Notes under the pieces: model-generated
Seen by the model: the letters and a program-made list of their open reading frames with translations, nothing else
What the model was told of the DNA's origin: nothing
The model's database searches: none
Made by a program: the position numbers and the translations under genes
Shown: positions 1 to 64,000 of the stretch, piece by piece
How the letters are laid out: the number at the start of each line of letters is the position of its first letter
How positions within the stretch are numbered: the stretch's first letter is position 1
Origin: Escallonia rubra
Lineage: Eukaryota > Streptophyta > Magnoliopsida > Escalloniales > Escalloniaceae
NCBI GenBank assembly: GCA_033065855.1
Contig: JAVXUO010001507.1
Coordinates: 54,098 to 118,097 of the forward strand
Reading direction: 5' to 3'
DNA length: 64,000 bases

Positions 1-41
1 TGCCTCAATCATACGTATCAACACCTTGGACGAGAAGGAAG

Positions 42-626
42 ATGGAGGCTGAGAAGAAGGATGAAGGTCCGTTTCTTAAAATTCAAGATAACATCTCTGG
101 CTCATCAAACCTACCCTTGGCAGGTTTGATATCGGATAGGTTCTTTATCGAGCTGAACGAGTCGAGTTCAATATTAGCAGCTGCCGAGATCCGAAACAAG
201 GATCGCTCAGTGTTGCCTGTGGACTCTACGGTTCCTTATTCGGGGGTTCTTGAGCCGTTGAAGCAGTTGAAGAGTTCGGAGAGGCTCTTTTTCGAGCCGT
301 ACGAGTCGAGTTCGATACTAGCAGCGGCCATCGTACCATACAAGGACTGTTTAGCCGTAACGGTGGGATCTGCGGATCCATGTGCAGATTTTCGGGTGGC
401 TATGGATTTAATGGTTGGAGGTTATGGGCTGGAAGATTCAGAGCGTCTGGAAGAGTTAATGGTATGGTACTTGAGGATGAATATGGAGAGGAACCATGGC
501 TATATAATTGGGGCTTTTGTGGAATTGTACGTTAATTTTCTCTTTTCCTTTTCGCCTAATTCGTATTCTTTTTCCTCCACTGTTTCTGATTATCTCCTGA
601 ATCAAGCAAGGTTTGCGGGGGCGTGA
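42..626 (+). CDS. OVATE family protein, OFP13/15/18-like (N-terminus may lie outside the window)
   Basis: OVATE proteins are plant-specific regulators that bind TALE homeodomain and TRM proteins and shape organs; most act as repressors. The C-terminal OVATE domain is clear at residues about 109-166: a DPCADFR start (family norm DPYxDFR), then LEELMVWYLRMN and NHGYIIGAFVELY. The motif RLFFEPxESSSILAAA just upstream is characteristic of the OFP13/15/16/18 branch, and here it occurs twice (residues 33-48 and 81-96) because a short segment has duplicated. ATG at 42 is the first in the window, but the frame is open to the left edge, so the true start may be upstream. The 28-residue tail after the domain is Ser/Phe-rich. 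No introns are seen, as usual for OFPs. I am confident of the family, less of the subgroup. Confidence 0.85.
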   Translation: MEAEKKDEGPFLKIQDNISGSSNLPLAGLISDRFFIELNESSSILAAAEIRNKDRSVLPVDSTVPYSGVLEPLKQLKSSERLFFEPYESSSILAAAIVPYKDCLAVTVGSADPCADFRVAMDLMVGGYGLEDSERLEELMVWYLRMNMERNHGYIIGAFVELYVNFLFSFSPNSYSFSSTVSDYLLNQARFAGA

Positions 627-3600
627 GGAGGATAGTATCTGTTCACTGTAGTAGGTTAATATTAACTACGATGCAATTGAGTATGTTATAGGAGACTAGT
701 AACTTTTACGATGGTCTTGACCTAAAGTCATTATCAAAGCTTCACATGCTTGCTCATGCCAAGCTTTGTTGGTTTTCTTAGAGGCAATTTTCCTTTTGTT
801 TCAATTTGAACCAAGGTTTAGGCTTATTATAGTTGTCATCCCACGAATGCATTCACCATGGCAGTACGGTTGAATATGAATGTGCTCGCGTCATATGAGA
901 GAGGCAGACACACCTTGACGTTCACCGTAATCATTGATATTGCATGTCTAAACCAATTGAGCAGCAGCCACTCATCACGATAATGAGAGTTGCATCTTTC
1001 ATTTGGGCAAAAGCAATTGCAGCAATTTGTGCAATGGCTACCATTCTGCTATAGCAAAAAAAGACTCATGCTAACACCCAGCGAGCTAGTTACTCGTAAC
1101 GCCCACAGCATGAACTCAAGGACTGATCTCTCGCCGCAACATCTTTGGCTTTTGAAGACTGGTACTTTCTTCTGATAACGCTAGCACTGTTTCGATATAG
1201 CCACTTAAAAGCCCTGCATTCAAAATCCGAATATAATTAGAAGAGCAAAGTAATGTAGTCATATACTGGTTTTGTTTGTTGAGAAAGCAGTAACTGTAGA
1301 AATAAGCCTCTTCACAAGGGGGTATGGCAAGAGGCTTTTACTGTGGGCTGTTTTTCTAGAAATAAATAAGGCAGCAACCGGCCTCCATGTTTTACTTGAG
1401 AGAGAGAAAAATCAACTTAGTGCTTATCATCTCTGTTCGATATTGTATATCAAATATTTTCTTCATGTCGATTGCTTGAACTCGGTTTTCCTCAGTTTCC
1501 ATTTCAGCGTTGCCCTTGATTCTTCCATTTCTAATACTGTTCATGTATCTGTGTTGCAGACATCGGTTTGAATTGCCTTCCACTTTTTGCTTGTTGAGCT
1601 TCTTTATCTGTAGCAAATAATCCCCAACAAGCATAGCCCATATATTATGGAAGATCACACACTCTTGTCTGCTTTTTGTGTGTCATATCTTCAAACAAGA
1701 CTGAATGGCTGATCAGAAAGTTGTAGTATTAATAGGTTAGTAATTTGATCGCATGTTCCAGGTTATACTAGGATCCTTGATACCACTAGAAGTCCAACTA
1801 TATAAAAGCAATTACAATTTGGCCATCAATCATTTGGCCTCCTTACTAATTGCCTTGAAGGGGACTCAAATATTGGCAACTTAAGGCCCCAGAAAAATAT
1901 TAATGCCGCAGCAAGTGATAATGAGATGAGCTGGTTAAGAAAGTGTGGAAAAAAGAGAAGCACCAGCAGAATCCAAACTAAGTAGTCCTTGTTTTACCTG
2001 AATCGACTAAAGGTGTTAAGTAGTCAAAAGCTCTAAGAGAGGAAGGAACAGCTTGCAACTCTACAAGGCTTTTTTCGAACAGCTCAGAGATTTCGTAATG
2101 ACTGAAGAAGTTGTCTTAGTGTCTAAGATTCTGTAATGACTGATGAATCTCTTCGAGAGGAAAGGATGGATCTTCAACGAAAGAGTCTTAAAAGTTGGTA
2201 CCTTTGTGATAGCTAATAGTGCTAACTCGCCTTAGTTTAGCTCAGGTGGTCGTGTGATATGCTTGATCGAAAAGGCCACGATCTTTGCAGATTAAGTTCC
2301 ATGCATCAGTTCCACTTACTCAGGCTCAGCTAAACATCTAGAACCTTTCCTTATCAATTGAATTCTCGATAGCATGATACGAGCTGCCTGAGTAACGCTG
2401 AGGCAACATTTCAACTCCACAGGAGTTATTAATTCTATGAGGGTCAATAGGACCATCTATTCGAAATATGTACCATGAGTTAGAAACTAAGGAGGCCACA
2501 AGAAAGCTGTAGTGTGTCATACACAGGAGTGGCTCATACTGATGTTCCTTCCAACTGACGAGAACCTTAGACTGCTCTTACTTTTGACATATTAAGAACT
2601 TTGCAACGAAGTACATATTGCCACGCTGAAAGGCGTGCAGCGAACGATCCAAACCTCCAAACGTCTGAAGGACCAAAGCAAGCTGGCTGAACAGACCAAA
2701 CTGAAGCGTCCAAACTTTCCACAATTCTGAACCAAGGTATAGGAGCATTGCTCCACCAATCCGAACAAAATCGGATTGTGCACACCCCACTGCACTTAGC
2801 ATAATGGTTTCCGTGGCATTTAAGTGTCGCTAAAGCTGCTTTCTTCAATATTTGTCATATTCTAGCGACTCTTGTTGACGTCTTTCTGTCGCTAATACCC
2901 TCTAGCGTCACTAATTTATCACAGCCTTGTTTTAGCAACAGGAAATCTGGAGCCCGCTTTTGCTTAGACTGAGTGCAAGATGGTGTCGTAATCGTTACTC
3001 AAATTTAGGTTTTATTACAAAATAGTTTACAATTGCTAATGCGCCTTCACTTGGTTGTATCTCCAACTATTAAACAAGACTTAGGTAAGTTTATTTTGGG
3101 TGCTAAATTAGATCTGAAACTGCGGCACAAGATTGTTAGATAACAGAGAGCAAAAGGAGGAAGTTGAATGGAGAAAGCCTCAGAACATTCACTAGCGGAA
3201 TTGAATGCTGACATGGAATCGGAATCAACATTCATATATAGCAGCTGTTTAGAAATGCTTTATACATCTATACATACAACAAAAGATTTGTATCATCACG
3301 AGAACTTGATGAATCGGGCAAAGAGAGAGAGAGAGAAGCAAAGCATGGAGCCCTGCTCGCTCAATAGAAGATGTACAGAGATACAGCTTAGCAATGTAGA
3401 CAGCTAACCACTTGCAGAGTCATTTAAAACTATGCAGTTTGCAGTACATGTCATCCACTTATAAATGCATTAGACCTGCATTACACTAAAAATAAAGAAA
3501 GAAGAGGCTATATCTCACGCACGTACACTTCCTTTTCTCATCTTCTATCTCCCACTCCGTGTTACTGTTAATGCTTTCCATTCAAAAACCTCAGTTTTTA

Positions 3601-5570
3601 CCTTTTCCAACCATATCCCCCATGTCACGCCACTTCTTTGACCAAGTTTGAGAAACTTCAATGACATGGTGACCCGGTTTCGGATTGCTTACAAGATATG
3701 TAGTTATCTCGAGGAGCTAGAAAGATAAATGTTTGTTAATCACGACTTATTTGGATTGGTTCGTCGCTAAAAGAAGACATTTTTTACTTTTTTGGCAATT
3801 TTTAGAGAGTTAATGTCGGTCAAAACAATGTATTATAGTAATTTTGGCCAAAAATTGGTGTTACATCAACTCTCATAAGATTTGGACAAGTTATAGATTA
3901 AGCAGGGGTTGTTTAATATATATAAAATTCAATTGCAGAAATTGCAGGACTAAAAATTTTACGCTGTTGAATTTCTAGCACCAGAAATAAATGGCATGTT
4001 TTATAAACTAAAAGCTGATGTTTGTGAAAATTGTTTCAACTAACAAATCTATCCTCCCTACTGGAAATGGACATGCCGTTCATATCTAATAGTTTTATTA
4101 TTGTCAAAAGCATGATGGTTATGGGGTGTGGTGATTGTTACGGTGGCGGTGGTCATGAGGTGAGGGTTGTGGTGGTGGTGGTAGTAACGGCTCTCCCGTA
4201 TGGTGTTGGTGACGACAAGCAGTATGCTACAATGGTGGTGTGGTGTGTCATGGCGACACCGATATATTTGTCGTGGTGGTAGTTGAAGTGTGGTGGAGGT
4301 GGTGGTGTCGACACATGGCGTTAGTGGTGTTGAGAATGACGGTGGTATGGTAGTGATGGTACACGGTGATGACAGCTGCGGCATGATGGTGGTGGTGGAG
4401 GTCTTAATGTTCGTATCACCGAAACTAACATCCTTTTATCAGCAAATGGAGATACTCTAAGCATTTCATTAGTTATGTACCCAGGTTCCACGGGCCAAAT
4501 GCATGTGCCAATGGTGATGGTGGTGGTGGTAACGATGCAAGCACCGACATGGTGGCCTGATGGCAATTTTATTCATTTACACAACATTATCCAATAATTA
4601 AGACTTAAAATTAAGCGGTAACGTGACTTAAGATTTTAGTTTACTCAAAGCATATGTTAATTTATAAATATAAATGATATAAAGTTAAGCGTTATCAATG
4701 CATTTATTTGTGAATTATAGAACATTTTCAGGGTGAAGAGCTGAAATACTTCTCATGATGTAACTCCTTTTCTTGTTTTGCGGTTTATTTAATTGAAGTC
4801 TGTGACATCATATTTTAGTAATTTCATCAATGACTAATTTTTAGTCAAACCGTATATAAAAGCCAAGGCAATACACAATCCCATAAAACAATGCTTAGAC
4901 ATGGCAATAACAATGGGCTTCGTGGAAAAATTATGGCAGCTAGATTGTTACAGTCTTGCTCACAACGATAATTAGTAGCCGCTAAATCTATTTAGTGGCA
5001 CATTTCATAGCAACAATTTTTTATCGTTACTAAAAATATTAATCAACCATTAATTAATTGTCGCTATAGAAGCGGTTAACTATTTTCATAAAATCCGAAC
5101 TTTCTAATCAATCAAGTTTTTCATGAAGCAATGGAAGCAAGACGAAAACATGGTCAAGTTCTTCGGTGCTTATTGAATACGTTTCGAAACGAGTCAGTTT
5201 GATCAAAGACAAAGGGTGATATGTTTGAATAGACTTGATTAAGACTTATAGACATTTCTTGCTTGCGTATAGGCTAGGGTGGGTAATCTTATTAAAACTT
5301 TTATAAAGTACTAAAATAATTGTTTTTTTTTTTTTTGGTCAAAACTGTTTCAGAAAATGCTATTCTGGAAACAGATAAATGGAAGCAAAAAAAAAAAATA
5401 AGCCATCCTCAATGAATTTAAATATTAAACGAACCAGAAAATCGGAAAACAAGACCAAACCCATCATGTTATGTTATGTGAAGAGAAGACGTGAGACCTG
5501 CCATGTTAATGCTCCCATGTGTGAATTGAATGCCTTCACATGGCGGTGTCACGTGCCACACGGCCACGCC
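627..5570. other. Intergenic DNA without a recognised gene
   Basis: About 4.9 kb between the two OVATE genes. Short frames on both strands match no family I know and have no coding signature. Repeated TAGCGAC-like words around 2850-2930 and 4960-5080 look like decayed transposon or MITE sequence. A short inverted repeat (AAGCCTCTT/AAGAGGCTT) sits at about 1301-1340 with no known role. Confidence 0.5.
4090..4560. repeat. GGT/GAT-rich low-complexity tract
   Basis: Interrupted GGT, GGTGAT and GATGGTGG triplets dominate about 470 bp. Similar tracts recur at 7.2-8.35, 13.4-14.2, 29.4-29.8, 31.3-31.6 and 53.4-53.8 kb in either orientation, so this looks like a dispersed low-complexity repeat rather than a gene. 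Confidence 0.5.
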
Positions 5571-6170
5571 TCACTTTGACCCTTGACGAACACCGAGTTC
5601 CTCCGAGTCGATACCGGGCTTCCGTGACTCGACAACCCCGTTCCAAATCTCCACGAAGGCCTGAACGATGATCTGGTGGTGGCTTGGAGAGTTGAGCTGC
5701 AAGAACAAGTTCAGAAGCTCTTGGAGGTCACCTTTCGAGTAGATACCCTTCTCCAGGATCATCTGGAGCATGGACTGTCGAAAATCGACGTAAGGGTCGT
5801 CGGAATCCTTCACGACGGCGACGCTGTTGCAGATTTTAGGGCAAGGGCTGACGGTCTGAGAGCAGTTTGGGTCGTTTTCGTGCTGGGAGGGAGAAAGGGT
5901 ACTGGATGGTGTGTTGATGTTGAGGGAGAACGTGGTGGAAGTGTAGTCTTCATCATCATCATCATCATCATTGACGGAGTGGCCACCACCTGATCTTTCC
6001 CAGGAGCTTGAAGAAGAGTGATGGAGACTGGACTTGGAGTCAATGGAGGCTTTGGGCGTTGGTTTTGGTTTTGGCTGGATTATGTCTGAGAGCTTTGGCC
6101 TCCCACACCCACATCCTCGGCTGGTTTTGAAGATTTTGTCAAGGAGCCTCCTCTTGTTATTGGAACTCAT
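5571..6170 (-). CDS. OVATE family protein, OFP6/OFP8-like, complete
   Basis: A single-exon 199-residue protein. The N-terminal motif KIFKTSRGCGCGRPKLSDI (about residues 12-30) is typical of the OFP6/7/8 branch; an Asp run (68-75) comes from a GAT/ATC microsatellite; the OVATE domain is at about 121-178 with DPYVDFRQSM, LQELLNLFLQLN and HHQIIVQAFVEIWNGV. The start is the first Met after an upstream leader of GA/GT repeats, and the following MSSNNKRRLLDKIFK matches the family N-terminus. The expected role is a transcriptional co-repressor acting with homeodomain or TRM partners; this is family knowledge, not shown here. It lies about 5 kb from another OVATE gene on the opposite strand. Confidence 0.93.
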   Translation of the reverse strand: MSSNNKRRLLDKIFKTSRGCGCGRPKLSDIIQPKPKPTPKASIDSKSSLHHSSSSSWERSGGGHSVNDDDDDDEDYTSTTFSLNINTPSSTLSPSQHENDPNCSQTVSPCPKICNSVAVVKDSDDPYVDFRQSMLQMILEKGIYSKGDLQELLNLFLQLNSPSHHQIIVQAFVEIWNGVVESRKPGIDSEELGVRQGSK

Positions 6171-6183
6171 GACTCGATCATGA

Positions 6184-6223
<40 letters not shown>

Positions 6224-6374
6224 GCTAGAGAGATTGGTCAGGTAGGGTTTGAAGTATTGATCAGGGAGGTACAAAAAGAATATGGCAATGAGAGAGGTGA
6301 GGTTTTAATTTAGGTGGGGATGAACCTTAGACAGAGGGATACTTAGATTATACATACATATATAGATGTATGAA

Positions 6375-6406
<32 letters not shown>
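6184..6406. repeat. GT and GA microsatellites in the OFP6-like gene's leader/promoter
   Basis: (GT)n at about 6184-6201 runs into (GA)n at about 6202-6224, and a second (GA)n is at about 6378-6406. On the minus strand these are CT-rich stretches 15-240 bp upstream of the OFP6-like start codon, the usual place for CT-rich 5' leaders in plants. A TATA-like stretch lies nearby at about 6345-6365. Confidence 0.7.
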
Positions 6407-6409
<3 letters not shown>

Positions 6410-7412
6410 GAATCATGTAAATCTCTACACATCTGCCGTAGAGATGGAGTATGGAAGTAAACTTAAGAGGCAGTTGACCAAAGTTTAGGATGCAAGTAAT
6501 ATATATATCAAAACATTATTCAGAAGTTTCTTTGTGGAATTGGTGCAATTCAGCAACAGTAATTACTCTTGTAACGTTAACGTCTTCGGGATCGTCTTGT
6601 GGAATTTCATCTTAGATTTTGCACCTAAATATTATAGTCCCTATTTCGCATCATCCACTAAATCTAAAACTGCATGTTCTTCTCAAGTTTAAAGTCAGAG
6701 CAAAACACATGATGTTTGATTAAAAATATATATATATTGGTGCACATATGCATATGATGCTAACAATCACCTGATATTTACAGATTATATATCATGATAA
6801 GATCGAGTCTTTATCTATTACAGTTGTATGCTTATCCAATTTGATCTTTTTAAACTGCTAGTTTCAAATTCAAAAACAACAAGGTTATGTGGGACCCGAT
6901 AGTGTTGTGTTTACTTTTAACGTGCATGCCAATTTATTTTTATTTCGTTTTTTTTTTTTGGGAAAGATAGTAAAATATTGTCCTTCTTTACCTTTCGTTT
7001 CAATTTTGTCCTCGCCCTTCTTTAATTTCATGTGGTCATTGTAAAAAGTTCTCGTGTTTAATTCAATATGTTTTTTCCTTCAATTTCATGGGTTAAATCT
7101 AATTAGGGAAGGATAAAAAAAAGTAACTTTTATGGTGACTCAAGCCACGTAAACGGTAAAACCTAACATCTCTCGCCAATAAATTGTCTCCGGCATCTCC
7201 TCCAACCTAGCCACAGAAAGGCCAAAGACCACCACCACCCATGCCGACCGTCTTAGTCCACTATCACACTCACTCACTCTCCATCGTTTTGAAACAAGGG
7301 ATCAATGACGAAAACGACGCCAGAGACAACCATCACCGCTGCACTGTCGCCCACCTTGCCATCGTCATCACCACCTCATCAACTCAGCTCCGTCATTCCA
7401 CATCGCCAATGA
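6410..7412. other. Upstream intergenic DNA of the OFP6-like gene
   Basis: AT-rich DNA with no coding frame that I can support. From about 7200 it becomes CCACC/CATC-rich low-complexity sequence that continues on the far side of the hAT insertion, at 8097-8350. Confidence 0.5.
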
Positions 7413-8096
7413 CAGGGGCGGAACTGTAGCATGACCGGGGGGGGGGGGGGGGGTGGGGGGCACGGCACCCCCAAATTTTTTGGAATTTTTTTTTAGTTAT
7501 TGATAATAATACTCACATTTCACATATTTACGAAAATGTCATTATATCGTAACTAATTAATTAGGATTTTGTTTTGTTGTATTATTTATTCTTTGTGTCA
7601 TCGGCCGTCATAATCTTCTTCGTTCTCATTCTTCATTCTTCCAAATCTCAAATTTCAAATCTCCGGATTACCAAAAAAAACACGAATTGATCAAGATGAG
7701 TTCTTTTGTTTATAGTTTAATTCTTGGAGTATTAACAAATTCAATAGTTACGCTAATTATAGTATTAACGTATTCAATTGTTACGCTATTTCAATAGTTA
7801 CGATATTCATTAGTTTAATTTTTATATTATTAATGTATTCAATAGTTATGAAAAAATACGAACTAAGCAATTTACTATGCATTTAACGTATTCAATAGTT
7901 ACGCTAATTATAATATGCTTATTTTTGTAGATGGGGAAGTCAAAGTCACACACAATTGGTTATTTCTTTCAAACAAAAAATGTTAGCAGTAGTAGTGTTG
8001 ATGAACTTAAACCTTCTTCATTCTTTTATGCTAGTCATCAATTTTTTTTTATGTCTTTTTGGCGCCCCCTGATTAGACTTTCTGGATCCGCCCCTG
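7413..8096. mobile_element. Non-autonomous hAT element with perfect 8-bp target duplication
   Basis: The element begins CAGGGGCGGA and ends TCCGCCCCTG, a 10-bp terminal inverted repeat. It is flanked on both sides by GCCAATGA (7405-7412 and 8097-8104), an exact 8-bp target-site duplication as hAT transposases make. The 684-bp interior has no intact transposase. A remnant near 7930-8040 reads like the start of a TTF-type hAT transposase (MGKSKSHTIGYFF), suggesting an internally deleted derivative. A G run near the left end (7438-7454) may be an unstable or misassembled tract. Confidence 0.9.
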
Positions 8097-8104
8097 GCCA
8101 ATGA

Positions 8105-9891
8105 CATCACCATTTCGCCAACCCTACATTGTAGCCACCACCTCCCCTATCGTTGCTCGGATATGCTACCCATCACCATCATCACCATTACCCTTCAGTA
8201 CCCTTCTCCAGACTATCTCGTAACGGGCAGCCCATCCACTATCATCACCAACCATCCAAAACATAGTCGCTACCCGCACTTCATCACCAACGATCCTTTG
8301 GCGGTACCGACGGGAGGTGATTGGTGTGGAGAGGGAGGGGCTTGGTAGGGTTTTTCTTTTGGCCTTATCCAAAAGATTTTAATCTTTTGCCCTTCCCCAA
8401 TCAGTGCTAACCGATGAAATTTACGGAAATGACCTATAGGAGCACCGAATCTCTTTTACGAGGACCATTTAGAAGAAAAAAAACTGAAAGAATAATGACA
8501 AAAATCAAAACCAAAGGCATATATAGGAGGAGGAGGATTTTTGCTATTTTCCACTTTGTTTCCAGATAGCCACTGTTCACTATAGCTTGACTTAACCATA
8601 CATTTGTACTTTTTCCTACACAGAAAGTAAACGATAATAACTTTGAAAACTAATTAATAACTTTCCTACGGATTTGACCATGATAAAAAATTTCTATACG
8701 TGATTAAAGGTGTGTAGCTTTGTGTCCTCCTCAACAAGAGCGTGGATTACAGGATCTTCTCCTTGCTTCCAGAATCAAGGTAGACCATTTTGAATTTGTA
8801 TTACCATGTCTTTAATCCTATGTTTGTTTATATACACCACAAACAAAAAGAAAAAGAAAAAATTACTTAGTTGCACATACCATAAGATAAAGAACAATAC
8901 CGTTAAACGTTGATATATAAAGAACCAGCGATAATAATTAATAAATCAGTTTCTTTATAAAACAAGGTGTATTGATTCACGTATACATGTCTGGATTGAA
9001 GATGTGTGTGTGCGCGTACGTGTGCCTACAATTATAAGTAATTTCACACGCGGGAAGAAATTAGACCTTCCCTAAAATGGTGCTGTTGTGGGATGCATGT
9101 GACAGCTTACTAGTCTTGGTTCATACATCTTCACATTGACTAGTCCACATATGCAACTCATTTGCATCGCGAGGACCAAGTTTGAAATTTTTTCGAAATT
9201 GCACGGAAATTCAAAAAAAATTCAAAGAAAAAAAAAATCATATTCAACGATGAGTTGCACTTTTGTCATGAAGACTGACTTGTATGGCATGATGAGTTCG
9301 ACCACTATTGAAGACAGTTGTTGTATATCTCTGTCAAGTACATTAAAAAAAAAACAAAAAAAACCTACCCGCTCTCCCTTTACTTTCTGATCTTTTTCTG
9401 ATGGAATTTTGAAAGCTGATCATCTTAGATAACCAGTATCATTGGTGGCCAAGGTGTTGTGGCAAAATAATGCATGGAAGTTGACAAAGAATTGAAGTCG
9501 TTATTTTGTGCCTCCATAGTTTTAATCATGATGTTTAATTGCTTTAATTTTCTTAATAAATTAGACGTAACTTCAGTTTGACAAAAAAAAAAAATCTTGG
9601 AGGGCGCGTTGAGTTGCATCAAGTGGCATCAATCTTGAAATTGTTGTTTGACAACTCAGCTGATTGTACGTTTCTTCGAAAAGATGTAGAAAATCTAATC
9701 AAATGCAAAATACAATTCTCTATGATCCTACCAAAAACTATAACCAAAAGATCCTAACAAAACACTTAGATCCTAACCTAACAAAATGGAGTTTAAATTG
9801 TTAGATGGTAAACTGTACATTATGATATGTACCTACTAAGAGAGAGAGAGAGAGAGTACGCGAGTCGTTCCACTCTTTCGCGTCGGGAGTC
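8105..9891. other. Intergenic DNA, no gene recognised
   Basis: 8105-8350 is CATCACC-like low-complexity sequence continuous with 7200-7404 before the hAT insertion. The rest is AT-rich with A runs and short frames only; nothing is supported as coding. Confidence 0.5.
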
Positions 9892-10374
9892 TCATGCAGT
9901 AGATTGCTCCTTTGGAACCCGAATTGCCCTAAACGGCTTTCTCAGGACATGGAGCACCCTGGCGAACCATAGAAACGAAAGCTTTAATTCTCGAGAAAAT
10001 CTTGCCCAAGCCCGACACAAGGATAAGGACTTGTTGGATGCAGAAGCAGTAGTAGGAGGCATGGGTTTCAGGTATGATCTCGCGGCCTGCTCAACGAGAC
10101 GATTGCTAATCGAGATGTCCACCACATCGGAACATGTAGACATCGAGCGGCCACCCATCGAGGTTGCCATGACATCCCTCAACGAAGTATAGTTGTGCTG
10201 CGAAGATTTTGAACCGCCGATATTTTCCAGGCTCTTGGTGTGCCTGTGACCTCGAGGCACCAGCAATGGTGATTCATCGTTGGCACTGCTGGTGGTGGCA
10301 AAATAATAGGATTTCACTGAGGTTGAGCGGCGGAGAGAGGAGGACGAGGAGTCCATTGTTGGCATAACAAACAA
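9892..10374 (-). CDS. Plant protein of unknown function, Ser-rich, 160 aa
   Basis: A single-exon frame with coding character but no domain I can name. The N-terminal half is Ser/Thr/Arg-rich (MDSSSSSLRRSTSVKSYYF), followed by a GHRHTKSLENIGG segment. The C-terminal 45 residues combine Arg/Lys with hydrophobic and aromatic residues (RAWARFSRELKLSFLWFARV) and could be an amphipathic helix. Three Met codons (residues 1, 4 and 7) could start it; the third, at 10356, gives the family-like MDSSSSS start. It is probably one of the small, rapidly induced plant-specific proteins with no assigned biochemical activity. No signal peptide is evident. The call rests on composition and an uninterrupted frame in AT-rich DNA. 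Confidence 0.7.
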   Translation of the reverse strand: MFVMPTMDSSSSSLRRSTSVKSYYFATTSSANDESPLLVPRGHRHTKSLENIGGSKSSQHNYTSLRDVMATSMGGRSMSTCSDVVDISISNRLVEQAARSYLKPMPPTTASASNKSLSLCRAWARFSRELKLSFLWFARVLHVLRKPFRAIRVPKEQSTA

Positions 10375-10825
10375 AGGCTGGGTTAAACTGGTTTTAGAGG
10401 TTATATGGTAAGAGTGTCCTCGTACAATACAAATACTTGGCCTTTATGCTTATCAGAGTGAGGGGATAGTCTCCGTAGCAAACACATTAATAAGGAGGTC
10501 TACTTAACCAATTAAAAGTCTAATTAAGGTCGAGTGTCTGTCTCCCACGAGAGAAACCGAGATAGTGAGAATTTTGGAAATGTAGAGGACCAAAATTTGA
10601 TGTTTTAAAAAAAAAAAAAAAACTTTTCCTCACCATAAAATATTTATTGACAAATTTCAGCAATACGTTTTTGAGCAGCACATATCACATTTTCACTGAT
10701 TATATTTAGTGGCCATTCGTCGCACTGTATGGGGAATTTCAATTTCTTCCTACAACTTGTGTTGAAGCCAAATTTTTTGCCTTTCCAATCATGTTATACT
10801 ATCTCCCCTTCTTATAAGTAAGAAT

Positions 10826-12626
10826 TGTCACGCCCCGACCCGGAGGCGGACCTACACATACTATTTCAAAATATTCCTGCTTACCGGAAATATAATACCC
10901 AAAGAATTTTACCAAGAACATAACCTCAAAATGATAATCAGAGCTCTAAATGTATCCCAAATCAAAAGCATTTGTATTTATCCTCAAAGTCTAATAAATG
11001 CAGCGAAAATCTAATAACAATAGTCACTTCCCAAACATTGGGGTTACCAAAAGCTACTTAATCAAACTATTACAAGTTCTTATTTTCAAGACACTAAAAA
11101 GAGTCTACAATTAAAGAGCAACTCTGACTCATGCTTATAGATAACTCCTCTACTGGTGTCTCAGCTTAATTACCTGAAATGGGAGGAGAAAGGGGGGTGA
11201 GCACGAAGCCCAGTAAAGATCACACGCACACACCCACGGAGTACAACGCAGGTATCCAAGAATATATAGCTGAGTCCAACAAAACATATGAAAACAAAAG
11301 TGCAAAGACGATTGAAAATCTGAGCACGACCAATAATCCCACTTCGGGACATTCCAATCCATCAAATATCAAATCGCAGTCAAAGTCAAATGAACACAGT
11401 CAAATAATTGAACTAATAATCAAATACGGTACAATCACGTAATACGTGACTGTAAAGCACGTTAACCTAAGCACGAGAAGGTTCTAAGTTCAAAGTTGCA
11501 TACCGGTAGCAATTGCCATATCATGTCATGGCATCACGTTAACCTAAGCACGTGAAGGTTCTAAATATTAGTTCAATTCAAGGGGTCCAGTGGAAATCAA
11601 AATATCTTAAAGATGCAGGAGTCACAAATAATAAAACTTTGAATTTCAAAAAGAATGACTTAGCCACTTCATAAAATACTCAATATTAGACTTGAATCAA
11701 AGAGAACAAAAATTCAAGTTCAACAGAAGTTCAATCGTTTCAATCAGAATTCGTATGAAATAGATATGAGTAAATAAAGAGAACGAGTGCTAAAGGTACA
11801 AGCCAATGAAGAACTAACGAAAATTTAACACGTGGCACGCCACCTAGGCAGCCCCACGTGAGAAAGCTGGCTGCTTTGAACCTAAATGCAGAGTTGAATA
11901 ATAAGCAAAATTCTTCCACCACATAGATTGCAAAGGAATTGTTTACTTCCTGAATAATGGTGAATGGACTTTCAGCATGGGGAAGCCTGTCAAGAACGTC
12001 CGTGGTGATAATTCTGGGAAAGTGGGGCGTGGAATTCAATGAACGAATTTACAGAACAGCTCCAAGAAGCCGCAAAAGGTTATACCCGAACAAGAAAAAG
12101 AATTGGAAAAGGGCGTGACCAAACGATCACTGCCGTACTCAACAAATTGTAATCAATTATCGAATAAAGCGAGATGATTAATATAATTCGAAGGAGCATA
12201 ATGAGTGTAACCCTTACCTCAAATCTATATAATAGTCTTTACCAAATTGCGATTGCTTCCGAAAACCTCAAAACCTAGATATTATAATTAACCCACTTAC
12301 GTTAAAATCTTAACAAGAACAATTCTAATATGATCTAATTCATCCTTATAATCCAAAGTGGGTTCAAGATTCTTACCAATTGTAAGTAGAAGGTTGAAAT
12401 CCTCAAGCCCTAATTTTCTTTTTCTTCTCCTCTCTCTGAAAGACCAGACTCAATTTATCGATAAAACACAACTAACCAGTCTTTTTATTTCTCTAAATTT
12501 GGTAAATTACTCTAAAGGCCCCTAAAGATATGTTACTTATTCAAAAGGAATTCCAAAATATTCTTAAAATTTCAAAAGTAACCCAAGAATTAAAATAATT
12601 AACTACATATTATTTGGGGTATTACA
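10826..12626. mobile_element. Solo LTR, 1.8 kb, with 5-bp target duplication
   Basis: The sequence starts TGTCACGCCCC and ends GGGGTATTACA: TG...CA ends with an imperfect terminal inverted repeat. AGAAT flanks it on both sides (10821-10825 and 12627-12631), the 5-bp duplication expected of a retrotransposon integrase. There are no gag or pol frames inside, only short frames, so it fits an LTR left after recombination between the two LTRs of a complete element. The orientation and the parent family (probably gypsy) are unresolved. Confidence 0.82.
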
Positions 12627-12631
12627 AGAAT

Positions 12632-13270
12632 ATTCTGCCTTTTAAAAACTAAATAAGTAAGAATTAGCAACATGGCAATACACTCCTTTACGTACAAAAT
12701 AAAAAGAAAGAGACAAAGCACCAACACTAACAACGTTCAGCAAAGAACCAGCAGATCTTTATCCTTTATTTTAGTCATGAAATTTCTTTGTTGAGAGAGA
12801 GAGAGAGAGAGAGAGAGAGGAGTTTACAACAGGAAAAAAACAAACTTGTATAAGGCATAATCAAAAAATTAAAAGTCTGTCAAGCGTTCAACAATTTTTT
12901 AAACCGGAGGAAAAAAAACTTTTTTCAGTTTTCAAAAAAAAATTTAAAAATTGAAAACTCTGTAAAGCAGGAAACTCTTTTTTCAGAGAGAGAGAGAGAG
13001 AAAAGAGTACATAACAAGAAAAAAACAAAGTAGTAAAAGGCAACATCCCTACTTAAAGAGCTTATGATGACCAAATTCGCAAGGTGAGATCAAGATGATC
13101 AAATTGTCGACATTGAAGAATCTTCAAATAGAAAATAAAAGAGGGAATGATAAATGCAATCTAGCACCGATATTCCAAAATCACCCTAGATGTGAGAGTG
13201 CACTGGGTATCTTGGTGGATTTGGATCCTCTACAGCAATGCACATATAAGCATTCCTAAACCCATTTCCA
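12632..13270. other. AT-rich intergenic DNA with GA repeats
   Basis: It contains (GA)n at about 12795-12819 and about 12986-13001, and A/T homopolymers. No gene is seen. Confidence 0.5.
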
Positions 13271-13274
13271 TGAC

Positions 13275-13357
<83 letters not shown>

Positions 13358-13370
13358 CACACACACATAT
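13275..13370. repeat. Palindromic compound microsatellite (GT)n-(TA)n-(CA)n
   Basis: About 16 GT units, then TCTATG, about 14 TA units, then TAGA and about 10 CA units, bounded by ATAT on both sides. The GT and CA arms are complementary around an AT centre, so the tract can fold into one long hairpin or cruciform. Frames through it (Cys-Val, Tyr-Ile and Thr-His runs) are not genes. Confidence 0.9.
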
Positions 13371-13379
13371 AAACTCTCA

Positions 13380-14340
13380 CCGGCTCTTTCTCCTCCTGCC
13401 CTCAACCCAACTCCACCCAATACGCACTGTATCATCATCAACAACCCACCAACACCATTCCAGATGGCCATCCAACCACCAACCCCACCATCCTTCATCT
13501 GCCGCCGCCACCACCAACAACTATTGCCCAACCACCGCCACCACTACTAAACCACCACCACCACCACTAACTGGCGATAAGCCTATGTCTGTCTTCAGGT
13601 CGTCGTTGACCTTATGGGTTGCTTAAGAAACATGTAAATTAAATTGGGCATTTGATAGTTATAGGTGGTTTGGACGAATCCAATTAATGGCTTAGAGGGT
13701 TTTGGCTCAAGGAAGTGAAAGAGGACTTGTCATCGAGGTAACAACCCTAAGAAATTGAGGGTCCAATTGAGTTTGGGTGGGGGCATTGATGATGGTGTGA
13801 TGTGGTGATGGGTGGCAAGGCTTGGGAGGGCAATGTCTTGTTTGTGGTGGGATAACGGTGATGTCGCTGTGCTGATGAGTGGCGACGCTATAAACTTGTG
13901 GTAGTGGTGGATTAGTTATTGGATTGGTTGGATTATTATGGTGCAAGCAGAGGTTGGGATGGCTAGGCGGGGGACTGGTTAAAGCCACCACCACTGACAT
14001 GATTTTCGGTGGTGGTTGTTGGTGGTGCTACCGGAGGTGCATGGTGATTATGATTTTGGGTGTTGGCTGTGGGATTATGGAATGTATGTTGGTGGTGTTC
14101 TGTGGTAGTGGTGGTGGGATGGGATGGTCATTCAGGGAAGAGGAAGATGACAAGCTAATAAAAACTAATGAGTTGACCATCTTACCCTTGGTAAGTATCG
14201 GATTTTCTCACGTCCGTTAGTAAAATCATGACATTGCAACATATCACAAACCTTGGGGTCTTGGGTGTCGAGTTGTAAACTTTAGGGTTTGGGTTGCAAT
14301 TCTTTGGCAAACATAAGGTTTACAGTGCAATTAAGCCTAT
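13380..14340. repeat. CCACC/GGTGG low-complexity repeat DNA
   Basis: CCACC-rich sequence (13390-13580) is followed by GGTGG-rich sequence (13780-14130), partly complementary. This matches the dispersed low-complexity class elsewhere in the window. It ends in a (TA)n tract at 14338-14364 that abuts the next element. Confidence 0.5.
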
Positions 14341-14364
14341 ATATATATATATATATATATATAT

Positions 14365-15772
14365 GGAGCTGATCCGTTGAGAGCGCTAGCAAAATGGGTT
14401 AAGTTGCTAGCGCGATCTGGGCGTCCACGCGAGATCTGTGGACGGTCCAGATCTTTTTTTTGCCTTTTTTTTAAGTCCGTCCGCTACATTATGTAGCGGA
14501 CGATTTTTTGACAAAAATACCCTTGATCCCCGAACTGAGAACGCTGTATTTTGTAGGCACAGTGTCCGTCCGCCACATAATGTGGCGGACAATCCAAACC
14601 CATTTCTCCTCTTCTTTCTGTAGCTGCCCCTTCATCTCTCTCTCTTCTTCCAAACCCATTTGCCATCCCTTAATCTCTCTTCTCGGTTCATCCAAACCCA
14701 ATTCCACCTAAAAACTTTATACCCCTTAATCTCATCTTCAACATTTGCATTCAGCAGGGAGACATTGTGGAAATCGTTTCAAGTCGGTGCAGTAGTTGTA
14801 TATCATAAACTTGCTTTGCACCCATCGGAGCCTATTTCTGCCTGCAGAATCAAGTTCTTACATTTGACATGCCTGATCATTAACAGAATTACCAGAAGCA
14901 CAAGATGATCCTGCAGATGACTTAACACACCCATTGACGTTGTAGTTTCTGTAAGAGGCGGTGAATGGAGCTTTTGTCTAATCAGTCTTCACTCGCCCGC
15001 CTTGTGTTGCCCAGTCATCCGCATTCCAAAGGCTCGAGTACACCCTCATTGGTTGACTCTTTGGGAATGGAACGCCAATTGCTTCACTGTTTTGCAATAC
15101 CCTTATGGGACTGTTATCCACCAAGAATCTGAAAGTGTATTGAGGAAAACACATTCAGAAATCACTGGGTCATTAGAACGACAAGTTTGCCATATCTGGT
15201 TATATCAGATTATGAGATGCTATATTTAAAAATTGTGGAGCTAGGTACATACATGATACGTTGTGGGTTCCAAACAATTGAGTAGGTGTGGAAGGCAGCA
15301 GTTGGGTCGAACCATAGATGGAATTGTTGTTCCTTGTTTCCTTTCCCTTGAGCATAAACATCGGTATGAACTGTGTAAGGATTCACTGACGAATTTCTCA
15401 GGAACTCCCAGTTCAGTGGTGGCAGTGATAGAAAGTTTTTAGGTGGAATTGGGTTTGGATGAACCGAGAAGAGAGATTAAGGGATGGCAAATGGGTTTGG
15501 AAGAAGAGAGAGAGATGAAAGAGCAGCTACAAAAACAAGAGGAGAAATGAGTTTGGATTGTCCGCCACATTATGTGGCAAACGACACTGTGCCTATAAAA
15601 TACAGCGTTCTCATTTCGGAGATCAGGGGTATTTTTGTCAAAAAATCGTCCGCTGCATAATGTAGCGGACGGACTAAAAAAATGCAAAAAAAAAAATCTG
15701 GACCGTCCACAAATCGCGCGTGGACGGCCAGATTGCACTAGCAACTTAACCTTTTTTTTGGGGTACAGTTCC
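14365..15772. mobile_element. Pack-MULE-like element with about 345-bp terminal inverted repeats and a captured gene fragment
   Basis: About 358 bp at the left end (14365-14722) reappear as the reverse complement at the right end (about 15428-15772): the same order of terminal GGAGCTG/GGAACTG, hairpin (GTGGAC/GTCCAC), TATGTAGCGGA motif, and CT-rich block up to AATTCCACCTAAAAA. Long inverted repeats around non-transposase cargo are the hallmark of Mutator-like elements that carry host gene pieces. The interior is an XTH fragment. No transposase is present and I see no 9-bp target duplication, perhaps because the left end sits in a (TA)n tract; the superfamily is therefore inferred. A short relative lies at about 57467-57566. 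Confidence 0.78.
14747..15419 (-). pseudogene. Captured fragment of a xyloglucan endotransglucosylase/hydrolase gene (XTH22-25-like)
   Basis: Read on the minus strand, 15419 to about 15250 encodes [20 protein letters not shown] and continues through the [17 protein letters not shown] and [12 protein letters not shown] motifs of XTH. An intron follows with recognisable ends (GTATGT at about 15247, TTTCAG before 15123). The next exon carries [28 protein letters not shown] and, near 14750-14860, [20 protein letters not shown] ending LPAEC. The copy begins within the DEIDFEFLG active-site motif, so the N-terminal half and an intact catalytic site are missing. Two nonsense changes fit transitions: TGG to TAG at 14978-14980 and CAA to TAA at 14858-14860. 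Retention of the intron shows DNA-level capture. XTHs remodel cell-wall xyloglucan; this copy cannot. Confidence 0.88.
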
Positions 15773-16579
15773 AAATAAAGCAAATAATTACATCCTATTA
15801 AAGCTTACACCATCAGCATCATCTTTGAGCAACTGAACCATTCTATTTGGTGATTGTGGCAGGTACACGTTTTATTCACTGTCATTTGCAAGGAAGTCAG
15901 TGGTCTGGTCACCCTAGAGATGTCAAACGGCCAGGGGCCCGCGGGCCAGCCCATTTTAGCCCAAAAAAGGCTTGGGCCAGGGCGGCCCGTTGCATGAACA
16001 GTACTGGCCTAGGTCCAAAGGGTCAAGGGCCTGGGCTAGGCCGCCATTTTCTCCAAAAATGGCCCGACCTGACTTGGCCCTCAAAAAGCCCAAACCAGGC
16101 TTGGCCCTAAAAAATCCCATATTCGGCCGGAAATTCAACCTCTATTTGGCCCGTTTGGGGCCCGGATCTGACTCAGTCCAAGCCCGATCCAGACTCGGCC
16201 CGACCCTAAAAAATTCAAAATGTCATATTCTCTCCCCCCCCCCTAACTATATAACGACTAGTTTATGGGGTATTTTCGTCCAATAACTCTTTTATGCAGT
16301 TTTACATCTTTGCCCTCCCAACAACTATAAAAGGTTGTCTTTTGTGAACTTTGAAGAACCTATAAATTCACCCCCTTTTCTTCACATTTTTCACACCAAT
16401 CTTCTCACTCTCTCTTATCTAAATTCTACAAGCCTTCCTACCGTTCTTATTTATTACTAAGTACTAACCCTCGCAAATTTTCAATTACAAGTATTCTTTA
16501 ATTATTTAGTACTTTTATTCTTTTCTATTTAATTACTCTTACCAGTTTTATATTTCATTCTTGTCCAACAATTTTAGCG

Positions 16580-18778
16580 TCAAATATGTCTTCCTCAAGA
16601 TTATCAAAATCATGTAACCAAAAGGTCCACCACCACCACAAACACAACAAGTACCACAATTTCAAGATCAACATAGATACCCAAAAAATTTATTGAGTTT
16701 AACCAAAACATTCTTGATATTGAATCTACACCTTCACAAGATTACCAGAATTTTAGTCAAGAACGCAGCTCAGTTGGCGACACTACTACTCTAAGGCAGA
16801 ATCTTATCCCGAAGAGTTGTGGTCGTGATGACGGACCAAGCAATCCTGCATCTAGTCCATCAGAAGTCCAAAAGGCGAATAAAAAGCTCAAAGTTAAGTG
16901 TTGGAATCATTTTGACCAGATTACAGTTGATGGCGTTAAAAAAGTTCAATGTAAGTGTTGTCAGAAATTATTTTCGTGTGGTAGTGGTAATTCGCATCTT
17001 ACTAGACATTTACCGACATGTCACCTAATCATGGTCACGTCGGTTCTAGCCAAACGCAATTATTTTTTGACGGTAAGTTATTTATTTATAATCTCTGAGA
17101 CCAAAGAGACGGTCTTGCTGAATTTATGGTTCAGATGAACAAGCTTCTAATTTTGCTGATAATGATAAGTACTCTAGATATATAAATAATTACGTGCAAC
17201 CTTTGTATAAAAAGGTTCATAGAAACACAACTAGGTCTGATGCACTTAGACAGTATAATGCTACTAAAGAATGCTTGATTGATTATTTTGATAAAAGTTG
17301 ATGGCAGAGTTAGTCTTATGTCTGATGTTTGAAAATCTCCTTTTACTCTGGTTAATTATGCTTGTGTGACGGCACATTGAATTAATTCTAATTGGGTTAA
17401 GAACAAGAGAATCATCGTTTTTGAACGCTTTCCCTATCCGCATGATGCACTACACGTTGCTGATATTATACGCCGAGTATGTAACACGTTTATATTAACA
17501 GACAAGATAAGGAGTATCAGTTTTGATAATGCTTCTAATAATATAGTTGTTGTTCAAGTCTTAAAAAAGAACCTTAAACCTATATTAGATGGTAACTTTT
17601 TTTTATCTTAAATATGTTTGCCATATAATTAATTTAATGGTTCAAGATGATTTAGCTGCTGCAGGAGATATTTTTTTACAAACTGGTCGGGTTTGAGAAT
17701 ATAGGAATTTAAAGCTTTATGTGCTCAATATGGTTTGCCTCATAGGAGACCATGTCATGCATAAATGGAACTCCACATATAAAATGATTTTACATGTTAT
17801 GTTATACAAACAAGTGTATATTCATTGCCTACTAACCATGCTCCTACAAGGCTTGCCAACTCCCGACGGATGGCAAGCTGCACACCTAGTTGAATTTTTG
17901 GAGGTATTTTACACGTCAACATTTCTATTATCTAGTACGTACTATCCCGTGTCCCCTATCACTGTACTAGAAATTAATTGTTAACATCTTAAAGAAATGG
18001 ACATATATAGAACCCTTTCATGATACAGTACAATATATGGACATTAAATTTAATAAATATTGGAAGGAATTACCCATTGTTTTTGCTGTCGCCACTACTT
18101 TCGATCTTAGGTTCAAGTTGCATGGTATACATGTCTCAATATTAGAAATATGTGGAAAAATATGCTACCCGACAGCTGAGACAAGCGAGCTTACAAAGAG
18201 TGTGAGTACGTCATTTGAAGATCTTTATAACTTGTAACAAAATTCTGTTGACGTGCGCGGTCGAGCTATATCGTCGAGCGGTCAAATATATTATGTCATT
18301 TCTTAGGGGCATTGAACATGTAGTGGCAAAACAAGCAAGAATGGAAGTTACTTCTACAAGTTCGTCTTCTTTTTCCTCTTTTAATTAAATTAGTTTATAT
18401 GCAAATACTGATCATTATTCTTCATTGTCAATGGATGAGCAAATGAATTTTGATTTGTTAACTTTTTGAAAACAAAATGCAAAATTTTATCGGACGTTAT
18501 CCCAAATTGCCCGGGATGCACTACCGGTACAAGCCTCCACGGTTGCTTCAGAGTCGTGTTTTTCAGAGAGAAGGAGGAGGGTGTTGGATGAAATGAGGAA
18601 TCGTCTTAACTCCGAGTCGCTCAAGTTATGTATGTGTTGGAAGGATTATCTTGATGTAAAATACCGTGAGCAAGATAAATCACTTGATGATAGGCAGAGC
18701 AACAACCCGAACGTTGAAGATCTTCCAGATGATTACGTAATTTTCGTTTCTTTTCCTTTTCTCAACTTTTTAGAATAA
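16580..18778 (+). pseudogene. hAT transposase (BED zinc finger, RNase-H-like, hAT dimerisation), many frame breaks
   Basis: Pieces of a plant Ac/Tam3-type transposase lie in order. A BED zinc finger is at about 16895-17025 (WNHFDQITVDGVKKVQCKCC, then HLTRHLPTC). Fragments equivalent to the catalytic RNase-H-like fold follow at about 17200-17600. A DUF4413-like block is at about 18037-18120 (MDIKFNKYWKELPIVFAVAT, then DLRFKL). The C-terminal dimerisation region is at about 18520-18660 (VQASTVASESCFSERRRRVL and the following RNRLNSESL). Stops and frameshifts separate all pieces, so no active enzyme is made. It lies inside the 15915-19254 element and shares its orientation. Confidence 0.85.
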
Positions 18779-18922
18779 TTTTTTTCTCAAAATATAGTTT
18801 AGATTTTTGCAGTGGATTATTTTTAAACAAATTAAATGTATTTAAAGTAAACAATGCACATGAGAATGTGGCTATTTACAAGCAAAATAACTATTTTTCT
18901 CACTTTTTTTTTTAAAAACTAG

Positions 18923-18923
<1 letters not shown>

Positions 18924-18998
<75 letters not shown>
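18924..18998. repeat. (TA)n microsatellite
   Basis: About 75 bp of pure TA repeats inside the hAT element, just before its GGCCCG-rich right subterminal region. Confidence 0.9.
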
Positions 18999-19003
<5 letters not shown>

Positions 19004-19254
19004 AAAATAACTTCGCCCGCTTGTTTACAAGCTGCCGATCCCAAGCCCGAATCAAAGGAGGAAGGCTTATCAACAAATTTATCTTAAATTTAATTTTACC
19101 GGAAAACAAAAAATGAATTTAAAAAATTTTAAAATTTAAACAGGCCCGGGCCTAGGCCAACCCCGGCCTATTTCTCCCTGGCCCAGCCTTTTTTTCTAAA
19201 AAGCCCAAAAGGCCTAGGCTGGGCTGGCCCAAGCCCGACCCTTTGACATCTCTA

Positions 19255-19715
19255 AGTCACTCTCTTTCAGCACATGCATGATTTATAGACTTGTAGCAAT
19301 TAGGAAGGGTGATTGTATTAATGATTTTTTTTCCTAGAGAAATTGAGAAATAAATACCATTAGTGAAAAGTTGCACAACAATTAACTACTGATAAATAAA
19401 ACATAAGTAAACTAAGACAAACAGCAACCTGCTTAAGAAAGAAAACAAGCAAACAAAATAGAGTGATAGCCTCAAATACATAGGATATGAAAATGAATAC
19501 GGAAACGCTGCAACTTGGAGTCTTCATAAATCCGGAAGGAGAGCTCTTTAGTCTTCAGCAACAATTAAAGTCAAATGAACATCAGCCTATACACCATCAA
19601 ACCATTCATGCTGAAATCCATCCCCGTGACATGAAGTAAAAGAAGCCAGAACTGAAGCTAGAGCTAGAACTCTATTTGTACCCTTCCTGACTTCAGGGAT
19701 GCTAGACTATAGTTG
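19255..19715. other. Intergenic DNA between the hAT and MULE relics
   Basis: AT-rich with no frame recognised. It may contain the eroded 5' part of the MULE element that follows; I could not find matching terminal inverted repeats. Confidence 0.4.
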
Positions 19716-19716
19716 A

Positions 19717-21503
19717 TTATAAGTTTGAGGTCGGGATGTGCTTTATGGATAAACTTGAATTCCAGAGTGCTGTCAGGGCACATGTTTTAAAGCATAAAGG
19801 AGTTTGTAAAGTTCAAGAAATCTGAGAAGAATAGGGTGTTAGCTGTGTGTGAGCCCAAAAAAGGAACATGTCCATGGAGATTTTTGCTTCCCTGAAACAT
19901 GATGACGAGACATTTCAAATAAAAAGAGTTGGCCTAGATCACACTTGTGGTAGAATCCATAATGTTAGATTTGCAAACTCAAACTTTATGTCTGAACAAT
20001 ATAGGAACAAGTGGAGAAGTAATCCTACATGGCCAGTGCAGGCATTCAGGAGTCAAGTTGAAGAGGATTTTGTGGTCAATGTCTCTCAGTGGAAGGGGTG
20101 CAGGGCTAGGTAAAAAGCAATGGTTCTAATTGAAGGCAGTGTCAAGGAGCAAATTGCACAACTGTGGGATTATGGTGAGGAATTAAAAAGGACTAACGCT
20201 GGGGCTACTGTTAATATACAGGTAGACAATAGTGGGGAACAACCAGTCCTTCAGAGAATGAATATCTGCCTTGGTGGTCTTAAGAGGGGATTCCTAGAAT
20301 AGTCCAGACCCTTAATGGGGTTAGATGGTTGTCACTTGAAAGGTGCAAACAAGGGGCAAATTCTAATTGTTGTTGGCATTGATGCCAACAATGGAATGTT
20401 TCCAGATGCTTATGTAATTGTTGAGAGTAAGTGTACAAGTTCTAACAGATGGTTTGTTGAGTTACTTGTAGATGATCTAAAAATCAGTCCTAGTGGATGG
20501 ACCTTGCACGAGATGCCATTGTGCCAGAGCTGAGCATAGACATTATGTAAAACATTTGTATGATAACTTCAAAGGATTCAAAGGGTTGATATGAACATTT
20601 CTAGAGTGCAGCTTATGCAAGTTATATGAAACAGTTTAGCAAAGAAATGAAGAGTCTTAAAACAACAAGTGAGTTGGCAGATAGACCCACATTGGTCCAG
20701 GTTAAACTTTAGGACTTTCCTTGAGTGTGACATGTTATGCGATAACCTATGTGAGAGCTTTAATGGTAATATATTGGATGCAAGAGACAAACCAATAATA
20801 CAGTGTCTTGAGGTGATTAGGGACTACCTGATAAAGAAAATGATGCTGCAAAGAGAAACAATGAGGAAGAAGCATGTTGATGGCCCTTTTACACCTAAAG
20901 TTGCTTGGTCTGGAAGAGGCATTTACCAAGCCAGTATGACGAGAGGGGGTCAGTTCACAGTGGACTTGGATTCTCATATATTTTTTACTGTAGAGCATGG
21001 GATTTGATAGGAATCCCATGTGTACATGTCGTGGCAGATACAAGGGTGTCATGCCAGATGAGTATGTTGCTGACTGTTACAGGAAGAGTACCTTCATGAA
21101 AGGACATGAGCATATGGTTTTCCCTATGAATAGAAGTTATTTTTGGAGGAAGACAAGATTGCCCCCAATATTGCCACTTATATCTGACAACCAGCCTGGT
21201 AGACCTTCCACTGCTAGGAGGAGACAAGCAGATGAACCAAGAGCTAGTGCCACCCAGGGACTAAAACTGAGGAGGGGGCTTACAGTAATAAGGTGTAGCA
21301 GGTACAAAGGTGCTAAGCATAACAGAAGGACATGCACAACACCCCTGGGAAATGATGAGGGGCAAAATAATCCTCAACCCCAAGATGGCCCGAACCACAA
21401 ACTGGCCATGGTGGAGATAGGGGTGCTACAAGTCAAACAATTATGGAAGATACTCCACCATGCACTCAGCCAACAAAGTCAAGAAGGGCTACAAGAAATG
21501 TAA
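19717..21503 (+). pseudogene. Mutator-like (MULE) transposase, broken
   Basis: The parts of a MuDR-type transposase appear in the right order but in shifting frames. The N-terminal DNA-binding region is at about 19717-20000 (GMCFMDKLEFQSAVRAHVLK; later DDETFQIKRVGLDHTCGR). The catalytic core includes MGLDGCHLKGANKGQ (about 20315) and VVGIDANNGMFPDAYVIVES. NLCESFNGNILDARDKPIIQ lies near 20747. A SWIM-type zinc finger (CRAWDLIGIPCVHVV) is near 20990, after a frameshift. The C-terminal CCHC-like knuckle (CSRYKGAKHNRRTC) is near 21296. At least four stops or frameshifts make it inactive. It has no link to the Pack-MULE at 14.4 kb beyond superfamily. Confidence 0.85.
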
Positions 21504-22690
21504 GTATTCCTTAATTGTTGTGATTTTTGTTATTGCTTACTAATATATTTTTTTAATGTTATATATTTGTTACAGTGAATAGGATAATTCTAGAAATGCA
21601 CCTAGACCAAGTATGCATAATGTGTAGAGAACTCCTATTTTTATCCCCACATGCTAGAATGCCAGAATTACCTGCTAGAAGGACTGTAAGGAACGATGCC
21701 TTGCTGAATTTAATTCATTTGGTTTGGATTGTAAGTAATATTGTGTGAAAGGGTTTTTTTGCATAATAAAAAGAAGTCAGTAGATCACAATATGGCTCCA
21801 GCCGTAGATAAGTGTGCGCAAGTAACCAACATGGTAATGACTATTTAATTTATTTGCCACTCCTTAGAAGTGATTTATGGTGCTAGACTTATCTTTAGTT
21901 TCATATCCTCAGGATGAAGATAATGTTGAACCTGTCCTAAACTCATACTTTCTCAATACAAGGGCTACACCTTGAGTTCCACCATTTATCCCAAGATCAG
22001 TGCAAATCAATGGGGTTAAGACAGAAGAATCAAGGTTGGCATGGAATTGTCAAAAAAAACAATGTCACTGGCATCACTTCTACAAGATAGAAACCAAAAA
22101 AAGAAGTATGTAGCAAGAAGGTGGAAGGAGTAATAGAATGTATTAGGATATCTTTTGTAATAGGCCATTTTTTTTTTTTTTTGCAGTGGAAGCTAGATGA
22201 TATAAGGCAATCTTTTGTAATAGGCCCTTTTTTGGACAATAGGAACTAGAAGGTATTTAGGCATTCATTTGTAATAGGCCATTTTTTTGTGTAGCTTGTA
22301 ACAGGCCAAACATGGACCATATTTTATATAGCCGTTTGGTTGTAATGGTACAATTTATGATCGTAATACAAATGGCATTTTGGACCATATTTTGTGAAAT
22401 TGAATTTGTTGCAGTCATTTTGTGCAGCCACATTGTTGTTATAGTACAGTTAATTGTAATGGCAAGCATTTTCATGTAAATCACACTTGGACACAACTAG
22501 TTTAAAGAAACATTTCATTCATTGTAATGACAGAGGAAATGAGATTACATTCGTGTCAATGTCAGCAGAGAATCTCCATTAACACATTGGTGCCCCCAAT
22601 ATGCGACACAAACCACACAGTAATACCCAATCCTAGTAAAAAAAAAAAAGCACCAACTTATTGGTGATTTTTCCACTACCATTGGCCTCC
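21504..22690. other. MULE 3' remnant and short degenerate direct repeats
   Basis: 21504-22030 resembles the variable C-terminal tail and 3' region of the MULE. At about 22145-22310 the word TTTTGTAATAGGCC(A/C)TTTTTT recurs three times at roughly 55-60-bp spacing, a degenerate tandem repeat. No gene is seen. Confidence 0.45.
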
Positions 22691-22691
22691 C

Positions 22692-23147
22692 TTACTTGTG
22701 TTTTGCCACCCTAATCTTCTTCCTCAAATCTTCAACTACTTTGGCATATGTCTCATTCTTCTCAGTCAAGTCCTCAATTATCTTTTCTAAACTTTCGTTA
22801 TTTTTTTTCAAGTCTTCTATCACTCTATTCTTTTCAACAATCATGCCACCAGTTTCAGCATTTTGATTTAAGATCTTCTTTCTAAACACCTTCCCTCTTT
22901 CACAGACTTTTGGGTTAATCCATTCAAAGTACCCACGAGACATTTCCTACAAACACAACAACGTATTAATTTTAAATTTTACACGTCAACTGAAAAAAGG
23001 AAGTCATTAAATTACCTTATAATTGGCAAATCCAACAAACCACCTTCTTGGGTTGTCCATCGCGTACCATATTTTATGCAAAAAGGTCCACAATAGCAGC
23101 CATGGAATTTTTCCATTCCATTGAATGAATTGCTACTAGAACTCATC
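22692..23147 (-). pseudogene. GRF-type zinc finger plus coiled-coil protein relic, two exons
   Basis: On the minus strand, exon 1 (about 23147-23013) reads MSSSSNSFNGMEKFHGCYCG and, in a shifted frame, MDNPRRWFVGFANYK, matching the NPRRxFxGC core of GRF zinc fingers. A donor (AAG/GTAATT) and acceptor (TTTGTAG/GAAATG) flank a short intron. Exon 2 continues with the expected GYFEWINPKVCERGKVFRKK and then a Glu/Lys/Asn-rich heptad-like coiled coil to the stop at 22692. Such small GRF-coiled-coil proteins are common near plant transposons. One frameshift in the finger argues for a relic, although a sequencing error is possible. It faces the MULE transposase tail to tail. Confidence 0.68.
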
Positions 23148-23149
23148 TC

Positions 23150-23735
23150 CACAACTTGAATGATTTTTTCCATTCCATTGAATGAATTGTTACTAAACCC
23201 AATTTACATAAAGTCAACACAGTCTAACCCCACATCCCTAAAATTCCGAAATCACAAAGAAAAAATCCTACTTATAAAAACCTATATCAATTTACCTATG
23301 ATTTCTATCAATAATTTGCTATTTCCTTCGTCTTTAGCTCGTTGGACCTTCGAATGATTCTTCTTCAGTCAAATGGCAGCTACGATGTGATTTTGTGTGT
23401 GTGGGTCTTGGGGGGTGGGGGGGGGGTCTACATGAGTATGTGTATATAAACCCATGTAGCCATTGGAGGGATATGTGGAGAGAGAAGACGGGGCTATTAG
23501 AGGGAAATGACGTTGAGAGAAGATTGGGTCATATGGAGCTGACTGGGATGACAGATAAGCTTTAAGGGGCAGAAAGACCATTTTGCTCCTTATAAAAACT
23601 AACAGACTTGTTGTCAAAAGGCATTTTGACCGTCATCTAGTGATGGAAATCATGATTTTTGAATTTTTGGTACTGGCTACCAATTTTAGAACTATGGGAT
23701 GCTGGGTGCAACTGACCCCTAAGTATGAGATGTAG
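23150..23735. other. Intergenic DNA between the GRF relic and the LINE
   Basis: It contains a G-rich stretch near 23410-23427 and promoter-like TATATAAA at 23441-23448. No gene is seen. It may include the right terminus of the MULE-derived block. Confidence 0.35.
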
Positions 23736-23739
23736 CATA

Positions 23740-26700
23740 AATTTAATCCAACAAATTGGCATAGGAAAAACTTAATTTTCTCAAGAATAGGTAATTTTCA
23801 AAGACGACGCCAAAGATGAAAGGAAACATTGTCTTGAGTAATGTGAGGTCTTCTAAAATGGCCAATAAAGAATTTATAAGTAGCCGAAACAGATAGAGAA
23901 CCTCTATTGAAAAAGGACCAAAAGGCTTCATTTACTAAATTGTGGGGAGAAAGGTGGATTCTTAAATACAAGTAACTAAATCAATGGGAAGGTAAAAAGA
24001 ACGCATCCGATAATTCTACATATGCTGAGAGATTAAATCAGAAATACACCATTGGCTATTAGCAGTACTGTTGTACTGGTTTAATAAGTGAGGCGAAACA
24101 TTAGGTAACCACCAGTCCATCCAGAGAGAAATAGATCTTTCATCCCAATTATCCACTGAAGACCTTGCTTCAAGACCCTTTGTCCTACTAAAAGACTTTT
24201 CCAAACCCATGAACTATTATTGATGTTTTTCGATTGAAGAAATGCTTGTTGTTGGAAATAACAACCTTTAAGCACTAGAGCTATCAAACTTTGAGGCAAA
24301 GACCAACTTTTCCATGCTTGTTTAGCTAGTAAGGCTTCATTAAATGATCTAAAAATATGAAAACCCAAGTCACTAAGGTGTTTAGGTAGACATAAAATTG
24401 TCCAAGATAACCCATGGATAGATTTATGAGAAGCCTCACATGACTACCATAATCTAGCTAAAATTTTGTCTAATTTTGTACACACATAGGCTGAAAATTT
24501 ATAAACAGATATTTAATGAACCAGTAGAGAAGATAAAACTGAAAGAATAAGGGTAGCTCGACCTTCTTTATTCAATAGCAAACCCAACCAATGTGCACAT
24601 CTATCCTGACCGCGTTGAATCGCCCAGAAACACTGATCTCCTATTAGCCGAAACATCAAGCTGAATGCCTAAATATTTACCAAAATTTTGTTGAGATGGA
24701 AAGGCAAGTACAGTTTCAATGTGTTCAAGAACTTCAACATGATAATATTAAGCCCAGGGTTATGCCAGTTGGTTTATTGACCAGAAATTTGACAATATCA
24801 AGGCAAGATAGCCCTAAGCTTGGAAGCTTCTCTAACAGGACTCTTTTGAAGTTTAAGAAATAAAAAGATATCATTGGCATACATAAGGTGTAAAACAAGC
24901 AGGGACAGTCTTCGAACTTTGAACCCTGAGATTAGTCCCCTTTGTTCTGCATGAAGAAGTGAAGCAGAGAGTACTTCCGAGCAAAGAATAAATAGAAGAG
25001 GTGAAAGAGGATCTCCCCTTGACGAATTCCACACTTAGAAAAAAATGATGGGTAAGAGCTCCATTAACAAGGATTGTGTAAGCCACAGTGGTCACAATTG
25101 TATAATGAGCCTAACCCAATTTGGAGGGAAATTCATAGCCCTCAGAACCTGATCTAAAAGTCCTAACGCAACCAATCAAAAGCTTTGCTCAAATCCAACT
25201 CGAGAGCAATAAAAACTGCTTTCTCTTTTCTCCTTTTAATGACACGGTGAGTAAGTTCTTGTGCTAAAATAACATTTTATGATAGACATCGATGAGAGAC
25301 AAAGGCATTTTGAAAAGGTGAAATAAGGGAACTAGTAGCAGGAGACAATCTGTTTATTAGGACTTTAGCAATGACTTTGTAGATTACACTACAAAGACTG
25401 ATAGGACGAAAGTCATAAGCTGACCTAGGACAAGGTGTTTTTCAAATAAGAGTTAAAAAGTATTATTCACTGCCCGCAATATGTTCCTAGAATTCAGAAA
25501 AGATAGAAATCATCTAGTTACTAGGGGACCTAAAAAGTCCCAACATTGATGAAACACTACTGCTGGAAGACTGGGAACTTAAACCCTTTTATGTGGAAGA
25601 CAACCCGTTTAATCTCACACTCAGTAAACGACTGATTCAGCTGATCCACTTGAGTTGAGTTGAGAGTACTTAATTATGGAGTCCTCTAGAACTGGAAGAC
25701 AAAACTTGATTAAAGTCTCCACAAGAAAGGATCGCAACCATGGAGCACCAAGGAAAATTCCAGAGTGCGGACCAGTTTTCTTACTAGAAGACAGAACTTG
25801 ATTAAAGTCTCCACATAAACAAAGAGGATTAAAAAAGGCTCCAGATTTTTCTGAATGTGAAGCCATGTATCATTACGATGCTTGACCATATGGTGCCCAT
25901 AAATAAAACCATAAAAAACAACCTCCTTCCCCAAAAGTCACCGAGATCAGTATAACGTTTTCATCAGGAAAAAAAACTGAGATCAAGAAAGACTATTACC
26001 CACTAAGCCATAAGCCCCCACTAAGAACAACCAGATCGACACCCGAAATCTCGACATACCCCAGCTTACGAAAACAAATGTTACATTAACGGAAAGTAAT
26101 TTGGTTTTCATAAGGAAAATAATATCAGGATTATGCAAACGAATCAAACCAGTAAACACCCGAACTATGAAGTATTGACCGAAACCTCAACAATTCCAGC
26201 TCAAAATTCTCATTGAGTTCTAAGGGGTTGATAAAGCACAACACCGAAAGCATGATGGTATAATTGATTCCTGAACTGTGAGCACTGAGACTCAGGCAGT
26301 GAAAGAAGTTTAACCTCCATAAGCTCTACCCCATCTCTCACAACAGAATAGAGGTAGATGGTAAACGAAAATCAGCAGACAAGCAAGCAGACTGCGAAAC
26401 TTCAAGAGACTGGCAACCATTAGGCAACTCATCATAGAAGGACATGGTAAAAATGTGTAAGGCAAACCTAGTGAATGGTCTGAATGGATGATAGACTTAG
26501 GTCAATGCTTTTTGGAATCCATTTCTTCAGATATCATCAAATCCTCAGTTGCTCCTCTTTTACGTGACCCAGTTGAGCTTGAAGTAGTAGACTCAGAGAG
26601 AGAAGAGGCTTGAGGCTTGATGTTCCTTTACGTTTTCATTTTGTTCCCAAAAATGCAGGGTCTGTGTTGTAATTGATTGTTCAACCCCTGACAAAGAGGA

Positions 26701-28370
26701 CAAATCCACCTCCATCAATTCAAAATCCCCTGAATAAAGTTGTCTCAAATGCTCGCCATCTTGCATATAGACCTGTGAATTTTTGTTAGGTGAAGATAAT
26801 TAGAATTAGAACCTACACAAATATATCCTAGAGACCCAATGTATCGTGATTGAATTCCAAAGTCCTTCTCTGATCAAGCAAATTAGTTAACAGAGCAGAA
26901 GTTGAAAGACCTGCCTCAAAGACATATGCAACTGGTTTCAAAGGCCTGCAGTCCCTACTGATAATAGATCCATACTGGTCTGAAATGCCATGAGAATGAT
27001 CCATACAAATATCAGCTGGTGGAGTTAAATTGGCCCAATCCATAATATCAAGTTTTGTATGTTCCGAAACAACCTTAACTCTAGTCTTGTGGAGAGGTCT
27101 ATCAGGAAATGGGCCAGACAACAAAGGTCCAAAAGCTCTTGTCCTAAAAAACACTTCAGCCCATAATTTACCTTTGTCTTCCAAAGGCTTGGCTTTATCC
27201 CAGACATCCTTATCTGGAAAAATAAAATCAAACATTTTGAGTGCAACGTCAGAGAAGAGGCGTCAGCCATCCTTCATAGGGCTAGTAGCATGACACTCAA
27301 GATGACAGATGTCCAACACACATGTAGTCTAGGATACCAACGTTGACATGTCACCTGTGTGTTGGACATCTGTCATCATTTTAGCAGAGTCCTTTAGAAC
27401 TGAGAAGTATTTATCCTTATCCAAAGAGGTATTAGGAAAAATAAAAGAGTAATCCGAAGAGGAATTGTTAAGCATAGAAGTGCAATCATGAGAAGATAAA
27501 GCTCATGAATCACCATTTTATATGCCAATCAGACAAGGAAAAAGCTTCGCCAATTATTGGATCATCCAACTCATGATCAATTATATATTAGTAGTACGAT
27601 TTCAGCTAGAATTGAAAAATGCTCTGAGTTTTTGAGAGTACAGAGGGCGGTATGGTTGATGAAACAACTCAAAAGATTGACGTTGAGCATACCTGTCAAG
27701 TTCTATTTCTATGCTATGTCGAGCTTGAAGAAGGGAGCTAGCTACAGTTGGGACCAAACAGTTGGAACAAAAGCACTGGTTACCAATGGTTCACTGAACA
27801 CACATCGAACTAGAATTCAAAAATAGTCTCTTTGATTCCGACGATGAAGAGACCAGTCTATAGCTTGAAACTCCCCAAAGAAGCTGCCAATTTGACCGGT
27901 AGCTTCGTACAAAAACATTTCAACCGAAATGTCATTCAAACGAACCCATAAGTCTACACTAGCTGGTCACCATGAATATTCCAGGGACCTTCCATGAGTA
28001 AACATTTCATGTCAATAACATCAATGAAATGGAAAATAAATAACTCACCAATAGATTCCACTTCAACTGTCCCTCTTAACCTCTAGAATTTGAACCATGT
28101 TTCTGGGAAATACCCAGGAATCCACAAATTTCCCAACCAGGGTTTTTGCCCAACGCTGAGTCTAGATTTGAAGCAAATCAGGATCTACAGCGGCTAGATG
28201 CCCACACCGCTCGATGGATAGATCTTTTTCCACATTGGAAGATTTATACTCGAAGAACCCATATTGCACAAGGATGTTTTAAAAATAAAGATGAAGGAAA
28301 AAACCCTAAACATGCTATTAACTATTTTGCACACACCGTCACCTAAGATGCAAGAGAGAGACTCTATTCA
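23740..28370 (-). mobile_element. Degenerate L1-type LINE (non-LTR retrotransposon)
   Basis: On the minus strand the order is ORF1 then ORF2. ORF1 pieces: a DUF4283-like region at about 28130-27840 (IGELFIFHFIDVIDMKCLLM, EGPWNIHGDQLV) and further ORF1-like text at 27270-26830. ORF2 pieces: endonuclease at about 25934-25620 (CLCGDFNQVLSSSKKTGP), reverse transcriptase at about 25034-24850 (RGDPLSPLLFILCSEVLSAS followed by a degraded YANDIF for YADD), and the C-terminal zf-RVT region at 24368-23740 (HIFRSFNEALLAKQAWKSW, then VLKQGLQW). Many stops and frameshifts break every part. End points are approximate: no target duplication or poly(A) tail was found. Confidence 0.82.
27301..27377. repeat. 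Perfect 22-bp inverted repeat with 33-bp loop
   Basis: 27301-27322 and 27356-27377 are exact reverse complements (arm begins GATGACAGATGTCC). Transcribed, it would form a 22-bp hairpin. It lies within the LINE's ORF1 region but is not a known LINE part; it may be a small inserted palindrome. Confidence 0.85.
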
Positions 28371-28374
28371 CGAA

Positions 28375-29314
28375 GTCTTCTCGATGGACGGTATTGATAA
28401 TTGTGCTTAGAGAAAGAGTGTGGACTTTGCCAAGGAGATCACATCAGCCTTTGAGAAATCATGTAAGAAAAGGAACCAATAACCTAAACTAATATCTTTG
28501 TTTTGTCCTCCTACAAGTTGAATATCAACACTGATGAAAGCTCAACAAAGTAATGAAAATGGTGGGTACAGAAGGCTCATCAGGATCGATCAGGGTGAAT
28601 GGCCTGGGGTATGCTTTGGAGATCTTCCCAATTACAAAGGAGTAGAAGCATGGCTTCATGGCATCCTTAATCCTGTTGTTAAGCTACCATTTACTCTAAA
28701 AATTTAAGTTGTTACAAAACAGATCAAAAAAATAGATCATGCTTTAACCCCAAAGTGCACTACCACCAAGTGCACAAATAAACAAAGTATAAATTGTGTT
28801 ATACTGTAATAAAGGAAGACCAAATATGCAAGAGGGTTGAATCGATCGAACCCAAAAAAAATTCAAACCAGAGCTATAATATCATGTTAAGTTACCAATT
28901 CCCCTAGAAGCTTAAGGTTTTAGAGAATGAGCCCAGTAATGTATATCATGCTTTAACACCTATTGAATTATCAGGGGCAATGGATTGCTTTGTTGAGACC
29001 GAATTTACAGTGGCAAGAGATTGTTCAGAGAACTTCAAACTACCGCAAATTTCAAATTTCCTTCATTTCCAAATCTATATTTTAAAAACTCATAATTTTT
29101 TAAGTTTAATGTTTGAAAACTTATGCGGATAGGTATCGTATAACTATAATTAGTCATAAACTGAGAAAGGGCGTAATCCCATATAGGTTAGATAAAAATG
29201 TATTTTCCCTATTTGTGATCTAGTCGTCCGCTGAGCATTGCAAACAGTTCCGAATTTATTTATTTTTTGTCCATTTTACCAAAGTGCCCATGCCCCTTAA
29301 TTTAGTGCAAATAA
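28375..29314. other. Intergenic DNA, no gene recognised
   Basis: AT-rich with short frames only. It may include the 5' untranslated part of the LINE. Confidence 0.4.
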
Positions 29315-30215
29315 GAAAAAAGGCCCTATAAACTGCCCCTACAACAGGTGGTTTGTTGGAATTTATTGTTAGTTTTTTTTTTGTTTCCGTCTTCTTCCCC
29401 TTTATTTCCCTTCCCCACCTCCTACCAGTGCCACCGTTGTCGCCAACCTCGCCTCCCCCCCCCCCCTCTCATCACCGCCAACCTCCACACTCACACACAC
29501 ATTCACCACCCACCCTCTCCTGTCACCCACAAACAACCTCTACTAGCCGCCACATCGCCATCCTCTACATACATACCCACCACACACACTTGCCCGTCAC
29601 CCCCTCCCCCATCACCCACCACTAACACTCATTCAGTCGTCACCACCACACATATACACCCACCCCTGCCCCTCTCCCGCACACACACATAGACAAACAT
29701 ACCCCATAGCCCTCTTTGCCCATCATCCACCCACCACACAGACACACGCCCATATTTCAACTTTGACACACACCCATAGATGCACACACACGACAGACCC
29801 ACAACCACATAGACTGATTATTGTGGCATATGTGTCATCGATGCAAAAATTAGAGTGTCATCAAAGACGACGATTATCCTTAGGCAAAGAATGTATAGCA
29901 AAGCATAGTTTCCTGATTAACTGACGGTGATGCTTATGTGTCGCGTGTGTGCATGTGTGTTTTTGTGTGCGTGCACGCACGCGTTCATGGGTGGATGGTT
30001 GTGTGTTTTGAGGATGGTGGAGTGGAGTGGTGGTGTGTGGAGAATAAGGGATGGAAGGATTGGGGATGGGGTGGGCCGGTGGTGGCGATGATCTGCGGGA
30101 GAAGAGGGTGGGGAGAAAAACGGGAAAAACAAAAAGAGAAAGAAGAAAAATAAATAAGTTCCAGCAAACTGCCTGTTGCAGGAGCGGTTTGCAGGGAACT
30201 TTTTTTTTTTTTTGG
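29315..30215. mobile_element. Non-autonomous inverted-repeat element filled with low-complexity CCACC/CACA sequence
   Basis: The 36-bp stretch at about 29329-29364 (contains CAACAGGTGGTTTGTTGGAA) matches, with a few transitions, the reverse complement of about 30161-30196 (contains TTCCAGCAAACTGCCTGTTG). Between them lies Pro/His-biased CCACC/CACACA-rich DNA with no coding evidence. Exact ends and a target duplication are not resolved. Long frames on both strands here are composition artefacts. Confidence 0.55.
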
Positions 30216-30551
30216 ACAGACCGCTCCTTACTAAGGCGATTTTGCAAGATTTTGAAAGAAAATAAAGAGAGAAATCTGAGTCGTCCCAATGTTCACTGGG
30301 CAACTAGATCACGGCTAGAGAAAATACTTTTTTTTAACGATATATGAGGATTAGCCCCCAAATGAGAAAATTTGAAATATTGAAACAGAAGACAAACAAT
30401 ACATGACTGTGATTTCAAAAGAATGAGAGAGCGTGTGATGAATGGTTCGAAAACTAAAAAGATAAGTGGCGCACAAGTAGGCTTGAATTATAAAGAGTAA
30501 GTAAATGACAAAAAATTGTTATAGATTGGCTATTTTAACCGAGAATTGTTG

Positions 30552-30576
30552 CCCCCCCCCCCCCCCCCCCCCCCCC
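30552..30576. repeat. Poly-C tract (25 bp)
   Basis: A pure C homopolymer, followed by AAATT. A second run of the same kind at about 46472-46496 is also followed by AAATT. Lengths of such runs are unreliable in assemblies. Confidence 0.85.
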
Positions 30577-30579
30577 AAA

Positions 30580-32264
30580 TTCCTCTTGCAAAGCACTCAT
30601 AAAATTTCATATTTCACTTTTGCACTTATCAAGTCATTGATTTCATTCAAAGTACTCTCACATCCTCAGGCAAAGTTTAATCCTCGAATAAAATATCTCA
30701 TCCAAACATACTCTTAGTAAAACATGTTGGGTTATCGACTCATTTGGTTCGAGACTTCTCGATCAGATGTTTGCCTTTAGAAGTTTGTTGTTTTGCATCT
30801 ATATGCCTAACGAAGATAGATATATAACATAAACAAGGGCAAACATGGGGAAGTAGTTCCATTTATGACAAAAATGGTTTTAGTAGTTTGCTTTAAATTG
30901 GCTCTTTTAGTTACTAACTTTGGTTATGCTAATTCAAAAGTTTGTAAAACATACAAGTTCTTTTTGTTTCTCTAAGAAATGTGCTTCCTTTATAGATCTT
31001 CCATTAAGACCAATTGTTATGTTAACATCTAGAAAAATCCTAACCGATTTGGTGTATCACGGCTAATTTGGTCTAACTCACTGTAGTGTCACGTCACTAA
31101 CATGAGATATAAATCAGTCGAAGTCAAGCTTTTCCAAGAACCTTCATCGTCCTAAAGCAATTGCTTCACACATTGGCAAATAACAACCAACCAGGAAGAC
31201 AATTGTTTGACACTTGTCAAATTATGAGCAAAGACAATTCTTGTGTCCCACGTGTTGGGTGGCAGTGCAAAAAGAAGAGAATGAAAAAGAAAGAAAGAGA
31301 ATAGATCGGCGGCGGTGCAAGGGGTGGGTCACGATGGTAGTGTAGGGTGGGTGAGTCATGGTGATGGGTCACGGTGGTGGAGGCGGTGGTGCGTGGGTAT
31401 GGTGAGGGTTAGCAGTTTCAAGGGTATGGCGATAGTTTGCGAAGAAAGAAAGTTGGTGGTAATCGATGGGGCTCCCCTAAAAGGCGCCAATAGATTGCAT
31501 ATTGGGGCTCCTTCTATATTGGAGTTAGATTGAAAGTGGTGGGTGGTGGTAGGTGTTGTCAAGAAAGAAAATACGAAAATGGCAGAGGAGGATGGCAACA
31601 TTGGCCCCGGATCGTACCAATGGTGTTGAGGCGGCAAGTTCTTGAACAGGAAAAAGAGAGACAGAGATAGCATTTGAAAAAATAGTGTTCTAAGCTATGA
31701 GCAAAAAAGTCATTTTGTCAAAACCGTCATGTATTTTAAGATTTCGTTTGGTCAATGGACATCACTACTATTTATCCAAACTAATAAACAAACAACTAAT
31801 TTCATTCTAACCTTATGGACCTGGATAATATGTTATGCTTTGACAACATTACACTTCCCATAAGGTGACATGGACGTCACATATTAACATTCATCCAAGA
31901 AATTGTAACAATGAGTTGATTTTTAGTCCGATTGCTGGATTTAAAAATTTTAAAGGATTTTTTTTTCCAACCGATACGAAAGGTTTTATTAAGCTTGAAA
32001 GTCAACATCTCTCCGGATAGAGCTGATCAATCACGTAACTTTATTCACTAAATCGGATAAAAAAAATTAAGTGTTTGAATGTCATAGGGCCAAAGGTAGT
32101 TTGTCTCTTTAGTAGCAGCGTATGTCCACGATAAGACCCGGAACCGGTTAATGGGCATAAAATGTGTGTTGATGATACTACCGCGTTTCAGCACTCGTCA
32201 GATATTTATTTCTCGTTCGAGCAACCAGTAAAGAAGCATGTTTGGATAGACAAAGAGTAAAGCC
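30580..32264. other. Upstream region of the DUF1279 gene, with a GGT-rich repeat at about 31300-31560
   Basis: 31300-31560 is GGTGGGT/GGTGATGG-rich low-complexity DNA of the dispersed class. The remaining DNA is AT-rich. No gene or clear TATA box could be fixed for the gene that starts at 32265. Confidence 0.45.
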
Positions 32265-34049
32265 ATGGCCACCCCTCTGGTAGCTCCTCTTTCCTGCCTA
32301 CTGATCAATGGAAAGTACAACAGATTCTGCAACTACGCTTCTTTTGGTAGTACCTCCAGACCCAGTTCCAGTCGGCTCACCGTGAGAGCTATCAAAGAGA
32401 AAACAGAGGAAATTAAGGCCCCATCTTCCAGTTCATCTTCTTCTTCAGCTGACGAGATTACAGAGAAGTTTGGCCTTGAAGCCGGTCTCTGGAAGGTAAT
32501 CCACTTTTCTTAATTTTCTTCTTCGCTAGAGTTGACTTTGAATTGCTCTCCGTGTGTGTGTGCGTGTGTCAATGTTATCTTAAAATTCTGCCAGAAATAG
32601 AAATTCTGGTGGTTTCGTGGTTGATAAAACCCGAATGGAGAAGGGATGATGAAGCGAAATTGCAAAATCTATAACTTAGTGGGAATCCATGTTAAGACAA
32701 ATTTCGTCCAATGGAAATTGAAGTTTTAGGATAGGATATTGCTACCAATAGGAGCTACCTCAAATCTTCTAGTCAAACTAGATCGTATTGCACCATTTAA
32801 TAATATAAGCAGGTAGTACAGTTTCTCATTGCAAAGTTTGCTTTCGCGAAAGGAAAATTGCTCCTCGAAGAAATTCAGTGAGTGATAGGAGGTTAATTTA
32901 CCGACCATTTGTCGTCCTGTCATCTCCATCCTCTGTTTTCCTATACGAAAACCTCGTTCCTTTCTCCACCCGAGCTCGTACTCTCTGTCTCCATCACAAT
33001 TCATGAGACCCCTCAAGCTGCAACAGTACCATTAGTACTTACCTGGAACTTTCATCCAGATGGATTTTACCAATGATGATGGGTGCTGTGAACTATTGCT
33101 GAACTTAGTCTCGTATCTTTACTTGCCCAACCTTGTCTCTCAGATGATTTTATTTCTCCCAACTTATTAACTGCCAGTGGTGTTCTCTTATCTGGTCATC
33201 CTTGTTGTGTAGAGTTTTCCAGCGAATGTAATTCTGACAAACACAAACATAGAAAGAAATTTAGAAGGATAATCAAGGAATGGGGCAGGTAGAACCATCA
33301 GTGAGCATACTCTAGGATTTAACTTTGAAACGCAGTGGAGTTTTCTAAAAGGTGATCAAGCTTAGCTGGTTTAGGTTGAAGCCAATCCTATGCACGTGGT
33401 TATTGTGCAGGGTACCATTTGTCTTCTTTTCTGGCCGAACTCATTAATCGGGCGTGATTGTGAATTTTGTTGGAACGAGCCAAGCTCGAGTAGCTCGGTG
33501 CATTTTAAAGCCTCCTGACAACCCATTAACAACAGGCACACAGACACAGATAACCTTTTGGCGTATAAAGCTTTATTACTTAGTCTTACACATCAAAAAG
33601 TTTGAATCTGCAGATATTCAGTTCAAAAGAGGAAAGCAAGGAAGAAAGTGAAGGAAAGAAATCGAAGGGAGATCAAGCTAAGGAGCTCTTGACTAAATAT
33701 GGTGGAGCGTACCTCGCCACCTCCATCACCCTCTCCTTGATATCTTTCACGCTATGTTATGCCCTGATTAGCGCTGGCGTTGATGTCCCTGCATTGCTAC
33801 AGAAGGTAACATAAGTACATAACAACCTTAAATAAACTCAATAATGCAAGAGGATGCATTCAAACAGTGATATATACATCTGATTTGCAGGTGGGAATTT
33901 ATGCTGGTGAGACGGGGGAAAAAGTAGGGACCTTTGCATTGGCGTATGCTGCGCATAAAGCTGCATCTCCAATAAGATTTCCTCCTACTGTGGCTCTCAC
34001 TCCTATTGTTGCTAGTTGGATTGGAAAGAAAGTTGATAAAGAAAATTAG
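32265..34049 (+). CDS. Chloroplast-targeted DUF1279 (FAM210-like) membrane protein, three exons
   Basis: Exons 32265-32495, 33614-33805 and 33891-34049 join in phase 0 (GT/AG: GGAAG/GTAATC, CTGCAG/ATATTC; CAGAAG/GTAACA, TTGCAG/GTGGGA) to a 193-residue protein. The N-terminus MATPLVAPLSCLLINGKYNR with Ser/Arg-rich sequence and no early acids reads as a chloroplast transit peptide. A Ser/Glu-rich linker and an ESKEESEGKKSKGDQAKELL charged helix come next. The DUF1279 domain follows (about residues 97-185): KYGGAYLATSITLSLISFTL (first membrane span, continuing LCYALISAGVDV), then a second hydrophobic segment FALAYAAHKAASPIRFPPTV and TPIVASWIGKK at the C-terminus. The family is conserved from animals (FAM210) to plants; its biochemical role is not settled. 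Convergent with E2F, with about 590 bp between stop codons. Confidence 0.9.
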
Positions 34050-34638
34050 CTTGTAGGAATCTCTATTTAATTTACCACTCAGATGACATTGTACAATGTT
34101 ACTTTAACACAATAATACTACCATGATTATACTATGTTTCGAGCTCGCTCCCTCCCTCCCTCACGCGTGCACGGGCACGCACACATGTTCAGATTGGGAG
34201 TTTTAGGAGTTATGTTCAATAAACCTTAATTGTTTTAAGGGCAGGGGCGTGCAATATCAGAGAAGCAAAGTGAATTGAACAAGTTTGAAACGAGTATACA
34301 AGGATATAATCTAATTACACTGCTGCCAATACAACCTAAACTTTGTCAAGCTAATAATCTGATAAAAAAATGCCATAATATACAAGAGCCGACTTTGGAT
34401 CGTTATATACACCTTATTCATCCTACACATGCATTGTGTTCGACGTTGTACTGTACAATGAACCAGCTGCTACAACATAATCACTCGCTGCTTCCTCCAT
34501 CTACGACCTTGGGAAAACTTTGAGGCCAAGTTTTTGGAGCTGTCAATGCCATCCAGATAAAGAAGGGCTCTCTGGGAAAAACTGGATCAAGAGCTTCCAT
34601 CGATACCAAATCGATCAGGGCTCATCACCAAAGCCCGT
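34050..34638. other. Shared 3' region between two convergent genes
   Basis: It carries the 3' untranslated regions of the DUF1279 gene (+) and E2F (-). A CT-rich patch (CTCCCTCCCTCC) lies near 34150. No further gene is seen. Confidence 0.6.
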
Positions 34639-37600
34639 TCACCTCGCCGTAGTATCACTGACCAAAGGTGCCTCTGGTGTGCTGGACGGTGGAGTTTGGG
34701 GACATGCAGGCGTGCTGACAAGAGGAATGACATAGTCATCATGAAGTGCGCCCAACTCATTCCATTCAAGGCCCGCTACACCCAAGAGAGTCGGGGAAGT
34801 TAATATCATGATCAAGACTCCTTCAATGGACCAGAATAGAGGAGAGCAATAATAAACATATAGCAGTAAAGAGAATACCATCTGTCCTCCACATGTCAGT
34901 AATGCTAACGTCGGCATCTGACAAAAGCCAGTAGTCCGCATCGCTCTACAAATGCCAAAAGTAAAAGATCTCCATCATAAAAACTGTCGCCAGACAACTA
35001 TTTGGTTTTAACTCGTTTATGCAAGTAAAAGTGCATACTATGGTTATGACCCAAACCAATGTTTGAGGCTCTGTTTTCAAGGTGCTTAAAACAGCGCTAG
35101 AAACTTAACAGCTACTCTCAGAAGCATTGTTTGTTTTATTCTTCATAAAATAGTATAGAGCTGTTTTCGAAATGTTAGGAGCTTCTAGCGATTCACATAT
35201 CTTGCAAATGACAAATTAAAGCGAAGACTTACATCAACATCTGGGACAATCTTCATGATCCCACTCATTAAGTCCTGGGATGCATTCACATCTGAGGGTA
35301 CTGTCTGAGCTTCTTGTACCTGAACATCACTCTCATTCCCTCTGCTCTCCTCAGTTGTCATTGCCGTAGGCGGAGTTTCAATAATCTCTGACATTGCAGG
35401 AACGCTTGGAGGTTCCTCAGCATTAATTTCCTCAAACTTCTCCTCAAATTGACTACAAGAAGTCATTCAGTAAATGGTATAAACATCAGATAAGTCACCA
35501 TCAGATATGTATCACCTAGAAGCCCATCGAAGTACGAAGTATAGGTCTAAACTCAAATATAAAAATGAAAACTAGAAGTGCACCAGTGTATTTATTGCAC
35601 TATAAAGAAGATGAAGTACCTGACAAGGTAGACATCTATAGGGCCCATGGTGCTCCTTAAGACTACTCTGTATCTCCTTTGAGGATAGTCGACAGCCTGG
35701 TAAAAGAAGAAAAATTGCCTATAGATACTGAATGATCATATTATTTCTCATGTTTGTAGACCCTAACTTTACCTCATCAGGATCTGGGACTTCTAAAGTG
35801 GTACCATGTGGAGCTTTCACTGCTATCAGGGTTTCGTTCTGAGAGAACAATGAACAACATGTTTCAACAGGGGTTAGATCTACACAAACGCAGCAAGAAC
35901 AAGTCAACAAAGCTCGCATATAAGAACATACTTACCAGGAAGCAGGGTAAGCCCTTGATATCATCTTCAGTGACAAACAACCACCTAGAGCAGCAACAAT
36001 CAAAAAGGAAATTAGAAACCAACAGAAGTGCATGTAGTTCATTAAGGACAATGCAACCAACATAACTCCTAGTTCAAGCTTAAGGTAAAGAGAGGTTTAC
36101 TTCTGATTATTTTCATCTTCACTCATGTCCCTCAACCTTTCCTGTGTTTCTCTGCAACAAGCCATTAATATAGAAGAATCAGCACAATCAGGTTCTGCAG
36201 AATTACACTCAGTAATCATCTTTCCAGAAACATTGATTTATAACCTTATTTGATCATCTAATCTGCGCTCCTCAATGGAAAGAGTATCAACTTCTGCCTG
36301 CGCAGAAAAACTATGCATTAGACCAAACCTGCTTCCTTGTAGAATAGTTACACTTTCCATCTAGTTTCTTCTTTATGTTCTGACATTAAAGCTGCTGGGT
36401 TGAATAGACCAAGCACGATACATCATTTTTCCAACATTATACAACTGATGATTGCAGCCATCGCCAACTAACCTAAATACAACCGACCCCAAAATGAAAT
36501 GGAAAAAAGAGAACCATCACACAATGATTTGGGGCAAGTCACAGAAGTCCTCAGCCTTATACACTCAGGCTCAGGACTCGTCGGACACAATACCAAACTA
36601 GAACTTGTGTAGTAACACTGAGGAAGCAAAAGAAATCATGAAATCGAATATGAAAGGGGTAAAAGAATAAATTATAAGAAGAACGGCCATCTCCCACTAT
36701 TATGAGTTACATGAGTCTTTAAGTCTGGGAATGCTGACCAGTTCATACATTATAAAGTACCTGTAAGCTAGAAACACTCTCTTCGGCGTCCCCTGGCCTT
36801 GAGGCATCGAGTCCCCTAGTTAATCAATCAAATCGTCAGAATATACAAAATGCTAAAGTCAATCATGAAGAGAAGGGACACACACACCACAACCATACAG
36901 ACTTTCTCTAAAATCATGGAACCTCTTTTTTAATATCGTTGAAATTAAAATAAATAACACGTACTTCCATTGAATTCTGTTCTTGAGCTTCTTTTCTATT
37001 AGACCTATTCCTTCTAGTACGTTCGTTATGTCATATATCCTCCTCTTTTGCACCTGTAACCACAGAAACCCTTGTCTTGTTACAACTACCACAAAACATG
37101 ATGCACAGATCAAGTTTTGATATAGTCACCTCTAAGGTGTCTGCAGCTTTATTTAAATCAAGAATTCCATCTTCTGCATGTTTGATCAGATTGATGAACT
37201 TCTTCGTAAGCAGACCTGAATTATAATGCCAGCACATAAACAACAGTTACTTTTTTGGCACATAACTTCACAAGTTATACAGAAATCACGAAAGCAGTGG
37301 TAATATTTATCACCTAAAGAGCTATCATAACGGCAGGGACCAACTGGAGTGAGATTATTTGCTGAAGGGGAACCTGCAAGATAAATAGCAAGTACTCCAA
37401 CCCACTTTATATGTTTTCCGAAATCGGTAACTGAGAAACGTAGACATACTATAAAGATAAAAGATAAAACTTTGGACAATATTGCTCACCAACATTTGAT
37501 GCAGGAGTTTGAGATCCTGATTTATTGCACTTTGTGATCCTTGGAGCTTTTTGTCCCTTTCCTCCTTTACCTGATATAGGTGTCTGAAGAGGACTATTAA

Positions 37601-40600
37601 CAGCTTCGGTGTATCCAGAACTAGGGTTCTGCTCACTATTCTCAGCTTCAATGTCTGCTGCATCTCTCTTCCGCTTCAATGGCTAGAAGAACAATTTGGT
37701 GTTACATACCACAATCAGCAATATGTTTACAAATTATCTTATTGGGAATTCCGAGTTCCATTCCGAGATCAAAATACTATGATAAGCCATGTAGATGATT
37801 AGGTATAAAGGCATAAAAGTTTTAACAACCAAAAGTATCTTAAGGTGACAGGACTGTGCAGAAAAAACAACTTACGCAACTGATTTTCCACAGTTCAAAG
37901 TTTGATAATCAAGATGAAGCGTATAGTCTAAATGAAAATCTCAAGCCATTACTGACTGCTAAAGAAAGAGACTGAATGGATACGTAACCATTGGCCTTTT
38001 GTGTCCATTCTAGCAAAAATGTTCTCTCCTGACTTTCACTACCAAGGTGAAGACACCTCAAACGACTTACAAGGAAGCAGTATCTGAGAAACCAATCATT
38101 TGTATACCTAAGGATATACCAGTCATATTCCTAAAAATCTACCTCATTGAGCTCTACGTAACCTACCAATGAATAAGAAAATGGAGACTCCGAATATACT
38201 CCAACATGTATCCAGCCCAGATCTATTTCCAACCCCACAACAAATTTCCATGGCCGAGTTCTCATATATGTTAACATTTAAAATAATGCATGTCCGTGTA
38301 CCTTAACATGGACGAGTAATATCTTACCCTTTGGACTTTCATCTGTCTCCTGAGAGAAATTCAGCTTCAATTATGGTTTTCCAAGAAGCACAACTGCTTT
38401 TGCTAGAGGCGTAGGTTTCAATCAGGGCACTACAACCTTATATTCTCTTTTAAGCAGCAGCTTTCTTCTATAATGATTCAATAAAAACTAGATGCTAAGG
38501 AGTACCAACATATGTAGCCTTTGAGTTTTATAGGACCAGTCGATAATCTTTGGATATGATCATACACAGTGGCCAAAATGTCAGCAAAAGACATATATAA
38601 GTTACCTCGATAAGTTGTTCAATGGAAAACTTAAAGAGGGTTTAGAAGGACTTAGTGAATCTACTATAACAAAGTTATATGTTCAGTAGATATTAGAAGT
38701 AAAACAAGCTATGAAAAGGATAAGTATATGCAAGGCTATAGCACCAGCAGCACTTGTAATATTGGAGATGCTTGGGTGATGTGCACCTAAAAGTTTCATA
38801 GATAGATATGCCAGCTGGTGGAAGAAAAGTATATCGTGACCATACAAGAACAAAAATTGCACCAAAAACCGGGGATTAATCTTATGAATTTACGAGGAAG
38901 AACAACTACCAATTGGCCACTTTTGCTACGCAAATAATCAATATGGACACATCTTCAAATGATCTTCATTGATGTGGGAAGGCATATGACATTGTACCAA
39001 AGAGAGTATGTGTCGCAGTCTTTTAAAAAAGGTGTCCCTGCTAGATATGTAGATGAAGGAAAGGGAGCAATAACTACTATTGAGAAGTACATGACAGTAG
39101 ATTAGACATCCTATTAGCTTAATGCCCCTATCTATTTGCTTTTACGAGGGATGACATCAGGAAGAACATAAAAGATGGGTAATAACATCGTATGTTGTAT
39201 AAGCTGATTTTATAGGGTTAGTTGAGAGATCAGAAAAAAAATTCGAACAAAGTTTTCATCCTAGAGAAATACTTTTAGAAAGATGGTTAGCTCCACGAGG
39301 GATGACATCAGGAAGAATATAAAAGATGGGTAGCTCCATCGTAATTATAATAAACTGATTTTATAGGGTTAGTTGAGAGATCAGAAGGAATTTTTGAACA
39401 AAATTTTCATCCTAGAGAAGTACTTTTGGAATCTAACGGGTTTTGTAGGATAAGTAGAACTGAGACAAAACATATATGGTGCTAAATCAACAAGGCAATG
39501 ATAACTGTAGTATTAAATACTGGTAGGCATGATCTGCCTGCAATCCGCGGTGTCACAGACTATACTGCATGGGGGACAAGAGATCAATCAGGGTACTACT
39601 TAGATAATCTGAGCATGTTGGTTGATGCGCAGACGTGCTTCAGGAGTGTTATGAGAGCACAAGTCTCCTGCCAATTTAAAAAGGACCTGGCCTCTAGCCA
39701 TGCTCTATGGTTTATAATATTGTGCCACTACGAAGCAACAAATTTCTAAGCTATGTTACATAGACTCTTCAAAATGCATGAAGTACCAGTGTCAGATACT
39801 CGACATTTGGACATTGGTATGGGATACATGTCCTACACATCTTATAGGATAAGCTACTATGAACACTATCTTATAGTGTTTCTTTTAATTCGTTTGGCTT
39901 TGAGATGAGACGAGCTCCCGATTAAACTCATGTGCATCGCATGAAACACCATTTTACCTGAGAAATAACTAAAAATTAACAATATATAAATATTTTGTAT
40001 TTTGCCGAACCCCGTGTCTTTAGTTTAAAAATTGGATGAATCTGACACTTGACACGTGTCCAACCCAAACACTCATAATGAGTCCATGTAACATATATTT
40101 AAGGATTAGCGATCACGCAAGGATAAGACTACAAAACGAGGCTATTTGCAAGAAGGTGGGGTGGAGCTGCACCAGTTGAGGACAACTTGAGGGATAGTCG
40201 ATTGAAATTGTGACATTCAGTCTAGGTCTTTTCCTATGCCATAGTGATGTAGCAAGGGCAGAAGTAGCTGAGCTGGACTGAATTCGGTTTCTTGATGAAG
40301 ATCACGACAGCCTAGCCCTGATCTACGAACTCTCTCAAACTCCAATGAAAATCTCACCAGCATTCTGTAAACTCACGGATTATACACTTCTTGGAAGGGC
40401 AACTTACTCGCTTAAACAATGCTAGAGAACAACTTGAACACCAGTCTAGTAATCTTAACCCTAGTTGACTCATCATGCTTACAATTGCATATCTCTGATA
40501 CTACCTTAATCGTTTCAACAAATTATTGAGCTTAATAAACGAGTTTAAAAAAGCCCTAACCAGAAAGTTAATAGTCACTCATCTGGTCGGCTATTCACCA

Positions 40601-41529
40601 GCAAAAAATGCACATATTAAACTTAAAAATAACTCGAGCATAAATCATCTCTTGAAACTGATGCAATTTGAAGATGTCCAGTTACAGCAACGTAACATAA
40701 TCAAAAAATTAGTTCGACAATCAGAAACTCATACTTTAAGTCTATTACAATCTTCACAAGTAAGTGACTAACTAAAAGTTTTACAGCTAAGTGACCCTAA
40801 TGAAAGTAGAATCTTTTTTATTAACAGCAACCACGACGTGAGACCCAGTGACCACTTCTCCTAAACAGACACTAGAAATCGCACGTTTAACCGTTTCACC
40901 AAATTCAGCGCCAAAAAAGACTCATTCTATTAACTTAAATAGACCTTAACATAAAAACAAATGCCCTAATTACAATCCAATAACAACACACGCACACAGT
41001 AATACACACAGTGAAACATAGGCAGAAAAATAATTCAGCGCTTGAAAGATCAAAACCTTTCACCTCTGAAACTGGGTGATCCGAATTCAAGATTTTCAAA
41101 ACCCACTTAGCAACAGTACAGTAACATCAAACGCAGTTACCCATCTCCCCAAAACACCGTCAAGATCACAGCTATTACCGTTTCACCAAACTCACCGCCA
41201 CACAAAGTAAAACTCACTTCATAAACATACACCCGAATTCAGATCTTAACATAAAAGGGAATTCCCTAATTATAATCTAATAACAACCAAACACACACAC
41301 GCACAAGGTATTACACAGTACAAACAGTAAAACATCAAGAATCACTCACGGGAGTCTTGACGACAATAGCCTCGGGTTCTTGAACCCGATTGGCGAAGGC
41401 CGGTGACGGGAAGCGGTGGTAGTCGCCAAAAGGGGGCTTCATGGAGGTGAAGGGGAGCTGGCGCTTTAACGGCTGGTGAGATGGCATGATCTGGTCCGTC
41501 GGATGGTTGGGAGCCCGGGAACTGGACAT
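34639..41529 (-). CDS. E2F: E2F transcription factor (E2FA/E2FB type), 14 exons
   Basis: Plant E2Fs pair with DP proteins, bind TTTSSCGC sites and drive S-phase genes; the RB-related protein holds them off. Exons, 5' to 3' on the minus strand: 41529-41350, 37682-37490, 37373-37314, 37215-37130, 37053-36965, 36815-36761, 36297-36245, 36151-36101, 35984-35936, 35838-35773, 35696-35620, 35452-35233, 34945-34879, 34775-34639. All have GT/AG borders and consistent phases, giving 460 residues (Arabidopsis E2Fs of this class are about 470-485). DNA-binding domain at about 138-203 ([40 protein letters not shown]). Leucine-zipper dimerisation region about 204-255, marked box about 256-319 ([36 protein letters not shown]). 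RB-binding motif [16 protein letters not shown] at about 396-411. The start is ATG at 41529. The ending [12 protein letters not shown] resembles E2FB, but A versus B is not settled. Confidence 0.95.
37683..41349 (-). other. First intron of E2F (3.7 kb)
   Basis: Bounded by CCC/GTGAGT and TTCTAG/CCATTG. It is far longer than the other introns, most of which are about 60-570 bp, and it hosts an RTE-type LINE relic at about 38900-40290. The rest is unremarkable AT-rich intron sequence. Confidence 0.88.
38900..40290 (+). mobile_element. RTE-type LINE relic inside E2F intron 1, antisense to the gene
   Basis: The plus strand near 38965-39000 reads [14 protein letters not shown], the FIDLEKAYDRVPR motif of RTE reverse transcriptases, followed by [10 protein letters not shown]. 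Near 40120-40190 a degraded C-terminal motif is visible ([10 protein letters not shown] for NEAIREKVGV). Within it a unit of about 150 bp is tandemly duplicated (about 39145-39295 and about 39297-39440, sharing GAGGGATGACATCAGGAAGA). Numerous stops make it inactive. Confidence 0.72.
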
Positions 41530-42539
41530 GGAAATGGACTGCAAAAACCTAGAAAGCCCTCTTTTCTGTTTTCTGTTATCCTGCTGCCTGGGGGGTTCTG
41601 AGAGAGGGAGGGAATAGGAATTGGACGGAATCCGGGGAATTGGGAGGAAAGTGGAGAGATGGATCTGAATTTGGGAGGGGAGGAAGATGGATTAAAAAAG
41701 CGGGAAGAGAGAGAGAAAAGAGAGCAGAAAACGAGGGAAGGAAAGGCAGGAAGGAGGGAATTTGGTTCGGATATAGATGTGGAGGGAAGCACTTACATTT
41801 TATATTTATATTTATTTATATATATATATATATACTACTATTAAGTTCCTATAATATACTCCAGACTAAATAATTATGTGTGTAGTAAGAATAACATTAA
41901 CTTGGAATCGGTACTAATTAAAGGTCAAAATAAAATGTTTATTGTGCGGAAACATTTTCTTTATTATGAGTAGAGGTGGTTATGTGTACCTTGATTCATT
42001 AAATTGTTCGTGCAGTAAAAACACAGTTCAAAGATGCTTGACAATGACACGTGAAACTTTTTAACCTATTCAAATTAGAGCGGGGTTACGTTCACCCTCT
42101 TATATAATCATTTATTTGTTAGTTAAAGGTTAATAACTGTCAAAAGTTAACTGACGGTAAAAATTGCTTCTTCTTATTTTTTTATTGTTTGTCAAAATAA
42201 TTAATAAACTTTGCAATTTCTAAATTTTGGTACCAATTTCAAAGTAAGATTTTTGTAGACAAATGGTCTATTTTTTGTGTTACCCTCTCATTACATAAAG
42301 GATGGCTCATATGAACACCAACTCTTAACATTTTAAAAGAATAAATATGGCAAATACTGTAAGTTCATGATCCAACTTTAGACATTGTACCCACATTTTG
42401 GAACGTCTGCTAAAGAAAACCAAAATTATAAAATGAATTGAGTAAAGTTTATGCTTTCAATGTAACAAGTCACAATACATACAGGATATTTCTTTCATTA
42501 TAAGCTTGAAATTGGTTGTAATGTTAAGAGAATAAGAAA
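41530..42539. other. E2F promoter and leader, then AT-rich intergenic DNA
   Basis: 41530-41790 is CT-rich on the gene strand, as for a 5' leader. A (TA)n patch at about 41817-41833 could supply a TATA element. No other gene is seen. Confidence 0.5.
41700..41706 (-). promoter_or_regulatory. E2F-like site upstream of the E2F gene
   Basis: On the gene's strand this reads CTTCCCGCTT; TTCCCGC matches the E2F consensus TTTSSCGC apart from its first T. It lies about 170 bp upstream of the E2F start codon in a CT-rich leader/promoter. It suggests, but does not show, self-regulation. Confidence 0.4.
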
Positions 42540-42541
42540 TC

Positions 42542-42588
<47 letters not shown>

Positions 42589-43406
42589 GAAACTGAGAGA
42601 AAGTGACCACGTCATTGCCTACGTGGATACTCTCTTCACTCACATTGTAAACTTTCCTATTTTGATTTTAAATTTATTCACCTTTGTAAAATGTTTTGGA
42701 TTCCTTTTTTTCTCTCCCTCTCTCTTATTCAATTTAATTTGAATTCCTTTTTTTCATTTGAAATTCAACCAATTAAATTAGATTTTATATTTCTCTCTCT
42801 TCTACGTCAACATGTCTCATTTAAAACTTTATTTATAGCTTTGCAATTTTATTAATTCCTAAGATTTTGCCAAAACTAATTCTCTACTTATTCTCTTTAA
42901 TCTTAAGTATTTTCTATTGTTTAAGGAAGCCCAATATTCTTTATCAGTTTTTCTCTCTAACTAAATATAACGTCCCTCCTTTTATTTCAACACAAGTTTA
43001 TATATATAGTTTACTCTCCCATTTTTATTTTCAATCATTTGTTATATATCTTTATTCCTTTCTTGGTAACCTTGAGTAATACAAATTTCAACACACGAGT
43101 TATTATAGTTAGAATTATCACTATTATTACTATTAGTTGGAACAGACTATTTTCTATCATTTCATATATTGTACAATTTTTTATCTTCATTTGTTGCTAA
43201 AAGCTAGTGATTATTATTCAAGTTCATTTTTAACGATAAAAATTAGTAAAAAAACTCATATAAAAAGGTGAAAATAATGTTTTATTGTTTTTGTCACAAC
43301 CAATTTTGTTATTGTTATTGTTATTGGGCATACAAGTACGAGAGACATTTCAATCAATACTTTGATAGTTGTTACTCTCGTGTGCAAGACACGAGATCAA
43401 AACTAG
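42540..43406. mobile_element. Non-autonomous Helitron-like element
   Basis: It starts TCTAATTATATA and ends with a perfect 7-bp hairpin (CTCGTGT at 43377-43383 with ACACGAG at 43389-43395), a 7-base spacer and CTAG, flanked by A on the left and T on the right. TC start, terminal hairpin, CTAG end and A/T target are the Helitron hallmarks. After an internal (TA)n tract it has the conserved AAACTGAGAGAA block shared with 46296 and 57618. No Rep/helicase is encoded. Confidence 0.8.
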
Positions 43407-44208
43407 TAAAGGAGGGAGCCTGAGGAAAAAAAAAGAATTCAAAAAAGTGCTTGAAGGTTCACTTATTTTGTTGTCGGAATTTTGTCTTGCAATTGTATTT
43501 TGAAAGCAAAAATGAATGTAAAGTTCTCCCCGCATACAATTTTATCTCCTGCCTCAGTTTGGGGTTACATTTGAGAGTTTCAAAAGTACTTTTGAAATGG
43601 GAAATAGTTGTTTGATGCGTCTTTTGTTCTAAATTGTTGTTGTTTTAAGCATCTCAAGCGTGATTTTTTTCTTTAAAAAACAAAAGCATCCAAAGATGGA
43701 CTTTTTTTTTTGTGTGGTAAATATCTAAAGATGGACTTTTGCTCAAATAAAGTTCTCTAAATTTAGCTATAATCACATATAAGTAGATCAAATCGGCAAT
43801 TCGCATCTTTTGTTACCATCAGCTAAAATCGCGATATTTTGGCGCGTGTTACATGGTCAACCAACCCAAACCTAACCAAAGAGGACTACTTTCTACTGGT
43901 CTGAGCCACCACTCGGTCATTAAGGCGCCTATGCAAGCTGACTTTTGCTCTGAAGACCTAAAGAAAAAGCATTAGTTATTCAACCCGATGTAGACGAGCC
44001 GCGAGGGGAATCCTTTGCAGACGACTTAAATACGCGACGGGGTATTGTAAGAGGTAGAGTGGCCTTGCTACCTGCCTTGGCCTTGCTCGGCCTTGCTTGG
44101 CCGTGGCAGCCTTGGCCTTGGCCTTGCCCTGCTCGGCCTTGCCTTGCTTGTCCTCGCTTGGCCTTTCAAGACAAAAGTTACTTGAGCTGGGACTTATCTA
44201 GCTAAGTG
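43407..44208. other. Intergenic DNA with a GGCCTTG minisatellite
   Basis: At about 44068-44165 the words CCTTGCTCGGCCTTGCTTGG and variants repeat irregularly. No gene is seen. The 8-bp target GCTAAGTG of the next element is at 44201-44208. Confidence 0.55.
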
Positions 44209-44754
44209 TAGGGCTGTATACGAACCGAGTTCGAGCCGAACAAGGGTGTGTTCGAACTCGGTTCGTATATTTTCATATATGTTTGGGCTTGGCTCGTGTT
44301 CTCTAAGAGCACGAATGCTGATGTTTGAACTTGGCTCAAGTTCGTCGCTGCAGAACTCGGGCTCGGCTCGGCTCGGCTCGTTCGTCTAAATACGCGAACC
44401 GAGTTCAAACTTCAAAATCCGTTCAAGAACTCAAGATTGAACCACAACATACATATCTGAAATCAATTTCAACCACCATACTACAGCCCGTACTAGAATT
44501 GACTTTGGATCGAGACCCTCTTTTGACCAACTTGGTGATATTGAACGGAATTGGAGATCGGACTTCAGATCTGCGATTTTCAATGGCTGCGGCGTGGGAT
44601 CGGAAGTTGTCATGGCTCTGTTGTAGATCTGTAATGTGTGCTTGTGTGTGTGGGTGAGAGATGGTGAGAGCATGTTTGTGCGTGTCTCGTGTGTGTCTCG
44701 TGTGACGAGAGAGAGAGCCAGAAAGGTGAAAGGAGATATGCGTGTCTCTGTGTG

Positions 44755-44800
<46 letters not shown>

Positions 44801-45813
44801 CATCAGTGATCAGAGGACTTGGCTTGTTTGGAGGAGCAGCTGCCATTTGTGGGTCTGTGGCCTGATTTGGGGGTGATCTGGCCTGCGGTGTGACCGCTGG
44901 TCTGGCCGGCGGTGTAGGCGGTGCTCTCGCCGGCGATGTACTTTGTGATGAGAGAGGGGGTAGAGATTGTTTTGATTGTTCGAGTATGTGAGTAAAGGAG
45001 GCGGCATGGGCGGTGAGAGCATGTTTGTGTGTGTCTCGTGTGTGACGAGAGAGAGCCAAAAAGGTGAAAGGAGATAGGCGTGTCTATGTGTGACAAGAGA
45101 GAGAGAGAGAGAGAGAGAGGCATCAGTGATCAGAGGACTTGGCTTGTTTGGAGGAGGAGCTGCCATTTGTGGGTCTGTGGCCTAATTTGGGGGTGATCTG
45201 GACTACGGTGTGACCGCTGGTCTGGCCGGCGGTGTAGGCGATGCTCTCGCCGGCGATGTGCTTTGTGATGAGAGAGGGGGTAGATATTGTTTTGATTGTT
45301 CGAGTATGTGAGTAAAGGAGGCAGCATGGGCGGTGATCTGGCCGGCAGCGTGGGTCGTGCTCTGGCCGGCATCGTGGGTAGTGTTGATGACGACCTGAAT
45401 ACTGAAGTGATGAGAGAGGGGGCACGGCTTCAAGAGTTTTTGACTGTTGCGCGTGTTTTGACTCTTGAGTCTGAGATGAGGAGGATGAATTTGGTGATAG
45501 AGAGAAAGGAAGCATTTGGTGATCCACATGCTAAACGTCCAAGGCAGATATTTTGTGGATATATTGTATTTTTTTAATGAGTAAGCGAACATATGTTCGT
45601 TTACAAGGCTCGGCTCGTGTTCGACTCGTTAAGTAAATGAGCTCTCTTGTTCACGAACATTAATAAACGAACATCATCATGTTCAAACTCGGCTCGTGAA
45701 CCCTAAAATTGTGTTCGTGTTCGGTTCACTTATTACATGAATGAACATGAACGAGTTTCTGAGAGAACGAACAGCGAGCTGTTCGTGAACAACTCTGTTC
45801 ATTTACAGTCCTA
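44209..45813. mobile_element. Non-autonomous hAT element with perfect 8-bp target duplication
   Basis: The left end TAGGGCTGTATACGAACC and the right end, reverse-complemented, TAGGACTGTAAATGAAC form the terminal inverted repeat. GCTAAGTG flanks both sides exactly (44201-44208 and 45814-45821). Subterminal regions carry many GTTCG/CGAAC words, typical of hAT. The interior holds a tandem duplication with a 320-bp period and a short coding-like stretch at about 45410-45545; there is no transposase. Confidence 0.9.
44665..45330. repeat. Two-copy tandem duplication, 320-bp period, inside the hAT element
   Basis: CATCAGTGATCAGAGGACTT at 44801 recurs at 45121, and the following about 200 bp match almost base for base. 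Each unit begins with a GTGTGTCTCGTGTG and (GA)n block ((GA)n at 44757-44799 is longer than that at 45097-45119). Confidence 0.88.
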
Positions 45814-45821
45814 GCTAAGTG

Positions 45822-46295
45822 GGGCTCCCAAAAGCTTTCATTAGACCCAAAATCAACTAAGCTAATGGCTTCACCAAAACCAGGACTACTTTATTAAATA
45901 AATAGAATATTTGCAACCCTTGAGCTTTATTTATCAAAATCTTACAAATCATATAAATTAATTATATTTTTTGATACGCAAATTAAGGATTTAAGTTATA
46001 TATTGCGTGTTTACATTTTATCCTTTAGAAAGATGGGGAAAAAAGTGCGCCAAGAAAAAGGAAATGAATTTGTGGAGTGTTAAATGTGGAGAAAGAATTA
46101 AAATAAAATAAAAAGTGGGATAGGAGAGAGAAAATAATTTGATGGAAAGAGAAATAAAATTAAAAATATATAAAAAGAGTAAATATATAAAAATACTTAC
46201 GGAATCTTTCTTAATTCAAAAAGTGAGCAATTTTTGTTGGATGATCCAAAAAAGAAATATGATCAATTTTTGTGGGACGGATGGAGTATATAGTA
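45822..46295. other. AT-rich intergenic DNA with a Stowaway-like MITE end
   Basis: The stretch ending GTGGGACGGATGGAGTA at about 46271-46287 resembles the right terminus of a Stowaway (Tc1/mariner) MITE, whose consensus ends GGGACGGAGGGAGTA. I could not find the matching left end, so it may be truncated. Confidence 0.45.
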
Positions 46296-46629
46296 AAGTT
46301 AAAACTGAGAGAATGTAATATGCTTTATCTCACTTGGCATCCAATTATTATGCCATTTGTCATCAATCAATCAAATCAATTTCATATTTCTCTCTTCCAT
46401 GTCAAGATAGCTCACCTTAAAAACTAATTCTTGAGATTTTGTCAAAACTAACTCTCTCTCTCTCTCTCTCTCCCCCCCCCCCCCCCCCCCCCCCCCAAAT
46501 TTTAAATTTTATATGTCTACTTCACATATTGCAACTTTCTTACATTTTAGACAAATTTAATATTTTTTCACAATTTAACAAACATAATCTCTATGCTTTT
46601 ATTTTACTGCAAATCATATACACGTGCGC

Positions 46630-46680
<51 letters not shown>

Positions 46681-47006
46681 GTTCTCTCATATTTTTCTTT
46701 CTCTTATATTTTAGAAATTTTTATACTTGGTGAGTTTTATTAATACAAACCTTGATAGATGAGTTATTAATAATAATAATAATAATACTTGAGAGAGACT
46801 ATTTCTACCATTTTATATTTCACTATTCGTTGGTTGCTAAGAAAGACTAAGAATTCTAACAAAAAGTAGAAAATCATAAGAAGATGAAAATAACATTATT
46901 ATTATTACTACTCATTCCGTTATTATTATTCAACATATAAGTATGAGCTTTTTATGATTATTTTAGTTTTATTACTCCCGTGTGCAATGCACAGGGTTGA
47001 TACTAG
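46296..47006. mobile_element. Helitron-like element, second copy
   Basis: It shares the AAACTGAGAGAATG block and the following CT-rich organisation with the element at 42540. It ends with an imperfect hairpin (CCCGTGTGCA...TGCACAGGG) and CTAG at 47003-47006 before T. The 5' terminus is unclear because it abuts a Stowaway-like end. It contains a poly-C run (46472-46496) and a (TA)n tract (about 46636-46678). Confidence 0.65.
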
Positions 47007-47772
47007 TTTATTTATGAAAGTCATAGCACAAAATGTATCACTTAAAAGCTAATCAGTTATATTATTAGGAAAAAAAATTATTTTTTGGAAGGAAGTCCAT
47101 TTTATTTTTTTAACTAACTTGCAAAGTTATAATTACTAGAAAAATAATAGTTCAACAACATTACCAACTCAAAAATCTATTTCCCTTTTATTTTTATCTC
47201 CGTTGGTTTTTTCAAAAGGAATCATAAATTTGACTTGCATAAAATATTTCCTGAACAAGATTATAAAACATCGAGTATGACAGGCAAAAGGCAACAATAT
47301 ATACAAAGCAAAATTTAGGTAGCGTACAATGAAATATTATAGACATGTTTTACTAAAGAAACACGTAAGCATATATATATATATATTCAATTTATGTATG
47401 TGACAAGCTCTCATATGAAAATCTTTTATCATCATTTCTTGACATGCAATTACAAAATGCAACCTTCGAACAAATACTAAAAGACATAATGAGACGTCGG
47501 CCAAAGTGAACCAAGCATACCAAATAAGACTATTTTAAAATAACTCCACGTAACTTCTCAATTCTTGGTTATTAAAAAGTATACATTTCATGCTACTACC
47601 CAAGTGGGATCCCCCCAATATATCTTGACCTGAAATTCCACATAGTATTTTCTACTATATGCAAAAAAAAAAAAATTATTTTCTTAACATAAAAATTCAA
47701 TTTTTTTTTAATGACAAAAGGTTATGCCATGCAATGCAACTCACATCTATCACGTTGGCAATTTAAAGCTTA
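47007..47772. other. AT-rich intergenic DNA, no gene recognised
   Basis: Only short frames and A/T homopolymers are present. Confidence 0.5.
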
Positions 47773-48403
47773 GGGTTCGTTTGACAAATTTTTTTTTTTG
47801 GTTTTCAGTTTTTAAAGAGCAGTTTTTTAAAGAGCAGCTTAATTTTTTTTATTTATAAAAACAAGTGGGTGTTTGATAACCCCTTTTTTTTTTTTGAGGT
47901 TTTTTTTTTTGGTGTTTGGTAACCCTTTTTTTTTTGACTTTTTTTTTTTTGTGGTTTGCGGTGGCGGTGGTGGGGTGTAGCGGTGGTGACCGGTGGTGGT
48001 GGTGGTGGCCAGAGGTGGCTGCCGGCAGTCGCCGGCGGCCGGTGGTCGCCGGCGGCCGGAGGTGGCAGCCGGCAGTCTCCGGCGGTGGTCGCCGGCGGCC
48101 GGAGGTGGCTGCCGGTGGTCGCCGGCGGCCGGAGGTGGCTGCCGGCAATCTCCGGCGGTGGTCACCGGCGGCCGGCGGTGGTCGCCTGAGGTGGCTGCCG
48201 GCGGTGGGAGGGTGGTGGTGGTGGTCTAAGAAAAAAAAAACAAAAGTGAAAAAAAAAAACAGTTTCTGGAGTTTTTTTTTTTTTCTTTTCAGTTTAAATA
48301 CTGGTTTTGAGACTGGAAAAAAAAATGGTTGGCAAACGCTCCTTGTTTTTCAGGTTTTAAAAACTGAAAAAAAAAGAGGAAATTTTTTTTGTCAAACCTA
48401 GCC
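47773..48403. mobile_element. PIF/Harbinger-like MITE with TTA target duplication
   Basis: The left end GGGTTCGTTTGACAAA and the right end, reverse-complemented, GGCTAGGTTTGACAAA form an inverted repeat that extends into T-rich and CAGTTTTTAAA blocks on both sides. TTA flanks it at 47770-47772 and 48404-48406, the 3-bp duplication of this superfamily. The centre is a GC-rich minisatellite, not a transposase. Confidence 0.72.
47990..48225. repeat. GC-rich GGTGGTCGCCGGCGGCCGG minisatellite
   Basis: Irregular tandem copies of GGTGGTCGCCGGCGGCCGG alternate with AGGTGGCTGCCGGCAGTC-type units. Long frames exist on both strands solely because the unit lacks stop codons. Confidence 0.9.
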
Positions 48404-48406
48404 TTA

Positions 48407-49955
48407 GAGTTGTGAGAAGAACTTAATTATTTCGAAGTGATACGAAAATATCACAATATATGTCATACTAGTATATCAATAAAGTAAAATTATTCAATAA
48501 AGTATATGATTCAATAAAGTAAAATTATTTCAAACACAATAAATTAGACATCAGGATGGGCGAGATACAAACATGTCAATATCTTAAGAAGACTTGTGCC
48601 CTTTGGCTAATCACCGATACAACAAGTTTTCGACTTATCACCTCCAAATTACGAAGAGCTCGGCTCAAACTGTTGCTTGAATCTCATTTCTGCACAAATG
48701 AATGAAGAAGAATCTTCACTCGATACATTACTAATATGACCAACTTAGTTTAGTTAATCACAAAAAAAGTGTAAATTGTAAAGCTTAAATAAAAAGTTGG
48801 AGATGGTAGGAAAAGGCTTTTTATAGATGTGAGTTCGGACTAGGAGGCTAACGTTAAATGCAACAGAGCCGATGGTAATATGTTACAAAAATGTATTCTA
48901 AATTTTACTTCTGGTAAATAGACTCAATAGTAAAAGATATGGTCGTTGGACATGAACGCTGAAAATGGTGAAAAATAATGGTGACTATTACAAACTACAA
49001 AATTGGACATTAGAACCGTTACCCTAACTTTTATCTTTTTGTAGTGTAAAATGGTGCAATGGTCTCATACCGAGTTTGAGAAAGTATAACTCATATCTTA
49101 TGCACTTGTCTTTTCCCCCCTTAAGCGTGTGAGGCACAAGGCTTAAGATAAGCACAGGTGAAGTACTCCAATGCCAGATGCGTTGTGTCTGCAATGTTTG
49201 CTGATGGTTTTACCTCGTCTGATAGATTTGGGCACGAGATGTTTGGGCTAATTACCTTGGACATGACGTTGAGGGCTAATGCGAATTATAGCGGTCGGAA
49301 CGTACGAGTCGGATAAAAGTTGACTGCATAGACAACAAGATGACGTTCCCACCAAACTTGACAAGGTTATCAGTCTTGAATTCTTGCAACTAAATGCAGT
49401 AGAAATCGGCAACAGGAAGATATATTTGGTACAATGCATAATATAATCTAGTATACAATCACTTAGCAGTATCTATCGTTGTTGTGGTTTTTGTTTTCTT
49501 GCAATTTTCACGATGGATAAATTAATAAAATGGTCAAGTTTGCCGAATGTCTTAGATGGTCCTTACGTATCAAATGTTTCGAGTTGATCTTTTAAGTTCA
49601 TTTTCGTTAACTAAATGATCCTTATGCTCATAATAAATAAATAAATTATATCTTTGTTATTTTAAGTGAAAGGGAAATTCACAATTTCACGTGCAACGCC
49701 CTGCAAAAGTGACATGACAACCTCTTCAAGCCCTGAGGTTCTAGAACAAGCCCTGAGCTCTTCAATATAGACCTCAACAGTCGGCATGTTAGTCTAGTCA
49801 AAGATTGGTTTCCCATTTCTCTTTGAAGTGGTCTTTTCAACCTCCAAAGTGTAGATTTTCTTGAACTTTCAGTCCCCTTAAGATTTACAAAAGGTAACAA
49901 AGCCATTTTCTAGCAAACCAGTTGCCTACAACAGCTGAAAGCCAAAACATGAGCT
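48407..49955. other. Intergenic DNA, no gene recognised
   Basis: AT-rich. A minus-strand frame at 49679-49906 has some coding flavour (NLKGTESSRKSTLWRLKRPL) but matches no family I know and lacks splice or start support. Confidence 0.4.
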
Positions 49956-50750
49956 GTGATCCCACCATCACACATGATCGTCGACATTCTCTCACGACTT
50001 CCCTCGAAAACTATCGTACGTCCAATGCAAGTGTGTGTGTGTGTGTGTGTGTGTGCAAGTCTTGGCGCAATCTGATCTCAGACCCTTGTTTTGCTAAATT
50101 CCATCTCCCTAGATCACCCGCCAGCCTTATCATTCTCCATCCTAGTTCATCCCACACGAGTGTTGTTACCCTTCCACGTTCTGCGTATGAAAGGGCGTAT
50201 CCCACTTCAGCGGTTAACGCGCTTGGGTCAAGTTCAATGACCGGCCAGTACAAGGTGGTGAGAATCTGTCAGTGGCCAGTGGATGATCCCCAATCATCTT
50301 CGTTCAAATCGGAGAGCGAGGTCTACACACTCGGGACAGGTAAATGGAGGAACATTGGGCATGTCTCATTCTTGCATGATTGTCGTTTGAGTGCTGTAAC
50401 TCTGAATGACAACCTTCATTGGTTGGCTTGTGAGCAAGAAAGTCCTGCTTCGGTGTGTGCCTTTGACATTGAGAAAGAGTTATTTCGAGCGATATCCGCT
50501 CCTTCTCAATCAACCCCAGGAACTCGACTGAAGAGCCTGGGAGTTCTAAATGGTTGTGTGTGTGTGTGTGTGACAATAGCTCGAGCTCTGGCATATCCAT
50601 TTGGGTGATGAAGGATTATGGAGTCGTGGAGTACGTGTGATTGTCATCAACAAGGTTGAAAATTGTTTGTCATGGGAAGTTCTCTTGCGGAGTGTATATC
50701 AATCTATACAATGCCGAAGGTCATCGTACAAGCCGATAAGATTTTACACA
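49956..50750 (+). pseudogene. F-box protein with F-box-associated domain, broken at two GT microsatellites
   Basis: An F-box is readable at about 49962-50030 (PSHMIVDILSRLPSKTIV). The frame then shifts within (GT)n at about 50034-50055; the next frame gives CKSWRNLISDPCFAKFHL and a partial F-box-associated domain (YKVVRIC, SEVYTLGTGKWRNIG, LHWLACEQE, FDIEKELFRAI) to about 50553. A second (GT)n (about 50554-50572) shifts the frame again, after which SSSSGISIWVMKDYGVVEY appears. Intact relatives (F-box/kelch-like SCF subunits) are continuous through these points, with Cys-Val-Cys codons where the GT tracts lie. A stop just before the F-box (about 49950) also separates it from any upstream start. 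The product would have been a substrate adaptor of an SCF ubiquitin ligase. Confidence 0.82.
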
Positions 50751-50776
50751 GTATTGAGATCCACATTTAATGAGAT

Positions 50777-51013
50777 CTACTTGTGTAAATGAGCTAGGTC
50801 AGGATCGTCCAGGCTCAGATCCAACCATCCATTTAAGCGCATGTACTCAATATAGTGATCTGGGGGCTTCACTGCACGAACATTTCTTGGCGTATAGCCA
50901 TAAATCCTCTCAAGATCCCGAGCAAGCCACCGGACATATGCACGGTCCAGTGGAGGCACAATCTTCAGGAGTATCTCTTCCTTCTCCTCTTGCTTTGCAG
51001 GCTTGTTTCCCAT
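50777..51013 (-). CDS. Small conserved plant protein of unknown function (78 aa)
   Basis: An intact frame MGNKPAKQEEKEEILLKIVP through VRWLARDLERIYGYTPRNVR and PPDHYIEYMRLNGWLDLSLD to a stop at 50777. The charged helical N-terminus, the Trp/Tyr-rich middle and a short acidic C-terminal stretch give a compact, non-membrane protein. I believe similar small proteins occur across plants but cannot name a domain or function. Just upstream of the ATG the strand reads CCACAG/GTTAGCTAAAC, an apparent acceptor site, so the leader is probably spliced from an upstream 5' exon, perhaps the one at 56637-56740. It lies tail to tail with the F-box pseudogene, about 30 bp apart. Confidence 0.75.
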   Translation of the reverse strand: MGNKPAKQEEKEEILLKIVPPLDRAYVRWLARDLERIYGYTPRNVRAVKPPDHYIEYMRLNGWLDLSLDDPDLAHLHK

Positions 51014-54000
51014 GTTTAGCTAACCTGTGGCTAACCCAAAAGTGGCAGTCAGAAATAAGCATGTTGAGAAATCTCTGGACAAACAAAAAGAAACAACAGA
51101 AAAAAACTTAGAGTGGATATAAGCCTAGAAACACAAAAGGAGAAGAGAGAGAACAATGTTTTGGAGGTACTGGTTCTACAAGCATTGCTTTCAACACCTT
51201 TGAAGGGTGACCTCAATGAGGGATTCGAACTATTAATATCCACACTTAAAATACAATTGTGATCTTTCACCCAGTTACCCCAAGAAAACATTCGAATAAT
51301 GCCAAGTTCTCTACAGAGAAGCACACAGTTCCAAAGGATGTGTTATAAAATCAGCTTGGAAGTCACAACCAAAAACCCATGTCTATAACCTACACTTAAA
51401 AAAATTCTGTGTCCAGAGCAGAATGTTCATGAAGGCAAGCAATTATTGCTTTTGCTCACAAACAAAAACTTCTATATTAACAGGATTCCACACCTTAAAA
51501 GGTCCATAAAGTAAATTATGGGATGTAGATAGCTTTAGCCTATATCTGAAGTAGTACAGTAACTCTTTATGTCTATCCACTACGTAAGGGAAGAGAGGGA
51601 CAAAGGATGTGGGTGGTGGCATTCTAATCTTGCTTTGTGGAACCCGGAGGAGTCCTCCTTTACCGGTCTTTCTGTGTTGGGCCCAGAATTTTGGAAGGAA
51701 AAATGTTCTGTTATCTGGGAGCAAAACGGTCTGAGACCCAAAAATAAGGTTCCGAAAAACAAATTTCATCAGGGATGTGGCATAACCTAATCTTGCAGTA
51801 TCAGGTTCCCCAGACTTGCGTTTTGGGGCAAAAATTTGACAGGCCTGACTATGAGGGACAGGTGCGCGACTTTGGTCAACGTATCAAAACCGGGTGTGGG
51901 TGTGGCGGGGTGTGCACAGGGTGCATGCCAGAATTACATCCTTTTAACTAAATGTCTGGATCTTGGTCGCGGCTCTGGCAGAGAGGAGACAGGTAGAAAT
52001 AGAAGAGGAGAAGGAACAACCCACCGGAGAGCGCCGGCAGCGGCAATGGTCCTCTGGCAGCAGCTGCAACCGACGGTGTCCAGCAGCATCAACGACGGGC
52101 TTCTCGTTGCAGAGCCGTTGTCGATAGCTCTCTTGTCGATATATGGTTACGATAAGTGATGACAGCTGTATCCAACTTAAACTAGCCCCAACACTTCCGA
52201 GAAATAATGGTAATAACTTTATCATATTTAGCTATGTACTTTCAATACTTCTAAACAACCACCAAATTAACAAACTCTTGTATTTTTGTTACACACATAT
52301 AATATATGGTAACAAATGTTTGCCGTATCCCCGCTGCACCAGCATCCTACTTTTTGAGGACCTGCACAGAATCCATGCTTCTTGGTGGCCTGATAATTTG
52401 GGGTGGGGTGGGGGGGTGAGAGATGGGATGAAGATACATTTTTATCATTTGGCAGGCTGAAGGAGAAAAGGGAAGCGACCTCCCATGGGCCACCACATGC
52501 TTCCTCCAAAAGTGGCCAAAGGAAGGAGTGTCTTATTTCACTTTCAGTCTTTTACTCTGTTCTATTTTCAGATCAATCTGACAACATTATTCAGTTCCAC
52601 TTACCTACTTAATTAAACAGAAGAAAGAAGAGGTTGCTTCCCTTGACGAAGATCCTTTTTGTCCAACCTACCTCTCCTTAAACTTTTCATACCCTAATAC
52701 CAAAAAGGCAATATAACTTCTAAGCGCAATGATTTCTTTTCTCGTACCATTAGCTTTTGAATTCATTATGACCAGTCAGCTTAACTTTTGTACATTTCAA
52801 AGAGGTTAAGAGGCTAAATGGCCAATTAGGCGTCCGTAGCTTACACAGACGAAGAAATAGAGTTATCGTACATAACTGGTCCCCCACTTCTCCGTGAGTG
52901 CACAATTTGAAGTGCGTGCATAAGAAAGGAGATACGGGGACTAAGAAGCGTTGTTTGCACCCACACCGCCAAATTTACCATGGTAGTGCCTGACACCATG
53001 AAGTATTTCTAGCTATCCTCCACCACAAACTTACAAACCAAGGCAGTTGGCACCACATGATCATATCCCTGTCGGAGTGATAATGTGGCAACTATTTTAG
53101 GGGTATTATCGACGAAACAAGTAAAAGTAGTACGATTAGTTAGTGAATATGTCCTTTTATCAATATTCACCAATCAAACCGAATAACCAAGCAAGCCACC
53201 ACCGGCTGCGCAACGCCGACCACCGTCTTGCCGTCACCTGAACCAATCACCATCAGCCGAATCTCAAGCTCACTGTTACCCTCGAACTCAAGCAATTCGT
53301 AAAAGCTCAAATGTTTTTTGGTCCAATTTGTCACGGGATCCATTGGGGAGGTCACCGGATCTACTTACCATTCAACGTGATAAAATATTGGAAAGGTTTC
53401 GTAGTCGCATATAAAGTTGAATGCGGCAGTCTTGTTTGTGTTTTGTGTTTGGGTGGTGTTGCAATAATGTTGATGGTGGTTGTGTCCTCAGCGAGTGGCA
53501 TTTGGCTGATGGTCATGGATGGAATGAGCAGAAGAATAGGTAATGAAAACCGTGGATTAGGCTGATTATTTTTTCAATAGAATTTGATAATGGTGGAGGT
53601 TTTTGTTTGCCGAAAAATTGTGCTCTGTGTGTGTTTGTGTATTTGGGTTTGTGCGTACATGTACATTCAGATTATGAAGATTGAGGAATAAGGTGGTTTT
53701 AATGATTACTGCTGCTCCAGGTGGTGGTGTTGTGGGTTGGCAATGGTGGGGGAGGCAATGGGGAAGGCTTGTGAGGGTGGTGACAGTTTGAGAAGGCAAT
53801 GGATTATGACGATGGTGAAAACTAAAAAAATCAAAAAACAAAGAAGAGGCAAAGAATTTTTATTTTTTTTGCACAGATAGTATACTTCCAAAACCCTTGT
53901 AAATATCTGCTACATCCGCATTCCGGTGTAATAATGGCCGGAACATGGTCGTGTGGTGCCAGCTGCAATAGTTGGTAAATTTTTTGGTGCAAGATAGCTG

Positions 54001-56636
54001 GAAAATTTTTGTGGTGCTAGGCACTACTGCAGATAAACTTGGCGGTGTTGATGTGTAATTAACCCACTTAAGCATACCCTCATAGAAGGCTTAAACTAAG
54101 TTAAGCCTAGGCACCTAATAGATTCCCAGTTACTAACCAAAATAATATAAGTGTCCCACTTATTCCAAATCATACGTACATAATCAACTCCACTCTGTAA
54201 TTCAACCGTCCTGAAGCCTTTGCTATCTCACGCTGACTTGGTTATCCAATCTTTTATGCATAATACTAAAAAATTGATAGACAGGCCCAGTGAGGAAACA
54301 CTAAACAGGAATACCTACTCATAATACTTTGCCCGTACAGGCTTAAACTCCACATATAGGTGGCAATTGGCACATATCAGAAATTCACATCCCCAACACA
54401 GTCGTAGTGAAAAGGTTGCTCAAGTTGTCATCCACTCCCATTATGTGCCTCTCTATACCTTCCACATCCCAACTCTTATACGAGCCAGCGAAGATTATCT
54501 TATGCAGTAAAAGTCCACTTGAACAGACATGCAATTATCTATTCAGCACCAAAGAATATGGACTACCAGTCTACATCGCAAGCTCAAGCCTGCTCAAGCA
54601 CCAAACTAGGACATACAAAACTAGCTGGAAATGGCAATATAAACCTTGAAGCTGGTAAGGCAAAAGCCTAGTCATCCCACCAAATAGGTAATCTTGTTAG
54701 TAGGAACTTAGCACGGATTCAATTTGGACCTAATGAAATTCAGAAGTAAAAAGGCTGTTGTATTTGATATCTATTTTAGATTGGCAACATATTAGTCTGC
54801 TTCAGGTCCTACAGTGTGATCCATAAAGTTGGAATTAAGTATGCAATACTTTTAAGCTTTGGAGAATAGAATAGCTTTACTACTGAAGTTAATGTCTTCC
54901 AACTTTTCATGTCTTAAATAGTAGATCATCTTTATTATAAGGGTCGAAGAGCATTATTCACCTAATGCTGCCTGATCTTGGCAAATATTAAAGATATTAA
55001 GACTACTTCCTAGGATCTTCTTCTTTTTCTTCGTTTTTCTTTTTGCTAGATCATAATCAGAATATTCAAGAATAGGAGTTTACGTAATATCGGGGTACTT
55101 CAGTCCTTGTGGTTTAGGTCTAGCAAGATACCAACCCTCCTTGGGTGTCATGCCATCTAAGCTATTATATATCCCAATGATATCTTTATCATTCTTTTCA
55201 ATCCTAAAATGCCCAATTCTTTCCTCATCAAGTACTCTTCTGTAGAAACCAACAAACCCTACAAAAGTTTCTTACTTTTCACGTGTACCATCCATGTAAC
55301 AATAAACAGGGCTTAAGCAACCCTCTCTCTGTGGAGAATTCTTAAGCTTTTCATCTCTCTAGAGAACTTGATAAGCACACACTATTCGTTTATGACAAAT
55401 AAATATTTCCAACACCCACCAAATTAAGCCTGCCAATCAAGTATGTAAGCCATCTAAAACTCATCATTCGCCAATACACAATGGATGCTCTGATATTGGT
55501 ATTAGCATTAAATTCAAAACTTGCAACCATCCAGTAAAGTTCACGTTTTAGACACCCTCAAGGAGAATCGAACGACGCTTAAGCAGAGTGTTCAGATTAT
55601 TACGGCCAAACTTTAACAATTAAGCACGCATACTCGGTGACTCAACTCAAACTTCCATCACAAGCAACAGTTAACAATTAAGCACACCAACTTGGTGGCT
55701 CTCAACTCAAACTTCCATTTCCAACTTTATATGACTCGCTCTGACATCCTAAAGCCTTAAAACCCCACTGTTTGCAGAGTTCTGACAAAATTTTGCTAAA
55801 TTTCATGCATCAAACAGACCCTCAACATAGCCAGAAGTCAATCATTTCCTTCTAACAAGCCTACCTCCTTTTTCACATTTAAAAAAGCTTAATCTACCAT
55901 ATTTTCAACCAAACTACCGCAATTGAATGAAGAAATCAGAGTTTTGGTAGTCCCACACAATCAAACACAGGACAAGCTTATCACATGAGACAGTTATTGA
56001 CAGAAGCTTGTTACTCTATTGAAGCTTATCAATGTTGCTTCTGTCAATTCTCATTTTGTAGATTAAACATCCTCCCCGTATGAGTTCTGGTAATCCATTT
56101 CACAAGACACCAGAGTGTAAATAAACCTTACTAGCTAAGAAAAATATGAGGGAAAACAAAATTAATGTATTTGAAATGCAATCAATCATGAGTAAAGCTA
56201 ACAATGCGCATGCATATAAAACAAACCCTAAAGTTAACGCAACGCAACGCCACGCTTGTTCCACTTGTTTTTTACGACGGTTGGAGCTTTAAGATACTTT
56301 TATATCCTTTTTTCTTCTCTTTCGAAAGTGAGAGCCTCAACATAGCTAAAATAGAGCAACTCAGAAGGAATCAATCCGCTAGATGCCCAATACAATACAC
56401 CGCCTCCTTTCCGTAGGATCTTTAGCTAACATGTAAACATCAAACTCCAACAGAAATCAATCCATTAGATAAGTATTGTTTGGCAAGTCTAAGCTGAGGT
56501 AGAACAATTAGTGAAGTCGACATTCACGTGTACTCAATCTATCAAAGAATTCCAAAAAAGTCAAATAACCTAGTATCGACGAAAGCTCCTAATCACAGCA
56601 ATTACGAAACTAGATGGAAAGGATATAAGAACTCAC
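51014..56636 (-). other. Long region without a supported gene; possible 5' leader intron of the 78-aa gene
   Basis: About 5.6 kb with no convincing complete gene. Within it: a coding-like orphan at 55076-55280 (-), low-complexity GGTGG sequence near 53400-53850, and a tRNA-B-box-like word (GTTCGAATCC, minus strand, about 51223-51232) that could mark a SINE. If the 5' exon at 56637 belongs to the 78-aa gene, this is its intron. Confidence 0.4.
55076..55280 (-). pseudogene. Unrecognised coding-like fragment
   Basis: The minus strand gives an uninterrupted stretch of 68 codons between stops, with strong protein character: GFYRRVLDEERIGHFRIEKN, then IYNSLDGMTPKEGWYLARPK and a Pro-rich end PQGLKYPDIT before a stop. 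Composition and motif density look like real protein, but there is no start and I do not recognise the family. It could be an isolated exon, a captured gene piece or part of a degenerate mobile element. Confidence 0.45.
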
Positions 56637-56740
56637 CGTCTCACGGAGAGATGAACGGCGGTTGGTCACAGAGGTAGAAGTGTGCGAATAATTTCGAGGG
56701 AGATAAAGAAGCAGTGTTTATTTCCGCCGGCATGTGTGAT
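56637..56740 (-). other. Probable 5' untranslated exon with donor site of a minus-strand gene
   Basis: On the minus strand a CT-rich leader-like segment ends GTGAGACG/GTGAGTTC, a strong plant donor at 56637/56636. Further upstream the DNA becomes AT-rich promoter-like sequence. No ATG-led frame continues from it, so it is best read as a non-coding first exon. Which gene it serves is not shown; the 78-aa gene at 50777-51013 is the nearest intact candidate on this strand. Confidence 0.45.
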
Positions 56741-57429
56741 GTGTCTTGATATTTTGAACTTTACGTGTATTTATTTTGTGTTTTTCGATTTTTAAAATAG
56801 GTACAAAACTTGTTTTTTTTTACCAATTGCAGTTGAAAATGCGTTTTAGCTTTATCATCACCAGTCGAGGTGGTACACGCATGTGCAAAAATAAAATTAA
56901 TAATATAAAATTTTGTTCAAAAAAATCAAGCATCTCGAATAAATATTTATTATGACGTTCGACAAAATGAATTTTAAACTATGAAAACTAAACATGCCCT
57001 ATAAATAGTTTTTTTTATTATTTAAACTTTTATTTTGTGTCATTTTTTCAAAAACAACTACAGAAAACCAAGTGTAAACATTCTACATCGGTAGTTATCG
57101 TGGTGGCACACACAAAATATCTGCAAAAATGAAGGTAGTAATATAATATTTTAATAATTAAAAATAAGCTTGGTCTTTAAATTATATTATTATTATATTG
57201 TTTAATGAATTTGGAATGGCCCATGTAAAACAATAAAGTTATTTGAAATTTGTTACAAAAATCAAGTATGATATATAAGTATTTTAAAATGCGAAAACCA
57301 AACATGTCCTTAAGGTAGTTATTTACTATTTAATGTCAAGTGTCATCATTTTATATAATTAGTTATGTAACACCAAAGAGGTGTTACACTAAAACGGATT
57401 TTCTCCTTATATAGAGAATAGATTATATA

Positions 57430-57466
<37 letters not shown>
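56741..57466. other. AT-rich intergenic DNA
   Basis: No gene is seen. It ends in (TA)n at about 57427-57466. Confidence 0.5.
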
Positions 57467-57467
<1 letters not shown>

Positions 57468-57566
57468 GAGCTGATCCGTTGAGAGCGCTAGCAAAATAGG
57501 AGAAGTTGCAAGCGCGATCCGTCCGCCATCCTGAAAGATGGACGGCCTAGATCGCGCCTTTTTCGA
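57467..57566. repeat. Short relative of the Pack-MULE terminus
   Basis: GGGAGCTGATCCGTTGAGAG and the following GCGCTAGCAAAAT match the left end of the element at 14365, again directly after a (TA)n tract. The hairpin that follows has different bases (CCGTC...GACGG with CATC/GATG) but the same layout. It may be a solo end or a minimal element. Confidence 0.7.
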
Positions 57567-57610
<44 letters not shown>

Positions 57611-57723
57611 TGAAAGCCGAAACTGAGAGAATGTTGTCCAGTCATCGCTTACTTAGACAATCTCTTACTTCACCATGTTGACTTTTCTATTTTGAATTTT
57701 TAAAATATTCTAAATTTACTTAC
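57567..57723. mobile_element. Helitron-like 5' part, interrupted by the LTR retrotransposon
   Basis: It starts TCATATATAT and has (TA)n and then GCCGAAACTGAGAGAATG followed by GTTGTCCAGTCATCGCTTAC, matching the elements at 42540 and 46296. It stops at the left LTR boundary (57724), so the retrotransposon inserted into this copy; the 3' half should lie beyond the window. Confidence 0.65.
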
Positions 57724-59108
57724 TGTTCCCAACCCATATTGGTTAGACCTAATGGCGCGCTAGGGGTCCCACTACGCGCGAACACGTCAACATTGTCAAC
57801 GGTTAATCTTCCAGCGCATCAAACCGGTCAATGCCCGCGCACCCAAGACACGTGTTTTTCTCGCTTCACGTGCTTCGTGTGCGACTTAGACTTTTTTATT
57901 TTGCATTAACGTCGCTCACGCTAGCGCAATCGTCACACCAAGATCACCCAAACACCTTACCAAAAATGTCGACCGACGGCGCAACCGAAGCAACAGGGTC
58001 AACGGGCAAAGGCCTTGGCCCACCCCATGGGGTCGGCCTCGGCCTCACCCAAGACCATGGGGTCGGCCTCGGCCTCACCCAAGGTCATGGGGTCGGCCTC
58101 GGCCTCCCATAGGGGTTTGGCCTTGGCCTTTCCCCCCGTTTCTTCACTCTTCGCGCAAAGTCCTTTTTGCACCGTTTTCGCTTCGTACATGACTCTGGCA
58201 CCTTGTTCGTCATATGGGTACGATTCTTGGTAGCATGCTCATCGCAACACGACTTTCGGATTCGTCATTTCTTATCAAAACACCTACCGACGGTGCGCAC
58301 GAAGTTCACAAAAGGAGAAATTGTCTTGGGCACCAAAAATGGAATTTGGCCATTTGGCCTTGGCCAACCTCAGGGGGTCGGCCTCGGCCTTCCCCAGGCC
58401 TAAGGGTCGGCCTCGGCCATTTTCCCCCGGTGGTTCACCCCTCCGCGCAAACCCCTTTTTCGCACTCTCTTCGCTTCGTACGCTTTGCGCGTGACTTTGA
58501 CACTTCGTTCGTCATGTGAATACGATTCGCATCGACACGCTCGTCGTAGTGCAACTTCCGGATTTGCCTTTGCTTATCAAAACACCTACCGTCGGCACGC
58601 ACGAAGTTCACCAAAGGGGGGAGTAGCCTTGGCCTCCCTTCATGGGAATTGGCCTTATACCTTAGCCACCCCCTAGGGTCGGCCTCGGCCTCACCAAGGG
58701 GTCGGCCTCGGCCTCACCAGGGGTGGTGGCCTTGGCCTCCCCCCCTCAATGTTCGGCCTATGGCCTTCCCTCTTGCGCGCACTTGTTTTCCCGAGTCTTT
58801 GCACCTCCGCGATGTTTACGGATGTTCGTCGTGCATCACCTTACAGACGTTCGTACATCAACTTCACGACGTCCGTCGTCCGTCAACTTCGCGACGTCCG
58901 TCGTCCGTCAACCTCGCGACGTCCGTCGCCCGGGACCACACGCCGCTCCCGCGATGCCCGTCACCCAAAGTCGCGCGTTACAGCCGAATGACCCGTCGCC
59001 GACGACCGCATACTATCACTCCCAACTTTGTCACTACTACATGTTGCATTCATTATCTTGTTATGGCAGGTACACTTAGCTCACATCCTGTCTTCAAGAC
59101 ACACGACG

Positions 59109-59310
59109 CGCGCCCTCGCGCCATTCTCATGATACGTGCCCCGGCACCAAATATTGTTCCGCGACGTTCGTCGCCGCGCCCTTGCGCCATTCTCATGGTA
59201 CGTGCCACGGCACCAAATATTGCTCCGCGACGTTCGTCGCCGCCCCCCTGCGCCATTCTCATGATACGTGCCCCGGCACCAAGTATTGCTTCGCGACGAT
59301 TGTCGCCGCG
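59109..59310 (+). repeat. 66-bp tandem array, about 3 copies, in the LTR
   Basis: Units contain GCGCCATTCTCATGATACGT and GCACCAAATATTG, with point differences between copies; a degenerate partial copy follows. Confidence 0.85.
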
Positions 59311-59388
59311 CCACTTTCACAACACGTGCACCAGGTATTGTCTCGTGCTATAAGCACCGCGCTCATGCGCCACAATCATGTTGCATAC

Positions 59389-59905
59389 TACCGGGATGGG
59401 CTCACAACCTTATAGCCATCGCCGTCTCAATCAAAAGGGAGGCTTCGACCTCGTACCGGGATGGGCTCACAACCTTATAGCCATCGCCGTCTCAATCAAA
59501 AGGGAGGCTTCGGCCTCGTACCGGGATGGGCTCACAACCTTATAGCCATCGCCGTCTCAATCAAAAGGGAGGCTTCGACCTCGTACCGGGATGGGCTCAC
59601 AACCTTATAGCCATCGCCGTCTCAATCAAAAGGGAGGCTTCGGCCTCGTACCGGGATGGGCTCACAACCTTATAGCCATCGCCGTCTCAATCAAAAGGGA
59701 GGCTTCGGCCTCGTACCGGGATGGGCTCACAACCTTATAGCCATCGCCGTCTCAATCAAAAGGGAGGCTTCGGCCTCGTACCGGGATGGGCTCACAACCT
59801 TATAGCCATCGCCGTCTCAATCACAAGGGGGGCTTCGGCCTCCATACCGGGATGGGCTCACAACCTCATAGCCATCGCCGTCACAGTCACAGAGGGCTCC
59901 GGTAC
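59389..59905 (+). repeat. 65-bp tandem array, 8 copies, in the LTR
   Basis: Units start TACCGGGATGGGCTCACAAC at 59389, 59454, 59519, 59584, 59649, 59714, 59779 and 59845. Six are almost identical, differing mainly at one G/A position (CTTCGGCC or CTTCGACC); the last two are diverged. There are no spacers, so it is not CRISPR-like. Confidence 0.95.
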
Positions 59906-60349
59906 GAGGACCCCTCGCCACGGACTCGGAGCACTGAGATGCGACCATGTCCACTCGCATTACTGTCAATCGTCGACATCACACGGGCAATGACCCTCGG
60001 GTCACTCCGGGACGGGAGCAGGTCCTTGGAGGGCATCGCGCCTAGTCCGCCTGGCGGTTGGCTACAGGGGTAACCCTCACCACTGTCAGGTTATCTGCGC
60101 GTCTCTTGACGCACCTCATGGGATTCAGTAAGGGCTTGGATTGGTGGCTGGGGCAACGGGTTTACTCTGACCATGCCGTCATGGTATGGTCAGTCTTCTC
60201 AGACAGGCAGAGCGACGCTGTGCGAGGCGGGCAACGCGAATTTGGGAACCGGCAGTCCAACGGAGAACCGGTATTTTGGGACCCCCCTGGTGACGTGTCA
60301 CTCCCGGGGGACGACATGTGGCACTTTATGACATAAGCACATTGTTCTC

Positions 60350-60357
60350 TATAAATA
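60350..60357 (+). promoter_or_regulatory. TATA box of the LTR promoter
   Basis: TATAAATA sits about 350 bp before the LTR end in non-repetitive sequence. Transcription would start roughly 30 bp downstream, giving an R-U5 of about 320 bp. Confidence 0.65.
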
Positions 60358-60712
60358 GTGAACTTTACAACTCAAAAGAGGACTTTTGGCTTTTCTTACA
60401 AAAATCACTTTCTCACTCTAGAATTTGGGAGCTCTTGGATTCTAGTGAGAGAAACGTAACTTTGGACCGTAACTTCGGACCGTAGCATTGGACCCTGACT
60501 TGGACCCTGACTCGGACTATCGACTGCCGGCCCTGTTCGTCTTAGCTTTGCCTTCGCAGCACTGCCATTCCTCACGGCCCGTCTGAGAAGCCTTGCCCTC
60601 AGCCCTTACTCCGTCTTTGCTGTCTCCCACTTTGTATACTTGGAAGCTGACACGGACTGCAGCCTTTGTGGCACCTCCACGTAAGTACGAACCCAATTCC
60701 GTGGCATCATTT

Positions 60713-60730
60713 TGGCGACTCCGCTGGGGA
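60713..60730 (+). other. Primer-binding site
   Basis: TGGCGACTCCGCTGGGGA, six bases after the LTR end. Tat/Ogre-type elements carry near-identical sites, reported as complementary to the 3' end of a tRNA-Arg; the tRNA assignment is from family knowledge. Confidence 0.75.
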
Positions 60731-60776
60731 GGTGAGCATCGTACTGCAGTCTTTCTACCTTCCACACTTAATCTCC

Positions 60777-63614
60777 ATGGCTAGACAACGAAGAGTTACG
60801 AGGGCTGCCAGCCGGGGCCTTATCCATGCCGTTCAAGAAGAGGACCACACAGGTGAACAGGAGGGGACCAGTGCTGTGCGTCCCCAAGACCAGCCGCAAA
60901 CTACCGCACCTGACATACAAGTTGCGGTCAGCGCGGCCATCCAACAGTTTTCGCCCGCTATAACCACTCTTATGACGGCCGTGATGGAAATGCAAAAGTC
61001 CATACAGGCAATGGCCTCCCAACAAACCATTGCACCAGTCCAACCCCATGGACCTGAGTTGGCTCTTGACGTCGCTCAGGCCCCAGTGTCGCGACCACCG
61101 CCGCCGCAATCAACCAGACCATTGGCGGTAGGACTTGCGACATCTTCACCTCATACAGCTGCTGCACTGCATCCCGTGATGCCATCACGCCGACCTCAGG
61201 CAGACCTTGGACCCGTGCTGCAACAGACCCACCCTGTCCTCGCACCTCGGCGTATGCCGGCGCGAAGTTCGTCTGAAACCCATGACTCCATTGAGATGGA
61301 ACCTAACCCTTACTCAACCGAACAACATCAAACCAATGCCCAGGCAGTGGACATGTCCCGCCCAACCACCCATGCCCATATACAATTACCACCACAAGCC
61401 CCTGTCATATATCAACCCTCCGTTGCACCTGTCCACCAAGTTGCTCCTTCTGGGGGCTCGGGAGCTCGTGGCATCCCAGCCAGTCACCACCCTTTAACCG
61501 TCCATGATGACCCGTCTCCCAACTATGTCACTCGTTCAGACTTGGAGACACTCATCCATCGCTTGTCACAAAGCTCTACGCCTCATCCCTCTGCCCACCT
61601 GACGGGCCATGCCCCATATGTCAATGATGTTGCCACCATACCTTATCCCCCGAAGTACAAACAACCAGCCTTTGTGCTCTTCAACGGACGTGAGGGCAAC
61701 GCCCGTGAGCATTTGACAAGATTTGCAGGCTCATTGGAGCAGTATGGCCCGGGAGACAGCTTGAAGTTGAGGGAATTCCACAAGTCCCTTACAGGCTTGG
61801 CCTACACGTGGTACCACCAGATCCCTGCGGGGACTGTCCACGCATGGAACGACATGGTCCAATTGTTCTTAGACAAGTTCCATTACGAGGCCGAACGCGT
61901 GAGTGTTGTTGATATTGCTGGCATCCGCCAGAACCAAGGGGAAGACTTGAATGAGTACGTGCACCGTTTCCATCTCAAATGCCTTGAGTGCACGGACTTC
62001 AGCAAGGACGAGACGTTGGTTCCCATATGCATAAAAAACATGACTGATATATACCGTGTGCATATCGAGAATCTGCAGTTGAGGTCATGGGGACACCTCA
62101 AGGAAACAGCCCGCCGTACTTACGAGACGGTCGGTCATGTCAAGCCATGGAGGCCTCGCCCGCAGAATGCGCTGCTGGCCTCAGCTGACACATTCAACAA
62201 CCAGCGCAACAGCAACGGCACCAGCAGCAACAACATCAATAACCACACTGGTTTTAAGCGTCAGTTCTCGGATGGGGACCAACGCCCCGACAAGCGGCGA
62301 CAGCAAGAGACTCCGCCCGCCTTTCCGTGTGATTTGAATATAGTAAAAGGACTCCTGGCAGAATGGGTCGCCAATGATAACAACTTCAAGTTGCCACCTG
62401 TGAGGATCCCCATCACGGACGAAGAAAGAACAAGGCCTAACTACTGCCCTTACCACCAGGCCCTTGGACATCCCCTCAAGAACTGCAACGCATTGCGAGC
62501 TATCTTCGCAAGAAAGGTCGCGACGGGCGACCTACAGCTGCGGAAGCATCACGACGTGCGGAAGAACCCGTACCCGAATCATGGCAACAACAACCGCGAG
62601 CATCAGGTGCTCATGGTTACGGCCGACCACGTCGAGCCGCGCGTCCCCGAAGCTTCTGCGGAAGTCTCCCCTATGGCCACAACTTGTGTACCTTCTACCC
62701 CCCAGCCAGCATCCTCAGCTGGACGAATGACGAAGATCAAAGACTTCTTTGATGAAATGGGGTTTTCACCCGCAGCGCGGACATATCTCTCGGACTGTTT
62801 GATCGAGGTCACTACCGGCCTCGGGCCCGAATGCTTCGCCGCCCAGGCCGAGCTCAAGCACATCCCTTCCACCGCATTCATTTTCTCAGGCGATGACTCA
62901 CCGCCGATTGAGCATCATAATCGGCCGCTATACCTTGAATGCACTGTCAACGGCACCGGCTTCCGCCGCGCCTTGGTAGATTGCGGCGCCTCGATCAATA
63001 TCATCCCCCTCATTACTTTGCAGCGGGCCGGTATACCGCCAAGAAAGATCATTCGGGACCCCATCAAAATCACTGGCTTTGGGCAGGGCCCCCAGTCCAC
63101 TCTTGGCCACATTACTGTCGACCTAATGGTCGGAACTGTCCGGCGCGACACCACTTTCCATGTGATAGATAGCGAGTCTTCCTTCCACCTCTTACTTGGG
63201 CGACCTTGGATCCATGTCAACAAGGCTGTTCCCTCGACGTACCACCAGTGTGTGAAACTGGTGGCCGGTCCTGCGGGGCATGAGGTAGCGGTAACCATCC
63301 CCGCAACCAAGGCCCCTTTCGAGTGCGCCGAGTCTTATTTTGCCGAGGCCTCCTTCTTCACCGAACTTGCTGCAGATAATGAGAATGCCACTCACATCCA
63401 CTCCACCAAGCTACCAAATTGGGATGAGCTGTGTGGGAACAAGCCACACAAATCCAAGTCCAAGAAAAACAACAAGAGCAAAGCATCCACCTCAACATCA
63501 CCATTAGATGCCCCTACCATCTCCCCGCCTTCGTCCCCCAAGTCCAAGAAGCATAAGGTTGAAGCCACCTTCCAACGTGTCATCATAGATGGAAGGGTGA
63601 TCTACCAATTATGA
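60777..63614 (+). CDS. Gag-protease polyprotein of the Tat-type retrotransposon (945 aa)
   Basis: Gag packages the element's RNA; the protease cuts the polyprotein. The frame opens earlier (60666), inside the LTR and across the primer-binding site, so ATG at 60777 (MARQRRVTRAASRG) is the sensible start. Residues 1-290 are Pro/Gln/Thr-rich. The retrotransposon gag domain is at about 301-458 (LTGLAYTWYHQIPAGTVHAW; RQNQGEDLNEYVHRFHLKC). A knuckle-like CPYHQALGHPLKNC is near 556-569. An aspartic protease is at about 717-830, with active site LVDCGASINIIPL (Asp at about 735) and LLGRPWIH near 806-813. The Lys/Ser-rich tail (KSKSKKNNKSKASTSTS) precedes the stop TGA at 63612-63614, after which the same frame continues into pol. 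No internal stops. Confidence 0.93.
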   Translation: MARQRRVTRAASRGLIHAVQEEDHTGEQEGTSAVRPQDQPQTTAPDIQVAVSAAIQQFSPAITTLMTAVMEMQKSIQAMASQQTIAPVQPHGPELALDVAQAPVSRPPPPQSTRPLAVGLATSSPHTAAALHPVMPSRRPQADLGPVLQQTHPVLAPRRMPARSSSETHDSIEMEPNPYSTEQHQTNAQAVDMSRPTTHAHIQLPPQAPVIYQPSVAPVHQVAPSGGSGARGIPASHHPLTVHDDPSPNYVTRSDLETLIHRLSQSSTPHPSAHLTGHAPYVNDVATIPYPPKYKQPAFVLFNGREGNAREHLTRFAGSLEQYGPGDSLKLREFHKSLTGLAYTWYHQIPAGTVHAWNDMVQLFLDKFHYEAERVSVVDIAGIRQNQGEDLNEYVHRFHLKCLECTDFSKDETLVPICIKNMTDIYRVHIENLQLRSWGHLKETARRTYETVGHVKPWRPRPQNALLASADTFNNQRNSNGTSSNNINNHTGFKRQFSDGDQRPDKRRQQETPPAFPCDLNIVKGLLAEWVANDNNFKLPPVRIPITDEERTRPNYCPYHQALGHPLKNCNALRAIFARKVATGDLQLRKHHDVRKNPYPNHGNNNREHQVLMVTADHVEPRVPEASAEVSPMATTCVPSTPQPASSAGRMTKIKDFFDEMGFSPAARTYLSDCLIEVTTGLGPECFAAQAELKHIPSTAFIFSGDDSPPIEHHNRPLYLECTVNGTGFRRALVDCGASINIIPLITLQRAGIPPRKIIRDPIKITGFGQGPQSTLGHITVDLMVGTVRRDTTFHVIDSESSFHLLLGRPWIHVNKAVPSTYHQCVKLVAGPAGHEVAVTIPATKAPFECAESYFAEASFFTELAADNENATHIHSTKLPNWDELCGNKPHKSKSKKNNKSKASTSTSPLDAPTISPPSSPKSKKHKVEATFQRVIIDGRVIYQL

Positions 63615-63654
63615 CGGTGTCCGGGGGCTCCGGGGGGTTCGCCGCCTAACCCCC
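63612..63654 (+). promoter_or_regulatory. Candidate stop-codon readthrough signal between gag-protease and pol
   Basis: TGA (63612-63614) is followed by CGG and, 18 bases after the stop, by a perfect 7-bp hairpin: GGGGGTT (63633-63639) pairing with AACCCCC (63648-63654) over an 8-base loop. UGA-CGG plus a 3' structure is a recognised readthrough context, and pol continues in the same frame. Confidence 0.6.
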
Positions 63655-64000
63655 TCGACCCCGAACCACTAATGAAGACGGAGTGGTGTTGTACGGCCGA
63701 GCATTGCTTGCCGGACCCTGAGCTCACACCAGGTGCTGCACCACCCTGCTATGAAGACGGCCCTCGACCGCAGGCCGAAGATCTTGAAGAAATTAACCTG
63801 GCTGACCCGGACGAGGAACCTCGACTGACCTACATCGGCACGAGGCTCGCCCCGGGGCGAAGAGAAGGACTGATTACTCTCCTCCGCGAATATCGCGACG
63901 TATTGGCATGGAGTTACAACGAAATGCCTGGATTGGATCCTGCCTTGGTGACGCACCATCTCAACATTGCTAACGGGTTCAGCCCTGTTCGACAGCATCC
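63615..64000 (+). CDS. Start of pol (region before the reverse transcriptase), partial
   Basis: The gag-protease frame continues after the TGA without another stop to the window edge. The first about 45 codons are poorly conserved linker (Pro/Gly/Glu). From 63753 the text is typical of Tat pol: PQAEDLEEINLADPDEEPRL, TRLAPGRREGLITLLREYRD, VLAWSYNEMPGLDPALVTHH, then LNIANGFSPVRQ. Reverse transcriptase, RNase H and integrase should follow outside the window. There is no obvious own start: the ATG at 63672 is in frame but within the linker, which favours expression as a gag-pol fusion by readthrough or splicing. Confidence 0.85.

Follow-up and report, generated by a model that had tools for sequence, protein, structure and literature searches.

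The gag-protease/pol junction

The window, a stretch of 64,000 nucleotides of Escallonia rubra DNA, carries on its forward strand an LTR, the gag-protease frame and the beginning of pol of an LTR retrotransposon, with the following features.

57761-60709 (+), 5′ LTR, left end approximate, with 65-nt tandem repeats and a TATAAATA box, ending in ...GGCATCA (matched by BLAST to the 3′ LTR of copy C1376)
60710-60730 (+), primer-binding-site-like TTTTGGCGACTCCGCTGGGGA immediately 3′ of the LTR (by position; near-identical sequence in the C1376 copy)
60777-63614 (+), gag-protease reading frame, ending in TGA (ORF 60651-63614, ATG at 60777)
61776-62015 (+), Gag capsid domain Retrotrans_gag PF03732 (Pfam E 4.4e-10, ORF residues 376-455)
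62937-63209 (+), aspartic protease domain PF13650 (Pfam E 2.5e-6, ORF residues 763-853)
63609-63622 (+), conserved core TTATGACGGTGTCC, the proposed readthrough signal (mean diversity 0.030 over positions -3 to +10)
63612-63614 (+), UGA stop, candidate readthrough site (TGA in 118 of 122 copies)
63615-63617 (+), CGG after the stop, type II context (112 of 122 copies)
63615-63998 (+), beginning of the pol frame, with the spacer followed by the RT N-terminus, truncated where the contig ends (open frame; purifying selection)
63623-63627 (+), first G-run, 8 nt past the stop, from which a 3′ structure may start (from the sequence; partner strand differs among subfamilies)
63632-63639 (+), 5′ arm of the inner stem, that is, the GGGGGTT of an earlier note on this DNA plus one G (in 50 distinct copies of the 138-nt type, 84.8% of cells are paired)
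63648-63655 (+), 3′ arm of the inner stem (same pair count over the same 50 distinct copies)
63659-63663 (+), possible 3′ arm of an outer stem, CCCCG with CGGGG at 63622-63626 (paired in 93.2% of cells, almost always as G-C or G-U)

The LTR pair of the C1376 copy shares 96.5% identity over 2664 nt. The gag-protease frame comprises 987 codons from stop to stop and ends with the codons TTA TGA, directly followed by CGG. The same frame stays open past the TGA up to the end of the window, which is also the end of the contig (C1189); in copy L003 the pol frame runs 628 codons, with RVT_1 and RNase H domains. GGGGGTT (63633-63639) and AACCCCC (63648-63654) can pair perfectly over 7 bp around an 8-nt loop; this stem begins 18 nt past the stop, and the G-run at 63623-63627 could compete with it. 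The coordinates thus confirm the layout described in the earlier note, namely a single TGA, CGG as the next codon, pol open in the same frame and the stem at 18 nt. Over both strands of the window, CGG follows 25 of 2506 TGAs (1.0%), and either CGG or CTA follows 49 of them.

Conservation of the stop and its context among copies

The stop, the CGG and usually the frame recur in copies across many contigs. In the same genome, and with the window included, TGA is kept in 118 of 122 copies and CGG in 112, so they pass the comparison of sibling copies that the earlier note had suggested as a check. The main copy set (window included) has TGA in 97 and CGG in 93 of 99 copies, and the further, mostly more distant copies have TGA in 21 and CGG in 19 of 23. 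These copies all come from one genome and were partly chosen by hand, and near-identical ones may include assembly duplicates, so they are not independent. A genome scan with the TGACGG letters masked found 126 exact places, against none for the reversed-pattern control; among the 100 matches listed, TGA is present in all 100 and CGG in 92.

We also searched with a junction-spanning query carrying X at the stop position and scored 150 places. A TGA lies inside the match in 149 of them, not always at the junction site (L117 is an example). Once stops inside the match are read, the open frame reaches 2000 codons or more at 18 of the 150 places; 17 of these long frames contain exactly one in-match stop, a TGA, and TGA-CGG was read directly at the junction site in 15 of the 17. 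Scoring 150 places by their RT start gave a longest open frame of 1320 codons; the commonest long frames (1257 and 1254 codons) end at the junction stop, so that none of the 150 is joined to gag. Neither the places scored by RT start nor those scored by the junction query included a long frame with a sense codon at the stop position.

Nucleotide diversity dips at the stop (0.022 at 63610-63619, versus 0.141 at 63590-63599 and 0.17-0.24 at 63640-63679). Within the gag-pro tail and spacer, 5 of 420 14-nt windows are less diverse than the core TTATGACGGTGTCC; overall 24 of 675 are, and the core ranks only 25th, since conservation is just as high in parts of RT and in one gag-pro stretch.

Reading frame and selection downstream of the stop

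The shared frame, which the earlier note had also suggested checking on sibling copies, is kept in 80 of 99 copies. Pol is out of frame with gag in the other 19 rows, about 13 of which, judged by eye, have lost one base in a C-run or G-run of the spacer. On the tree the out-of-frame state takes 18 changes, which makes recurrent decay or errors of assembly likely, but some of the out-of-frame copies retain a long pol frame (1271 codons). Where copies differ in length by 9 or 12 nt, the frame is preserved.

The pol frame downstream of the stop is under purifying selection. In two length types (48 and 26 distinct copies, respectively), pN/pS in the pol frame is 0.46 and 0.38 at 24-72 nt past the stop and 0.14 and 0.10 from 72 nt to RT, compared with 0.15 and 0.14 in RT itself, whereas shifted frames over the same stretches give 0.67-4.35. 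Codon-type selection was not seen in the first 24 nt past the stop (pN/pS 1.34 and 0.57). Stops within the spacer occur in frame in 7 of 78 copies, and in the other two frames in 48 and 59 of the 78.

Possible structure 3′ of the stop

The 7-bp stem alone is unremarkable: when the local 50 nt are shuffled, a perfect stem of this length turns up in 407 of 5000 cases, and among overlapping 50-nt windows of gag-pro/pol in 235 of 3172. Folding of the window sequence shows no gain in stability over dinucleotide shuffles (z = -0.94 for 63615-63672 and 0.27 for 63612-63700), and across 90 distinct sequences the mean z is -0.22, with only four below -2. The possible outer stem appears in some MFE folds of the window sequence. 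The inner stem combined with the outer helix did not gain support as a conserved fold: 88.0% of cells are paired, versus 88.2% in shuffles, 341 of 500 of which are as high, although this pairing exceeds that of slid registers (36.0-69.3%). An alternative fold that starts from the first G-run was likewise left unproven (78.2% paired versus 77.1% in shuffles, 13/500; covariation 25/500; slid registers 42.8-62.0%). Over the 50 distinct copies of the 138-nt type, the inner stem shows no covariation above shuffles. Pair +25/+34 varies compatibly in these copies (U-A 22, C-G 16, U-G 10, other 2), and this may represent a single inherited change. A conserved fold was examined with RNAalifold as well and set aside as unproven.

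The G-rich stretch 8 nt past the stop is kept among copies, and the exact stem is not. The G-run lies at +9, and the potential for pairing is strong: the mean MFE reaches -15.8 kcal/mol per 40 nt at offset +10, compared with a mean of -6.8 over 152 windows. Covariation and stability are at shuffle level, and the hairpin is not supported as a conserved fold. The stem on which the earlier note had relied has variable arms, with covariation and stability at the level of shuffles, and subfamilies fold differently around the same G-run.

Proposed readthrough and alternative explanations

The family has one frame interrupted by one stop, the stop and the nucleotides next to it are conserved, and the pol frame beyond is selected. 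A type II signal consists of UGA followed by CGG, with a structure about 8 nt on, as described in PMC3542737 and PMC5382211; a UGA stop, CGG directly 3′ and a selected in-frame coding extension are all present in this family. These elements, which are Retand-like (Tat, Ty3/gypsy), very probably use programmed type II (UGA-CGG) readthrough to make Gag-Pro and a minority of Gag-Pro-Pol. Gag-protease would be translated and most ribosomes would terminate at UUA-UGA-CGG-UGU, while a minority would insert an amino acid at UGA and go on in frame to give Gag-Pro-Pol (RT, RNase H and onward); the leakiness of the UGA would then set the excess of Gag-Pro over Pol. The occurrence of readthrough, its rate, the inserted amino acid and stimulation by the G/C-rich 3′ stretch are what we infer from the sequence. 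A tobravirus UGA-CGG linker gave 9% readthrough in a plant reporter. The earlier note's idea of UGA-CGG readthrough aided by a hairpin thus stands with respect to the stop, its context and, in most copies, the frame, and is not supported with respect to the stem.

Pol could instead be made by termination at the UGA and restart, either at an in-frame AUG further on, which in the window is the ATG at 63672, or at the AUG overlapping the stop (AUGA). All 40 rows of the nearest copies, counting the window, carry the ATG at 63672. Of the 79 in-frame copies, 61 place an in-frame Met no more than about 24 codons past the stop. However, the first in-frame Met of the other 18 lies 96-103 codons past the stop, inside the conserved RT; a later restart could not yield a complete Pol there. 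Of these 18 copies, 15 have no stop before that Met, and the pol frame upstream of it shows strong purifying selection in each of the two length types. Restart downstream is thus ruled out for part of the copies. As for the overlapping AUG, TTATGA does contain AUGA, and 13 of the 19 out-of-frame copies keep the frame of this AUG open as far as the RT start, but in the window this frame closes after 12 codons (TAA 63647). Restart as the general route to Pol therefore seems improbable.

Equally improbable is removal of the TGA by splicing, as in Ogre, also of the Tat clade, in which splicing is described as removing, on average, 274 bp between gag-pro and pol (PMC6317226). Three in-frame GT-AG combinations, of 324, 123 and 105 nt, are conserved. 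Against this, the gag-pro and pol frames abut at one stop with no gap, the conserved donors look weak by eye (the best being AGG|GTGATC), and no conserved acceptor has a pyrimidine-rich tract (63541-63760 is 58% GC and 19% T). The two shorter candidates would delete 63615-63701, and the longest the whole spacer, a stretch selected as pol coding sequence. Splicing also leaves the constancy of the letters around the stop unexplained, and on these sequence features it appears disfavoured.

Least probable of all is an inherited nonsense mutation in a defective family mobilised in trans: many copies are decayed and carry extra stops, but 17 retain the frame of at least 2000 codons with a single TGA, pol is selected, TGA and CGG are close to fixation despite divergence at flanking sites, and no long sense-codon frame was seen among the places scored by RT start or junction query.

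Relation to other elements

Type II readthrough, the preferred reading and a device familiar chiefly from viruses, would place this junction beside those of tobraviruses (e.g., tobacco rattle virus), furo-, peclu- and pomoviruses and alphaviruses, for which the same UGA-CGG, an in-frame polymerase extension and a G/C-rich, pairing-prone stretch about 8 nt on are described. Here the setting is a chromosomal LTR retrotransposon and the Gag-protease/Pol boundary, and an extended stem-loop is only putative. Murine leukemia virus likewise reads through at the end of gag to give Gag-Pol, and differs in having a 3′ pseudoknot. Its stop is UAG and its protease lies downstream, whereas here the stop is UGA and the protease upstream. 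Tca2 of Candida albicans resembles the family in its UGA between gag and pol and a possible 3′ structure; the Tca2 junction alone is described as giving no readthrough in yeast, which is a warning for the present case.

Readthrough was suggested for the rice gypsy element RIRE2, according to a passage of PMC2754532 citing Ohtsubo et al. 1999, and a table in PMC6317226 places RIRE2 in the Retand lineage; the likeness lies in the lineage and in that suggestion. The family would be a further, well-supported case. According to a 2025 survey (PMC11963269), a single ORF holds both gag and pol in 37 Retand clusters (59%), while the rest use two ORFs; as we read it, one-ORF clusters make up 29% of the monocot group (which the paper calls “Liliaceae”) and 83% of the eudicots. 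Its passages on two-ORF clusters give no mode of Pol production, and “readthrough” is absent from its text. A 2025 review (PMC12786077) names frameshifting and separate transcripts, and in its text “readthrough” is likewise absent. It is conceivable, though rather doubtful, that type II UGA-CGG readthrough is the general solution of two-ORF Retand elements, acquired independently of tobraviruses and alphaviruses, with some subfamilies drifting to AUGA stop-restart or to frameshift (pol in the frame of the AUG overlapping the stop). The family is large and its signal compact and testable; if confirmed, it would offer plants an endogenous chromosomal readthrough substrate in which the leakiness of one codon sets the Gag-Pro:Pol ratio.

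The earlier note's placement in Tat is plausible, but the features fit Retand rather than the Ogre relatives that it had named, and the element looks like Retand and not like an intron-bearing Ogre. Ogre elements carry an extra ORF upstream of gag. None was found here, where 67 nt separate the LTR end (60709) from the gag ATG (60777). Ogre is similar in its Tat membership, and its gag-pro and pol do not form one uninterrupted frame either; it differs in the spliced intron that PMC6317226 describes between the frames, whereas here they abut at one TGA with poor splice sites. An antisense ORF between pol and the 3′ LTR, a Retand feature, is represented by a 426-codon ORF in L109 (3883-5163), the one copy examined. 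An additional RNase H after the RT-RNase H and before the integrase is a Retand feature common to Ogre. In the L003 pol piece, an RVT_3 match follows RT_RNaseH at residues 587-627, where the locus end cuts it, and scores 18.7 bits, below the cut-off of 21.6. A search of viral contigs for relatives of pol or protease gave none that was confirmed. A scan for the W-x-Y-(D/E)-(D/E)-M-P-G motif, aimed at other Tat families, returned six places: C1709, already in the copy set, L102 and L103, which look unrelated to this family, and L104-L106, which are relatives.

The gag-protease stop in the window

The window carries an LTR retrotransposon on the + strand, and the window end falls inside the element. 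Its features are as follows.

about 57761-60709, + strand: 5' LTR, by its match to the LTR of the copy on contig C1376
60710-60730, + strand: primer-binding-site-like sequence, directly adjoining the 5' LTR
60777 (ATG) to 63612-63614 (TGA), + strand: gag-protease frame, with capsid and aspartic protease domains
63633-63639 / 63648-63654, + strand: stem pointed out in the earlier note

As that note had described, a single TGA parts gag-protease from pol, CGG is the next codon, and the same frame is open up to the window end. Contig C1189 ends there too. In L003, a near-identical copy, the pol frame runs on for 628 codons until the locus ends and includes reverse transcriptase (RT) and RNase H. 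Tandem repeats of about 65-66 nt lie inside the 5' LTR (59109-59908) and are also carried by the C1376 LTRs.

In its features the element is closer to Retand than to Ogre. The one copy examined in this respect, L109, has a 426-codon ORF (3883-5163, + strand, antisense to the element) located past pol, towards the 3' LTR; Retand elements have been reported with such an ORF. RNase H is followed by a weak match to an additional RNase H, no ORF precedes gag (the LTR-to-gag distance is 67 nt) and, unlike in Ogre, there is no intron-like gap between gag-protease and pol.

Conservation of TGA-CGG among copies

Copies were sought in the same genome (566 Mb, 3222 contigs) by DNA (486 candidates, 40 scored, the junction read in all 40, window included) and by the RT N-terminus (1944 candidates, 150 scored, 60 fetched, the junction read in 59, with L085 too short). 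Of these first 99 copies, 97 have TGA as the stop and 93 have CGG directly after it; TGA is missing at the site from L064 (TGC) and from L082, where the region is rearranged but an in-frame TGA remains close by. The junction was also read in 20 of the 150 places scored with a junction-crossing query (2051 candidates) and in three places from a separate motif scan for other Tat families, giving 23 further, mostly more distant copies, with TGA in 21 (L117 has CGA and L128 has TTA) and CGG in 19. So that copies were not picked by the stop itself, the genome was also scanned with the six letters TGACGG masked. This gave 126 exact places, and 0 genomic matches with the reversed pattern as control; among the 100 places listed, TGA is found in all 100 and CGG in 92, the remaining 8 having one letter of CGG changed. 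TGA-CGG, put forward earlier as a candidate readthrough context, is thus kept in most sibling copies.

The letters at the stop are conserved while neighbouring letters are not. Positions 63610-63619 have a mean diversity of 0.022, compared with 0.141 for 63590-63599 and 0.17-0.24 for 63640-63679 (the value for 63620-63629, resting on a single column, was set aside). Stop-anchored positions -3 to +10 have a diversity of 0.030, and less diverse windows number 24 of 675 in the whole alignment and 5 of 420 in the gag-protease tail plus the spacer between stop and RT. Variants common to at least three copies occur at none of the TGA sites, versus 44% of the sites in the tail; the proportion is 53% in the spacer and 25% at the RT start.

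One frame and one stop

The junction-crossing query carried X at the stop position. A TGA lies within the match at 149 of the 150 scored places, although not always at the site (C3221, copy L117, has it elsewhere); the sole place without one is a decayed copy on C1892 (L128). Once stops within the match are read through, the frame stays open for 2000 codons or more at 18 of the 150 places, with exactly one such stop, a TGA, at 17 of them; for 15 of these 17 (all but C2558 and C376) TGA-CGG was read directly at the site. When the stop is not crossed, open frames at the 150 places scored by the RT N-terminus reach at most 1320 codons, and among the long values 1257 and 1254 recur most often, so that none of these places has pol fused to gag. 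The values 1271, 1268 and 1320 belong to out-of-frame copies in every case fetched.

Substitutions in the spacer past the stop follow the pattern of coding sequence read in the pol frame. By a crude count over codons with one difference, pN/pS in the two length types is 0.46 and 0.38 from 24 to 72 nt past the stop, and 0.14 and 0.10 from there to RT, whereas shifted frames give 0.67-4.35 over these stretches and RT. Copies that differ in length by 9 or 12 nt still keep the frame. The first 24 nt show no codon-type selection (1.34 and 0.57), as would be expected if constraint there acts on the RNA, or because changes are few. Near the start of Pol, 63678-63764 encodes a cysteine-rich spacer peptide, TEWCCTAEHC...LTPGAAPPCYEDGP, and is under strong purifying selection.

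Most copies share the frame: pol is out of frame with gag in 19 of the 99 rows, the others being in frame. By eye, eight of the 19 are one C short in the spacer run CACCCCCCTGC, and about five are missing a single G from the G-runs; the tree has 18 pol frame changes. The simplest reading is repeated decay or homopolymer errors in assembly; some of these copies may instead have switched to another mode of expression. The C-run before CTGCTATGAAGACGG goes from six to five C in L045, L050, L051, L054, L064, L076, L078 and L079, shifting pol relative to gag, which in most of these leaves pol open in frame with an AUG that overlaps the gag stop. In L060 an extra G brings the frame back.

Alternative routes to Pol

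Pol could instead be made by restart at a downstream in-frame AUG. In 18 of the 79 in-frame copies the first in-frame Met lies 96-103 codons past the stop (15 of the 18 without a stop before it), and such a restart cannot give complete Pol there; the other 61 and the window have an earlier in-frame Met, so the case against restart in these rests on kinship. For restart at the AUG that overlaps the stop, the frame is open up to the RT start in 13 of the 19 out-of-frame copies, but in the window it is a dead end of 12 codons. Splicing out the TGA would require weak donors and acceptors without a pyrimidine tract, and would remove sequence selected as pol. The long intact frames and the selection are at odds with a dead inherited stop. 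Where pol is in frame with gag, a frameshift would fail to connect the two.

Readthrough of the TGA thus best explains the junction. In type II readthrough, CGG or CUA comes directly after the UGA and a structure lies about 8 nt downstream (PMC3542737, PMC5382211, in excerpt). For RIRE2, a rice gypsy element of the Retand lineage (PMC6317226, in excerpt), readthrough was suggested in 1999, as cited in PMC2754532. The idea had therefore already been raised for this lineage; our literature searches found no comparative support of this sort for a plant LTR retrotransposon, and such support is what is added here.

Possible structure downstream of the stop

Mean folding energy is -15.8 kcal/mol for the 40-nt stretch that begins 10 nt from the T of TGA, and -6.8 kcal/mol (sd 3.1) over the 152 windows of the region; the stretch past the stop is the second most stable, after a place 380 nt upstream. 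This high absolute stability is due to G+C content, since shuffles fold equally well (z -0.94 for the window; mean z -0.22 over 90 distinct copies). Across 50 distinct copies, pairing of the 7-bp stem plus an outer helix exceeds slid registers, and pair counts show no excess over shuffles; an alternative fold has a marginal excess. Partners of the first G-run vary between subfamilies, forming a long bulged stem in the window, a stem in one piece in L029 and L030 (copies without 9 nt) and GGGGGG-UGCG-CCCCCC in L043. The hairpin noted earlier is thus present in the window but is not supported as a conserved fold, and a 3' structure after the stop is no more than plausible. An oligonucleotide linker with tobravirus UGA-CGG gave 9% in a plant reporter (PMC2754532, in excerpt), so readthrough may work without a strict hairpin.

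Other repeats in the window

A minisatellite rich in G/C (GGTCGCCGGCGGCCGGA...), with spacings of 13 and 17 nt, lies at 47997-48202. Two 241-nt direct repeats, 97% identical and with 320 nt spacing, are found at 44689-45336 beside GA-rich repeats.
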